Positions 1 through 46,789 of a stretch of DNA of 46,789 nt are shown in pieces. A model generated the notes under the pieces. The model was not told the origin of the DNA, did not search any database, and saw only the letters and a list, made by a program, of their open reading frames with translations. Position 1 is the stretch's first letter. Each line of letters opens with the position of its first letter. The translations under genes were made by a program, and so were the position numbers. Source of the DNA: a bacterium (lineage in GTDB: Bacteria > Electryoneota > JAOADG01); contig JAOTSC010000005.1 of assembly GCA_030247525.1 (NCBI GenBank), forward strand, positions 1 to 46,789, read 5' to 3'.

Positions 1-2
1 TG

Positions 3-3000
3 CGAATAGCGGGCGCTCAATTGAACGACCCGAATACGCTTGCTGCACAGCGTCTGACCGATTTGCGCGACCGGCAAACCTCGTATGAACGCCGGATGAA
101 AATGCTGCAGTGGTCTTCTTTGCCGGCGGAATCGCTCGTTGCGATGAAAGAGCAATTCGAGAAGGAAAAAGAGGAACTTGGAAAAGAGAATCAACGGTTG
201 CGCGGGCAGTACGTCAGCAAACTGGAAGAATTTCTAAAAAGTTATAACACCGATCCCAAATTTGAAAAAGTTCGTGCCGCGATGAAGGGAAGCGATGAGT
301 TAATTGCACAGGTAACGTTGCGACTCGCTGAACTTTATGCACTACAAGCCATCGACAACTACGGCGCCGACATGGAGCGCTGGAACACCGCCGGCAATAT
401 TGGTCCCGAACCGAAGTTGAACTACGGAAAGGCACAAAATTTATTTGCGAAAATTGTTGCCGATTATCCAAAAGCCACATGGGCATCCGACGCGTTGTAT
501 TCGTTAGCGTACATCAAATCGGAGCAGGCAACGCCGGAAGTGTATGTCGTCGACCCCAGTCGCGAAGCCGCCAAGCTCGACTACCTGAAATTGATCGAAG
601 AGTATCCGGAAAGCCGTTACCGGGAAGAGTCGTACTTTGCGATGGGTTCGTATTGGTTCTCCTACCCGCCAAAGGGTGTTAAGATTACCGATCAACTTGA
701 TAGCGCAGAGTATTATTTCAAAGAAGTACTTAACAATCCGAAGTCGACCAAGTACGAACAAGCGCTGTATATGTTGGGCTGGATTTCCTTCCGTCGCCCC
801 GATTATGGCAAAGCAGTCGAATACTTCGAGATGGCGATTAATTATCCGTATGATCATAAGATCGATCGCGAAGGTTCCAGTACCAGTATTACCACTGACG
901 CAACCAATTACATTGCGACAATATTTGCCGAACCTGCCCGTATCTGGGATGGTTCGGGAGTTGCGAATGCATTGAAATATGTCGCCGCCGATTCTATTCG
1001 GGCGCAACGGTTTGGCGTTAAGATGCTGGAAATTTTGGGCGACCAGTTGGCGCGCAACTTAGCCCAGTTTGATTCCGCGGTCGTTGCCTGGCAAGGTGCG
1101 GTAGCTATCAGTCCATATCACGAACGCTCGCCATTCATTCAGCAAAAAGTAGTTGAATCGGCGTTCCGCGATTTGCGCAACATGCAACTGTGGTATGCGG
1201 AAGGAAATAAACTCTTTAACGATTACAAGACCGGCTCGCCGTGGTGGGATACTTCGCACAAAGCGAAAGTTCGGAAAGCGGTCAAGCAGATGGTGCGCGA
1301 TACGTACCAGCAGGTCGCTTCCTTCGCAGTCAACCGGGCGATCAATAAAGAAAGCCCCGACTACGATCCTAAAGGCGCCGACGAAGCTGTTCGCGTTTGC
1401 AAGGAATTCATTAACGCTTTCCCGACCGATTCTGCCGCGTACGAGTGGAACTATCAGTTGGCGAATTTGCTGTCTCCGGGTTACTTGAATCGTCCCGAGG
1501 AAGCATTTGCGGAATATCAGAAAGTCGTTACTGCATATACGTTTGCTTCGTATCGAAAACCGGCAAGCGAGCAGATGTTGCTGGTCGCTGAAGAGTTGAC
1601 CAACGAACAGGCGAAGACGACACCATATCCACAATTTGGCACAGACAGCACGACCGGTTTACCGACTGCGACACGCAGCGAACTAACCCAAGGTGAAACG
1701 ATGATGATGGCGGCGGCGGAGAATTATGTAAAATTGTTCCCCGACGACGTAACGATTGCCCCGGCATATTTGTACAATGCCGGTCGCATTAATTATCAAC
1801 GCGGGCGGATTCCGGAAGCTAACGACTACTTCGTACAAATCATTCAGAAGTATCAAACGACCAAGTATTACGAACCGGCGTATAAGAATTATGCGGAAGG
1901 TTACTTGGTTATGCGTGACTTTGCTGGTGCCGAGCGGGTTGCTACCGAAATCGAAGCGGCAAGCGTAAGCGATACCCTCAAGCAGTTTGCTAACGAACGA
2001 AAAGCAGCCGCGATATTCTCGAGTGCAACGACATTATCGTTGAATGCCGAGAAACCATCCGAAAGCGGCGAAGTAGTCGCGGTTGACAAGACAGCGCAAT
2101 ACGAAAAAGCCGGCGACGAGTATATGCGCGTCGCAATGATTCCGAACTTTAAGGATGCCGACCTTTCGTTGGAAAATGCCGCAGCGCAATATCGCAAAGC
2201 GAACAAGCTGGAGAAGGTGATTGAAGCGTATAATACGCTGGCAACTAAATTCCCCGGCTCGAAACGGGCACCACGCGCACTGTACAATGCTGGTTTGATT
2301 CAACAGACCGACTTGAAACGCCCAGCCGAAGCGGCGGCGACGTTTGACCGGTTGGTTTCGACATACCCGGCGAGCGAAGAATATGATGTGAAGCAAGCGA
2401 CAATCAACGCCTCCTTTAATTATGAGCAGGCGCAGGATTATCGCAACGCGGTTCGGATTAATCAGTTGTTTGCCGAACGCTATCCAACCGATGAAAATGC
2501 AAATCAGTTGTTATTCAAGACGGCCGGCTTGTATCTCAAGATGGATGACGTTGCATCGGCAAATCGGATTTACGACGACTTTTCGCGGAAATTCCCGGAC
2601 AGTCCGAATGCGGTGTTGGCGAACTTTGAGCGCGGCAAGTATGCACAGGATCGCAACGACTTAACGACCGCCCGCCAGCAATACCAAGCTGCGTATGACC
2701 GTCACATGGGGTTGATCCGGCAGGGTAAGAGCGGAAACGCGGAATATGCATCGAAAGCATTGGCACAGATTGTCGGTTGGGACTTGGAAACTTACAAAGC
2801 GATTCGCTATGCCGAACTGCCGCAATTCAAGGAAGGCGTGACCGCCCGGAAAGACAAGAAGATTCAGCGCCAAGAATTGTTTGACCGAATCAAGATTATC
2901 ATTGAAATGGCACAAGCCGAGCAGTTCCAGGCGTTGCATTGGGCAGGCGAATTGGATGAAAATCTCGCCGAGACGCATTTGAATCAAAAACGTGAACCGA

Positions 3001-5171
3001 CCAAAAAACCGGAAGAAGCGTTTAACAATCGTCAGAAGATAATCGACGAAGCGATTGCTATTTATCAATTATCAGTCGATGCCTATGCCAGCTCACTTGA
3101 TCAATACAGTACTGCCGTCGGAGTCCTCGATAACCAACGAGCTGAGTTGGCGGGCAGCATAACGAAATTGCAAGAGTGGATCGATGTTAATGGCACAACT
3201 GCCGGCATCGTCGATTCAACCGTTATGCTCGATGCCCAAAAGAAGGCGCTCGACCGTGTGGAAACAGCGTTGAGTGAAGCGCGGAAGTGGCAGGCGATGG
3301 TGCGGGAGAAGGCTCCGGAAATGGCGTTCCGCAAAGCAACGTTGAAACAGGAATTAGTGTATGGCGCATTAGAGTTGCCGGATGCAGCTGTGCCGGGTAT
3401 CAAAGACCCGCAAGTCGGGCGCAGTATTTATCGCCAGCAGGTTTTGCAGGGATTCGTCGGACAGTTTGCTTCGGAAGCGTTCCAAGCGTACATGGATGCA
3501 ATCAAAGTTGCTCGTGAAGCCGGCTACGAAGAGAAATGGGCAGTACCGGCCCGTGCCGGCATGAAGACGACGATTGACACGTTACTGTATACAGCCGATG
3601 AATTGAATGAGCGCTGGTTTACGATTTACGAAAAGAATTCCAACGCTATTCAGGATTTATTGCCGAAGGGCGCTGGTGCGCGCGACAAGCAAAACCGCGA
3701 AGTGTACAAGATTTCTTCGGAGATGCAGTTAGCGGTGGAATATTACGCTGGTGAACTTGGTGTAACAACGGTGATGAATGCGATTTTGGGACGCTTACTG
3801 GAACAAATCGCAACGGATACCGTCGGACGAGCGTTGCAACAACCGGCAATTGATGCTGTAATCACTTGGTATTCCAAGCAAGCAGGTCTTGCCGAGAAGA
3901 TGAAAAACGAAGCGGCGACGGCAGAAGCAACTGCGAAAGAGAAATTCCGGGAAACGTCACAGTACCAGTTTGAAGATGCCTACACCGGATATGAAAGCGT
4001 TCGTTTAACCTTCTCCGGTCAACAACGCGACCTCTTAGCGACGTCTTACGACTTCACCGAGAAATATGGCTTTAGCTCGTCGGCGATGGGAGTTATTCTC
4101 CAGAAGCTCGCCGAGCTCGATCCAGAAACTTATGGTGCCAAAGTTGGAATCCAGTTAACGGAAAACTGGATTGGCAGTGATGAGACCTGGATTTCCACTG
4201 ACACCTATATTGAGGGGTATCCAGAAGCTGATCTCGACGTATCCAATTGGCGCTATGCTACCGCAAGCCAATTCACCGGAGTCGCTCTCGACAGCTTTAT
4301 GAATGCGCAAGCCAAGCCAATCCACGGATTAAAAGCGGGTGAAACGGCATCGGCAGGTATGAAGCGTTGGTTCCGTAAACCGGTATGGATTACGGAACGC
4401 ATCACTTCGGCTGAGATGCGCATCATCGGTGACGACAAAATATCGGTCTTCGTAAATAAGGAGTTTATTTACGAAACTCAAGAAGACACCGATTGGAAAG
4501 CAACCGTTCTACAGGATGTATCTTCGCAATTAAAGCCGGGGTACAATGTTATCGCGGTCGAATTAAGTGATGTCGATGGTTCAGGCGGTGGGTTCATCTT
4601 CGGTCTTAAGTATAAGACAGTACCCGGCTCGGTTTCTCCGATATTGCCGGAACCGCCGAATGCGGCGACGATGCGCAACATTGGTACCGGTGGCAGCATC
4701 ACCGCACCGGCGCAAACCCCGGAAGTGAAGCCGGAAGAGACGCAACCGGCTCCTGTTGAGCAAGCGCCTGCGACACCGGTGGAACAACCAACGGAAACGC
4801 CGAGCGAGCAGCCAGTTGAGCAACAACCAACGGAAGTGCAACCGGAAACAACAGCGCCAGCACCAACGGAACAACCAGTAGCAGAACCGGTTACGGAACC
4901 AGTGCAGGAACCGGTCGTAGAACCGGCGCAACAGCCGGTGACAGAACCTGCAGCGGAACCTGTAACCGAACCGGTCGTGGAGCCAGTTTCCGAGCCTGTA
5001 ACGGAACCAGTACAGGAACCAGTCGCAGAGCCGTTGCAACAGCCAGTTACTCAACCGGTCGTAGAACCAGTGCAACAGCCAGTAACCGAACCAGTGCCAG
5101 AGCCCGTGCAAGAACCGGTGGTTGAGCCGCAATCGACCCCGCCGGACACGACAAAACCGGCAGGCGAGTAA
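3..5171 (+). CDS. Giant TPR-repeat envelope protein, 5' end outside the window
   Basis: The reading frame is open from the first bases, so the true start lies upstream and the first usable codon here (TTG at 21) is probably internal. About 1,700 residues are visible. The first 900 or so carry many degenerate tetratricopeptide-like units of the kind A-x-x-x-F-x-x-x-x-x-x-Y-P (for example around 430-560, 740-860 and 2220-2380). A helical, partly coiled-coil stretch follows. Near 4210-4620 there is a beta-rich module with the pattern 'dDkisVFVNkefi...W...LkpGyNviAVel', which resembles a jelly-roll carbohydrate-binding fold. The tail is low-complexity Pro/Glu/Val. Position at the head of an ExbB-ExbD-ExbD-AgmX cluster suggests a periplasmic scaffold for that complex, comparable to the TPR proteins beside the Myxococcus adventurous-gliding ExbBD genes. 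The TPR call is firm; the function is inferred. Confidence 0.85.
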   Translation, partial: RIAGAQLNDPNTLAAQRLTDLRDRQTSYERRMKMLQWSSLPAESLVAMKEQFEKEKEELGKENQRLRGQYVSKLEEFLKSYNTDPKFEKVRAAMKGSDELIAQVTLRLAELYALQAIDNYGADMERWNTAGNIGPEPKLNYGKAQNLFAKIVADYPKATWASDALYSLAYIKSEQATPEVYVVDPSREAAKLDYLKLIEEYPESRYREESYFAMGSYWFSYPPKGVKITDQLDSAEYYFKEVLNNPKSTKYEQALYMLGWISFRRPDYGKAVEYFEMAINYPYDHKIDREGSSTSITTDATNYIATIFAEPARIWDGSGVANALKYVAADSIRAQRFGVKMLEILGDQLARNLAQFDSAVVAWQGAVAISPYHERSPFIQQKVVESAFRDLRNMQLWYAEGNKLFNDYKTGSPWWDTSHKAKVRKAVKQMVRDTYQQVASFAVNRAINKESPDYDPKGADEAVRVCKEFINAFPTDSAAYEWNYQLANLLSPGYLNRPEEAFAEYQKVVTAYTFASYRKPASEQMLLVAEELTNEQAKTTPYPQFGTDSTTGLPTATRSELTQGETMMMAAAENYVKLFPDDVTIAPAYLYNAGRINYQRGRIPEANDYFVQIIQKYQTTKYYEPAYKNYAEGYLVMRDFAGAERVATEIEAASVSDTLKQFANERKAAAIFSSATTLSLNAEKPSESGEVVAVDKTAQYEKAGDEYMRVAMIPNFKDADLSLENAAAQYRKANKLEKVIEAYNTLATKFPGSKRAPRALYNAGLIQQTDLKRPAEAAATFDRLVSTYPASEEYDVKQATINASFNYEQAQDYRNAVRINQLFAERYPTDENANQLLFKTAGLYLKMDDVASANRIYDDFSRKFPDSPNAVLANFERGKYAQDRNDLTTARQQYQAAYDRHMGLIRQGKSGNAEYASKALAQIVGWDLETYKAIRYAELPQFKEGVTARKDKKIQRQELFDRIKIIIEMAQAEQFQALHWAGELDENLAETHLNQKREPTKKPEEAFNNRQKIIDEAIAIYQLSVDAYASSLDQYSTAVGVLDNQRAELAGSITKLQEWIDVNGTTAGIVDSTVMLDAQKKALDRVETALSEARKWQAMVREKAPEMAFRKATLKQELVYGALELPDAAVPGIKDPQVGRSIYRQQVLQGFVGQFASEAFQAYMDAIKVAREAGYEEKWAVPARAGMKTTIDTLLYTADELNERWFTIYEKNSNAIQDLLPKGAGARDKQNREVYKISSEMQLAVEYYAGELGVTTVMNAILGRLLEQIATDTVGRALQQPAIDAVITWYSKQAGLAEKMKNEAATAEATAKEKFRETSQYQFEDAYTGYESVRLTFSGQQRDLLATSYDFTEKYGFSSSAMGVILQKLAELDPETYGAKVGIQLTENWIGSDETWISTDTYIEGYPEADLDVSNWRYATASQFTGVALDSFMNAQAKPIHGLKAGETASAGMKRWFRKPVWITERITSAEMRIIGDDKISVFVNKEFIYETQEDTDWKATVLQDVSSQLKPGYNVIAVELSDVDGSGGGFIFGLKYKTVPGSVSPILPEPPNAATMRNIGTGGSITAPAQTPEVKPEETQPAPVEQAPATPVEQPTETPSEQPVEQQPTEVQPETTAPAPTEQPVAEPVTEPVQEPVVEPAQQPVTEPAAEPVTEPVVEPVSEPVTEPVQEPVAEPLQQPVTQPVVEPVQQPVTEPVPEPVQEPVVEPQSTPPDTTKPAGE
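4735..5130 (+). repeat. Coding Pro-Val/Glu/Gln/Thr repeat tail
   Basis: The end of the TPR gene is built from reiterated codons for E-P-V, Q-P-V and T-E-P units, giving roughly 130 residues of low complexity rich in Pro, Glu, Gln and Val. At DNA level GAACCGGT and GAACCAGT words recur without exact periodicity. Such extended acidic Pro-rich tails are typical of periplasm-spanning linkers such as those in TonB. The tail lies directly upstream of an ExbB/ExbD operon, which fits that role, but this is inference. Confidence 0.75.
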
Positions 5172-5259
5172 TCGATTATTTTTGCAAGCCGAGTGGCTTG
5201 GTTTGACCGAGAGTAGCAGAATTTGTTGTTCTACACTCTTACCGAAAGAGGAGAGCGCT

Positions 5260-5553
5260 ATGACAGGAACCCGGAGAATTGTTTTGGCGATTTTGCTGGC
5301 ACTACCGTTGCTGGTATTTGCCCAGCAGACGATGACGCTCGAACAGGAGCGGGTGAAAGGGGAGCTCGATTTTCCGAACCTAACGATTTACGGCGGAAAA
5401 CAATCGGCGCAATTTCCCTCGACAGCGCTTGATTTGAAGCCCGATGAGGTTTTGTCGCGTGTTCCCAAAGTCATGGTAACACCCGATCCAATTGAACGTG
5501 TTCAAATGGGTGGGCAGGAAGTTGTCGATCGCTCAAAAACGGTTGCAAAGTAA
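5260..5553 (+). CDS. Small secreted protein in the ExbBD operon
   Basis: This encodes 97 residues starting at ATG 5260, preceded by the strong Shine-Dalgarno AGAGGAGAG. The open frame extends further upstream into the TPR gene, but the ribosome site and the signal peptide decide this start. Residues 1-21 form a clean signal peptide (Arg-Arg, a hydrophobic core, then FA-QQ). The mature part of about 75 residues is hydrophilic, contains DFPNLTIYGGKQSAQFPS and has no cysteine. I do not recognise the family. It lies 88 bp after the TPR gene and 92 bp before exbB on the same strand, so it is probably a periplasmic accessory of the same complex. A 6-bp hairpin (CAAGCC/GGCTTG at 5185-5200) lies in the upstream gap. 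Confidence 0.7.
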   Translation: MTGTRRIVLAILLALPLLVFAQQTMTLEQERVKGELDFPNLTIYGGKQSAQFPSTALDLKPDEVLSRVPKVMVTPDPIERVQMGGQEVVDRSKTVAK

Positions 5554-5645
5554 CCAGCAACCGTCTATATTCGGTCAACTTATTTTAGTAGTTGTTTTAT
5601 TCATTCGTATTTTTTAACGAGCTGTAAACCATCACGGAGGAAGTA

Positions 5646-6299
5646 ATGGAAGGTTTCTTGGCAAAATTCTTTGAAGCCTATAACCTAGGGAACGACGGTA
5701 GCTTGTTCATGTGGTATATCGCATTAATGGGCGCATGGGGTATTGTAATTGCCATCGAACGGTTTTACGCCATTTGGGTAAAAGCAAACGTCAATGCCGA
5801 AATGTTCATGACGGAAATTCGCAAGCTTGTCATTGCTGGCGACTTAAAGAAGGCGGTTGCACTTTGCCGTTCAGGCAGGGATAAGGCTCTTCCGTTCGTG
5901 GTGGGAGCAATTTTAGAGCAAGCGGAAGCAAAGGGCAGCTATGACTTCCGTGCGATGCAGAATGCCGCCGACGAAGCAATGCTTGAGATGGCGCCGAAAC
6001 TGAACAAGCGTACCGGCTTGTTACAAATGGTTTCCGGTGTATCCACTTTGCTTGGTCTAATCGGAACGATTTATGGTCTAATTCTCGCATTCCAAGCGGC
6101 AGCAGCGTCAGGTGCCGGCGGTGCGCAAGCGTTAACGACTGGTATTTCGGTCGCTATGTTAACCACCTATGCCGGTTTGTTGAACGCAATTCCGTTGTCG
6201 ATTGCACAAGCATTGATTCAGAATAAGACGAACGGTATCATCGAATCGATCGATGAGCATTCCGTCAAGCTTATGAATATGCTTACCGCAGCGAAGTAG
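5646..6299 (+). CDS. MotA/TolQ/ExbB proton channel family protein
   Basis: The product is a 217-residue inner-membrane stator subunit of the ExbB/TolQ/MotA superfamily. With ExbD-like partners it would form a proton-driven motor that transmits energy to the envelope. The sequence shows an N-terminal membrane segment (about residues 18-38), a cytoplasmic stretch with the family pattern of small helices (KLVIAGDLKKAVALCR), and the conserved C-terminal pair of membrane helices with VSTLLGLIGTIYGLILAF and GISVAMLTTYAGLLNAIPLSIA. A good ribosome site (CACGGAGG) precedes ATG 5646. Length is normal for the family. It is followed by two ExbD genes and an AgmX-like gene with small gaps, which indicates one operon. 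Substrate or cargo cannot be read from the sequence, so I leave the symbol empty. Confidence 0.93.
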   Translation: MEGFLAKFFEAYNLGNDGSLFMWYIALMGAWGIVIAIERFYAIWVKANVNAEMFMTEIRKLVIAGDLKKAVALCRSGRDKALPFVVGAILEQAEAKGSYDFRAMQNAADEAMLEMAPKLNKRTGLLQMVSGVSTLLGLIGTIYGLILAFQAAAASGAGGAQALTTGISVAMLTTYAGLLNAIPLSIAQALIQNKTNGIIESIDEHSVKLMNMLTAAK

Positions 6300-6357
6300 T
6301 TTGTTGTTTTTCGACGTGTCAGACTGTTGTTAACACAACAAATCATAGAGGTTTGCG

Positions 6358-6978
6358 ATGGCATTTCATCCATCTAAGCGCGCGAAGTTTCGCGGCGGTG
6401 AGTATGCGGATCCCGATCTGTTACCACTGATGAACATTATGTTGATCTTGATTCCCCTCTTGATCAGTATAGTATCGTTCATCAAGTTTTCGCAGATCGA
6501 TTATAATCCGAGCCCCGACATGGGCGGCGGCGCTGCCGATATGGGCAGTGGCGGCGGTGGATCCGGCGCCGACTTGCCGAAACTGAACATGCTTATCAAC
6601 ATCGTCGAAAGCGGATTCCAGATTTCGGTAAAAAATGCGTTGCCCGGGATGCCGGGGTATTATGATGTACCGAAACTCCCGAACGGTCAATACGATTTTG
6701 ATGGATTGCAGAATCGTCTCAGTGAGATTCGGAAAACCATCATCGGCGAACCGACCAAAACGGAAGAGGTCATTGATCCAGTTTCGCGTAAGAAAGCCTA
6801 TCGGTTAACCTTTGCGTTTGCCGATGCCCAACAGGTACGCGTTTCTGCTAAGGGTGATTTACCGTGGAAGGTTTGTACTCGTCTGCTTGATATGTTCCGT
6901 GTATATCCGGGCAGTAAGTTGCCGAATGGACAGCCGATGCCGCTGTTTTCGGAACCAGTTTTCGGTCAGATTCAGTAA
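6358..6978 (+). CDS. ExbD/TolR-like protein lacking the membrane Asp
   Basis: This 206-residue ExbD/TolR family protein has a short cytoplasmic N-terminus, one membrane helix at about residues 20-44 (LLPLMNIMLILIPLLISI) and a periplasmic domain. A Gly/Ser-rich spacer lies at about 58-74. In ExbD the helix begins with TPxID, whose Asp (Asp25 in E. coli ExbD) carries protons. Here the aligned residue is Asn26 (LPLMN), so this copy should not be able to take up a proton there. The next gene is a second ExbD that keeps the Asp, so the two may form a heterodimer in which only one chain is protonatable. GAGG precedes ATG 6358. The family assignment is good and the asymmetric-motor idea is inference. 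Confidence 0.88.
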   Translation: MAFHPSKRAKFRGGEYADPDLLPLMNIMLILIPLLISIVSFIKFSQIDYNPSPDMGGGAADMGSGGGGSGADLPKLNMLINIVESGFQISVKNALPGMPGYYDVPKLPNGQYDFDGLQNRLSEIRKTIIGEPTKTEEVIDPVSRKKAYRLTFAFADAQQVRVSAKGDLPWKVCTRLLDMFRVYPGSKLPNGQPMPLFSEPVFGQIQ

Positions 6979-6996
6979 TCGCGAGGAGTTTGTAGA

Positions 6997-7497
6997 ATGG
7001 CTTCCCCACCGACCAAACGAACAAAGAATCGGAAATCAAAATTCGATATGCCGCCATTGACGTCATTAATGGATGCAATCACCATTTTGACGTTCTTCCT
7101 GCTTACACAGATGTCGGCATCGACCGTCTTGAATCCGATTGTACCAAACATGGCGCTCTCGACTTCGCAAGTGGATGCAGAAAAAGGGATTCTGTTCGGA
7201 TTGGATAAATACGGTTTCTATTACGACAAAGGAACCGGCGGATCCACCGATCAGCGTAAAGTCATTTTAGCTGACCCAGCGCAATTGATGTCTCCCGATG
7301 TTGACATCCCCAACTTCCGTGCGATGTTGGAAGAAGAGAAAGCGAAGTTTGAAACCCGAAGGATTCCGTTACCGAGCGTTACGGTAGAAATCGATTCGAT
7401 GGTGGAATACAACTGGGTATTAAAAGTGATTAATACCGTCGGGTTGGCAGAGTACAGCAAAATGAATTTTGTCGTACTGAAAGCAGATAAGTTATAG
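6997..7497 (+). CDS. ExbD/TolR-like biopolymer transport protein
   Basis: This encodes 166 residues with the ExbD/TolR layout: a basic N-terminus (KRTKNRKSKF), a single membrane helix at about 20-40 (PPLTSLMDAITILTFFLL) and a periplasmic domain. Asp26 sits in the position of the proton-carrying Asp of ExbD. The gene starts 18 bp after the preceding exbD-like gene, with GAGGAG upstream of the ATG, so the two ExbD paralogues are co-translated or nearly so. The periplasmic part contains PNFRAMLEEEKAKFETRRIPLPSVTVEID-like sequence, consistent with the ExbD/TolR C-terminal fold. The retained Asp contrasts with the Asn in the upstream paralogue. Confidence 0.9.
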   Translation: MASPPTKRTKNRKSKFDMPPLTSLMDAITILTFFLLTQMSASTVLNPIVPNMALSTSQVDAEKGILFGLDKYGFYYDKGTGGSTDQRKVILADPAQLMSPDVDIPNFRAMLEEEKAKFETRRIPLPSVTVEIDSMVEYNWVLKVINTVGLAEYSKMNFVVLKADKL

Positions 7498-7517
7498 GTT
7501 CGCGAAAGGGTATTGAA

Positions 7518-8549
7518 ATGTCCGTGAATGCAATGGGATTCCCGCGCGAGCTTGAACATCAGCTATGGCGGGACACCGACAAAGAACTGATCGTCATCTC
7601 GATTGTTGCCTATGTTGTTACAATCGGGTTCTATGGCATCATGTCAGCTCTTGGTATGCAGTACACATTAGAGCATGCGCAAAAGAAACTTGACCAACTC
7701 TATCAAGTGAAACCAGCGGTTATTGCGCAGCGACAGGCAGCTCGCAAAGAGCAACCGAAGGAAGAGGGTAGGCAAGAAGAAACCGAGCGGACAAAGGAAA
7801 TCGCTTCCCGCACAACGGAAAAGAAAGAGATGTCGGCAGCTGAACGGTCGGCGCGACGTCAGTCGGAAGCCGGTGCTCGTGAACGTTCCGCAGGAGCGGC
7901 CGTCGCGGCAGCACAGTCGGTTGGTATCTTCAAGCAAGCTGGCGTTAAGGGTGGTATTGGCGGCGGTGGACGCGGCGGCGGCGCAGTGGAAGGTCTTTCT
8001 ACCGGTGCTGGTGCTGGCGTCGACGCTAATAAATTATCCGGTCTTGGCGTTTCCGGTTCTGATTTAGCAGGTGCGAAGAAACTTCGCGCCGGCGGTGCGT
8101 TAATCGAGGGTGGCGGTGGAACAGGTGGACGATTAAATCTATCGTCGATGAGTTCCGCTGACATTGAAAACTTGATCAAGCGCGCATCGGTGAAGGTAAC
8201 GGGCGCACCGTCCTTATCCGGTTCGGAGAAGGCGAAAGGAGCTTCGGCTCGCAGCGCCGGTGCAATTTCCGGAAAAGTATCCGGCTATGGTGTGAATGTA
8301 AAAGCGTGTTACCAGCAGTTCCTCCGTCAGGATCCGAACTTGGCAGGTACGGTGCGCTTCGCGTTTACTATCAAGGCAAACGGAACAGTTTCCGGGGTGA
8401 AAATCACCGATAGCGATTGGACCGATACTGCACTCGGACGCCGTGTGGAAGGGTGTATCCGGGAACGTGTCCAAAGCTGGAAATTCGATCAAATCGAAGC
8501 CGCCAGCGGCGATTTGACAGTAAATTATTCCTACGTATTCTCACGGTAA
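7518..8549 (+). CDS. AgmX/PglI-type TonB-like protein
   Basis: This 343-residue protein has TonB-like architecture. One membrane helix lies at about residues 24-46, followed by a highly charged Lys/Glu/Arg helix (about 70-130), a Gly/Ala-rich flexible stretch (GGIGGGGRGGG and similar, 140-200) and a C-terminal domain from about 255 to the end. That last domain has the AgmX/PglI C-terminal pattern: VKACYQQFLRQDPNLAGTV, then F-x-I-x-x-x-G-x-V and a final W-x-F-D strand, with paired cysteines (VKACYQ and EGCIRER). AgmX and PglI are gliding-motility proteins of Myxococcus xanthus, but the domain also occurs in many non-gliding bacteria. It is the last gene of the ExbB-ExbD-ExbD operon, 20 bp after exbD2, and a terminator follows. 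It probably transmits force to the outer membrane. Confidence 0.85.
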   Translation: MSVNAMGFPRELEHQLWRDTDKELIVISIVAYVVTIGFYGIMSALGMQYTLEHAQKKLDQLYQVKPAVIAQRQAARKEQPKEEGRQEETERTKEIASRTTEKKEMSAAERSARRQSEAGARERSAGAAVAAAQSVGIFKQAGVKGGIGGGGRGGGAVEGLSTGAGAGVDANKLSGLGVSGSDLAGAKKLRAGGALIEGGGGTGGRLNLSSMSSADIENLIKRASVKVTGAPSLSGSEKAKGASARSAGAISGKVSGYGVNVKACYQQFLRQDPNLAGTVRFAFTIKANGTVSGVKITDSDWTDTALGRRVEGCIRERVQSWKFDQIEAASGDLTVNYSYVFSR

Positions 8550-8612
8550 GGGGGTAACGGAATTCCGAAAATGACGGAGGTCAGTTATTTCCAAAGATGG
8601 TAGACAGCTACT

Positions 8613-8648
8613 AAAGGGAACCGGAGAATACTTCGGTTCCCTTTGTTT
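8613..8648 (+). terminator. Rho-independent terminator after the ExbBD operon
   Basis: AAAGGGAACCGGAG pairs with CTTCGGTTCCCTTT across an AATA loop, giving a 14-bp stem with one G-T wobble, followed by GTTTGTTT. It lies 64 bp after the AgmX-like stop codon and should end the operon transcript. Confidence 0.85.
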
Positions 8649-8756
8649 GTTTAGGAATGATTTTGTGGTTGCGACATTCCTGTCGCGATTTGTAAAAGTC
8701 GAATTGCTTTTGATTTGAAGAAATTGTGGCGTATGCCTTCAAAGGATACCAGTCGG

Positions 8757-8824
8757 GTAGGGGCGGACTCCCATGTCCGCCCGCATGAAGATAAGTTTAT
8801 AGGGCGTATACAATACGCCCCTAC
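8757..8824. repeat. Palindromic element framed by GTAGGGG...CCCCTAC
   Basis: This 68-bp element sits between the terminator and aspS. It opens with GTAGGGGCGGAC and contains two hairpins: GGGCGGAC/GTCCGCCC with a TCCCAT loop, and GGGCGTAT/ATACGCCC with an ACA loop. It closes with CGCCCCTAC, so its ends are inverted repeats of each other. Its left 27 bases recur exactly at 10603-10629, and the final 12 bases recur at 10657-10668. It belongs to the REP-like family described in the findings. It may lie within the aspS leader because it ends 12 bp before that ATG. Confidence 0.85.
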
Positions 8825-8836
8825 GAAAGTAAGAAA

Positions 8837-10588
8837 ATGAGAACGATTTATTGCGGCGAATTGCGGAAAACGCACGCCGGACAAACGGTAACGGTATGCG
8901 GCTGGGTGTCGCGGGTCAGAAATCTTGGCGGCTTGCTGTTTGTCGATTTGCGTGACCGGGAAGGGATTGTCCAGCTTTCGTTTCCCAGCGGTTCGACTGC
9001 GGCGGAAACTGCGCAACAGCTCAGTCGAGAAGATGTCGTGAAAGCGACCGGTATGGTTTCGCTCCGACCGCAACCCAATGCGAAAATTCCGACCGGTGAA
9101 ATTGAATTGACAGTAACCGAGTTGACAATCTTGTCGGAAGCGGCAACGCCACCTTATGAACTGGACGAGAAAAACGTCAGTGAAGATTTGCGTTTGAAGT
9201 ATCGTTATTACGATCTCCGCCGACCGGAACTCGCTCGCAATTTACGGATTCGCGCGAAGACCGCCGCGGTCGTCCGGAAGTTCTATGACGAACTTGGTTT
9301 TGTCGAAGTGGAAACGCCGGTGCTGATGCGCTCGACGCCGGAAGGGGCACGGGACTATATCGTGCCGTCGCGCGTCCATCACGGCACTTTTTACGCATTG
9401 CCACAGTCGCCGCAACAGTATAAGCAACTGCTCATGGTGAGTGGACTCGACCGCTATTATCAAATCGTGAAGTGTTTCCGCGATGAGGATTTACGCGCCG
9501 ACCGCCAACCGGAGTTTACGCAAGTCGACGTCGAGATGTCGTTCGTCGAACAAGAACATGTGATGAACACCGGTGAAGAGATGTTACGGCGGGTTTTGCG
9601 CGAAGTTGCCGAATATGAATTGCCAGCTGTGCCGCGGATGACGTATGCCGAAGCTATGAAGAAATACGGCAGTGACAAGCCGGATATTCGATTCGGATTA
9701 GAAATCCAAACGGTGACCGAACTCTTTGCCAATTGTGGATTTGGCGGGTTTGATAATGTAATTGCCAGTGGTGGTTGTATCGCTGGGATAAAGCTGCCGA
9801 ATGCCGCAGGCGTATCGCGAAAAGTATTAGACGGTTGGCAAGAAGCGGCAAAGAAATTGGGGCTTGCCGGACTCGTCACGCTGAAGAAAACCGCCGAAGG
9901 ATTGACGTTCTCGATTGGAAAATTTGTTACACCGGAAATAACGGAGAAAGTTGCGCAACATTTCCAGATTGCCGAAGGCGAGATGATCTGTTTTGCCGCA
10001 GCGCCTTCTGAGAAACTCTATCCGGCATTTGGCAATTTGCGATTGCAATGGGCACGGGAACTGAATGGTATACCGGCGAATTCATGGGCGGCGTTATGGG
10101 TGACCGGTTTCCCGTTACTCGAATGGGACGAAGAGGGACAACGCTTTTCGGCGATGCATCATCCGTTTACTTCGCCGGCCGATCCCGACGCATTTGTCAA
10201 GATTGTTAATTCCGGTGACCTCTCGGGTTTAGGCAAGATCAATGCGAAGGCGTACGACCTTGTATTGAATGGGAATGAGATTGGCGGCGGTTCGATCCGG
10301 AATCATCGTAACGATGTCCAGACCGCAATGTTCCGTGCGCTCAGCATGACCGAAGCGGAAGCGAAGGAAAAATTCGGATTTTTCCTCGAAGCATTAACCT
10401 ATGGTACACCGCCCCATGGCGGCATCGCATTCGGTTTCGACCGGATGGTTGCCTTGTTGTGTGGAATCGATAATATCCGTGATGTCATCGCATTCCCGAA
10501 AACGACGACTGCTTCATCGCTCATGGATGGTTGTCCGGCGTCGGTCTCCGATGCGCAACTTAAGGAATTGGGCATCAGAGTCGTGTAA
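8837..10588 (+). CDS. aspS: Aspartyl-tRNA synthetase
   Basis: The 583-residue cytoplasmic class II synthetase charges tRNA-Asp. The N-terminal OB-fold anticodon-binding domain is clear (VCGWVSRVRNLGGLLFVDLRDR). The class II core starts near residue 130 (DLRLKYRYYDLRRPELARNL). The bacterial-type GAD insertion spans about 290-410, and motif 3 is near the end (GTPPHGGIAFGFDRMVALL). The C-terminus ends in the usual FPKTTTASSLMDGCPASVS pattern. Length matches bacterial AspRS. Start ATG 8837 follows GAAAGTAAGAAA, a weak ribosome site, immediately after a palindromic repeat element. Whether it is discriminating or also charges tRNA-Asn cannot be decided here, because no gatCAB genes are in the window. 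Confidence 0.97.
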   Translation: MRTIYCGELRKTHAGQTVTVCGWVSRVRNLGGLLFVDLRDREGIVQLSFPSGSTAAETAQQLSREDVVKATGMVSLRPQPNAKIPTGEIELTVTELTILSEAATPPYELDEKNVSEDLRLKYRYYDLRRPELARNLRIRAKTAAVVRKFYDELGFVEVETPVLMRSTPEGARDYIVPSRVHHGTFYALPQSPQQYKQLLMVSGLDRYYQIVKCFRDEDLRADRQPEFTQVDVEMSFVEQEHVMNTGEEMLRRVLREVAEYELPAVPRMTYAEAMKKYGSDKPDIRFGLEIQTVTELFANCGFGGFDNVIASGGCIAGIKLPNAAGVSRKVLDGWQEAAKKLGLAGLVTLKKTAEGLTFSIGKFVTPEITEKVAQHFQIAEGEMICFAAAPSEKLYPAFGNLRLQWARELNGIPANSWAALWVTGFPLLEWDEEGQRFSAMHHPFTSPADPDAFVKIVNSGDLSGLGKINAKAYDLVLNGNEIGGGSIRNHRNDVQTAMFRALSMTEAEAKEKFGFFLEALTYGTPPHGGIAFGFDRMVALLCGIDNIRDVIAFPKTTTASSLMDGCPASVSDAQLKELGIRVV

Positions 10589-10602
10589 CATGTGTTGTTA
10601 GG

Positions 10603-10668
10603 GTAGGGGCGGACTCCCATGTCCGCCCGTAAAAATTAGAATTTTAGGCGGATGACATACGCCCCTAC
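10603..10668. repeat. Palindromic element overlapping the phoH start
   Basis: This is a second copy of the element at 8757-8824. Its first 27 bases are identical (GTAGGGGCGGACTCCCATGT and onward), the middle has diverged, and it ends with the shared ATACGCCCCTAC. The second hairpin is degenerate (GGCG...CGCC around ATG-A-CAT). The ATG at 10652 used by the longest phoH reading frame lies inside this repeat, so the element either donated the start codon or the true start is elsewhere. Confidence 0.82.
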
Positions 10669-11746
10669 TATAAGAGAAGAAAAAATCGCAACGAAGAAAA
10701 CAGTAACTGAGAAACCGCGTGTCAAAACGACCCGGTGGGAGTTTGATTTAGGGGAAGCGGCCGGACTGGAGTTGTTCGGACCTAACGACGCACACCTCCG
10801 CTATCTCGCGAATTATTTCGTATCGGCATTGGCGGTACGAGGCGACAAGCTTGTCGTTACCGGCCCACAGCAAGAGCGCGAATTAATCGAAGCGGTTTTT
10901 CGCGATTTATTACATATCAAAAATGGTAAGAAAGACGCCGTCCGCGACAGCGACGTTCGCACGGCGGTAGCGCTCGCAACGGAGCGGCTGCGGAAGCGAC
11001 CGCGCAGCGACGATTCCCATCATGTAAAATTCGAGGAGGCGACGCCGGAAAATGGCAACGTCGATTTGGTGCCAGTATCGCCGTTATTGCGAAAACCGGT
11101 TTCTCCCCGTACCGCGAATCAAGGGTTGTATCTCGAACTGATTCGGGAAAATCCGATCGTATTTGCGACCGGCCCAGCGGGTTCCGGTAAGACCTATCTC
11201 GCAGTCGCCGCGGCGGTTTCGGCGTTGTTGGAAGGGGAAATCGAACGCATCGTGCTGGTGCGTCCCGCCGTCGAAGCGGGGGAGCATTTAGGATTTCTCC
11301 CCGGCGATTTGAAGGAAAAAGTCGATCCATACTTTCGACCGATTTACGATGCGTTGATGGAGATGCTGCCGGCTGAAAAATTGAAGCGGTTTCTCTATAG
11401 CGGGATGATTGAGATCGCTCCGTTGGCATACATGCGCGGCAGAACGCTCAATAACGCCTTTGTGATTTTGGATGAAGCGCAAAATACAACCAGCGGCCAG
11501 ATGAAAATGTTTTTGACCCGGATTGGGCGGCAATCGCGCGCCGTGATTACCGGCGACCTTTCCCAAATCGATCTTCCGAAAGGGGAACGTTCCGGATTGG
11601 AGGAAGCGCTCCAGATTTTGAATGGTGTCGATGGCATTGCGAAATTAGAGATGACGAGCAGCGATGTTGTGCGGCACGGTCTGGTCGTCGAAATCATTGC
11701 CGCTTATGAACGGTTGCAAAAACCGAAGTATCACCGGGCGAATTAG
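10652..11746 (+). CDS. PhoH family ATPase
   Basis: This PhoH-like protein has about 364 residues. It is a cytoplasmic P-loop ATPase family linked to RNA metabolism and usually found beside ybeY. An N-terminal KH-like region (TRWEFDLGEAAGLELFGPN...) precedes the ATPase domain. Walker A is GPAGSGKT at about residues 174-181 and Walker B is AFVILDEAQNTT near 269-280. ITGDLSQIDLP follows. It heads the conserved phoH / 7TM-HD / ybeY / CNNM gene order. The start is doubtful: ATG 10652 lies inside a palindromic repeat with no proper ribosome site, and no other in-frame ATG, GTG or TTG occurs before the conserved domain. An alternative is a rare codon after AAGAGAAGAAAAA (ATC at 10685). Confidence 0.93.
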   Translation: MTYAPTIREEKIATKKTVTEKPRVKTTRWEFDLGEAAGLELFGPNDAHLRYLANYFVSALAVRGDKLVVTGPQQERELIEAVFRDLLHIKNGKKDAVRDSDVRTAVALATERLRKRPRSDDSHHVKFEEATPENGNVDLVPVSPLLRKPVSPRTANQGLYLELIRENPIVFATGPAGSGKTYLAVAAAVSALLEGEIERIVLVRPAVEAGEHLGFLPGDLKEKVDPYFRPIYDALMEMLPAEKLKRFLYSGMIEIAPLAYMRGRTLNNAFVILDEAQNTTSGQMKMFLTRIGRQSRAVITGDLSQIDLPKGERSGLEEALQILNGVDGIAKLEMTSSDVVRHGLVVEIIAAYERLQKPKYHRAN

Positions 11747-11765
11747 ATTATTGTCCAACGGAACC

Positions 11766-13958
11766 ATGGAATACTCTTGGCGAACAGTGTTTGGTAGTAC
11801 TTGGCGGACGCAGGTTTTGCGGCTGCTACTCCTACTTATTGCTACCGTTCTACTGGTGGGGTTTCTACCGGGCCCTTTGGGGAATGAGTTTGCCGATTTG
11901 CGGGAAGGTGCGGTCGCACCGCGCGATGTCAACGCCCCATTTGATTTCGAGATATTGAAAGACCCCGACCGCTTGGCGCAAGAGCGGTTCGATGCCCGCC
12001 GCTCAGTTGCTCCGGTGGTGGAACTTAACGACACCCTCCTTGCTCGACTGAAACAACAATTTGCCGCACTACTCTCCCGCATCGATGCCGAACTGAACAA
12101 ACCACAAACCCAACTCTCTACCGAACAGTTTATCTCGTCCCTTACCGAAACCGTCAATGCCGAATACGGTTTCTTTTTGCCGAAAGACGCTTGTTCCTGG
12201 ATCATCGATACCTATTCGCAGGATCAACATGCGATAACCGATGCCTTTGCCCGCTGGCGCCGATTGCAGACTGCATTGTTCGCACAGGGGATACTCCGTG
12301 GCGAAACCGAGAAACTGGGATTAACTGTTACTGCGAAAGAAGGGATCAACACCAATCGCCGTGAAGTAGCCTCATTTATCCTCGAATCGGATTTACAGGA
12401 AGTTTTGCTGGCGAAACTACGCGAACAGGAGCCGTCGGAAGAGGCAATTCGTACCGGTTATGCGATGTTGCGACCGTTTTTGAGTGCGGATTGGATATCG
12501 AATGAAGCGGAAACTGAACGACTACGGGTTGCTGCCGCTGCCGGTATTCCATCGGCACAGGGAATAGTTCTGAAAGGGGAACGGATCATTGAGCGTGGCA
12601 AGCGTATCGATGATAAGCAACTCACGATATTAAACTCACTGCAAACGAAACGCGATGAGATGAGCGTTGCTCGTGGACCGCTGGGGATGATATTACCGAA
12701 AGTGGGTACGGCTTTAGCGGTGTTCCTGTTACTAACGCTTTGGATTCTTTTCCTTTTAGTGCTGCGGCCACAGCGGATGCGGCGGATATCCGATTTCGTT
12801 CTGGGGTTATTGTTGGTGGTGCTGCCGCTGCTGTTATTGACTTATGTGTTGCTCCCATCGGATTGGTCGTACCTCTATTTTCCTGCCGGTGCGTTCCTCA
12901 TGACGATTGCAATTCTCTACGATACCGAAATCGCATTAATCGCAACGGTTGCGTTGACGGGATTAGCTGGATTGTTAAGTGAAGGTCGCATCTCGTTGGT
13001 TCTATACACGGCTCTCTCCAGTACGACAGCGTTAGTAATTGTCGGCAGGGTGAGTATGCGGGGTCACCTCTTTCGCGCCACCCCAGTGATTTTTGCTGTG
13101 GCGGTGATGGTTGTATCGGCTCGCGCCGCGTTTGAACTGATGTGGTCGATTGAAACGACATTCGATCTGATAGCGGGAGCGGTCGCCGCGGTGGCGAGTC
13201 CGTTGGTGGTGTTTGGTTTGGTATTCCTCGCGGAGAAGATGTTTCGTGTCCACACCGATTTAACTTATCTCGAGCTTGCCGACTTCAATCGTCCAGTTTT
13301 AAGAAAACTGGCATTTGAAGCGCCGGGGACCTTTCATCACTCGATTTTGGTGGGGGCTTTGGCGGAAGCGGCTGCCCGTTCGATTGGTGCAAATCCTATT
13401 CTGGCAAGGTGTGCGGCTTATTATCACGACATCGGAAAACTTGAACAACGCGATTATTTTATCGAAAACCAGTCCGATCAACGCAATCCCCACGAAGAGT
13501 TAGCGCCGGAAGTGTCCGCCGATATCCTGCGCAAGCACGTATCGAAGGGTATTGAGATGGCACGTTCGATTGGATTACCGGAAGAAATTGTGGCGGCAAT
13601 TCCGGAACATCACGGGACAATGGTGATGCGTTTTTTTCTTCATCGGGCAGAACAGGAGCGCGGAACCGTTGCCGATAGTATATTCCGGTATTCCGGTCCA
13701 CGCCCCCGCAGTAAAGAAACGGCGTTACTGATGTTGGCAGATGGTTGTGAAGCGGTGAGTCGGACGCTGAAGAACTCGACACCGGACGAATTGCGACAAG
13801 CGGTACATCAAATTGTGAAAGACCGGGTCGCCGATGGACAACTCGATCACGCTCCGGTAAGCTTTATCGACTTGCGTCGTACCGAAACCGCCTTTGTGAA
13901 AGTACTCGACGGTGTTTTGCATAAACGGATCACCTATCCGCAAGCGAAAGCATTATGA
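11766..13958 (+). CDS. 7TM-HD family phosphohydrolase (PgpH/YqfF-like)
   Basis: About 730 residues are encoded from ATG 11766. The frame is open further upstream into phoH, but MEYSWRTVFGSTWR... gives the family's short cytoplasmic start followed by one membrane helix (LRLLLLLIATVLLVGFL). An extracytoplasmic 7TMR-HDED domain occupies about 45-300, seven membrane helices about 310-500, and a C-terminal HD domain follows. That domain has FHHSILVGALAEAAA and the HD pair H554-D555 (YYHDIGKLEQ). In Listeria and other Firmicutes PgpH of this family hydrolyses cyclic di-AMP. The substrate here is unproven, since c-di-AMP signalling in this lineage cannot be judged from the window. The stop overlaps the ybeY start by 4 bp (ATGA). 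Confidence 0.93.
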   Translation: MEYSWRTVFGSTWRTQVLRLLLLLIATVLLVGFLPGPLGNEFADLREGAVAPRDVNAPFDFEILKDPDRLAQERFDARRSVAPVVELNDTLLARLKQQFAALLSRIDAELNKPQTQLSTEQFISSLTETVNAEYGFFLPKDACSWIIDTYSQDQHAITDAFARWRRLQTALFAQGILRGETEKLGLTVTAKEGINTNRREVASFILESDLQEVLLAKLREQEPSEEAIRTGYAMLRPFLSADWISNEAETERLRVAAAAGIPSAQGIVLKGERIIERGKRIDDKQLTILNSLQTKRDEMSVARGPLGMILPKVGTALAVFLLLTLWILFLLVLRPQRMRRISDFVLGLLLVVLPLLLLTYVLLPSDWSYLYFPAGAFLMTIAILYDTEIALIATVALTGLAGLLSEGRISLVLYTALSSTTALVIVGRVSMRGHLFRATPVIFAVAVMVVSARAAFELMWSIETTFDLIAGAVAAVASPLVVFGLVFLAEKMFRVHTDLTYLELADFNRPVLRKLAFEAPGTFHHSILVGALAEAAARSIGANPILARCAAYYHDIGKLEQRDYFIENQSDQRNPHEELAPEVSADILRKHVSKGIEMARSIGLPEEIVAAIPEHHGTMVMRFFLHRAEQERGTVADSIFRYSGPRPRSKETALLMLADGCEAVSRTLKNSTPDELRQAVHQIVKDRVADGQLDHAPVSFIDLRRTETAFVKVLDGVLHKRITYPQAKAL

Positions 13959-14386
13959 TTGAAATCGAAAACGAACATCCGAAACTCCGGGCGAACCGGG
14001 TTGCACTTAAGAAATTGCTGCGCGATACCATTCTGCGCGAGCAAAAGCAAGCGGGAAGTATTACGTTACTCATGGTGACTGACCGGAAGTTGGCAAAATT
14101 GCATAAAGAATTTTTGCAAGACCCCTCGCGTACCGATGTTATGACCTTCGATTTATCGATCACGAAGGCGGAAATTGCGGGGGACATCGTAGTATCGCTT
14201 GACCGGGCGTTTGAACAAGCGCAGGAGTTTGGCGTTACTTTGTTACAAGAAACCGGCCGGCTGGCGGTTCACGGCATTCTTCACCTTTGCGGGATGTCCG
14301 ATCGAACTCCGGCGCTGCGCAAGAAAATGAATGCCCGGGAAACCTGGCACTTGCAGCAGTCGGGCTGGATAATGGAGAACCAATAA
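13955..14386 (+). CDS. ybeY: YbeY rRNA maturation endoribonuclease
   Basis: This 143-residue metal-dependent RNase of the UPF0054 family acts in 16S rRNA 3'-end maturation and ribosome quality control. The metal site reads H106-G-I-L-H110-L-C-G-M-S-D116. The third ligand is Asp instead of His, which I recall as a normal variant in Bacteroidota (HGVLHLCGYKDKT-like) and so not a sign of inactivation. The upstream RTDVMTFDLS matches the conserved TDVLSF motif. Translation is coupled to the HD phosphohydrolase by an ATGA overlap, and the CNNM gene starts 3 bp after the stop, as in the widespread phoH-ybeY-ybeX arrangement. Confidence 0.94.
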   Translation: MIEIENEHPKLRANRVALKKLLRDTILREQKQAGSITLLMVTDRKLAKLHKEFLQDPSRTDVMTFDLSITKAEIAGDIVVSLDRAFEQAQEFGVTLLQETGRLAVHGILHLCGMSDRTPALRKKMNARETWHLQQSGWIMENQ

Positions 14387-14389
14387 GCA

Positions 14390-15676
14390 ATGGACGTTGC
14401 GAGTTATATCGTATTAACACCGATACTGTTTGCTTTTGCCTTTCTTTGTACCGCTGCCGAAGTTGCATTTTTTGCACTCGAACGCGATGAAATCGAACGA
14501 ATCAAAAAAACCGGAGGTGGCGCCTCCGAACGAATCCTTTTTCTCTTGGATCAACCGCGGGAACTGTTGTTAACAACTGTTTTCGGACAAGTTTTGGCGA
14601 TTATCGGTTTGACCGGTTGCACGATGGGATTGGCAAACTCCTTTGCTGAGGCATCAAATACCAGTCTTTTTTATACCGGTATCGTCAGCTTAGTTCTTTT
14701 AGCTGTGATCTATTTATTATTAGGAGTACTGATTCCCCGGTTGATGGCAACGGGTAATCCAGAACGAACACTTCGAACAGTGGCGCTTCCGTTAAAACTA
14801 ATCTATTACGTTTTAATGCCAGTTACTGCGCCGTTTGCATTGTTGTCGCGGGGTATCGCCCGTATTCTGGGTATCGAACGGGAACGTCCGGCGATGTCCG
14901 ACAGCCAGTTAAATGCTTTAATCGAAATCGATGAAGAGCATGGCGAAATCAACGAATCCGAACGGGAAATGATTAAGGCGGTAATCGAGTTTCGCGATAC
15001 CGCTGCCCGTGAAATTATGGTTCCCCGGATCGATGTCGTCGCATTAAGCGTTGATTTACCCATTGAGGCAGCAATCCGCAAAGTTCGGGAGTCAGGACAT
15101 AGTCGTATTCCCATCTTCGATGGAACAATCGATAAAATTCTTGGAATTCTATACGCGAAGGACATGTTAGGAACAACCCCGCCGGGTACCACATTACGGA
15201 ATTTAGCTCGTCCGGTGTATTATGTTCCTGAGAATAAACATGTCGACGAGTTGTTAAAAGAGTTTCAGCATCGCCGGTTGCACCTTGCAGTTGTCGTCGA
15301 TGAATATGGCGGGACGGCAGGTGTTGTGACTTTGGAAGACATTCTGGAAGAAATAATCGGAGAAATTCAGGACGAATACGATAAAGAAGCGGTAGCTTTG
15401 CAACGCCTCGGCGAGGATAGTTGGTTGGCAGAGGGACGTTGCCAAGTATTCGATATTAACGAACAATTGGGAGATACTGCCGTACCGGAAGGGGAAGATT
15501 ACGATACATTGGGCGGTTTCTTGTATGCGGTCGCCGGTCGGGTTCCCGATCCCGGTGAAACCTTCCGGCAGGGTAACTGGTCGTACACGGTTGAAAAACG
15601 CGCCGGCAACCGGATCGTAGCGGTTCGCCTGCAGCGCGATGATTCACCGGTCGAGGAAGCGTATGTCGGTCATTAG
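14390..15676 (+). CDS. CNNM/CorC (HlyC) family transporter-like protein with CBS pair
   Basis: This 428-residue membrane protein has an N-terminal DUF21/CNNM domain with three or four helices (about 1-150), then a CBS pair (about 205-330, starting at REIMVPRIDVVALSVD). A C-terminal CorC/HlyC domain follows (about 345-420: EDSWLAEGRCQVFDINEQLG...YDTLGGFLYAVAGRVPDPGE). Family members are linked to magnesium homeostasis and export; the 'hemolysin' name is historical. It starts 3 bp after ybeY, so it belongs to the phoH-ybeY operon in the position of ybeX. The next gene starts inside its last 14 bases. Confidence 0.93.
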   Translation: MDVASYIVLTPILFAFAFLCTAAEVAFFALERDEIERIKKTGGGASERILFLLDQPRELLLTTVFGQVLAIIGLTGCTMGLANSFAEASNTSLFYTGIVSLVLLAVIYLLLGVLIPRLMATGNPERTLRTVALPLKLIYYVLMPVTAPFALLSRGIARILGIERERPAMSDSQLNALIEIDEEHGEINESEREMIKAVIEFRDTAAREIMVPRIDVVALSVDLPIEAAIRKVRESGHSRIPIFDGTIDKILGILYAKDMLGTTPPGTTLRNLARPVYYVPENKHVDELLKEFQHRRLHLAVVVDEYGGTAGVVTLEDILEEIIGEIQDEYDKEAVALQRLGEDSWLAEGRCQVFDINEQLGDTAVPEGEDYDTLGGFLYAVAGRVPDPGETFRQGNWSYTVEKRAGNRIVAVRLQRDDSPVEEAYVGH

Positions 15677-16217
15677 CGATTTTTGGCATCGAATGGGATA
15701 TCAAATCCTGTCGCGCCGTTATCGAGCCCTCTGGAAATCGGAGGAGCTGGTTCGCTATCGGGGAGGAATCCTTCCCCAAAAAGTTTTGGTGTGCTTTCCC
15801 CCCTTGAATGGCCCAATTCAGGAAGCAGTTCGTGCAATTCAATGGCTTCCAAGCTTTTTCTCGGACGCGGAATTTCGTATAGTGCATTATGACGAAGTGT
15901 CAGGCAGTATTCCGATCGGTTTCCGGTCGTGGGGGGTGCTTGGTAAACAGCACTTTAACACTTTTGGGTTACCGAAACGCACATTTCTCGATGAAATTCG
16001 CAGTTGGCAAGCCGATTTGGTGATTGATTTATCCGATCCTGCCAATGAAGTCACCGATTTGATTTGTGCGAATGCCGGTTGTAAGTGGCACGCTGCCTTG
16101 GGCAATTCCGAATCGCAGCGGTTCCAATCTTCGGCAAATATTTTAATCGTTCCCCGCGGCGGCGCTTCGCGACAAGAGCGATATGGAACGTTGTTACGCT
16201 ATTTAGCGCCTAAGTAG
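15663..16217 (+). CDS. Hypothetical protein, possibly DUF6913-like
   Basis: The product has 184 residues from ATG 15663, which overlaps the end of the CNNM gene by 14 bp in another frame; an in-frame ATG at 15639 is also possible. There is no signal peptide or membrane helix. A short basic helix at the N-terminus (YQILSRRYRALWKSEELVRYRG) leads to an alpha/beta region with KVLVCFPPLNGP, FNTFGLPKRTFLDEI and ADLVIDLSDPANEVTDLICANAG. That layout (a 'GLP' strand, then 'DLxIDL', then 'A.cKwhaalg') reminds me of the Bacteroidota DUF6913 family and distantly of GT9 glycosyltransferases. I rate this resemblance as weak. It is the last gene of the phoH-ybeY run. Confidence 0.75.
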   Translation: MSVISDFWHRMGYQILSRRYRALWKSEELVRYRGGILPQKVLVCFPPLNGPIQEAVRAIQWLPSFFSDAEFRIVHYDEVSGSIPIGFRSWGVLGKQHFNTFGLPKRTFLDEIRSWQADLVIDLSDPANEVTDLICANAGCKWHAALGNSESQRFQSSANILIVPRGGASRQERYGTLLRYLAPK

Positions 16218-16225
16218 TAAGATCG

Positions 16226-16255
16226 GTTCGTCGAAACGAACATAAATCGTTTTTA
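16226..16255 (+). terminator. Possible weak terminator hairpin
   Basis: GTTCGT and ACGAAC pair over a CGAA tetraloop (16226-16241), followed by ATAAATCGTTTTTATTG. The stem is only 6 bp and the T-run is displaced, so termination is uncertain. It lies 8 bp after the end of the hypothetical gene that closes the ybeY operon. Confidence 0.35.
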
Positions 16256-16495
16256 TTGTGACGCCTGTTCGACATTTTCTGGTGGAATGGGATGGGTAAA
16301 TAGTGAAGCCGAATGGCTTCGGAGATCACTTTCGGATGTTACTGAGCTGGTTACGCACGATTCTTGCGCTTCCTTTGCTCCTGCTGATAGGCGGGGGAGC
16401 GATAGCTTTTGCCAGCAAGTGCACCGGAAATACGGGAAGGATAAGGCACCGCGCGCGATGGCGCCGGGAAGCGAACCCTCCCCGGAGCTTTGAGA

Positions 16496-18031
16496 ATGAA
16501 AAAGGAAATTATTATCAACTCCTCTTCCAGCGAGACCCGGATCGCCCTCCTGGAAGACGAAATTCTGGTCGAGTTGTTTGTCGAGCGGCCGGAAAACGAG
16601 CGGACAGTAGGCGACATCTACATGGGGAAAGTCCGCAAAGTCCTCGAAGGGATGCGCGCAGCGTTTGTCGATATTGGCTGGAGTCAGGATGCCTTTCTCC
16701 ACTTTTCCGATATCGGATCCGGTGCGCTTTCGCTGGATAACCTATCGGGACAACTGTCCGAAGAAGATATCGAAGTCGATGACCGTGGCCGCGCCGAGCG
16801 TGCAAAACTCTCGGTCGGTGAAAATATCCTCGTCCAAATCATCAAAGAACCTATCGGTACGAAAGGTCCTCGCATCACGAGTCAGCTCGCGTTGCCCGGT
16901 CGATTTTGTGTATTGATGCCGGGGGAAAAAGCGGTTGGGGTGTCGCGACGAGTTGCCGATTTCCGGGAACGACGACGGCTTAAGCAAATCGCTGCCGAAA
17001 TGCGTCCCGAAGGTTGCGGCTTGATTATGCGAACAGTAGCCGAGAACCGCGAAGACGATGCCATCCGGCAAGATGTAATGCAGCTTCACAACTTCTGGCG
17101 GCAGATCGAGAACAAGTCGCATACTGTTCCGGTGCCCAGTCTCATCTATAAAGATGTTTCGTTGGCCAGTTCGATAATTCGCGATTTATTTACCAGCGAT
17201 ATCGATCATTTAGTGGTTGATACCAAACCGCTCTACCGAGAAATCGAAGATTACCTCAAGAATGTCGCACCCAATCTACTTGACCGGTTGACGCTCTATA
17301 CCGGGCAGGCGCCGGTATTCGATTATTACCGGATTGAAACCGAAATTGAAAAATCGGTATCGCGAAAAGTGTGGCTTAAGGGCGGCGGATACATTATTAT
17401 CGACCATACCGAAGCTTTGGTCACAATCGATGTAAATAGTGGCAGATTTGTCGGGAAGAAGAACCACGAGGAAAACTCATCGCAGGTGAACGTGGCGGCG
17501 GCGCGGGAAGTCTGCCGTCAGCTACGGTTGCGCGACATTGGCGGTATCATCGTCGTCGACTTCATCGATATGTGGGAAGATCGAAACCGGAAACGGGTCG
17601 AAGACGAAATGCGGCGGGAATTGAAAAAGGATCGTGCAAAAACCGACGTCGCTCCGATCAGTCAATTCGGTTTATTGGAAATGACCCGGCAACGGATCAA
17701 GCCGTCGTTGTTATACACGTTTAACTCGCCCTGTCCGACTTGCAGTGGTACCGGGCTGGTTGCGTCAAGGGAAACGGTTATGACGGCGCTGGAACGCTGG
17801 GTAAAGCGATTCCGGTTGGCGACGCGCGAACGTCGCCTCCGCATCACAGTCCATCCCGATATCTACGGTTATTGCACCGGCGGTCTCAAGAGCCGGATTA
17901 ATCAATTGATGTGGCGGCACCGGTTACTCATTACGATGGTAGCTGACTCATCCTTTAAGGTAGATAACTTTACCGTCTGGAGTTTCCGACAGAAGCGAGA
18001 CATCACTACGGATTACTCGCAAGGAGGATGA
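16496..18031 (+). CDS. rng: Ribonuclease E/G family protein
   Basis: This 511-residue endoribonuclease is RNase G-sized and lacks the long C-terminal scaffold of E. coli RNase E. ATG 16496 follows GGAG with good spacing. The S1 RNA-binding domain is at about 38-125 (VGDIYMGKVRKVLEGMRAAFVDIG). The catalytic metal-binding aspartates are in ALVTIDVNSGRFVG and IIVVDFIDMWEDRNR. The zinc-link motif CPTCSGTG lies near residue 413. RNase E/G matures rRNA and initiates mRNA decay. The upstream gap of 278 bp contains a hairpin AAGCCGAATGGCTT and no convincing gene. The AT-rich dnaA leader follows. Confidence 0.94.
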   Translation: MKKEIIINSSSSETRIALLEDEILVELFVERPENERTVGDIYMGKVRKVLEGMRAAFVDIGWSQDAFLHFSDIGSGALSLDNLSGQLSEEDIEVDDRGRAERAKLSVGENILVQIIKEPIGTKGPRITSQLALPGRFCVLMPGEKAVGVSRRVADFRERRRLKQIAAEMRPEGCGLIMRTVAENREDDAIRQDVMQLHNFWRQIENKSHTVPVPSLIYKDVSLASSIIRDLFTSDIDHLVVDTKPLYREIEDYLKNVAPNLLDRLTLYTGQAPVFDYYRIETEIEKSVSRKVWLKGGGYIIIDHTEALVTIDVNSGRFVGKKNHEENSSQVNVAAAREVCRQLRLRDIGGIIVVDFIDMWEDRNRKRVEDEMRRELKKDRAKTDVAPISQFGLLEMTRQRIKPSLLYTFNSPCPTCSGTGLVASRETVMTALERWVKRFRLATRERRLRITVHPDIYGYCTGGLKSRINQLMWRHRLLITMVADSSFKVDNFTVWSFRQKRDITTDYSQGG

Positions 18032-18326
18032 GTTTTTCAGTTTTAGGGGTCACGCATACTTTTCTGCGGTTTGAGATTTGAACCGGCTGAGAGATTGTCA
18101 AGTAAGAAACTGAATGCAATCATGCGTTGCGAAATGGTAGTTTCAACAAACGCCCCCCATCCAAATGCATAGAGCCAGTAGACAGTAATAATGCTATTGT
18201 CAATATTGTTGTTATATCTCTTGTATTAATAATAATATGTATATCCTATTGGTTTTAAATGGGTTGTATGTTTTGACGTTGGTTTCTCGCCGAGTTCGCT
18301 CTCCGAGAAGGGGGATAAAACCCTCC

Positions 18327-18335
18327 TGTGGATAA
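18327..18335 (-). promoter_or_regulatory. DnaA box (perfect consensus)
   Basis: The minus strand reads TTATCCACA, the exact E. coli R1-type DnaA box, 251 bp before the dnaA start codon and bounded by AT-rich DNA. It may serve replication initiation, autoregulation of dnaA, or both. Confidence 0.7.
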
Positions 18336-18480
18336 TTATATCCTGTTATTATTTAAATACTTGTCTGGTTGTGACCCTTTCAGGGTCTGATGTGTGCAAG
18401 GGTAAACAGACGTAACATCTTGCCAACTACCGGAACGAGCCTTATGTTGACTGTACCCCTAAGGGGTTTGTCAGTTCAGT

Positions 18481-18520
18481 GAACCGCCCTCCTGCCTCCT
18501 CGGGAGGGCGGTTCTTTCGG
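18481..18520 (+). terminator. GC-rich hairpin in the dnaA leader
   Basis: GAACCGCCCTCC (18481-18492) and GGAGGGCGGTTC (18503-18514) form a perfect 12-bp stem with a 10-nt loop, followed by TTTCGG. The T-run is short, so it could be an intrinsic terminator or a structured leader. It ends 71 bp before dnaA, so any promoter further upstream would have to read through it. Confidence 0.55.
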
Positions 18521-18585
18521 TTACCGATTTCGACAACCGACCGTATCCTGTAGAAACCTGATCCAATCCGGACATTTTCCAAACC

Positions 18586-20010
18586 ATGACGTTTCAAGAC
18601 ACTGACAAAGCAACCTCCGACCTCGATAACCTCTGGAAGCGATTTTGTAATGAGCTTACCATTCGGATCGGAGACGATCCAGTGCGGACATGGTTTCATT
18701 CTTTGCGTCCGATTCGACTCGACCCGGTACGTGAGCAATTTGTCATTGCCGTCCCTGGCGCATTTCACTTGGAATGGCTACAATCGCATTATGTCGAACC
18801 GGTGACAGAATGTGCGCAACGGGTATTAGGCAATGGTTTTGCGACCGTGTTCGAAGTAGGCAGTGGCGACTGGCATAAATCCAATTCCCCCGAGCTAACT
18901 GAAGCAAAACGCAACTCTGAGCCAACGATTTCGGCCATTACAGCAAAACCACCGGTGAAACGAGCAACGGTACAATCGCTCAAGATCGATCCCGATTTTT
19001 GTTTTGAAACCTTTGTTGCTGGCGAGGAAAACCGGCTGCCGCGCTCGGCAGCGATGGCGGTAGCGCAATCGCCGGGAGGAAATCGTTTCAATCCACTGCT
19101 GATACACGGCGGTGTCGGATTAGGAAAGACGCATCTGCTTCATGCGATTGCGAATCTCAGCATGCAGACGATGGAAAATTGTCATCCGGTACTGACTAAC
19201 GCCGAGCAATTCACTTCCGATTTTATTCGTGCGGTTCAACACGATAAAAAATTAGACTTCGCCGATCAGTATGGCGACTCTGATATTTTGTTAGTAGACG
19301 ATGTCCAATTCTTCATGGGGCGCGAACAAACCCAGCGACAGTTTTTCCACACCTTCAATACGCTCATCAATGCCGGCAAGCAAATCGTCATGACTTCGGA
19401 TCGCACTCCGAAAGAGTTGGACGGTCTCGAAGAACGGTTGCGCAGCCGTTTCTCGCAAGGCTTGGTGGTGGAAGTGATGCCGCCGGAATACGAAACCCGG
19501 GTCGCGATTTTACGGGTATGGGCAGAACGCGACGGTGTAAAACTGCCGGTTGAAGTCGAAGATTTTTTGGCGGCTCATATCACTTCCAATGTTCGAAATT
19601 TGCGCGGCGCTGTTATCCGATTATTGGCAATCGCATCGCTCGAAATGAGCGAGTTGTCGGTTGCCGTTGCGCGTAGAACCCTTCACGATTTACTCTCGAA
19701 ACCCCAAATCGCAGTTACTGTGGATCGCATCATTGAAATCGTCAGCCGATACTACCGGCTTGCGCCGGAGTTGTTTTCCTCGAAATCGCGGAAGCAACCG
19801 TTGGCGGAAGCCCGGATGATTGTAATGGCATTGAGTTGCGAACTTACTGGACTGTCGCTCGCCGCAATCGGAGCCCGATTAGGCGGACGCGATCACACCA
19901 CAATTCTCCATGGCAGGGAAACAATCCGCGAAAAAGCGGAGCACGACCCCGAGTTTAATCGACTCTTAGAGCAGTTTAAACGCGAAGCCGAACACGGAAT
20001 TACCATATAA
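18586..20010 (+). CDS. dnaA: Chromosomal replication initiator DnaA
   Basis: This 474-residue AAA+ initiator binds DnaA boxes at oriC. Domain I occupies about 8-90 (DNLWKRFCNELTIRIGDDPV...). A variable linker follows, then domain III starts with DFCFETFVAGEENRL. Walker A is GGVGLGKTHLLHAIA and Walker B is DILLVDDVQFFMG. Domain IV carries the DnaA signature GARLGGRDHTTILHG near the C-terminus. ATG 18586 gives a normal N-terminus but lacks a clear Shine-Dalgarno. dnaN does not follow; instead there is a 443-bp gap and a secreted protein gene, so the classical dnaA-dnaN operon is absent here. Confidence 0.96.
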   Translation: MTFQDTDKATSDLDNLWKRFCNELTIRIGDDPVRTWFHSLRPIRLDPVREQFVIAVPGAFHLEWLQSHYVEPVTECAQRVLGNGFATVFEVGSGDWHKSNSPELTEAKRNSEPTISAITAKPPVKRATVQSLKIDPDFCFETFVAGEENRLPRSAAMAVAQSPGGNRFNPLLIHGGVGLGKTHLLHAIANLSMQTMENCHPVLTNAEQFTSDFIRAVQHDKKLDFADQYGDSDILLVDDVQFFMGREQTQRQFFHTFNTLINAGKQIVMTSDRTPKELDGLEERLRSRFSQGLVVEVMPPEYETRVAILRVWAERDGVKLPVEVEDFLAAHITSNVRNLRGAVIRLLAIASLEMSELSVAVARRTLHDLLSKPQIAVTVDRIIEIVSRYYRLAPELFSSKSRKQPLAEARMIVMALSCELTGLSLAAIGARLGGRDHTTILHGRETIREKAEHDPEFNRLLEQFKREAEHGITI

Positions 20011-20453
20011 TCGGTTATAGAACTCAATTACCCTGATATGTAGTTTTCGTAGCTCAAGTGAATAACAAGAGTCGTGCGTTTTAGTGCGTACGAAGTGGTT
20101 TAGATGTATTATGCCTATTATCAAATCACTTTTGTGTTGCGATGTTATGTCCGTCACATTGAGTTATAAGTACCAGTACTCACCTATCGTTTTCCAGAAT
20201 ATTATTCCTTGATTCTGGTGAAGTAAGTTCGTATAATTTGAGAGATGATTTGAAGAATTTAGGAAGCAAACGGCCTGCGGCTTCGTTTTGTTTGAAGTCG
20301 TGTGTGCCACATCACTATCGCACGATCAAACCTCTTGCCTGGATGTTATTTTTTGGCAGAGGAAGTTATTACTATTATGAGAACGCTTTAATACTTTAAT
20401 ACAGAATAGCAACGAGACAACTCGCTGTGGGGAAGCTTTCTTTGGAGGTTGGA
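20011..20453. other. Intergenic region after dnaA
   Basis: These 443 bp carry no credible gene. A small imperfect hairpin, AAACGGCC-TGC-GGCTTCGTTT with TT bulged (about 20268-20287), is followed by TTGTTT. It lies downstream of a good promoter-like pair (see 20209-20237) and so would fall in the leader of the next gene. The Shine-Dalgarno TTGGAGG at 20441-20447 serves the following CDS. I see no repeats of the GTAGGGG family here. Confidence 0.5.
20209..20237 (+). promoter_or_regulatory. Sigma-70-like promoter for the sorting-domain protein
   Basis: TTGATT (20209-20214) and a perfect TATAAT (20232-20237) are separated by 17 bp, upstream of the 20454 gene on the same strand. The transcript would have a leader of roughly 210 nt. 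This is a consensus match only, since promoter rules for this lineage are unknown. Confidence 0.55.
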
Positions 20454-23400
20454 ATGAAATTTGGAATGAGCAAGTTATACGCAATGAGTATCGCAACGAT
20501 GCTGATACTTTTTGTTGTGCCATTAGCATTTGGAGTCTCGGTTACTCAGATCGGTTATTCCGCGAGTACCGGCGCTTCCGATGTTACCGTGGATCGCGGC
20601 GACACCGTTTTCGTGAAAATGACACTGGACTTAACTGGTCGACGTTTCAAGGATGTCTGCGATTACGACAACAATGTCGGCTCAATTACGTTATTGGGTT
20701 ATGATGAATCGGACAACTTGGATTTTAACGATCCGGTTTCGTTTACACTGACCAGTCCTGGAACTACCCCATCGACTTCGACCAATGTGCAGGGGTATTT
20801 TGTTGTCCCCTCCAACTGGTCTGGTACAACCACCCGTTTGGACATGATTGTTACGATTCGTACTTATCCTGCGATTGGTACTGCTTCACAGTACACCAAT
20901 GGCTATGTATCCTATTACGATTTAACCGGATTGGATGCCACGATTGTAACAGTGAACAGTGCGTTTGGCGCGACCTATGACAACCTCCGCATGACTTTGA
21001 ACGCCGACGTTACGCAAGCCCCAACATTAACGACACCATCGGGCAGCTATCAGGGTGGCCGCGATAACTCGACGATCAAAGTGAAATTTACGATTCCCGA
21101 AGCGGCAACTGCCAGTTCAATGAAGCTGTATATAAAAACCGGCGGCGGCAGCACTGTACAGACGATTACTTTCTCGAATACTACTGCAGCAACCTACAGT
21201 GGAACATTACAGTATAGTGGCGGTACATTCTCCGTGGTCGCAGCGAGTAACGACGGCGGCACGACATTACCGACAATCGATTCGCAGACCAATACGACCG
21301 CGCTTGCGAATGGAACCACCTACAATGTGATAATCGGTTATCAGGATGCCGCAGGCCATGACGAAGCAACGGCAAACTATGCAAGCTTTGTCTATGATAC
21401 CGGCACCCAGTCGACGACATGGACAGCCCCGACCAGTGGACAAGCAATCACATTGAATGGTTCACCGGACAACTTCAACTTCCAGTGGACGAATGCTGAA
21501 GTCTATAACAGCTTGGTGTTATCGTTCATCAACGCGAGTGATTTGAATTCACCGCACGAATTGACGTTAGCAAGCTCATTTTTTACTTCCGGCGCAAAAA
21601 ATGTGACAGTTGATTTAAGCAATATCACATCCGATGCGAATTTCACTTACAACAATCCGGATGGTACTGCACTCGAGCTCGGGTTGACCTATACTTGCCG
21701 TATTGCGGCAATTGACTTACCGATTAACTCGGCGATTAATTCCAATACGTCGTTTAGCACTACCGACGGAGCGACAACGGCACCGACGTTAACGACCCCG
21801 GCGAACAGCAGTCGCGATAATGCGACATTATCGTTAGCATACACTTTAAACGAACAAGCGTATGATGCATCGGTGAAACTGCGTTGGTTCCCAGCAGGCG
21901 GTCCGTACACCTCCGACGATGTGTTGCGCACCTGGACGATGACTTCGGAACAGTCCGGCGCTCATACTGGCTCGGTTACATTAACCAATGGCTTAGTTAG
22001 CACCGGTGGCGGTAGCAATAGCGACTTTGGTGTTAATGTCGCAAGTGATTCGGGCGTAACGGCAATTACCGCAGGGACCTACGACCTCCGTCTCGATATG
22101 CGGGATGCCGATCAAAACCCGGTTGCCAGCTCGACGATTCGCACAAGCTTTACGATGGACACGCAAACTTCCGCGCCGGCGATTACCTCGCCTGCCAGCA
22201 ACACTAGCGGTACCTCGTTGGTGTTAGTGTATAACCAACCGGAAGCGGCGACAGCAACGACCAAGACGGTCTCGTTTACCCGTACCGGCGGTTCTGCCGA
22301 TGGTAACTCACACGTTTTGGTGTTTACCGCAGGCAACTTAGCCAGTGGTAATGGACAAACTCATACGTTCTCTGGCAGCGACCTTGACGGCAATGCGACG
22401 GTCGTTACTTTACAGGGTGGCAGCACCAATTCATTAGTGAATGGCGCATACTACACTGTAACCCTCTCCTATCAGGACGATCTCGGTAATACCGCGGCAT
22501 CCACCACGATTACAAACTGGATGTACACGACTTCTGTCAATAATGCAAACGTTGCGGGAACGGCTTACCCGGGTTATTTGGCTCAGTTCCCGGAGAACTT
22601 ATCGAATAAGCGTATTTACCGGGTGTCGATGTATACGAACTCCGGAACCAATACATTAACTTCGGTGACCTTTACGATTGGCGGCTCGGCGAACTCAAGT
22701 GACTTTGCAGCGGGCGGCTTCAAGTTGTGGTATTCGGCAAATGCAAATGCGGCAACCTTCCCGGCGGACGGCGCTCAAATCGGTAGCGGTCAAAGCTATG
22801 GTAATTCGGTAACGTTCAGTGGGTTATCTCAGCAGGTTACAACATCGACCAGTTACATCTATTTAACGGTGTCGCTGTCGAGTAACGTTGATGATACACA
22901 CAACATCACTTCGACGGTGAATGCTGCAAGCGATATCACGTTTGCATCGGGCACTGCCGCGGGTAGTTTCCCATTGGAGCAAGGCGATAACTTGTTACCG
23001 GTCGAGCTTTCGCAATTCGATGCGTCGTCGCGTAACGGTTCGGTTCACCTGCAATGGGTAACAGAATCCGAAGTTAACAATGCCGGCTTTGAAGTGTTGC
23101 GTAAGTTGGATGGCGCGACCGATTACAGCGTAGTTGCAAGCTATAGCAGCGCAACTGAATTACGCAGCCAAACCGAAAATGGCACCTCATCTGATCGTCA
23201 TAACTATTCCTTCGTCGATAACACCGTGGTACCGGGCAGTGCTTATACTTATGCACTACGCTCGATCGACCTCGACGGCGTTGGCGAAATGATGTCGATG
23301 ACGGTGAACGTAACCGTATCGCAGTTACCGACTGAATTTGCATTGCTGCAGAATTATCCCAACCCGTTCAACAATAGCACAACCGTACGGTTTGCATTGC

Positions 23401-23609
23401 CGAATTCGGCGAAGATGACGTTGGCAGTCTATGACATCACTGGTCGCGAAGTGATTCGTTTAATCGATGGCGATATCCCGGCAGGCAGCCATGCCGTTAA
23501 TTGGAATGGCAAGAATGCATCCGGTACTGCATTATCGTCGGGTACCTACTTCATGCAAATGAAGGCCGGCAACTTCAAATCAACCCGGAAGATTGCCTTA
23601 CTGAAGTAA
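20454..23609 (+). CDS. Large secreted repeat protein with Por-type C-terminal sorting domain
   Basis: The product has about 1,051 residues from ATG 20454, chosen because TTGGAGG precedes it; an in-frame start 27 bp upstream is possible. A signal peptide ends at about residue 27 (LILFVVPLAFG-VSV). The body consists of Thr/Ser/Asn-rich beta-sandwich-like repeats introduced by APTLTTP-type linkers. A segment LLPVELSQFDASSRNGSVHLQWVTESEVNNAGFEVLRK follows, of the fibronectin-like type common before sorting domains. The last 80 residues form a Por secretion (type IX) sorting domain with LLQNYPNPFNNSTTVRFALP, YDITGREV, SGTYFMQM and the terminal IALLK. It is probably cell-surface or secreted; its ligand is unknown. 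A strong terminator follows. Confidence 0.9.
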   Translation: MKFGMSKLYAMSIATMLILFVVPLAFGVSVTQIGYSASTGASDVTVDRGDTVFVKMTLDLTGRRFKDVCDYDNNVGSITLLGYDESDNLDFNDPVSFTLTSPGTTPSTSTNVQGYFVVPSNWSGTTTRLDMIVTIRTYPAIGTASQYTNGYVSYYDLTGLDATIVTVNSAFGATYDNLRMTLNADVTQAPTLTTPSGSYQGGRDNSTIKVKFTIPEAATASSMKLYIKTGGGSTVQTITFSNTTAATYSGTLQYSGGTFSVVAASNDGGTTLPTIDSQTNTTALANGTTYNVIIGYQDAAGHDEATANYASFVYDTGTQSTTWTAPTSGQAITLNGSPDNFNFQWTNAEVYNSLVLSFINASDLNSPHELTLASSFFTSGAKNVTVDLSNITSDANFTYNNPDGTALELGLTYTCRIAAIDLPINSAINSNTSFSTTDGATTAPTLTTPANSSRDNATLSLAYTLNEQAYDASVKLRWFPAGGPYTSDDVLRTWTMTSEQSGAHTGSVTLTNGLVSTGGGSNSDFGVNVASDSGVTAITAGTYDLRLDMRDADQNPVASSTIRTSFTMDTQTSAPAITSPASNTSGTSLVLVYNQPEAATATTKTVSFTRTGGSADGNSHVLVFTAGNLASGNGQTHTFSGSDLDGNATVVTLQGGSTNSLVNGAYYTVTLSYQDDLGNTAASTTITNWMYTTSVNNANVAGTAYPGYLAQFPENLSNKRIYRVSMYTNSGTNTLTSVTFTIGGSANSSDFAAGGFKLWYSANANAATFPADGAQIGSGQSYGNSVTFSGLSQQVTTSTSYIYLTVSLSSNVDDTHNITSTVNAASDITFASGTAAGSFPLEQGDNLLPVELSQFDASSRNGSVHLQWVTESEVNNAGFEVLRKLDGATDYSVVASYSSATELRSQTENGTSSDRHNYSFVDNTVVPGSAYTYALRSIDLDGVGEMMSMTVNVTVSQLPTEFALLQNYPNPFNNSTTVRFALPNSAKMTLAVYDITGREVIRLIDGDIPAGSHAVNWNGKNASGTALSSGTYFMQMKAGNFKSTRKIALLK

Positions 23610-23626
23610 CAAGCAAGTGATACAAG

Positions 23627-23660
23627 AAGGGGTGGCCGAACAACGGTCACCCCTTTTTTT
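23627..23660 (+). terminator. Rho-independent terminator
   Basis: AAGGGGTGGCCG pairs with CGGTCACCCCTT (12 bp, one G-T wobble) around an AACAA loop, and the T-run follows directly (TTTTTTT). It lies 17 bp after the sorting-domain gene and just before the ribosome site of the acetyltransferase gene. Confidence 0.9.
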
Positions 23661-23673
23661 CTTGGGAGAATAC

Positions 23674-24246
23674 ATGGATTCTCTGATTAATCCGTTAGCA
23701 TTCGATCAACCCGAGCTTTCCAGCGAACGGTTGTTATTGCGGAAATTATCGATGGATGATGCGGAAGCAATTTTTGAATATGCTTCCCAAGACGAAGTCA
23801 CACGTTTCATGTTGTGGGACACCAACCGTACCATTGAGGAAACACGCACGTTTCTAAAGATGTCCTTGGAAGCCTACGATGCAAAAGTACCGGGGATCTG
23901 GGCGATTGTCTACAAACCAGAAAACAAAGTGATTGGTACACTTGGTATGCACAATTATCGCCCGCAGCATTTTCGCGTAGAAATTGGTTATGTAATCGCA
24001 AAACCGTATTGGGGACGCGGAATAATGACCGAAGCGGTTAAGACAGTGCTTACTTTCTGCTTTGAGACGATGGGACTTAATCGGGTAGATGCCTGTTGCT
24101 TCGATGGGAATATCGCTTCCGAGCGGGTGATTTTGAAATCGGGTATGAAATACGAGGGGACGTTACGCGAGTTCGTTTTCGTTAAAGGGAAATTGTGGGA
24201 TGTTCGGATGTTCTCGATTCTCCGCCGTGAATATAGTATGACATAA
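23674..24246 (+). CDS. GNAT family N-acetyltransferase (RimJ/RimL type)
   Basis: This 190-residue cytoplasmic acetyltransferase of the GNAT superfamily is closest in layout to RimJ/RimL. The N-terminal SERLLLRKLSMDDAEAIFEY and the central VIGTLGMHNY... strands are typical, and the acetyl-CoA pyrophosphate-binding loop is YWGRGIMTEAV. ATG 23674 follows GGGAGA. The longer frame starting at 23617 would run through the upstream terminator hairpin and is rejected. RimJ/RimL proteins acetylate ribosomal protein N-termini, but many relatives modify small molecules, so the substrate is not predicted. Confidence 0.9.
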   Translation: MDSLINPLAFDQPELSSERLLLRKLSMDDAEAIFEYASQDEVTRFMLWDTNRTIEETRTFLKMSLEAYDAKVPGIWAIVYKPENKVIGTLGMHNYRPQHFRVEIGYVIAKPYWGRGIMTEAVKTVLTFCFETMGLNRVDACCFDGNIASERVILKSGMKYEGTLREFVFVKGKLWDVRMFSILRREYSMT

Positions 24247-24615
24247 AACAGAACAATAGGGAATTTTGCGAAATGCTTTGAGACAATTCAACATGAAAGT
24301 ATCTCATAATTATCACATGAGAATGGCAATGAAGGCGCGCGTTACTTATACAATGTAATGTTCGACGTAGTAGGCCCATCGGACAGTGACCCGACAATAT
24401 CGTTGCAACCAGACGAGCGCCCGTTCAACTTTTCATCGTCCCTGGTGTTGCAACGGCTGTTAGCTTTTTACGGGTCTTTTCGTGGTTGACTTCTTTCGCT
24501 TTTGTAAGTACGGTTCGGCATGATCGGCTGAGTGTTTCGCTCAAATCGCTGAGATTGCGTTGAAAAATATCTGTATATTCGCGATAGGGTGAATTGTGGA
24601 TAGGGGTTAGATGCG
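24247..24615. other. Intergenic region with a long imperfect hairpin
   Basis: There is no gene in these 369 bp. CGTTGCAACCAGACGA (24401-24416) can pair with TCGTCCCTGGTGTTGCAACG (24436-24455) as a 9-, 3- and 4-bp stem with small bulges and a 19-nt loop; TTAGCTTTTT follows. It could be a terminator for the acetyltransferase gene or a small structured RNA. A DnaA-box-like 8/9 match (TGTGGATAG) at 24595-24603 is probably chance. Confidence 0.4.
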
Positions 24616-25485
24616 ATGAACAAGCATACTCGATTGGTTGCGTTTTTCCTGATGGTTTTCATCGGGCTATTCTTTTTCGCACCCGGTTGTAAGAAAACGA
24701 CGACCAGCAACGATGATGCGTCGAGTGGGCGGTTCGGCATGATTTCCGGACACATTACTGACCATTCCTCTGGTGCCGGGATTTACTTGGCGCATGTTTC
24801 AACCAATCCTCCAACCTACACTGCACAAACCGATTTCTTTGGCAGTTATTTTATCAATGCGGTGCCAGCTGGGAATTATCAGCTAATCGTTACTGCCGAG
24901 CGTTTCATAACTGCCACTATCCACGATGTCAGTGTCACCGGCGACCGAAATTCGAGTATCGACGTTGTACTTACCCCTGTACCAACCATCGGTACCATTA
25001 CCGGACGTGTCACCGACAGCTTGAACCAACACGCATTGGGTGGCGTACAAGTCTTCACCGAACCGGCATCGCAAACAGTAACGACAACGGTTTTCGGGTA
25101 CTACACCCTCGCCGATATTCCCGCCGACACTTACAACATCGTCGCGGCACGCATTGGTTACGATACTTTGCGGGTGATGAATTTCTTTTTGCCGGGCGGC
25201 CGAACCCTTGCCCGTGATATCATGATGATTCCGCAATTCGGAATTCTTAGTGGACAAGTGACTGACAGTCTTACCGGCACGCCGATATTGGGTGCTATCG
25301 TATCGACTTCTCCCGATACGAATACCGTCGCAACTGATTCGCTTGGTTTTTATCGCATCGATTCGCTCCGGGTCGATACGATTACAGTCTATGCGTCAAA
25401 GAGTAATTATCGTTCGCGCAATGCAACCAATGTCATCATCCGAAAAAATCTAACGACGACCGTAAACTTCCAACTGCGGCAATAG
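24616..25485 (+). CDS. Lipoprotein with three carboxypeptidase regulatory-like repeats
   Basis: This encodes 289 residues. The N-terminus is a lipoprotein signal (hydrophobic core ending FFAPGC, with Cys25 as the likely lipidated residue). Three tandem domains of about 80-85 residues follow, starting with ISGHITDHSSGAGI, ITGRVTDSLNQHAL and LSGQVTDSLTGTPI. Each ends in a Y-x-I/L-x-x-[LIV] strand and matches the carboxypeptidase regulatory-like (CarboxypepD_reg) beta-sandwich. Such modules occur in surface lipoproteins and TonB-receptor N-termini of FCB bacteria. The gene is 2 bp from the GH53 galactanase gene, so the pair is co-transcribed. A role as a glycan-related surface accessory is a guess. 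Confidence 0.85.
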   Translation: MNKHTRLVAFFLMVFIGLFFFAPGCKKTTTSNDDASSGRFGMISGHITDHSSGAGIYLAHVSTNPPTYTAQTDFFGSYFINAVPAGNYQLIVTAERFITATIHDVSVTGDRNSSIDVVLTPVPTIGTITGRVTDSLNQHALGGVQVFTEPASQTVTTTVFGYYTLADIPADTYNIVAARIGYDTLRVMNFFLPGGRTLARDIMMIPQFGILSGQVTDSLTGTPILGAIVSTSPDTNTVATDSLGFYRIDSLRVDTITVYASKSNYRSRNATNVIIRKNLTTTVNFQLRQ

Positions 25486-25487
25486 CG

Positions 25488-26894
25488 ATGACTCGCGTTA
25501 CATCGCTTCAATTGCTCTGTTCTGCACTGGTTATACTACTCGCAACAACTGTTGCTCTGGCACAGAGTTTCCAGATCGGTGGCGACTACTCGATTGTCCC
25601 CCGGGTGCAAATGAATGGCGCGCAATTCTATGCCAATGGACAACTTCGCGATCCGGTTACCCTCTTGCAGGAACGTGGGGTAACGCTCATCCGTATCCGG
25701 TTGTGGCACACTCCCACCGAACCGTGGCACGGTATCGATTCCGCCGTCGCTTTTGCCGCACGATGTTCCGCGCAAGGGTTAGCAATTCTGCTTGACATCC
25801 ACTATTCCGATACATGGGCAGACCCCGGACAACAAACGCCGCCCGCCGCATGGCAAGGGTTGTCAGATACCGCACTCCGCGATTCGATGTATCAATACAC
25901 GTACAATGTGCTCAGTCGTTTTCGTACTGCGAATGCAACGCCACAGGCTGTGCAAATCGGTAATGAAATCACGAATGGAATGCTCTGGAATAGCGGGCGG
26001 GTCGATGGTTCGTGGAATACGCCGGAGCAATGGAATCGCTTTGCCAGTTTTCTCCAGTCTGCAATACGCGGAATGCACGACGCGATTCCTGCGGGAGAAA
26101 TTGTTCCCGAGATATATCTTCACACCGATTTGAGTGGTGATTCTACCCGGGCGATTGCATTCTATCGCAATCTGCAAACTCGCATCGGTTCCGATTTCAC
26201 GATTGCGCTCTCCTATTATCCGTGGTGGCACGGCTCGCTTGCTCAATTTCGTACAACCGTAACCACGCTGGCGAATACTTTCCAGCGTCCGATTTTTATT
26301 GCAGAGACGGCATATCCATGGACGTTGAGTTGGAACGATACCACATTCAATCTCGTGGGTACGAGTTCGCAATTACTCCCCGGTATTCCCGCGACACCCG
26401 ATGGACAAGCGGCATTTCTCGATTCAGTTGGTTCGATTGTGGCAGCGCTGCCGAATGGCTTGGGACGCGGTATCTGTTATTGGGAGCCGGCGTGGGTATC
26501 GACGGCGAGCTTTGGTTCGCCATGGGAGAATCTCGCACTGTTCGATTTTCACGGAAATATCTTGTTGCCTGTCGCCAATGTCCTGCAACGGTTAGCACAA
26601 ACCAGCGTCCCGGAATCAGCCAACCGAATTCCCGCAACCTTTGCAGTATCGGCATTCCCGAATCCGTTCAATGCAACGATTTCGGCGAAAATCAGCGTAC
26701 CACTCGGTGAGCCGGTGCAGTGTTACGTGTACGATTCGGGTGGGCGTATTGTATATTCGACGCTTACGAATTTCCCCACAACGAACGATATATCATGGCA
26801 GTGGAATGCCTCGCATTTTGCCGCTGGCACTTATTACCTTCGGGTGAAAAGCGGTTCACAAAACCGTACAATCCCAATCATCTTTCTCAAATGA
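25488..26894 (+). CDS. GH53 arabinogalactan endo-beta-1,4-galactanase with sorting domain
   Basis: This 468-residue secreted enzyme is predicted to cut beta-1,4-galactan side chains of pectin type I arabinogalactan. The signal peptide ends near residue 25 (TVALA-QS). The GH53 TIM-barrel hallmarks are GGDYSIVPRVQMNG, TLIRIRLWHTP and LLDIHYSDTWADPGQQ. The acid/base Glu160 is in VQIGNEITNGMLW and the nucleophile Glu273 in IFIAETAYPW. A C-terminal Por-type sorting domain carries VSAFPNPFNATISAKISVP and ends IIFLK. The gene is coupled to an upstream lipoprotein gene and followed after 13 bp by the cobalamin adenosyltransferase gene. No transporter or regulator for galactan is adjacent. Confidence 0.93.
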   Translation: MTRVTSLQLLCSALVILLATTVALAQSFQIGGDYSIVPRVQMNGAQFYANGQLRDPVTLLQERGVTLIRIRLWHTPTEPWHGIDSAVAFAARCSAQGLAILLDIHYSDTWADPGQQTPPAAWQGLSDTALRDSMYQYTYNVLSRFRTANATPQAVQIGNEITNGMLWNSGRVDGSWNTPEQWNRFASFLQSAIRGMHDAIPAGEIVPEIYLHTDLSGDSTRAIAFYRNLQTRIGSDFTIALSYYPWWHGSLAQFRTTVTTLANTFQRPIFIAETAYPWTLSWNDTTFNLVGTSSQLLPGIPATPDGQAAFLDSVGSIVAALPNGLGRGICYWEPAWVSTASFGSPWENLALFDFHGNILLPVANVLQRLAQTSVPESANRIPATFAVSAFPNPFNATISAKISVPLGEPVQCYVYDSGGRIVYSTLTNFPTTNDISWQWNASHFAAGTYYLRVKSGSQNRTIPIIFLK

Positions 26895-26907
26895 TGGAAC
26901 AATCGCT

Positions 26908-27603
26908 ATGACCGAAAAGAGACCGAAGAAAATCCGCATCTATACTCGTACTGGCGATAATGGTACGACGTCGCTATTCAGCGGCGGTAATGTATCAAAA
27001 ACCGATGCGCGCGTCGAAGCGTACGGTACAGTCGACGAGTTAAATTCGCTGTTCGGTTGGGTGCGCGTTGCTTTGCAGGAAGCGATTGAAGTTTCTGCCG
27101 CCGATAAGTTCACGACCAATCGCAATGGTAAGCGCACAGTTGTAGCGAATCTGCCGACCTCTGATAAAATCGATTCGCCGCTCGTGAATGTGGTTGGACT
27201 AATCCGGCTCGATACGATGCTCGGCGATTTACAGCATGAGCTGTTTGAACTCGGTGCCGATTTGGCGACGGATTATGTCTCAAACGGCGATTTGAAACGA
27301 ACGATTAAACGCACCAGCGAAACCGAAACGAAGCAGTTGGAAAATTGGATCGATGAATTGGAGTTACCACTCGAACCGTTACGCGCCTTTATCCTTCCGG
27401 GCGGTAGCGAACTATCGGCGCGATTGCATATCGCGCGTACCGTTGCCCGCCGGGCGGAGCGGCTGGCGGTTGCTGCCCAGATCGTCTGCCCAATGAATCC
27501 CGAAGTGGTGAAGTATTTGAACCGATTGAACGACCTCCTCTTTGTGATGGCGCGCTTTGCCAATTTCTCGCTCGGCAAAGAAGATGTGAAGTGGAAACGG
27601 TAA
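26908..27603 (+). CDS. Cob(I)alamin adenosyltransferase, PduO type
   Basis: This 231-residue cytoplasmic enzyme transfers adenosyl from ATP to cob(I)alamin to make coenzyme B12. The PduO-type ATP-binding N-terminus is intact (IYTRTGDNGTTSLFSGG and RVEAYGTVDELNS). The C-terminal helices carry FILPGGSELSARLHIARTVARRAER and NRLNDLLFVMARFAN. There is an insertion of about 30 residues near 55-85 (VSAADKFTTNRNGKRTVVAN) relative to compact family members; its role is unknown. No cobalamin biosynthesis or B12-dependent enzyme gene is adjacent. Confidence 0.94.
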   Translation: MTEKRPKKIRIYTRTGDNGTTSLFSGGNVSKTDARVEAYGTVDELNSLFGWVRVALQEAIEVSAADKFTTNRNGKRTVVANLPTSDKIDSPLVNVVGLIRLDTMLGDLQHELFELGADLATDYVSNGDLKRTIKRTSETETKQLENWIDELELPLEPLRAFILPGGSELSARLHIARTVARRAERLAVAAQIVCPMNPEVVKYLNRLNDLLFVMARFANFSLGKEDVKWKR

Positions 27604-27613
27604 TTTCAGTATT

Positions 27614-27750
27614 GTAGGGGCAGACCCTCTGGGTCGCCCAGTGTAGGGGCGCAAACGCTTGCGCCCGGTATTATGGCATTCGCCAATTAATACAGGTCTG
27701 GAGACCTGTCGCTACCCATTATCGGGCAGACACGATGGTCCGCCCCTACC
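27614..27750. repeat. Array of four palindromic elements
   Basis: Four hairpins lie in a row. GGGCAGACCC/GGGTCGCCC has one bulged base. GGGCGCAA/TTGCGCCC has an ACGC loop. ACAGGTCT/AGACCTGT (27692-27709) has a GG loop. An imperfect GGGCaGAC...GTCcGCCC ends the array. Two GTAGGGG words begin units at 27614 and 27643, and CCCCTAC closes the array. It starts 10 bp after the adenosyltransferase gene. Confidence 0.85.
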
Positions 27751-27760
27751 CACCACCCAC

Positions 27761-27788
27761 ACCCATTACCTATCACCCATTACCTATC
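27761..27788. repeat. 14-bp tandem duplication
   Basis: ACCCATTACCTATC occurs twice in direct tandem, immediately after the palindrome array and about 50 bp before the methyltransferase start. Similar CCCACC/CCCAC words flank it, which suggests a small slippage repeat. Confidence 0.8.
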
Positions 27789-27803
27789 ACCTCTCCTCCA
27801 CTT

Positions 27804-27830
27804 GATCTCGCCCAAATTTGATCGTAGATC
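27804..27830. promoter_or_regulatory. Cluster of three GATC sites before the methyltransferase
   Basis: GATC occurs at 27804, 27820 and 27827, all within 35 bp of the ATG of a methyltransferase predicted to modify GATC. The density is well above one per 256 bp. Methylation of these sites could feed back on expression; this is inference. Confidence 0.4.
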
Positions 27831-27838
27831 AATACATC

Positions 27839-28903
27839 ATGTCTGAAATCTACTTTCAATCCGACGACAAGAGCTTTACGCTGTATCACGGCGACTGTCT
27901 CGATGTCCTGCCCCGGTTAGTAACCACCTTTGGCGACGCATACGCCGACTTGGTGTTTGCCGATCCCCCCTACTACCTCTCGAATGATGGGATAACCTGT
28001 CAATCGGGGAAGATGGTTTCCGTCAATAAAGGGGGGTGGGACAAATCCAACGGGCCGACCGAAGATCATGCGATGGTGAAAAATTGGCTGAAGGCGGCAC
28101 GGGATGCAATGAAGCCGGATGCGACCATCTGGATTACCGGGACGATGCATATCATTTACAACATCGGGTTCGCATTGCAGGAGCTTCATTTCAAACTCTT
28201 GAATGACATCGTCTGGGTGAAACCAGCGCCACCGCCGAACCTTGCCTGTCGCACCTTTACCCACACGACGGAAATCGTCTTGTGGGCGGCGCGCAACGAT
28301 GGCTTGGTCAAAGGGGAGAAAAAGTCGAAGTACGTGTTCAATTACCCGGAGATGAAGCGTCAGAATGGCGGCAAGCAGATGCGGAGCTTTTGGGGACAAC
28401 CCCCATCCGACGAAGAGCTGCTCTGGTTACCCCCTTCCGAACGAGTAGGGGTCGAATTCAATTCGACCCGGGAGGATGGAACATCCGCAAATGTCTTTGC
28501 ATCGTCTCCGCCGATGCACCGGGCGGATTTGAAATCTGCCCCTACACAACCGGACGATTCTCGGAAACGCCCGTCGGACAGGAATGTCCAACGTACGGAA
28601 GAAACAACCCCCAATATCTTTGAAATCGGAGCGCCTCGTAGCGACGAGAAGAAATTCGGGAAACACCCGACCCAAAAGCCGATGGCGCTCTTACGACGCA
28701 TCATCGAAGCCGGTTCCAATCCCGGTCAGATGGTGGTAGATCCGTTTAATGGCACAGGTGCAACCGGAATAATGGCAGCAATGCTCGGAAGAAAGTATAT
28801 CGGTGTCGAATCAAATGAAGAGTATTTGGAGATAACTCGCAAGCGTTACTTAGAAGCATGTAACAACATGAACGAGAGATTCTACTTCAACAAGGATAAG
28901 TAA
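27839..28903 (+). CDS. DpnA-like beta-class DNA adenine methyltransferase with repeat insertion
   Basis: This encodes 354 residues from ATG 27839; an in-frame TTG at 27818 is possible. The order of motifs is that of a beta-class N6-adenine methyltransferase. DPPYYLSND (motif IV, residues 42-45) comes first, then VSVNKGGWDKSN, the target-recognition region, KHPTQKP (about 275-281) and DPFNGTGATG (motif I, about 300). The sequence is close to what I recall of M2.DpnII (DpnA), which modifies GATC, including single-stranded DNA. Residues of about 203-253 are odd: they are encoded by three palindromic units of the intergenic repeat family (28445-28597) inserted in frame. They lie between KQMRSFW and EIGAPRSDEKKFGKHPTQKP, which I expect to be nearly contiguous in relatives. 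The gene overlaps the next endonuclease gene by one base. Confidence 0.9.
   Translation: MSEIYFQSDDKSFTLYHGDCLDVLPRLVTTFGDAYADLVFADPPYYLSNDGITCQSGKMVSVNKGGWDKSNGPTEDHAMVKNWLKAARDAMKPDATIWITGTMHIIYNIGFALQELHFKLLNDIVWVKPAPPPNLACRTFTHTTEIVLWAARNDGLVKGEKKSKYVFNYPEMKRQNGGKQMRSFWGQPPSDEELLWLPPSERVGVEFNSTREDGTSANVFASSPPMHRADLKSAPTQPDDSRKRPSDRNVQRTEETTPNIFEIGAPRSDEKKFGKHPTQKPMALLRRIIEAGSNPGQMVVDPFNGTGATGIMAAMLGRKYIGVESNEEYLEITRKRYLEACNNMNERFYFNKDK
28445..28597. repeat. Palindromic element array inside a coding sequence
   Basis: GTAGGGG at 28445 starts a perfect hairpin, GGGTCGAAT/ATTCGACCC with a TCA loop. GGATG-GAA-CATCC (28474 on) follows, then GGGCGGATTT/AAATCTGCCC (one wobble) closed by CCCCTAC at 28545. 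A fourth unit at 28573-28597, GTCGGACAGGAATGTCCAAC, is the reverse complement, with two differences, of the intergenic unit at 36083-36107. The array is 153 bp, a multiple of three, and introduces no stop codon in the methyltransferase frame. Confidence 0.85.
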
Positions 28904-29508
28904 TGGAGCGTCACGAAGCGATTGTGCGGATTCAACAATTAGAAGGTCAAGACCTTGTCGCTATAGCACATCAGTACAATGTCACCGTTTGGAAAAACGG
29001 CAAATTGAATAAAGGATGGTGTGGGCATACGATTGAAAGGCATCTTGGTCTTCCACTGAACTCATCGCAATCACCAAATTTTGGATCATGGGAATTGAAG
29101 GTTGTTCCACTTAAAAGGATTAATGGAAAATTAGTACCAAAAGAGACGATGGCAATAACTATGATTGATGAAGTTAATGTACGTGATGCATCATTTGAGG
29201 ACAGCCACTTGCTTGCAAAGATGCAAAAAATCTTGATTGTAGCGAGAGAGTTTGAATCAAAAGAAGAAAAACACTCAACTCTTGTGGATGTCGCCCAATT
29301 CGATTTAACCGATATTAATATTATTAATCAAGTTAGAGCAGATTATGAACTTGTACAGTCAACTATTAAAACCTTGGGATATACAAGTCTGACAGGGAAA
29401 ATGGGTGTCTTAATACAACCAAGAACGAAAGGTCCTGGACATGGGAGTACATCACGTGCATTCTATGCTCGGAAGGGGTTTGTTAAAACAATTTTGGATC
29501 TAAAATAA
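28903..29508 (+). CDS. MutH/Sau3AI-family restriction endonuclease
   Basis: This 201-residue protein is of the MutH/Sau3AI fold. KGWCGHTIERHLG matches the helix with the first catalytic Glu (E45, equal to MutH Glu56). SPNFGSWELKVVPL holds the PD-(D/E)xK core Glu64 and Lys66 (MutH Glu77 and Lys79). SHLLAKMQKILIV, then GVLIQPRTKGPGHGS and SRAFYARKGFVKTIL follow MutH's C-terminal order. The Asp expected before E-x-K (PD in Sau3AI, Asp70 in MutH) is Asn59 here. MutH and Sau3AI cut at GATC, and the preceding gene is a DpnA-like GATC methyltransferase, so together they look like a type II system. Codon use is visibly more AT-rich than the neighbours, a sign of transfer. Confidence 0.85.
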   Translation: MERHEAIVRIQQLEGQDLVAIAHQYNVTVWKNGKLNKGWCGHTIERHLGLPLNSSQSPNFGSWELKVVPLKRINGKLVPKETMAITMIDEVNVRDASFEDSHLLAKMQKILIVAREFESKEEKHSTLVDVAQFDLTDINIINQVRADYELVQSTIKTLGYTSLTGKMGVLIQPRTKGPGHGSTSRAFYARKGFVKTILDLK

Positions 29509-29666
29509 CGAAACTTGTCATCGAAAAATATCCCGATTGGGATTTCGGTTTGACGCCCGATGCTTCGATCCGCCGCGATCTCAATTACAATAGTACCCGC
29601 CATCCTGATACTAACAAATCGCCCCTCTTCGCAGTCATCCCCGGCGGCAAATACCGCCGCTTGTAG
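29487..29666 (+). pseudogene. Remnant of a C-terminal, winged-helix-like coding fragment
   Basis: A frame without ATG overlaps the end of the endonuclease gene and reads KLVIEKYPDWDFGLTPDA, SIRRDLNYNS, then SPLFAVIPGGKYRRL before a TAG stop. That stop is part of the GTAGGGG opening of the next repeat array. The pattern 'LTPDASIRRDL...lF.vipgGKYRL' resembles the small winged-helix tails of some restriction enzymes and methyltransferases. Codon usage is like the rest of the genome and unlike the AT-rich endonuclease. I read it as the leftover 3' part of an older gene, truncated by the incoming endonuclease on the left and by the repeat on the right. The family call is weak. Confidence 0.4.
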
Positions 29667-29880
29667 GGGTCGTTCGTGAATGACCCGTTGCTTTCGGGTG
29701 GTGCGCGAACCACCCCTACGGGGTACCGACAGGTCTCCAGACCTGTATTAAAAAATGCAATTCTGGAGAATCGCCAGTACCCCCGCGGGTAGGGGCGGCA
29801 CAGAAAATGTCCGCCCTCATCATCACGGGTAAAGCATTTTGACACCTACCCACTACCGGTCGGGAGACCTGTAACCACCA
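29663..29880. repeat. Palindromic element array upstream of dnaG
   Basis: A GTAGGGG...CCCCTAC unit (29663-29719) contains GGGTC(G)TTC/GAA(T)GACCC and GGGTGGT/ACCACCC. ACAGGTCT/AGACCTGT with a CC loop follows (29729-29746), then ATTCT-GG-AGAAT. The next unit is GTAGGGGCGG/CCGCCC (29789-29816), whose 28 bases are identical to 35982-36009. A half unit, GGTCGGGAGACCTGT, ends the array. The segment ACCCCTACGGGGTACCGACA recurs exactly in the array at 38432-38837. Together with the remnant, this accounts for most of the 465-bp gap before dnaG. Confidence 0.85.
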
Positions 29881-29973
29881 TAAAAAGCTCATCCCAAGGA
29901 AACCTTGTTCGATAGGAAACGGTTGGTGTATCTTCTACAACCACCTCAACCGAAAAGAGAGTAAAAGAGAGCA

Positions 29974-31818
29974 ATGGCAGGCTTCGAACAGGAAACTATC
30001 GATCGCATTTTGCAAGCCACGGATGTCGTGGAGTTGGTTGGCGCGGTCGTACCGTTAATCAAACGATCCGGCGATAACCTGTTCGGCAGATGTCCCTTCC
30101 ACAAAGAAAAGACCCCTTCGTTTTCCGTCAATCGGCGACGGCAGATTTTCCATTGCTTCGGCTGCGGCGAATCGGGCAATGCCATCGGCTGGCTCATGAA
30201 GTATGAGAAAATCGCTTTCCCGGAAGCAGTGCGCCGCCTTGCTGAACGGGCAAACATCCCCCTGCCGAAATACCGCCCGACCGCCGACGACTCGATCCAC
30301 GAAGCGCTCTACCGGCTTCACGATTTAGCCCAACAATTCTTTTACGACCGCTTGCGCGACAAAGCGAATCCCGACGCAAAAGCTGCAATGCTCTATTTGC
30401 TAAACCGCGGATTAACCCGGGAGACCATCGACGGTTGCGGCATCGGACTCTCCCCGGCAAACTGGGACGATTTTGCGCAACTTGCATTGCGCGAAGGGCA
30501 TAAACTGGAAAATCTCCTCGCATCGGGGCTCTGTGGACGCAGCGATGCAGGAAAATTGTACGACCGTTTCCGCGACCGCATCTCTTTTCCGATTCAAAAT
30601 TTGTCGGGAAGAATTGTCGCCTTTGGCGGACGTGTCAGGCCGGGCCGCGACGATGCGGCGAAGTATTTAAATTCCCCCGAAACCGCCATCTACCGGAAGA
30701 GCGAAATTCTCTACGGGTTATCGTGGGCACGCGACGCCATCCGAAAAACCGATACTGCGATTGTCGTCGAAGGGTATCTCGATTGTATCTCTTTGCAACA
30801 ATTCGGCATCGGGAATGCGATTGCTACCAGCGGCACCGCCCTCACCACCCGGCAGGCACGGCTCATGCTACGATTCGCGCCAAAAGTATTTTTGGTCTAT
30901 GACGGTGACGACGCCGGACGGCGAGCGGCATTGCGGGGAGGCGACGTACTAATCGCCGAAGGGCTGGATGTTGTCGTCGCGTTTCTGCCGCAAGGGGAGG
31001 ACCCCGACACTTTCGTCCAGAAATTCGGCGCTGAGGCGTTTCAACAATTATTAGCGGAGGGGAAAGGGTGGCTCGACCATCAACTCGACCACTTTAGCGA
31101 ACAGGGGATGCTCGCGACGCCGTCCGGCTCCGCGATTGTGTTACGCGAATTGGTGCGGGTGCTGCGGGCGATGCAGGATAAAGTACAACTCGAATTCTGG
31201 ATAAAGTTACTTTCGCAGAAAATCGGGATTACCGAATCGATTGTCCGCCACGAGCTCTCCCGCGTTGCTGTACAAAAATCCTATGACGACCCGGACGACC
31301 CGGCGCCGGTTGCGAAAGCGGCGTTAGCTTCGCCGAATGCGGAACTCGAAGCACGGATTATCGGATTCATGATTCGCTATCGCGAACCGGGAAAGCACTT
31401 CCGGATTCATCGCGACTTGCAGAAATACCTCCGTCCCGCCTACTTCCAAGTGCCCGCCCTGCAAGCGTTGTTTGGCGTATTTCTCGATTCCTGGCTGGAG
31501 AATGGGGAATTGCCGACGTTGGAGAAGATTCGCAGCGTGGCGCAACAATACGAAGGGTTTCCCGAATGGATCGACGAGCAGATGATTGCTTCGCCGATGC
31601 CGCCGGTCGATACCGATCCGTTTTCCTACGAAGTATCGATGCTGGATAATACCGTACGGCAGTTGTTAAAGCCGTTGCTCGAGAATGAGTTAAAGCAATT
31701 GCAAAACCAACTTGCCGGCAACCTTACCGACGAGGCACAGCAAAAAAATCTTTCCGAACAGAAACGCGTCACCGCCACGAAACGGAAACTCGCACAACCG
31801 CTTTATTTGGGAAAGTAG
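29974..31818 (+). CDS. dnaG: DNA primase DnaG
   Basis: This 614-residue primase makes RNA primers at the replication fork. The N-terminal CHC2 zinc finger uses C40, H43, C61 and C64 (RCPFHKEKTPSF and HCFGCGESGN). The catalytic core and TOPRIM domain follow, with VVEGYLDCISLQQFG (about 262) and VYDGDDAGRRAALRG (about 307), which hold the metal-binding acidic residues. A helical C-terminal part of about 170 residues should bind the DnaB helicase. Length is typical. The gene stands alone after a repeat array, with AAGAGAGTAAAAGAGAGCA before the ATG. rpsU and rpoD, frequent partners elsewhere, are not adjacent. Confidence 0.96.
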   Translation: MAGFEQETIDRILQATDVVELVGAVVPLIKRSGDNLFGRCPFHKEKTPSFSVNRRRQIFHCFGCGESGNAIGWLMKYEKIAFPEAVRRLAERANIPLPKYRPTADDSIHEALYRLHDLAQQFFYDRLRDKANPDAKAAMLYLLNRGLTRETIDGCGIGLSPANWDDFAQLALREGHKLENLLASGLCGRSDAGKLYDRFRDRISFPIQNLSGRIVAFGGRVRPGRDDAAKYLNSPETAIYRKSEILYGLSWARDAIRKTDTAIVVEGYLDCISLQQFGIGNAIATSGTALTTRQARLMLRFAPKVFLVYDGDDAGRRAALRGGDVLIAEGLDVVVAFLPQGEDPDTFVQKFGAEAFQQLLAEGKGWLDHQLDHFSEQGMLATPSGSAIVLRELVRVLRAMQDKVQLEFWIKLLSQKIGITESIVRHELSRVAVQKSYDDPDDPAPVAKAALASPNAELEARIIGFMIRYREPGKHFRIHRDLQKYLRPAYFQVPALQALFGVFLDSWLENGELPTLEKIRSVAQQYEGFPEWIDEQMIASPMPPVDTDPFSYEVSMLDNTVRQLLKPLLENELKQLQNQLAGNLTDEAQQKNLSEQKRVTATKRKLAQPLYLGK

Positions 31819-31888
31819 TTTTCATTACTCGCGTTTTACTAATAAATGTTATAACTTACGTATTATGTATGTAGAACGGAGAGGCAAT

Positions 31889-32113
31889 ATGCGAAAACGA
31901 TTATCGGTGATTGGCAACAGTTTAGGCATTGTGATTGAAAAGCCGATTCTTGAGTTGCTCAGCATTGACCGCGACACGGAACTCGACATCACAACCGATG
32001 GCGATCGGTTGGTAATCGCGCCGATTCGTGAAAAAACGAAGAGTGTACTCGAAAAATCGGCAAAAAAGGTACTCACAAAGCATAGCAGCACTTTCCATAA
32101 ACTCGCGAAATGA
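31889..32113 (+). CDS. AbrB/MazE-type antitoxin (Phd-like partner of Doc)
   Basis: This 74-residue DNA-binding antitoxin starts at ATG 31889, chosen because GGAGAGG precedes it; an in-frame ATG at 31865 exists. The swapped-hairpin AbrB/SpoVT fold is recognisable from MRKRLSVIGNSLGIVIEKPILELLSI, then DTELDITTDGDRLVIAPI. A basic C-terminal tail (KSVLEKSAKKVLTKH) probably contacts the toxin. It overlaps the start of a Doc-like reading frame by 4 bp (ATGA), the usual toxin-antitoxin coupling. The antitoxin frame is intact while the toxin frame is broken. Confidence 0.85.
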   Translation: MRKRLSVIGNSLGIVIEKPILELLSIDRDTELDITTDGDRLVIAPIREKTKSVLEKSAKKVLTKHSSTFHKLAK

Positions 32114-32503
32114 CGTTCCACGAAATCACTTTGCTTTCTTGTGAGGATATTTTTCAACTTCACGATTTCGTTCTCGAACACTCTGGCGGGTTAAACGGAG
32201 TTCGCGATGCAAATTTACTCGAATCTGCAATCAGTGTCGTTGTAGCGGAATTTGCCAACGTTGCGCTCATCCAACGCTTTACTTGAAGGCGGCTGCTTAT
32301 GCCTATCACATTGCACAAAACCAGCGTTTTTTGATGGGAATAAAAGAACCGGTTTGTTAGCTGCATTGGTAATTCTTGACATCAATGGCGTGTTTGTCGA
32401 CGACCCCAATGAACAACTTTGTTCAGCGATGATTGCGATAGCCTACGGGAAAATGAGCAAAGAAGATTTCGCAAAACTGCTTTCCGAGTTAACGATAATT
32501 TGA
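32110..32503 (+). pseudogene. Fic/Doc toxin gene with two frameshifts
   Basis: The Doc toxin can be followed through three frames. The first gives LHDFVLEHSGGLNGVRDANLL and fails at the TGA at 32284. The second gives HPTLYLKAAAYAYHIAQNQRF (32268-32330). The third, after the run of six T at about 32328-32333, gives FFDGNKRTGLLAALVILDIN to the stop at 32501. The Fic motif H-x-F-x-D-G-N-K-R is represented as NQRFFDGNKRTG, so the usual motif His is Gln. Both shifts are explained by single-base deletions. Active Doc phosphorylates EF-Tu. This copy should be inactive unless the shifts are assembly errors. Confidence 0.8.
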
Positions 32504-32512
32504 CTCTACTTC

Positions 32513-34099
32513 TTACTTCACCAATACCAACTTCTGTTGAGTGTGATTGCTTCCACTCGTGATTCGATAGAAATAAATCCCCGACGCCAATTCCTGCGCA
32601 TCGAATTGCCAGCGATAGGTTGTACCACTCACGGCATGGCGGTTCACCGCATCGGCAACCACTCGCCCGGAAATATCGGTTACGGTTATCGCAACATTAC
32701 CCGAAGCCGGAACCCGATAGGCAATTGTCGTCGTCGCATTGAATGGATTCGGATACGCGTTCGTTATAATCGTTGTGGTTGGAATTGCGGTTTCGGACTG
32801 CTGTGCTGCACTTGCCGGGAAGCTATACACATAGACCCCGCCTGCATTTTCGGTATTGAGATAATCTTCATAAGGCGCAGCCGCGACGAAGTCCGGTCGA
32901 CCGTCGCCCGTAATATCAAGCCCGCCAGTGACTACCCAGCTAAAATTACTTGCCGCTTGTACATTCGGGGAAGCGATGCTATCGATGAGCATACCGGTCA
33001 CGGCATTATAGAGATACCCCCGCCCCGACAATGAATCGCTGCCATATCCATCGTTCGGCATCCCAATGAATACATCGGTTGTACCATCACCATTAACATC
33101 ACCCACCGAAGCTAACGACAACCCGAACCAACTATCCGATATCGGATTCGGAGCATACAGAGTTCGTAATACGGTGCGGTTGGCGCCGCTGATCAGCTTC
33201 ACCAATCCCGTATTGTATGTGACACTATCATAGTTAGAGTAGGGTGAGCCAACCATGATATCTGCCCGTCCATCGTTATCGATATCCGGCAAACCTGCCA
33301 GTGAGTATCCAAATCCTTGATCAGTTAACGAACTTTCACCTAAGGTATCCCGAAGCGCACCGGTAGCTCCGATAAAAGTAAAAGCTCTGCCTTGACAGAA
33401 TGCACCGGCCATGTAGTCAGGTCTACCGTCACCGCTAATATCGCCTAATCCGGCAACAACATAGCCAAACGAGATACACCCGTCGAGGATTGGTGGATCG
33501 TACTCCCGTTTCCAATTGCCATTGACACCGTCGTAAACAAATACTTTCCCTTGCCCAACGCACCCGATGAGGATTTCAACGTGACCATCGTTATCGACAT
33601 CGCCCGCACTTGCCAACGAATGTCCAAAGTACCCGCGCGAAACCAGTTGTGGTGGTTGGTAGGACCGGACAAGTTGCCCGTTGGCTCCACTAAACAAGTA
33701 CACTTTTCCGGCATCGGTAACACCATTGGTATTTTCAAAGGGGGAACTAACGAGAATATCGGAAAGCGAATCACCTGTTACATCGGGAATTGCCGCTACT
33801 GCGAAACCAAACATCGCAGTTCCTTCAGGAACTGGCGCTGTAAGTGTGTAGAGAATCTGGAAATCACCGCCGCGATATACATAGACATTGCCCGCCCAAT
33901 TGTAACCACCGGCAGTCTCGCGGTGCGCCGCCACCACCAGTTCGGCGATTCCATCGCCGGTGACATCGGGTAGCATAGCCAACGAATTGCCGTACTGGGC
34001 ATCGATGTCGTACGCCGGTGAATGGAGCGAAGCGGTCAGCGTCGCTGCCTGAGCAGAAACCAGTATGGTGAATACAGATAGTATCGCGATTGTTCGCAA
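32513..34099 (-). CDS. Secreted seven-blade FG-GAP propeller protein with sorting domain
   Basis: About 528 residues are encoded if translation starts at TTG 34099, where GGGGGGAG lies just upstream and the product begins with a clean signal peptide (RTIAILSVFTILVSAQA). The frame is open further and an ATG at 34180 is an alternative, but it would put about 27 residues before the signal. Seven FG-GAP/integrin-alpha-like repeats follow, each with a calcium loop such as DVTGDGIAEL, DVDNDGHVEI, DIDNDGRADI and DVNGDGTTDV, enough for a complete seven-bladed beta-propeller. The C-terminus is a Por-type sorting domain (ITNAYPNPFNATTTIAYRVP, ending LVLVK). It is divergent from the transglutaminase gene and probably acts in surface adhesion; this role is inferred. 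Confidence 0.9.
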   Translation of the reverse strand: MRTIAILSVFTILVSAQAATLTASLHSPAYDIDAQYGNSLAMLPDVTGDGIAELVVAAHRETAGGYNWAGNVYVYRGGDFQILYTLTAPVPEGTAMFGFAVAAIPDVTGDSLSDILVSSPFENTNGVTDAGKVYLFSGANGQLVRSYQPPQLVSRGYFGHSLASAGDVDNDGHVEILIGCVGQGKVFVYDGVNGNWKREYDPPILDGCISFGYVVAGLGDISGDGRPDYMAGAFCQGRAFTFIGATGALRDTLGESSLTDQGFGYSLAGLPDIDNDGRADIMVGSPYSNYDSVTYNTGLVKLISGANRTVLRTLYAPNPISDSWFGLSLASVGDVNGDGTTDVFIGMPNDGYGSDSLSGRGYLYNAVTGMLIDSIASPNVQAASNFSWVVTGGLDITGDGRPDFVAAAPYEDYLNTENAGGVYVYSFPASAAQQSETAIPTTTIITNAYPNPFNATTTIAYRVPASGNVAITVTDISGRVVADAVNRHAVSGTTYRWQFDAQELASGIYFYRITSGSNHTQQKLVLVK

Positions 34100-34250
34100 G
34101 GCTCCCCCCGAAGCATGTAAGTTATGTAAGTAATACGGTGTACTTCCCCTTTGCAATTGGGACTGCCTCGCCTCCATTTCTATAACACACGGTAGTATCG
34201 ATTCGGGAATTTCCCTATCTTTTGGTAACAAATTTACACGGTGGTATCCC

Positions 34251-35918
34251 ATGAAACGACTCTTCCTTTTTGTCTGGATTGTTCTTCTTGTCACAAGTTC
34301 GTTTGTATTCGCCGGAATCGACGAAGATGTACAGGCGAATCTTACCAAAGCGAAAACGAATCGCGGCGAAATCGAAAAAGCAATCGCCTACTTCGAAAAG
34401 AAAGGCGATCCGCAACAACTCGACGCCATCAAGTTTTTGGTGGCAAATATGGAAAACCAGTGCTATGTCGAAGTGGCATTGTACTACGAAGAGCCGAAAG
34501 CGGTCGAGTTCAATCTGCTAAGCTACCCGTTGGATGTGATTTCAGCGCTCTTCGAGAATTTGGAAGAACGGGGAGAAATCTCATTTCTAAAGCGGGAACG
34601 GGTCGAACAACCATTCGATAATCTTGCATATCCTAATTTCAGCACTGCCGAGAAAGCACTCGATTCGATTGCCAAGGCACGCAATGGTTTGGAGTTCGGC
34701 AGGAAGCAGCGATTAGAGGATTTGGAAACGGTTTCTGCCGAATACCTGATCAAAAATGTGGAAAATGCATTCAAAGCGTGGCAGTCGCGACCGTGGGCAA
34801 AGCAAATTCCCTACGAAGCATTTCGCGAGTATATCCTTCCCTATCGTGGTAGTAATGAGCCAATCGAGGAGTGGCGGGAGTTTTTCATTGATCGCTACAA
34901 CGAATTAGCCAAGAGCATGAAGGATTCGACCGATCCGATTGAAGCGGCGACGTTGATCAACCGTGAATTAACGAAATGGTACACCTTCGATGAACGGTAC
35001 TATCTACATCCCACCGATTTAGGGCTTGCCGAGATGCGGAAAACCGGGAAAGGTCGTTGTGAGGATATGACCAATCTCACAATTTATGCGCTCCGGGCGA
35101 ATGGCATTTGCGTCATGAGCGATTACACTCCGTATTGGGCGAATAGCGGTAATAATCACGCTTGGAATGCAGTACTTGACCGCAGCGGAAAAGCGATTCC
35201 GTTCATGGGGTGCGAAGCCGATCCCAACGCCTACAAACTGAGCGGAAAAATCGGAAAAGCATATCGCAAAATGTTCTCGAAGCAGAGCGAAGTGCTTTCC
35301 GCGAAAATGGAGAAGTGGGAGAAAGCGCCTGATTGGTTGTCGGGGAAATATTTTCACGACGTCACTTCCGATTATGCCGATGTCTCCGATGTCGCGGTGA
35401 AGTTGGAAAAACCGCTACCTGATAGCGCACGGTGGGCATATCTTTGTGTTTTCAATTCCGGTGAATGGAAACCGATTTACTGGAGTACGATTCAACAGAA
35501 TGAGTGTCTATTCAAGGCGATGGGACGCGACGTTATGTACACCCCGATGTACTATGTAAAAGGTAAAATGGAGCCAGCCGGCGAGGCGTTTTTGTTACAC
35601 AAAGATGGCAAGACCACTAGGTATGATGGCGACCCGAAAGTTACGCAAACCGTGAAATTAGTTTCGACCACCCGGAAAATCATTGCGGAAGCCACTGAAG
35701 GGAAAGTAATCACCGCCCTCGATTCGGGCGCTACCTATGAACTGCATTATTGGGATAACGGCTGGCAGAAAATCGCCGAGAAAACTGCCGATGGGAAGAC
35801 GCCGCTGGTATTCGACAATGTCCCGCAAAACCGCTTGTATTGGCTGTATAAAAAGGATTCTAATAAGGAAGAAGAACGGATATTCACCTACGAGAACGAC
35901 AAGCAAATCTGGTGGTAG
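34251..35918 (+). CDS. Secreted transglutaminase-like protein
   Basis: The product has 555 residues with a signal peptide (KRLFLFVWIVLLVTSSFVFA). A helical N-terminal region leads to a transglutaminase-like (papain-fold) core. Cys270 sits in GKGRCEDMTNLTIYALRANG, His303 in NSGNNHAWNAVLD, and an Asp follows in the same strand, giving the Cys-His-Asp triad. The C-terminal 200 residues are beta-rich (DVAVKLEKPLPDSARWAYLCVF, ATYELHYWDNGWQKI). Homologous layouts occur in Bacteroidota secreted proteins, where the activity may be a peptidase rather than a crosslinker. It has no sorting domain, so it should stay in the periplasm or use another export route. A repeat array follows. Confidence 0.87.
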   Translation: MKRLFLFVWIVLLVTSSFVFAGIDEDVQANLTKAKTNRGEIEKAIAYFEKKGDPQQLDAIKFLVANMENQCYVEVALYYEEPKAVEFNLLSYPLDVISALFENLEERGEISFLKRERVEQPFDNLAYPNFSTAEKALDSIAKARNGLEFGRKQRLEDLETVSAEYLIKNVENAFKAWQSRPWAKQIPYEAFREYILPYRGSNEPIEEWREFFIDRYNELAKSMKDSTDPIEAATLINRELTKWYTFDERYYLHPTDLGLAEMRKTGKGRCEDMTNLTIYALRANGICVMSDYTPYWANSGNNHAWNAVLDRSGKAIPFMGCEADPNAYKLSGKIGKAYRKMFSKQSEVLSAKMEKWEKAPDWLSGKYFHDVTSDYADVSDVAVKLEKPLPDSARWAYLCVFNSGEWKPIYWSTIQQNECLFKAMGRDVMYTPMYYVKGKMEPAGEAFLLHKDGKTTRYDGDPKVTQTVKLVSTTRKIIAEATEGKVITALDSGATYELHYWDNGWQKIAEKTADGKTPLVFDNVPQNRLYWLYKKDSNKEEERIFTYENDKQIWW

Positions 35919-35943
35919 TAGTCCATCCGTCCATTTGACATTG

Positions 35944-36107
35944 TCATTGCGAGGAACGTAGCGACGAAGCAATCTCATCCGGTAGGGGCGGCACAGAAAA
36001 TGTCCGCCCATTCCATTGGGGGTGGTTACGGGCTTCCAAGCCCGTTACGTAGGGGCGTGCCGCGCACGCCCGACTACAATCCCGTACGTCGGACATTCTT
36101 GTCCGAC
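35944..36107. repeat. Palindromic element array with a TCATTGCGAGG unit
   Basis: The array opens with TCATTGCGAGGAACGTAGCG, then ACGAAGCAATCTCATCC. A GTAGGGGCGG/CCGCCC unit (35982-36009) is identical to 29789-29816. ACGGGCTT/AAGCCCGT with a CC loop lies at 36028-36045, and GGGCGTGC/GCACGCCC with a CGC loop at 36053-36071. GTCGGACA/TGTCCGAC with a TTCT loop lies at 36088-36107. The next gene's frame is open through part of the array, which wrongly lengthens that ORF. Confidence 0.85.
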
Positions 36108-36132
36108 ATTGGAATGGAATAGAGGTATCACG

Positions 36133-38424
36133 ATGAAACAGTTTAGTTGGATACTTCTCCTCTCTCTCGCCCTGACCGGCGAGTCAACTGCCACGCCGCG
36201 GTGGGGCGATGACTTCGATTGGTTGGGCGATACCCTTGCCATCACCGTACCAATGGGAATGATTGCCTTTGGCGATACCATCGTCTGCCATACGCCAAAC
36301 AACATGTTTGCCTTGTTACAAACGGACAACCGCACATTTCTAAAACTCTGGCAAATGAACATCCCGTATGCTGTTGCAATGCCTTATAGCAACTACTACA
36401 CGATTTCTAATCGGTTCTGCCATATCCTGCGGCGTGGAAACCGGTTTTACTACGGTTGGCCAAAGGCAATGATCGAGTGGAATGGGAACGACGCGCCGGT
36501 CTACCGGGGAGCTATCCGAAATGGATTGCAGTTTACTCCAGATACCGCTTTCACCGCAGGTGATTTCATTATTCCATCATCAATACCAATGTCCTTATAT
36601 CGAAGCTATAAGCCGGTACAGGTAAACAATATGATTCTGGTCGCCGACCGCATATTTCGAATTGATTCCCTTACCGACCGCATAGAATATGCCGGGAATG
36701 CAAGAACGAATTGGTACGATTCAAGCGTTACCGAATGGGCGGTACGGTGGCCTTATGCTTATGGAATTACTACAACTCACCAAATTGCTGTGGTAAAACT
36801 CGATACTACACCACCCCAAACAGTACACCGGTTCGAAACAACATTCCAACCCGTTTTCTGCAGAATCATTAACGATTCTTTGGTGATGGGTGGAGGGTGG
36901 TCAGTATGGTCGTTGGAAAATCCCCGAATTCCACAATTTGTAGGTAACAATACTCGGTTTCCTGGAATAGACTACTTGTGGGAGGAGCCAGTCGACAGCG
37001 TATGGTTCGGATGGCGTGGTCCATACTTCTTTCTGATTTCATTGGCACAAGGATTGCTCGCACCAATGATTGCTGACACCTTTCGTCGACCAGTAATGAA
37101 TGCATCTTCCACACCAAGCTGCAACGTCGCAAAGACAAATTATGGCTGGCTTGTGCAATCGAATCATGTACTCTACCCGGAGCAGGATTTTTTTCAATTG
37201 CGGCAGTATCGCGACGCCCAGCATCGCCAAAGACTTGACTCATTGTGGTACTACCGACAACCGGTAGGGTTCGACTCCAACTACTTGGCGCATGAGCATT
37301 ACCAACATTATTATCCCTTAGTACAATCAGCAAAGGAAGGAAAGGCGTTTGTAACGCGCGGAATACGTCAGGCGGTCTTAGTCGCCGACACCGTAAACGC
37401 CCGCCATCAAATGCGATGGCTGCCACAAGGTATCTATCAAATCGCAATCGATGGCGAGCAAGTGTTAGGTGGCGCTGGCACTGACCGTCGGTTTCATCTA
37501 TTAACGTGGAGTAATAGCAGTTGGTTAGACCAAATATTCACAGTGCCGGATTCCGTTACGACGAATGTGGAGTTGTTTCGTTCCAATCTGGTGGTTTTCC
37601 AAGGAAACACCCAGTATCCTTTCCCGGTATATCGATTCCAGAATGGAGAAATGATATCTGACGGTGTTCTTCCTTATCAGCCCATAACATTGCGAGAATC
37701 CAGCGCGATTCTGGACATCGGAGACAGTATTCGATGGTACCTTAAACAGGGAGGAGCCTGGCTGCCGCAAAATTGGAGTGTGCCGGGGTCGGGATACGCA
37801 TTTGCAGAAGGGGATACCATTTCGACAAGTGGTGGGCAAATCTATGCGCTTCAGCGGAATACCGCTCCGACATTAATTGTAGACACGTATCCATTTTATA
37901 ACTCCAATGGATTTTTACTTCAAAGTAAATCCTATTTTTTACGACAAACACCGCTGGATAATTATCAACACATCTATACTCGTTACGACCACACATCGGA
38001 GGGTTGGGTGGAGCGAGGTGTAATAATGTCTGGAGCGCCTTTCCTCTACTATGGATCGATGTTATTGACAATGACCCCCGGTGCGATTTCTACTTACCGG
38101 ATGCCGCCGAATAACGCTACCCCCGAGCTGATCGGAACGCTACCGTTCGATTTTGCTTTATCTAATCCCTATCCCAATCCATTTAATTCGACGATCACCT
38201 TCCAGGTCGATCTCCCCCGCTCGGCAATGACCGAGTACGCCATCTACGATGCCCTCGGACGCGAAGTATACACCCAACCCTCCGAACGTCTTTCCCCCGG
38301 GTCCTACACCCTCCACTGGAACGGCCATGACAACAACGATCTTCCTGCCAGCAGTGGCGTCTACTTTATTCAAGTCCGAGCCGGAACCTTCACTGCCGTC
38401 AAGAAAATTGTCATGCTGAAATAA
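36133..38424 (+). CDS. Secreted protein of unknown function with sorting domain
   Basis: The product has 763 residues from ATG 36133, where AGAGGTATCACG precedes it and a signal peptide begins (KQFSWILLLSLALTGESTA). The longer frame from 36016 is repeat-derived and rejected. The body of about 670 residues is rich in Trp, Tyr and Asp. It shows repeated short beta-strand patterns such as DTIVCHTPNN, NNMILVADRIFRID and DSLVMGGGWSVWSLENP, which suggest a degenerate beta-propeller (LVIVD-type repeats), though I cannot count the blades. The C-terminus is a Por-type sorting domain with LSNPYPNPFNSTITFQVDLP, YDALGREVYTQ and the terminal IVMLK. It is probably surface-located; nothing indicates an enzyme. 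Confidence 0.85.
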   Translation: MKQFSWILLLSLALTGESTATPRWGDDFDWLGDTLAITVPMGMIAFGDTIVCHTPNNMFALLQTDNRTFLKLWQMNIPYAVAMPYSNYYTISNRFCHILRRGNRFYYGWPKAMIEWNGNDAPVYRGAIRNGLQFTPDTAFTAGDFIIPSSIPMSLYRSYKPVQVNNMILVADRIFRIDSLTDRIEYAGNARTNWYDSSVTEWAVRWPYAYGITTTHQIAVVKLDTTPPQTVHRFETTFQPVFCRIINDSLVMGGGWSVWSLENPRIPQFVGNNTRFPGIDYLWEEPVDSVWFGWRGPYFFLISLAQGLLAPMIADTFRRPVMNASSTPSCNVAKTNYGWLVQSNHVLYPEQDFFQLRQYRDAQHRQRLDSLWYYRQPVGFDSNYLAHEHYQHYYPLVQSAKEGKAFVTRGIRQAVLVADTVNARHQMRWLPQGIYQIAIDGEQVLGGAGTDRRFHLLTWSNSSWLDQIFTVPDSVTTNVELFRSNLVVFQGNTQYPFPVYRFQNGEMISDGVLPYQPITLRESSAILDIGDSIRWYLKQGGAWLPQNWSVPGSGYAFAEGDTISTSGGQIYALQRNTAPTLIVDTYPFYNSNGFLLQSKSYFLRQTPLDNYQHIYTRYDHTSEGWVERGVIMSGAPFLYYGSMLLTMTPGAISTYRMPPNNATPELIGTLPFDFALSNPYPNPFNSTITFQVDLPRSAMTEYAIYDALGREVYTQPSERLSPGSYTLHWNGHDNNDLPASSGVYFIQVRAGTFTAVKKIVMLK

Positions 38425-38431
38425 CGGTTTT

Positions 38432-38837
38432 GGGTGGTGGATACGGGCTTCCAAGCCCGTTCAAAATTGGGCGAAACGCTTCGACCTGGGTGGTTAGAGG
38501 TCTCCAGACCTGTATAATTGAAAAAGTTTAACGGGCTTGGAAGCCCGTATCCACCACCCCTACGGGGTACCGACAGGTCTCCCGACCTGTACAAATTGGA
38601 ACAGAAAAAGCGAACACAGGATTGGAATCCTGTAACCACCACTACACCGTAGGACAGACACTCCTGTCTGTCCATGAAGTAACGCAGACAAGATTGTCCG
38701 CGCCACAGAAAAAGGGCGGCTGCCAGCCGCCCCTACGGCGGGCTGGGAAGCCCGTAACTACCCATCATAATAATTGATGCAAATGAGATTACCTTCGGTG
38801 AGCCCTTCGGGGTTGCTTCGCAACGCTCGCAATGACA
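38432..38837. repeat. Large palindromic element array with a 30-bp perfect inverted repeat
   Basis: GGGTGGTGGATACGGGCTTC... (38432-38461) is perfectly reverse-complemented at 38530-38559. Each arm contains its own ACGGGCTT/AAGCCCGT hairpin. AGGTCT/AGACCT lies in the 68-bp centre. The segment continues with ACAGGTCT...GACCTGT, GGACAGACA/TCTGTCC (38651-38673), GGGCGGCT/AGCCGCCC-CTAC (38714-38736) and GGGCTGGGAAGCCC. A reversed TCATTGCGAG unit (GTTGCTTCGCAACGCTCGCA) lies at 38812-38837. This fills most of the 492-bp gap before dctQ; the remainder shows nothing. Confidence 0.87.
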
Positions 38838-38916
38838 TCGGCGTGTGCAGTAAGCCCCTGTTCTTGTTTTACCAGAAAGTTCCCTGTAATTTGAGCCAGT
38901 ATCCAACAGGTTTCCT

Positions 38917-39414
38917 ATGCAAGTACTCAAAAAAATCGACCAAATTCTCTGTAAAGTCGAGTTATCAGTTTTGGTGTTGCTCCTTTCGGTGATGGTGTTG
39001 CTCGCCTTCGCACAAGTAGCGCTCCGGAACATCTTTTCGACTGGTATCTTTTGGGCGGATTTGGTGTTGCGGCATCTGGTGTTATGGCTTGGCTTCATCG
39101 GCGCACTGCTTGCCGCCAGCGACGACAAGCATATTCATATCGACGCGTTGCGCCACTTCATGCCTAAGAAAATGCGATACTATGTCGACATTGTGACGCA
39201 CCTCTTCGCGGTCGTGGTATGTTACTTTTTCATGCGGGCGTCGTGGGTCTTCGTAAGAAACGATATGGCGGAAAAACGTACGATTATTGGCGACCTTCCC
39301 TCATGGACCGGAGAAATCATCATCCCGATTGGTTTCGGATTGCTGGCGGTGCATTTCCTGATTAAAACGATTATGTATGCCGGCAATCAGATGAATCAGG
39401 AGGTGCAACCGTGA
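38917..39414 (+). CDS. dctQ: TRAP transporter small permease, DctQ
   Basis: This 165-residue inner-membrane protein has four predicted helices (about 17-38, 50-68, 88-108 and 128-152). The family pattern is LLLSVMVLLAFAQVALRNIF, WADLVLRHLVLWLGFIGALLAA, then the conserved HIHIDAL. With DctM it forms the membrane part of a sodium-driven TRAP uptake system for organic acids. Its stop overlaps the dctM start by 4 bp (GTGA). A DctP periplasmic binding protein is missing on either side, so the substrate cannot be inferred and the binding protein must be encoded elsewhere or upstream of the repeats. Confidence 0.93.
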   Translation: MQVLKKIDQILCKVELSVLVLLLSVMVLLAFAQVALRNIFSTGIFWADLVLRHLVLWLGFIGALLAASDDKHIHIDALRHFMPKKMRYYVDIVTHLFAVVVCYFFMRASWVFVRNDMAEKRTIIGDLPSWTGEIIIPIGFGLLAVHFLIKTIMYAGNQMNQEVQP

Positions 39415-40688
39415 GTTTGGCAATTTTCGCGATCATCTTCCTGTTTGCTTTCTTGGGAGCGCCGCTCTTCGCCGTTATCGGGGCATTGGGATATATTGCC
39501 TTCCATCTCGCCGGGATTGACCAATCGGCATTGATTATCGACCTCTATGGAAAAATCGCCGGACAACCGACGTTAATCGCCGTACCGCTCTTCACCTTCG
39601 CCGGGTATTTGTTGGCGGAGAGTAAAGCGCCAAAACGCATCATCGAACTGGCAAAGGCGTTGTTCGGCTGGATGCCAGCAGGACTTGCCATCGTATCGCT
39701 TGGGACGTGCGCCATTTTCACGGCATTTACCGGTGCATCGGGTGTTACGATTATCGCATTGGGCGGCTTGCTGTATCCGTTCCTGATTCAACAAAAGTAT
39801 CCGGAGAAATTCTCGCTCGGATTGGTGACTGCGTCGGGCAGCGTCGGTCTCCTCTTCCCCCCCAGTTTACCGATTATCCTTTACGGATTTGTTGCCGGGG
39901 TGAGTATCGATAAACTGTTTGTCGCCGGCATCTTACCGGGTGTAATTCTGATTGCGGCATTGGCGGGTTATTCGTGGTTTGTCGCAGCGAAAGCGAACGT
40001 ACCGAAAATTCCTTTTAGTTGGAGTAATGTCGTTTCCTCAGTGCGCAATTGCGCGTGGGAAATTCCATTGCCATTTATCGTAATCGGCGGCATCTACGGC
40101 GGCATCTTTACCGCAACGGAAGCGGCGGCAGTGACTGCCTTCTACGCTTTTATCGTGGAAGTATTTATCTATCGCGATTTACACCTCTTCCGTGACGTAC
40201 CACAGGTAATGCGGAAAAGTATGCTGTTAGTTGGCGCGATTGTCATGATTATCGGCAGCTCGCTCGGACTCATGAATTACCTGATCGACGAACAAGTCCC
40301 GCAGAAGTTAATCGCCATCGTCCAGAGCAATATCGGGTCGAAGTTTCTCTTTTTACTCGCGCTCAACGCATTCCTGATTATCATGGGAATGTTCATGGAA
40401 ATTTTCTCCGCGATTGTTACGGTTCCCTTGATTCTCCCAGTAGCGGCGCAGTTCAATATCGATCCGGTACACTTGGGCATCATCTTTTTAACGAATCTCG
40501 AGTTGGGTTACTTGATGCCGCCGATGGGATTGAATCTCCTTATGTCAAGTTTGCGGTTCGATAAACCGATTCTACAGATATCGAAGTCGGTCGGTTGGTT
40601 TCTCCTGTTCGAGTCAGCAGCATTATTGCTCATCACCTACATCCCGGAAATCAGCCTCTGGCTGGTTGGAGCAAGTCACGTTAAGTAA
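39411..40688 (+). CDS. dctM: TRAP transporter large permease, DctM
   Basis: This 425-residue membrane protein has about 11-12 helices. It starts with GTG 39411, which overlaps the dctQ stop, after GGAGG in the end of dctQ. Family landmarks are FLGAPLFAVIGALGYIAF, the conserved core TAFTGASGVTIIALGGLLYP, and ASGSVGLLFPPSLPIILYG. The second half has GGIYGGIFTATEAAAVTAFYA, and the end has LGIIFLTNLELGYLMPPMGLNLL. It carries the ion-coupled transport path of the TRAP system. The HD-GYP regulator starts at the base after its stop codon. Confidence 0.94.
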   Translation: MSLAIFAIIFLFAFLGAPLFAVIGALGYIAFHLAGIDQSALIIDLYGKIAGQPTLIAVPLFTFAGYLLAESKAPKRIIELAKALFGWMPAGLAIVSLGTCAIFTAFTGASGVTIIALGGLLYPFLIQQKYPEKFSLGLVTASGSVGLLFPPSLPIILYGFVAGVSIDKLFVAGILPGVILIAALAGYSWFVAAKANVPKIPFSWSNVVSSVRNCAWEIPLPFIVIGGIYGGIFTATEAAAVTAFYAFIVEVFIYRDLHLFRDVPQVMRKSMLLVGAIVMIIGSSLGLMNYLIDEQVPQKLIAIVQSNIGSKFLFLLALNAFLIIMGMFMEIFSAIVTVPLILPVAAQFNIDPVHLGIIFLTNLELGYLMPPMGLNLLMSSLRFDKPILQISKSVGWFLLFESAALLLITYIPEISLWLVGASHVK

Positions 40689-41804
40689 ATGGGCAAACAA
40701 CACCACATCCTCTTAATCGACGATGAGCCGACTAACCGTCTGCTAATCCGCACGATCCTTGCTGCCGGCGATTATGACATCGTCGAGGCGGTAAATGGGT
40801 ATGAGGGGTTGTCCAAATTGCAATCGAACACCGACCTCATTATCCTCGACGCCGTGATGCCGGGAATCGACGGCTTCGAGGTCGCATGGCACGTCCGAAA
40901 AACCGATCAATTTCACGATTTGCCGATTATCATGGCGACGTCACTCAATGAGACGCAGGATCGCTACCGCGCTATTGAAATCGGCATCAACGACTTTATC
41001 CGCAAGCCGATTGACGAAACGGAGCTGCGGCTTCGCGTCGCCTCGTTACTGAAATTGAAGGAACAACAGGACATCCTGAAACGCAACCGTCAGGAATTGG
41101 AAGAGCAGGTTTGGTTACAGACGCAAGTCTTGCGGCAATCACTGGAAGAGATGGCGGAGGCGAAACGAAGAACCGAAGCAGCGCACCGGGAAACCCTCTT
41201 TCGGTTAGCGCTGGCTGCCGAGTATAAAGATGACAACACCGGTGCTCACTTGCAGCGGATGAGTCATTATTGTACCGTGTTAGCAAAGGGGATTGGCCTT
41301 CCGGCGAGTGAAGTAGATACAATCCTGCACGCCGCGCCGATGCACGATGTGGGAAAATTGGGGATACCCGATTCGATATTGAAGAAACACGGGAGACTGG
41401 AAACCGACGAGCGTGCCATCATGAAGCAGCATCCCGCGATTGGTGCGCGGATTATCGGCGGCTCTTCTTCGGAATTGTTGCAAGTCAGCGAACTCATCGC
41501 CTTGACGCACCATGAGCGGTGGGATGGTACCGGTTATCCGAATGGGATGTCCGGAAAAGAGATTCCACTCTACGGGCGAATCGCATCGATTGCCGATGTC
41601 TTCGATGCGTTAACGACGATTCGTCCCTACAAGAAAGCGTTTACCAATCAAGAAGCGTACGACTTCCTTCGCAATGGACAGGGGAGTCATTTCGACCCGG
41701 AACTGATCGACGTCTTCTTTCGGGAAATCGATCAAATCCTTGCCATCCAAGGAAAATTCCGCGAAGATGTGCTTGCGCAAGCCTGCGTGTTTCCAAGGTT
41801 GTAG
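40689..41804 (+). CDS. Response regulator with HD-GYP phosphodiesterase domain
   Basis: This encodes 371 residues. An N-terminal receiver domain (1-125) has acidic residues D11-D12 and the phosphorylation site Asp54 (LIILDAVMPGIDGFE), plus the switch Lys in FIRKPID. A coiled-coil linker spans about 125-170. The HD-GYP domain has H218-D219 (MHDVGKLGIPDSILKKHG), LTHHERWDGTGYPNG and RIASIADVFDALT. All are intact, so it should hydrolyse cyclic di-GMP. It starts directly after the dctM stop, so it is co-transcribed with a TRAP transporter. No histidine kinase is adjacent. Coupling of transport to c-di-GMP level is an inference from this arrangement. Confidence 0.94.
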   Translation: MGKQHHILLIDDEPTNRLLIRTILAAGDYDIVEAVNGYEGLSKLQSNTDLIILDAVMPGIDGFEVAWHVRKTDQFHDLPIIMATSLNETQDRYRAIEIGINDFIRKPIDETELRLRVASLLKLKEQQDILKRNRQELEEQVWLQTQVLRQSLEEMAEAKRRTEAAHRETLFRLALAAEYKDDNTGAHLQRMSHYCTVLAKGIGLPASEVDTILHAAPMHDVGKLGIPDSILKKHGRLETDERAIMKQHPAIGARIIGGSSSELLQVSELIALTHHERWDGTGYPNGMSGKEIPLYGRIASIADVFDALTTIRPYKKAFTNQEAYDFLRNGQGSHFDPELIDVFFREIDQILAIQGKFREDVLAQACVFPRL

Positions 41805-41920
41805 TTTTAGTCCGTTGTTACATTAACAGTGTCTAAACGTGGAGTGAAGTGAGTAGCCTTGTTCTGCGCAGAAACGTGCAATCACATTTTGAGAAACCAG
41901 TCGGCAGATGGGTTATCTGT

Positions 41921-42268
41921 TTATTTAGAGTACTTCACCAATATTTTCTGTAAAACAGGTGTTATAGGAGGTAAATCTTCCTGTATGGTTGCCCAAACAA
42001 TGGGAAGATCAATTTGGTTGTAATTGTGCGCGATCCGATTTCGCATACCGCGCATTCTAACCCAATTCACTTGAGGGAACTCCTCTTCGATTTCTTTTGG
42101 GATGTATCGAGCCGCCTCACCGATAACGACGAAGTTAAAACCGATTTTGTCTTGAGTACCAAGATCATTTGTGAACTCAGAAAAACTCATTTTTTCAACG
42201 TAACGGTTGATGCGTTGAATACGTTCCAAGATATCTTCGATGCGAACAATCCAATTCTTCTCAGACAT
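41921..42268 (-). CDS. HepT-like HEPN toxin (DUF86)
   Basis: This 115-residue HEPN-domain RNase toxin starts at ATG 42268; an in-frame GTG at 42280 is also possible. The motif R-x4-H-x-Y is present as RNRIAHNY, where Arg and His form the RNase site and Tyr is the residue that MntA modifies in characterised HepT-MntA pairs. The N-terminal helix EKNWIVRIEDILERIQRINRYVEKM and the segment FNFVVIGEAARYIPKEIEEEFPQVNW are typical of DUF86. The start overlaps the stop of the nucleotidyltransferase gene by 8 bp, the standard coupling. Confidence 0.9.
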   Translation of the reverse strand: MSEKNWIVRIEDILERIQRINRYVEKMSFSEFTNDLGTQDKIGFNFVVIGEAARYIPKEIEEEFPQVNWVRMRGMRNRIAHNYNQIDLPIVWATIQEDLPPITPVLQKILVKYSK

Positions 42269-42554
42269 AGATTGCTTCACTTAGTATGCGTGCGCGAAAT
42301 TGTCGCTTCACGCCGGTTGTCGTTACCAAATCGATTTTACTTCCCGTTAATTCGGATAATTGATCTTCTAAATCACCTAATCGAAAAAAGCCGATTGGTT
42401 CGGTAAATTCCACCAGAATATCCACATCGCTGTTTTCGGTCTCATCCCCCCTTGCCACTGAACCAAAAAGGGCAAGCGATTTTATCGGAAACTGTCGTTT
42501 CAGTTCCGGTAATCGTTCCGAAAGAATGCGAAGAACTTCAACTCGATTCGGCAT
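42261..42554 (-). CDS. MntA-like nucleotidyltransferase antitoxin
   Basis: This 97-residue minimal nucleotidyltransferase starts at ATG 42554; an in-frame ATG at 42584 would add 10 residues. The catalytic motif GS-x10-D-x-D is intact (FGSVARGDETENSDVDILVEF minus its first residue), followed by a third acidic strand (GSKIDLVTT). In the studied HepT-MntA systems this enzyme AMPylates the toxin Tyr and so neutralises it. The order antitoxin-then-toxin and the 8-bp overlap support an active pair. No other defence gene is adjacent. Confidence 0.9.
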   Translation of the reverse strand: MPNRVEVLRILSERLPELKRQFPIKSLALFGSVARGDETENSDVDILVEFTEPIGFFRLGDLEDQLSELTGSKIDLVTTTGVKRQFRARILSEAIYV

Positions 42555-42712
42555 TGTAAACCCGATGTAACACTCCAAGAACATGATTCAAACGACTTCT
42601 TGATATTCCTCGAAAGATTCGCATTGTACTACTGAGTTTACTAAAGTTTTATGCGCATGTAAATATCGCGCAGTAGTTAACATCCAAATTTATCCTTCGC
42701 TGTGATCGCAAG

Positions 42713-44023
42713 TTACTTCCGTTCTAACTCGGCAAACCATTCCAAATCGGGCGTGCGGGGAAACATGTCGTAGAGCCGAATCCGAGTGAGTTGGTAGCGT
42801 TCGGAAGCGAGCAGGATTTTCAAATCGCGGGCGAGCGCAGCGCCATGACAGGCGATATAGGCGATTTTACGGGGTTTGCGGCGGAGAATTTCTTTCATCA
42901 CAACCGCTCCCGCGCCATCATAAGCTGGATCGAGGAGAATGCCATCGGGACGCAACGCCGGTTCGATGGTCGGAAAGTCCTTCACGACATCGCAACCAAA
43001 ATATTGTATCGGTAATTTTACTTTTTTCTGCGCGCGCGTACCATCCTGAATCGCGGTTACACTCCGTTCCAATACCAGCACCTCGGTACCGGACTTCGCG
43101 ATGCGACGAGCAAACGGCCCATACCCGCCATATAAATCGAACATCGTCGTTGTTATGTCGCGCGACCACACCTCGACCGCATTCACCATCGCTTTAGCGC
43201 CCGCGTCATTCACTTGCCGGAACGTCAAAGGATGAATCGCGATGCCATCATCACCGGATAAGAGAAGTTCACCCGCGATAGTATGGGTAGTCGACGCGGC
43301 GTTCTTTTCCGAGTCGCGGCTGAGCGGCGCGCTGGAGATGCCGACCAGACCGGGGTACTCGTGAAAGAATCCGCTGAGCTGGGTTTTCACTGCGACAGGA
43401 AGGTTTTCCCGGGTCGTGAAATGAAGATGCATACCATCACCCACCCGCAGCGATATTCGTGCCAATAGTGCTGGTAGTTGCTTGATATCGTTGCGCATGG
43501 CAACTAACAATTCGCGATACAGTTGGCGCAACGGTTCCATCGCCAACATACAATCATTCACCGGTACGACCAGTGCGGCGTTATTCGTAGGATGATAACC
43601 GATTTTAGGATTTTGACCGCTGGAAACCGATAGCTCGATTTTGTTGCGGTACTCCCACGCGGGACCCTCGGTTATCGGTGGTTCGATTTCCCATTCGATA
43701 CCGCCAATTCGCTTCAGCGTCTCTTGGGCATGGGCATGTTTGTAAGACAATTCGGCACTGCGTTCGATACAACCGTAACGCGACCCGGGGCATTTATCCG
43801 CATGGGGACACGGATGGGGCGTCCGCTCCGGCGCATCGGAAAGCCGCCGACGTAACGTGCCCCGCCACACGTTGCCGGTAATCACCGCATCGATCTCGCC
43901 GCTCTCGCCCGGCAACAATCCCGGCACGAACCCGACCCGCCCCTCATTGCGAAAGACCCCTTCGCCGTGCGCGCTTAAATCGGTCGCAATTACCGTCAAT
44001 CGAGTATTATTTACCATCGTCAT
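42713..44023 (-). CDS. TrmA/RlmD-type RNA (uracil-5-)-methyltransferase
   Basis: This 436-residue SAM-dependent methyltransferase makes 5-methyluridine in rRNA or tRNA. The N-terminal TRAM domain is present (TDLSAHGEGVFRNEGRVGFV). The iron-sulphur cysteines are in CPHADKCPGSRYGC plus a later Cys in PVNDCML, which favours the RlmC/RlmD group. The SAM domain has HPLTFRQVN, MFDLYGGYGPFARRIA and ILLDPAYDGAG in place of DPPRxG. The catalytic Cys is in IAYIACHGAALARDL and the base Glu in DMFPRTPDLEWF. The order matches the family, though some motifs are divergent. Start is ATG 44023, with an alternative at 44017. It overlaps the end of the upstream DUF2231 gene. Confidence 0.9.
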   Translation of the reverse strand: MTMVNNTRLTVIATDLSAHGEGVFRNEGRVGFVPGLLPGESGEIDAVITGNVWRGTLRRRLSDAPERTPHPCPHADKCPGSRYGCIERSAELSYKHAHAQETLKRIGGIEWEIEPPITEGPAWEYRNKIELSVSSGQNPKIGYHPTNNAALVVPVNDCMLAMEPLRQLYRELLVAMRNDIKQLPALLARISLRVGDGMHLHFTTRENLPVAVKTQLSGFFHEYPGLVGISSAPLSRDSEKNAASTTHTIAGELLLSGDDGIAIHPLTFRQVNDAGAKAMVNAVEVWSRDITTTMFDLYGGYGPFARRIAKSGTEVLVLERSVTAIQDGTRAQKKVKLPIQYFGCDVVKDFPTIEPALRPDGILLDPAYDGAGAVVMKEILRRKPRKIAYIACHGAALARDLKILLASERYQLTRIRLYDMFPRTPDLEWFAELERK

Positions 44024-44516
44024 CCACCACGGTTGGGGCGTTCGTCGCCGCTTGATTTACCGGAAGCGTATTCGCACCATAGCGATAGACCAATTCACCA
44101 CCGTAATGTCCGGCGATAGAAACCAGCAGCGCGCCTGCCACTGAAATGATGATGACGCTATTCCGGAACCGCTCGAGTTTCGGGACAAATAGAATCGTAA
44201 GCCGCAGTACCAGCATGCCGATTGCGACCCACATCGTCGCATATCCTAACGATTCATGCCGTTCGAGTAAAGCGGAAACGGCAGGATTCTGGAGGACATT
44301 TGCTTCGACCGAGCTTCCGGTAACGACTGCGCCGATTGCCCCAAGCACTCCGACAATCGATAGTAGGAGAGCGCTTTCCCGCATTCCTTCGGGACGACGC
44401 AACACGATTGCGAGAATATCGCAAACGGCGACTAACACGAGCGCAGCCACTGGCAAGTGAACTGCCACCGGATGAAATCCGGCAAATTGTAGGTGTGAGA
44501 ACATAATAGGTAACAT
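44007..44516 (-). CDS. DUF2231 family membrane protein
   Basis: This encodes about 169 residues from ATG 44516; ATG 44504 is equally possible, and neither has a clear ribosome site. The longer frame up to 44642 reads through a repeat array and is rejected. Four membrane helices are visible. FHPVAVHLPVAALVLVAVCDILAIV opens the DUF2231 domain, and LLLSIVGVLGAIGAVVTG follows. GYATMWVAIGMLVLRLTILF and VIIISVAGALLVSIAGHYGGELVY are next, with the conserved GHYGGELVYRYG. Family members occur with haem or cytochrome-related genes, but none is present here. It overlaps the rlmD-like gene by 17 bp, so the two are co-transcribed. Confidence 0.85.
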   Translation of the reverse strand: MLPIMFSHLQFAGFHPVAVHLPVAALVLVAVCDILAIVLRRPEGMRESALLLSIVGVLGAIGAVVTGSSVEANVLQNPAVSALLERHESLGYATMWVAIGMLVLRLTILFVPKLERFRNSVIIISVAGALLVSIAGHYGGELVYRYGANTLPVNQAATNAPTVVDDDGK

Positions 44517-44574
44517 AACACAAAACCGGGGCGCGAGCGAGCAAATTTTAGTATTTTTTTGGAATGAGTGCGAT

Positions 44575-44830
44575 TCATGGTGGATACGGGCTTCCAGCCT
44601 GTACATCATTTCGGTACGACAGACACTCTTGTCTGTCGGCATTTAGGGCGTATGCCACTCGCCCCTACAGTTTTATAAAAAATAGGGGCGTATCGCTACG
44701 CCCCTATCGTTCCTTGTTCTCTGTAAAGCAAATGGGATTGCTTCGTCGCTGCGCTCCTCGCAAAGACAACCGCAGACAGGAGTGTCCGCGCTACAAGACG
44801 GGCGGCTGCCAGCCGCCCCTACGAAGTTAC
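44575..44830. repeat. Palindromic array, left copy of a 150-bp direct repeat
   Basis: TTCATGGTGGATACGGGCTT opens the array (shared with 46604). GACAGACA/TGTCTGTC with a CTCT loop lies at 44618-44637, followed by a degenerate GGGCG...CGCCCCTAC unit. From 44681 to 44830 comes a 150-bp composite. It contains GGGGCGTA/TACGCCCC, a TCATTGCGAG-type unit in reverse (GATTGCTTCGTCGCTGCGCT at 44736), GCAGACAGGAGTGTCCGC and GGGCGGCT/AGCCGCCCCTAC. It ends at the stop codon of the neighbouring sorting-domain gene. Confidence 0.88.
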
Positions 44831-46485
44831 TTCACTAATTGGATCAGCTGGCTATTGCTAAAGCCCGGTGCATCCATCTTCACGATATAGGAACCACTCG
44901 AAAGATGATCGGCGCGGAACGAAACCCGGTGCCAACCCGCCTTCAGATTCCCATTATGGAGATCGACCACTTTTTGTCCCAACATATTATAGATTGCAAG
45001 TGTAACGTCTGAACTTCTCGGTACTGCAACCTTGAAGGAGGTCGTGGCATTGAAGGGATTCGGATAGGCTTGTTCTAATCGAAACTCACCCGGAAGGGGT
45101 AACTCGGTTGCGTCGATGTTGTCAGCGACAATTTGGAAAGTCGCATCGGAACTATCTTGGATGGCGCGAATCGCTACGGTCTGATAAGAGATCCGAATTC
45201 GTGCTTCATTGGTGTTAATGGAAGGCACTTGCCACAACAGTGAGTCTAAAACAACCGCAAGCAGTTCCCATGGTCCAAAAGTTGTGAACTTCACTTCTAC
45301 CATTACGGCATCGGTTTGCAAAATACCTTCACTCCGCCATCGAATGGGATAGGATGAGTTTCCCTCCAATAACTCGCCGCCATTCGGTTGCAATAATTCT
45401 AATGTTGGTACAAGGGAAAAACTCTGACGCGACTCATCAAAGATGTTAGAGTCGGTCGTCGATTCGATCCGCAATCGGGCAGTTGCGCCCATTGTGTAAG
45501 TACCAGTGACGATACATGCTTCATTCGTATCGTTCGGCGTACTGGCAATTAGTGTATCCCAACTACCCGTCGGATAATTGCGATTTATCAGGAAACGAAC
45601 GTTACCGGTCGCAATAGGCGTTGTTTGCCATTGCAGTAATGTTGTATCGCCAATTCGCAGAGCGTTATTTGTAAAGGGTTCCTGGAGACCAAACTGCGTT
45701 ACATTGATTCGATCGCTAATTACTTGGATTGCGGTATCAAGTACCGAACGAATCCGTATTCGTGAAGTCAATCCGGTAACCGGAGCAGTAACCAACCAAT
45801 TCTCACTGGAATCGTTCGCTGTACTATCAAACAAGGTCTCCCAATTTCCCGATGGATAGTTGCGATTCAACGAAATCTGGACACTACCTGGAATAGCAGC
45901 ACACGCCCACTGCAAAGGAAAATTTGTACCGACCACCAACCGGGAGAGAAAAGTTGGATTAACTAACTGTAATCCCGTTTTAATCCGCATCGTATCGGAG
46001 GAGACATTCCATATTTCGGTATCGCCATGCGGAACGACGAACAACTGGCCTTGGTTCAGTATCTCGTTGTAATAGGTACCAGTAGGAATCGGCCCATCGA
46101 ATGATTCAAATGCCCGCATGTAAAAATGGTCGCCTTCATAGGGAAGAGTAGGAAGATACCATGGATATGAACTAAAAATAATTAATACAGAAAAAGTTCC
46201 TTGCCAATCAGTTCCATGACCAATGGGAAAAGACAACCAAAGTCGATCATCTCCCCCCGGCATACCATTTGTTAAGGGGGGATCTATCCCATCTTGTAAT
46301 GAATCGACAATAACCTGAACTTGACTCCCGATTGCAAGTGGTTGTCCAAGATGGTTGCGGATGTAGGTGGGATCGAAGGTCGTCGCATCAAATGTATTAA
46401 TCTGCATGCCACTCGGTTGTGCGAGTAGTAAAGAGGAAAGCAACAGCAAGAAGAAAATGACAGAAAAAATCGAGCGGTACTTCAT
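44827..46485 (-). CDS. Secreted Ig-like repeat protein with sorting domain
   Basis: The product has 552 residues, with GGGAAG before ATG 46485 and a signal peptide (MKYRSIFSVIFFLLLLSSLLLAQ minus its ends). After an N-terminal region with FSVLIIFSSYPWY come three repeats of about 95 residues. They contain FPLQW...VQISLNRNYPSGNWETL, LLQWQTT...NVRFLINRNYPTGSWDTL and GGELLEGNSSYPIRW. This is the pattern of Kre9/KNH-like (Ser-Thr-rich GPI-anchored type) Ig-like domains often seen in bacterial surface proteins. A Por-type sorting domain ends it (LEQAYPNPFNATTSFKVAVP, IYNMLGQKV, ending IQLVK). The gene is enclosed by 150-bp direct repeats, so it may be a cassette that can be lost or duplicated. Confidence 0.9.
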   Translation of the reverse strand: MKYRSIFSVIFFLLLLSSLLLAQPSGMQINTFDATTFDPTYIRNHLGQPLAIGSQVQVIVDSLQDGIDPPLTNGMPGGDDRLWLSFPIGHGTDWQGTFSVLIIFSSYPWYLPTLPYEGDHFYMRAFESFDGPIPTGTYYNEILNQGQLFVVPHGDTEIWNVSSDTMRIKTGLQLVNPTFLSRLVVGTNFPLQWACAAIPGSVQISLNRNYPSGNWETLFDSTANDSSENWLVTAPVTGLTSRIRIRSVLDTAIQVISDRINVTQFGLQEPFTNNALRIGDTTLLQWQTTPIATGNVRFLINRNYPTGSWDTLIASTPNDTNEACIVTGTYTMGATARLRIESTTDSNIFDESRQSFSLVPTLELLQPNGGELLEGNSSYPIRWRSEGILQTDAVMVEVKFTTFGPWELLAVVLDSLLWQVPSINTNEARIRISYQTVAIRAIQDSSDATFQIVADNIDATELPLPGEFRLEQAYPNPFNATTSFKVAVPRSSDVTLAIYNMLGQKVVDLHNGNLKAGWHRVSFRADHLSSGSYIVKMDAPGFSNSQLIQLVK

Positions 46486-46603
46486 GGCACTTCCCTTTCC
46501 GATTCAGTAGCACATCAATAATACATAACAATTAAGTTGATTGCGAGCGTTTTTCTTGTCCAGTGAAAAATATTTCGTAAGTGGTGGGTTATTAAGATTC
46601 TAT

Positions 46604-46789
46604 TCATGGTGGATACGGGCTTCCAAGCCCGTAAAAAGAAATAGGGGCGTATCGCAACGCCTCTATCGTTCCTTGTTCTCTGTAAAGCAAATGGGATTGC
46701 TTCGTCGCTGCGCTCCTCGCAAAGACAACCGCAGACAGGAGTGTCCGCGCTACAAGACGGGCGGCTGCCAGCCGCCCCTACGAAGTTAC
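46604..46789. repeat. Palindromic array, right copy of the 150-bp direct repeat
   Basis: TTCATGGTGGATACGGGCTT and the hairpin ACGGGCTT/AAGCCCGT open the array. From 46640 to the window edge it matches 44681-44830 at 148 of 150 positions. It lacks the 78 bp of extra units found between those two blocks in the left copy. The last bases (CGAAGTTAC) include the TTA that serves as the stop codon at the left copy, so another minus-strand gene may end here and continue outside the window. Apart from this array, 46486-46603 shows nothing but the leader of the gene at 44827-46485. Confidence 0.88.

Follow-up and report, generated by a model that had tools for sequence, protein, structure and literature searches.

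Repeats around a T9SS surface-protein gene are probably the 3' REP clusters of tandem paralogs, cut by an assembly break

The window, which is the whole stretch of DNA that was analyzed, covers all 46,789 bp of contig C5 from a metagenome-assembled genome (3.59 Mb in 305 contigs). Near its right end lies gene C (44827..46485, minus strand), an open reading frame for a protein of 552 amino acids that ends in LVK-TAA. The protein has the C-terminal sorting domain that is characteristic of T9SS cargo (TIGR04183, E = 2.7e-9, 36.9 bits versus a cut-off of 23; also PF18962, E = 2.2e-7), and from these matches we predict that it is a T9SS-secreted surface protein. A comparison with named genomes, from which the host's own genome may have been left out, gave distant sorting-domain relatives only. 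Next in line is a gene for a DUF2231 membrane protein (44007..44642, minus strand; an open reading frame with a profile match). Its called start overlaps the array of hairpins described below, and the true start is probably further downstream.

Other parts of the window have features of their own. The stretch 36016-38740 holds another T9SS sorting-domain gene, which encodes 802 amino acids; a cluster of REP hairpins begins 18 bases past its stop codon and includes an inverted pair (38432-38464 and 38527-38559). Adjoining minus-strand genes for a nucleotidyltransferase (PF01909) and a HepT-like protein (PF01934) at 41921-42584 are a typical MNT/HEPN toxin-antitoxin pair. Repeats with a period of twelve bases lie near the 3' end of a gene for a 1722-amino-acid TPR protein (4861-5128).

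A repeat search of the window found one repeat pair here, 44677-44830 and 46636-46789, with 154 nt in each copy, 98% matching, and a spacing of 1959. A sequence-only reading of this DNA had described repeats of equal length (150 bp) with two differences, 1959 bp apart, with one sorting-domain gene between them; the repeats are real, its coordinates were within four bases of ours, and the enclosed gene is gene C (44827-46485, on the minus strand, with the T9SS profile matches given above). As that reading also noted, the left copy contains the stop codon of gene C (44827-44829). Within the 150-bp block, the mismatches fall at 44697/46656 and 44703/46662; after the second one the copies agree perfectly for 127 bases, up to the contig end. 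In a search of the genome, the two matches to the block had E = 5.7e-76 and 9.3e-72, which rules out chance. The complete block is present at these 2 sites only, and 47 partial pieces lie elsewhere.

In the direction of gene C, the block consists of four elements, located by scans for hairpins and tags, by the repeat search, and by folding. The first is a GTAG-tagged hairpin (GTAGGGGCGGCTGGCAGCCGCCC; 44800..44822, minus strand), with a second copy at 46759-46781 and a third at 38714-38736. Then come another GTAG-tagged hairpin (GTAGCGCGGACACTCCTGTCTGCG; 44771..44794, minus strand, with a second copy at 46730-46753) and a TGTC-tagged hairpin of the TTGCGAG type (44732..44769, minus strand, with a second copy at 46691-46728), which resembles CGTC-type REPs by the tag consensus in PMC3733652. 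Last is a GGGGCG hairpin with an 11-bp stem (ATAGGGGCGTATCGCTACGCCCCTAT; 44682..44707), whose second copy at 46641-46666 has two differences. The left array has further hairpin modules within 44573..44668 (44573-44605, 44618-44637, and 44646-44668), and the last two of these are missing from the right array.

Folded as DNA, the block forms five hairpins (z = -4.3), which are small palindromes as in REPs. Hairpins of the TTGCGAG type are preceded by TGTC in 15 of 15 cases, and two other hairpin types are preceded by GTAG in 23 of 38 and 10 of 21 cases. Six hairpin types are high-copy, dispersed, and mainly extragenic: they have 173 copies in 1.66 Mb (a reversed control had none), with 114 of the 173 outside genes as called by a crude gene caller that over-calls. 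One type occurs 48 times in the host genome and in 0 of 60 other genomes. The GTAGGGGCG type is found in 23 of 61 genomes (the host, G000, and 22 others), with stems that are genome-specific and mutually complementary; its outer frame is fixed while the inner stem varies between genomes with compensatory changes. Rfam gave two sub-threshold microRNA matches only on the block, which we took as chance, and a literature search with the repeat core as a string returned unrelated papers only. The paper by Di Nocera et al. 2013 (PMC3733652) divides REPs into two super-families, with GTAG tags or with CGTC tags (often TGTC, with a CCA-like tail), and reports REPs close to the 3' ends of genes. We identify the blocks as clusters of REP elements with GTAG and CGTC tags, a known class. 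The earlier idea of a defined 150-bp element that bounds a cassette has to be given up: the block is made up of several REP hairpins that are dispersed in the genome, and at its right edge the assembly most likely just broke off (see below).

The same paper uses the term "REPtron" for a RAYT gene with GTAG REPs on both sides. In the host, a RAYT-family match at C7:36086-36520 scores 61.6 bits, which is under the cut-off of 80, and has GTAG hairpins on both sides of it (35956-35979, 36002-36025, and 36564-36587). The best-scoring RAYT match (C3:32106-32510) has an internal stop, and three other matches are open. The 3.6-Mb genome also has at least 150 matches to T9SS sorting domains. We considered that REPs might target T9SS genes, and by bases the raw enrichment was 15-fold. 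But once intergenic space was controlled for, REP modules were only moderately enriched downstream of T9SS genes (odds ratio 2.9, p = 0.004, gaps of 100–800 bp), which weakens that idea. The full array, folded as RNA, gives a far better structure than shuffled sequences do (z = -6.4), and on the strand of gene C a run of T comes after one hairpin. Because of this strong predicted fold and the T run after a hairpin, the array may end or protect the gene C transcript.

Position 46789 is the end of the contig. An exact match of 126 bases near another contig's end was found for five other contig ends, with 127 bases here, and the remaining matches among the 212 ends examined were shorter or scattered. 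Because such exact overlaps occur at other contig ends, we read the right edge as most likely an assembly break rather than a biological boundary. The overlap lengths suggest an assembly by de Bruijn graph with k near 127. In such a graph, any repeat that exceeds k interrupts the contig after roughly k bases, however long the repeat really is, so both the length of 150 bp and the seeming end at a stop codon would be set partly by the assembler. Since the 46,789-bp contig stops at the right edge, 150 bp is a minimum length rather than the size of a natural unit. The right copy does have the same bases at the edge of the window (127 identical bases), as had been claimed, but that edge is most likely where the assembly stopped. 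Might the pair itself come from a false loop in the assembly, so that the genome has just one copy? The right copy overlaps its own contig exactly for 127 bases and runs to the contig end, as a false loop would. However, upstream of those 127 bases the arrays are unlike in sequence and composition, and 138 bases of DNA beside the right copy have an independent match on contig C59, so we consider a false loop very improbable.

A search of the genome with the gene C protein identified just one close full-length paralog, gene B (C59 17715-19373), which is 79% identical in amino acids and also ends in LVK. C59 ends at 19382, nine bases past the stop codon of gene B. Its terminal letters are GTGAAGTAACTTCGTAGA, and the context of the stop codon matches that of gene C. 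The 3' end of gene B reads ...CAATTGGTGAAGTAACTTCGTAGA, that of gene C reads ...CAATTAGTGAAGTAACTTCGTAGG, and the right-hand array begins, in the direction of the gene, with GTAACTTCGTAGG; all three fit except for the final base of C59. In the 1.66 Mb examined, the 14-mer AAGTAACTTCGTAG is found only at the end of C59 and at the stop of gene C. The link between C59 and C5 has 12–13 overlapping bases, with the last base of C59 an A versus a G in the array. If the two contigs were joined, the exact shared stretch would be 132 bases, or just above k. We infer that C59 probably adjoins position 46789, that genes B and C are probably neighbors, and that the right copy (46636..46789), which the contig end cuts, is probably the 3' array of gene B. 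The sequence-only reading had suggested looking beyond 46789 for another gene that ends in LVK, and gene B is probably that gene.

The mismatched base leaves room for another explanation, in which C59 leads into a slightly different array, a third copy of its own, and the right copy is part of a further, unassembled paralog or of the end of an unrelated gene. Contigs below about 3 kb were masked (read as N), and the bin has contigs down to 1.5 kb in size, so a further paralog could be hidden there. Still, only a single close full-length paralog was found, the stop context of gene B fits up to the penultimate base, and it is common for one base to be mismatched at the tip of a contig. We think that this explanation is unlikely.

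Upstream of gene B, and adjacent to it on C59, is gene A, whose product has 1136 amino acids, with Ig-like repeats and a T9SS sorting domain. A Fur-family gene lies upstream of A. In a relative from the same family (G001), there is a single homolog of A (1135 amino acids) without tandem partners beside it. The contig ends suggest the order Fur-A-array-B-array-C-array-DUF2231, with C the gene in the window. More strictly, a path that uses every piece would be A-array-X-array-Y-array-DUF2231, where X and Y are B and C in either order, because both shared stretches, including a 138-bp upstream flank, exceed k.

Genes B and C align over 553 codons without gaps, with dS = 0.55 and dN = 0.127, and their DNA identity falls to 45–64% in one middle stretch. 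Their ends are far more similar. The 138-bp upstream flank of gene C (46515..46652, minus strand) is identical to the upstream flank of gene B (C59 17547-17684). At the 3' end, where the sorting domain is encoded (44837..44937, minus strand), there are 1–2 differences in 101 bases, and as few differences in the last 101 coding bases were seen in 1 of 5000 shuffles. Third-base differences number 2 of 33 at the 3' end versus 108 of 382 elsewhere (0.06 versus 0.28, Fisher p = 0.004). The arrays are 98–100% identical (two differences in 150). Silent differences between gene A and genes B and C are also fewer over the last 35 codons of A, and within the contigs examined, only A, B, and C turned out to carry similar sorting-domain DNA. 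This pattern is not explained by uniform divergence after one duplication, and it points to copying of the flanks and sorting-domain ends between the paralogs (gene conversion) after they duplicated. Selection on the flanks could contribute, but it is hardly expected to hold 138 noncoding bases free of any change.

We also considered whether the block might be a composite mobile unit, with two independent insertions beside these genes. Its component hairpins are widely dispersed and belong to a transposase-associated class. However, the complete block is at these two places only, and independent insertion does not explain the identical upstream flank or an identity that probably runs into coding sequence, so we give this idea very little weight.

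Overall, we consider it likely that the blocks are the 3' REP clusters of neighboring T9SS surface-protein paralogs in tandem, with homogenized ends, cut by an assembly break. We propose that a unit of gene plus flank was duplicated to give a tandem T9SS family, putatively in the order A-B-C, and that the coding middles of B and C then diverged. Homologous recombination (gene conversion) would have kept or made the upstream flank, the sorting-domain end, and the array nearly identical. It was probably RAYT-type transposition that first placed the GTAG and CGTC hairpins here, after which they moved together with the genes. As the shared stretch would be longer than the assembler's k-mer, the contig would have broken inside it, so that the repeat falsely seems to end at 46789. 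Tandem duplication of gene plus array, or copying of the array at a homologous 3' end, had been offered as alternatives. Both are supported (the first by the LVK paralog on C59, the second by an array and gene 3' end that look recently copied), but they are not alternatives.

It is plausible that strains vary by recombination between arrays that deletes gene C, and if strains do differ in gene number, then the arrays are the natural place for gain and loss. A broader speculation, which we think is doubtful, is that the 3' REP clusters of T9SS genes act as recombination handles, so that flank, sorting domain, and array are homogenized while the exposed middle diversifies; surface proteins would then expand, contract, and exchange domains. 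More concretely, these are paralogous genes for secreted proteins whose ends look homogenized while their middles diverge, and a striking repeat at a contig end can be accounted for by ordinary biology together with a break in the assembly.

Every component is of a known kind: a probable tandem of genes for secreted proteins, whose ends apparently recombine, REP clusters, and a likely assembly break. Like the GTAG/CGTC REPs of PMC3733652, the elements here are palindromes of 20–40 bp with short loops and a GTAG or CGTC/TGTC tag at one end; there are several families per genome; they are clustered, mostly intergenic, and near gene 3' ends; and a RAYT-family gene is flanked by GTAG REPs. Unlike those REPs, ours are not sorted into published families, and the host is from a T9SS-rich metagenomic lineage that apparently lies outside that paper. 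For the T9SS surface proteins of Porphyromonas gingivalis, gene conversion or allelic exchange has been discussed (PMC5266723). Recombination among homologous surface-protein genes is similarly suggested here, but from paralogs in one assembly instead of from a comparison of strains.
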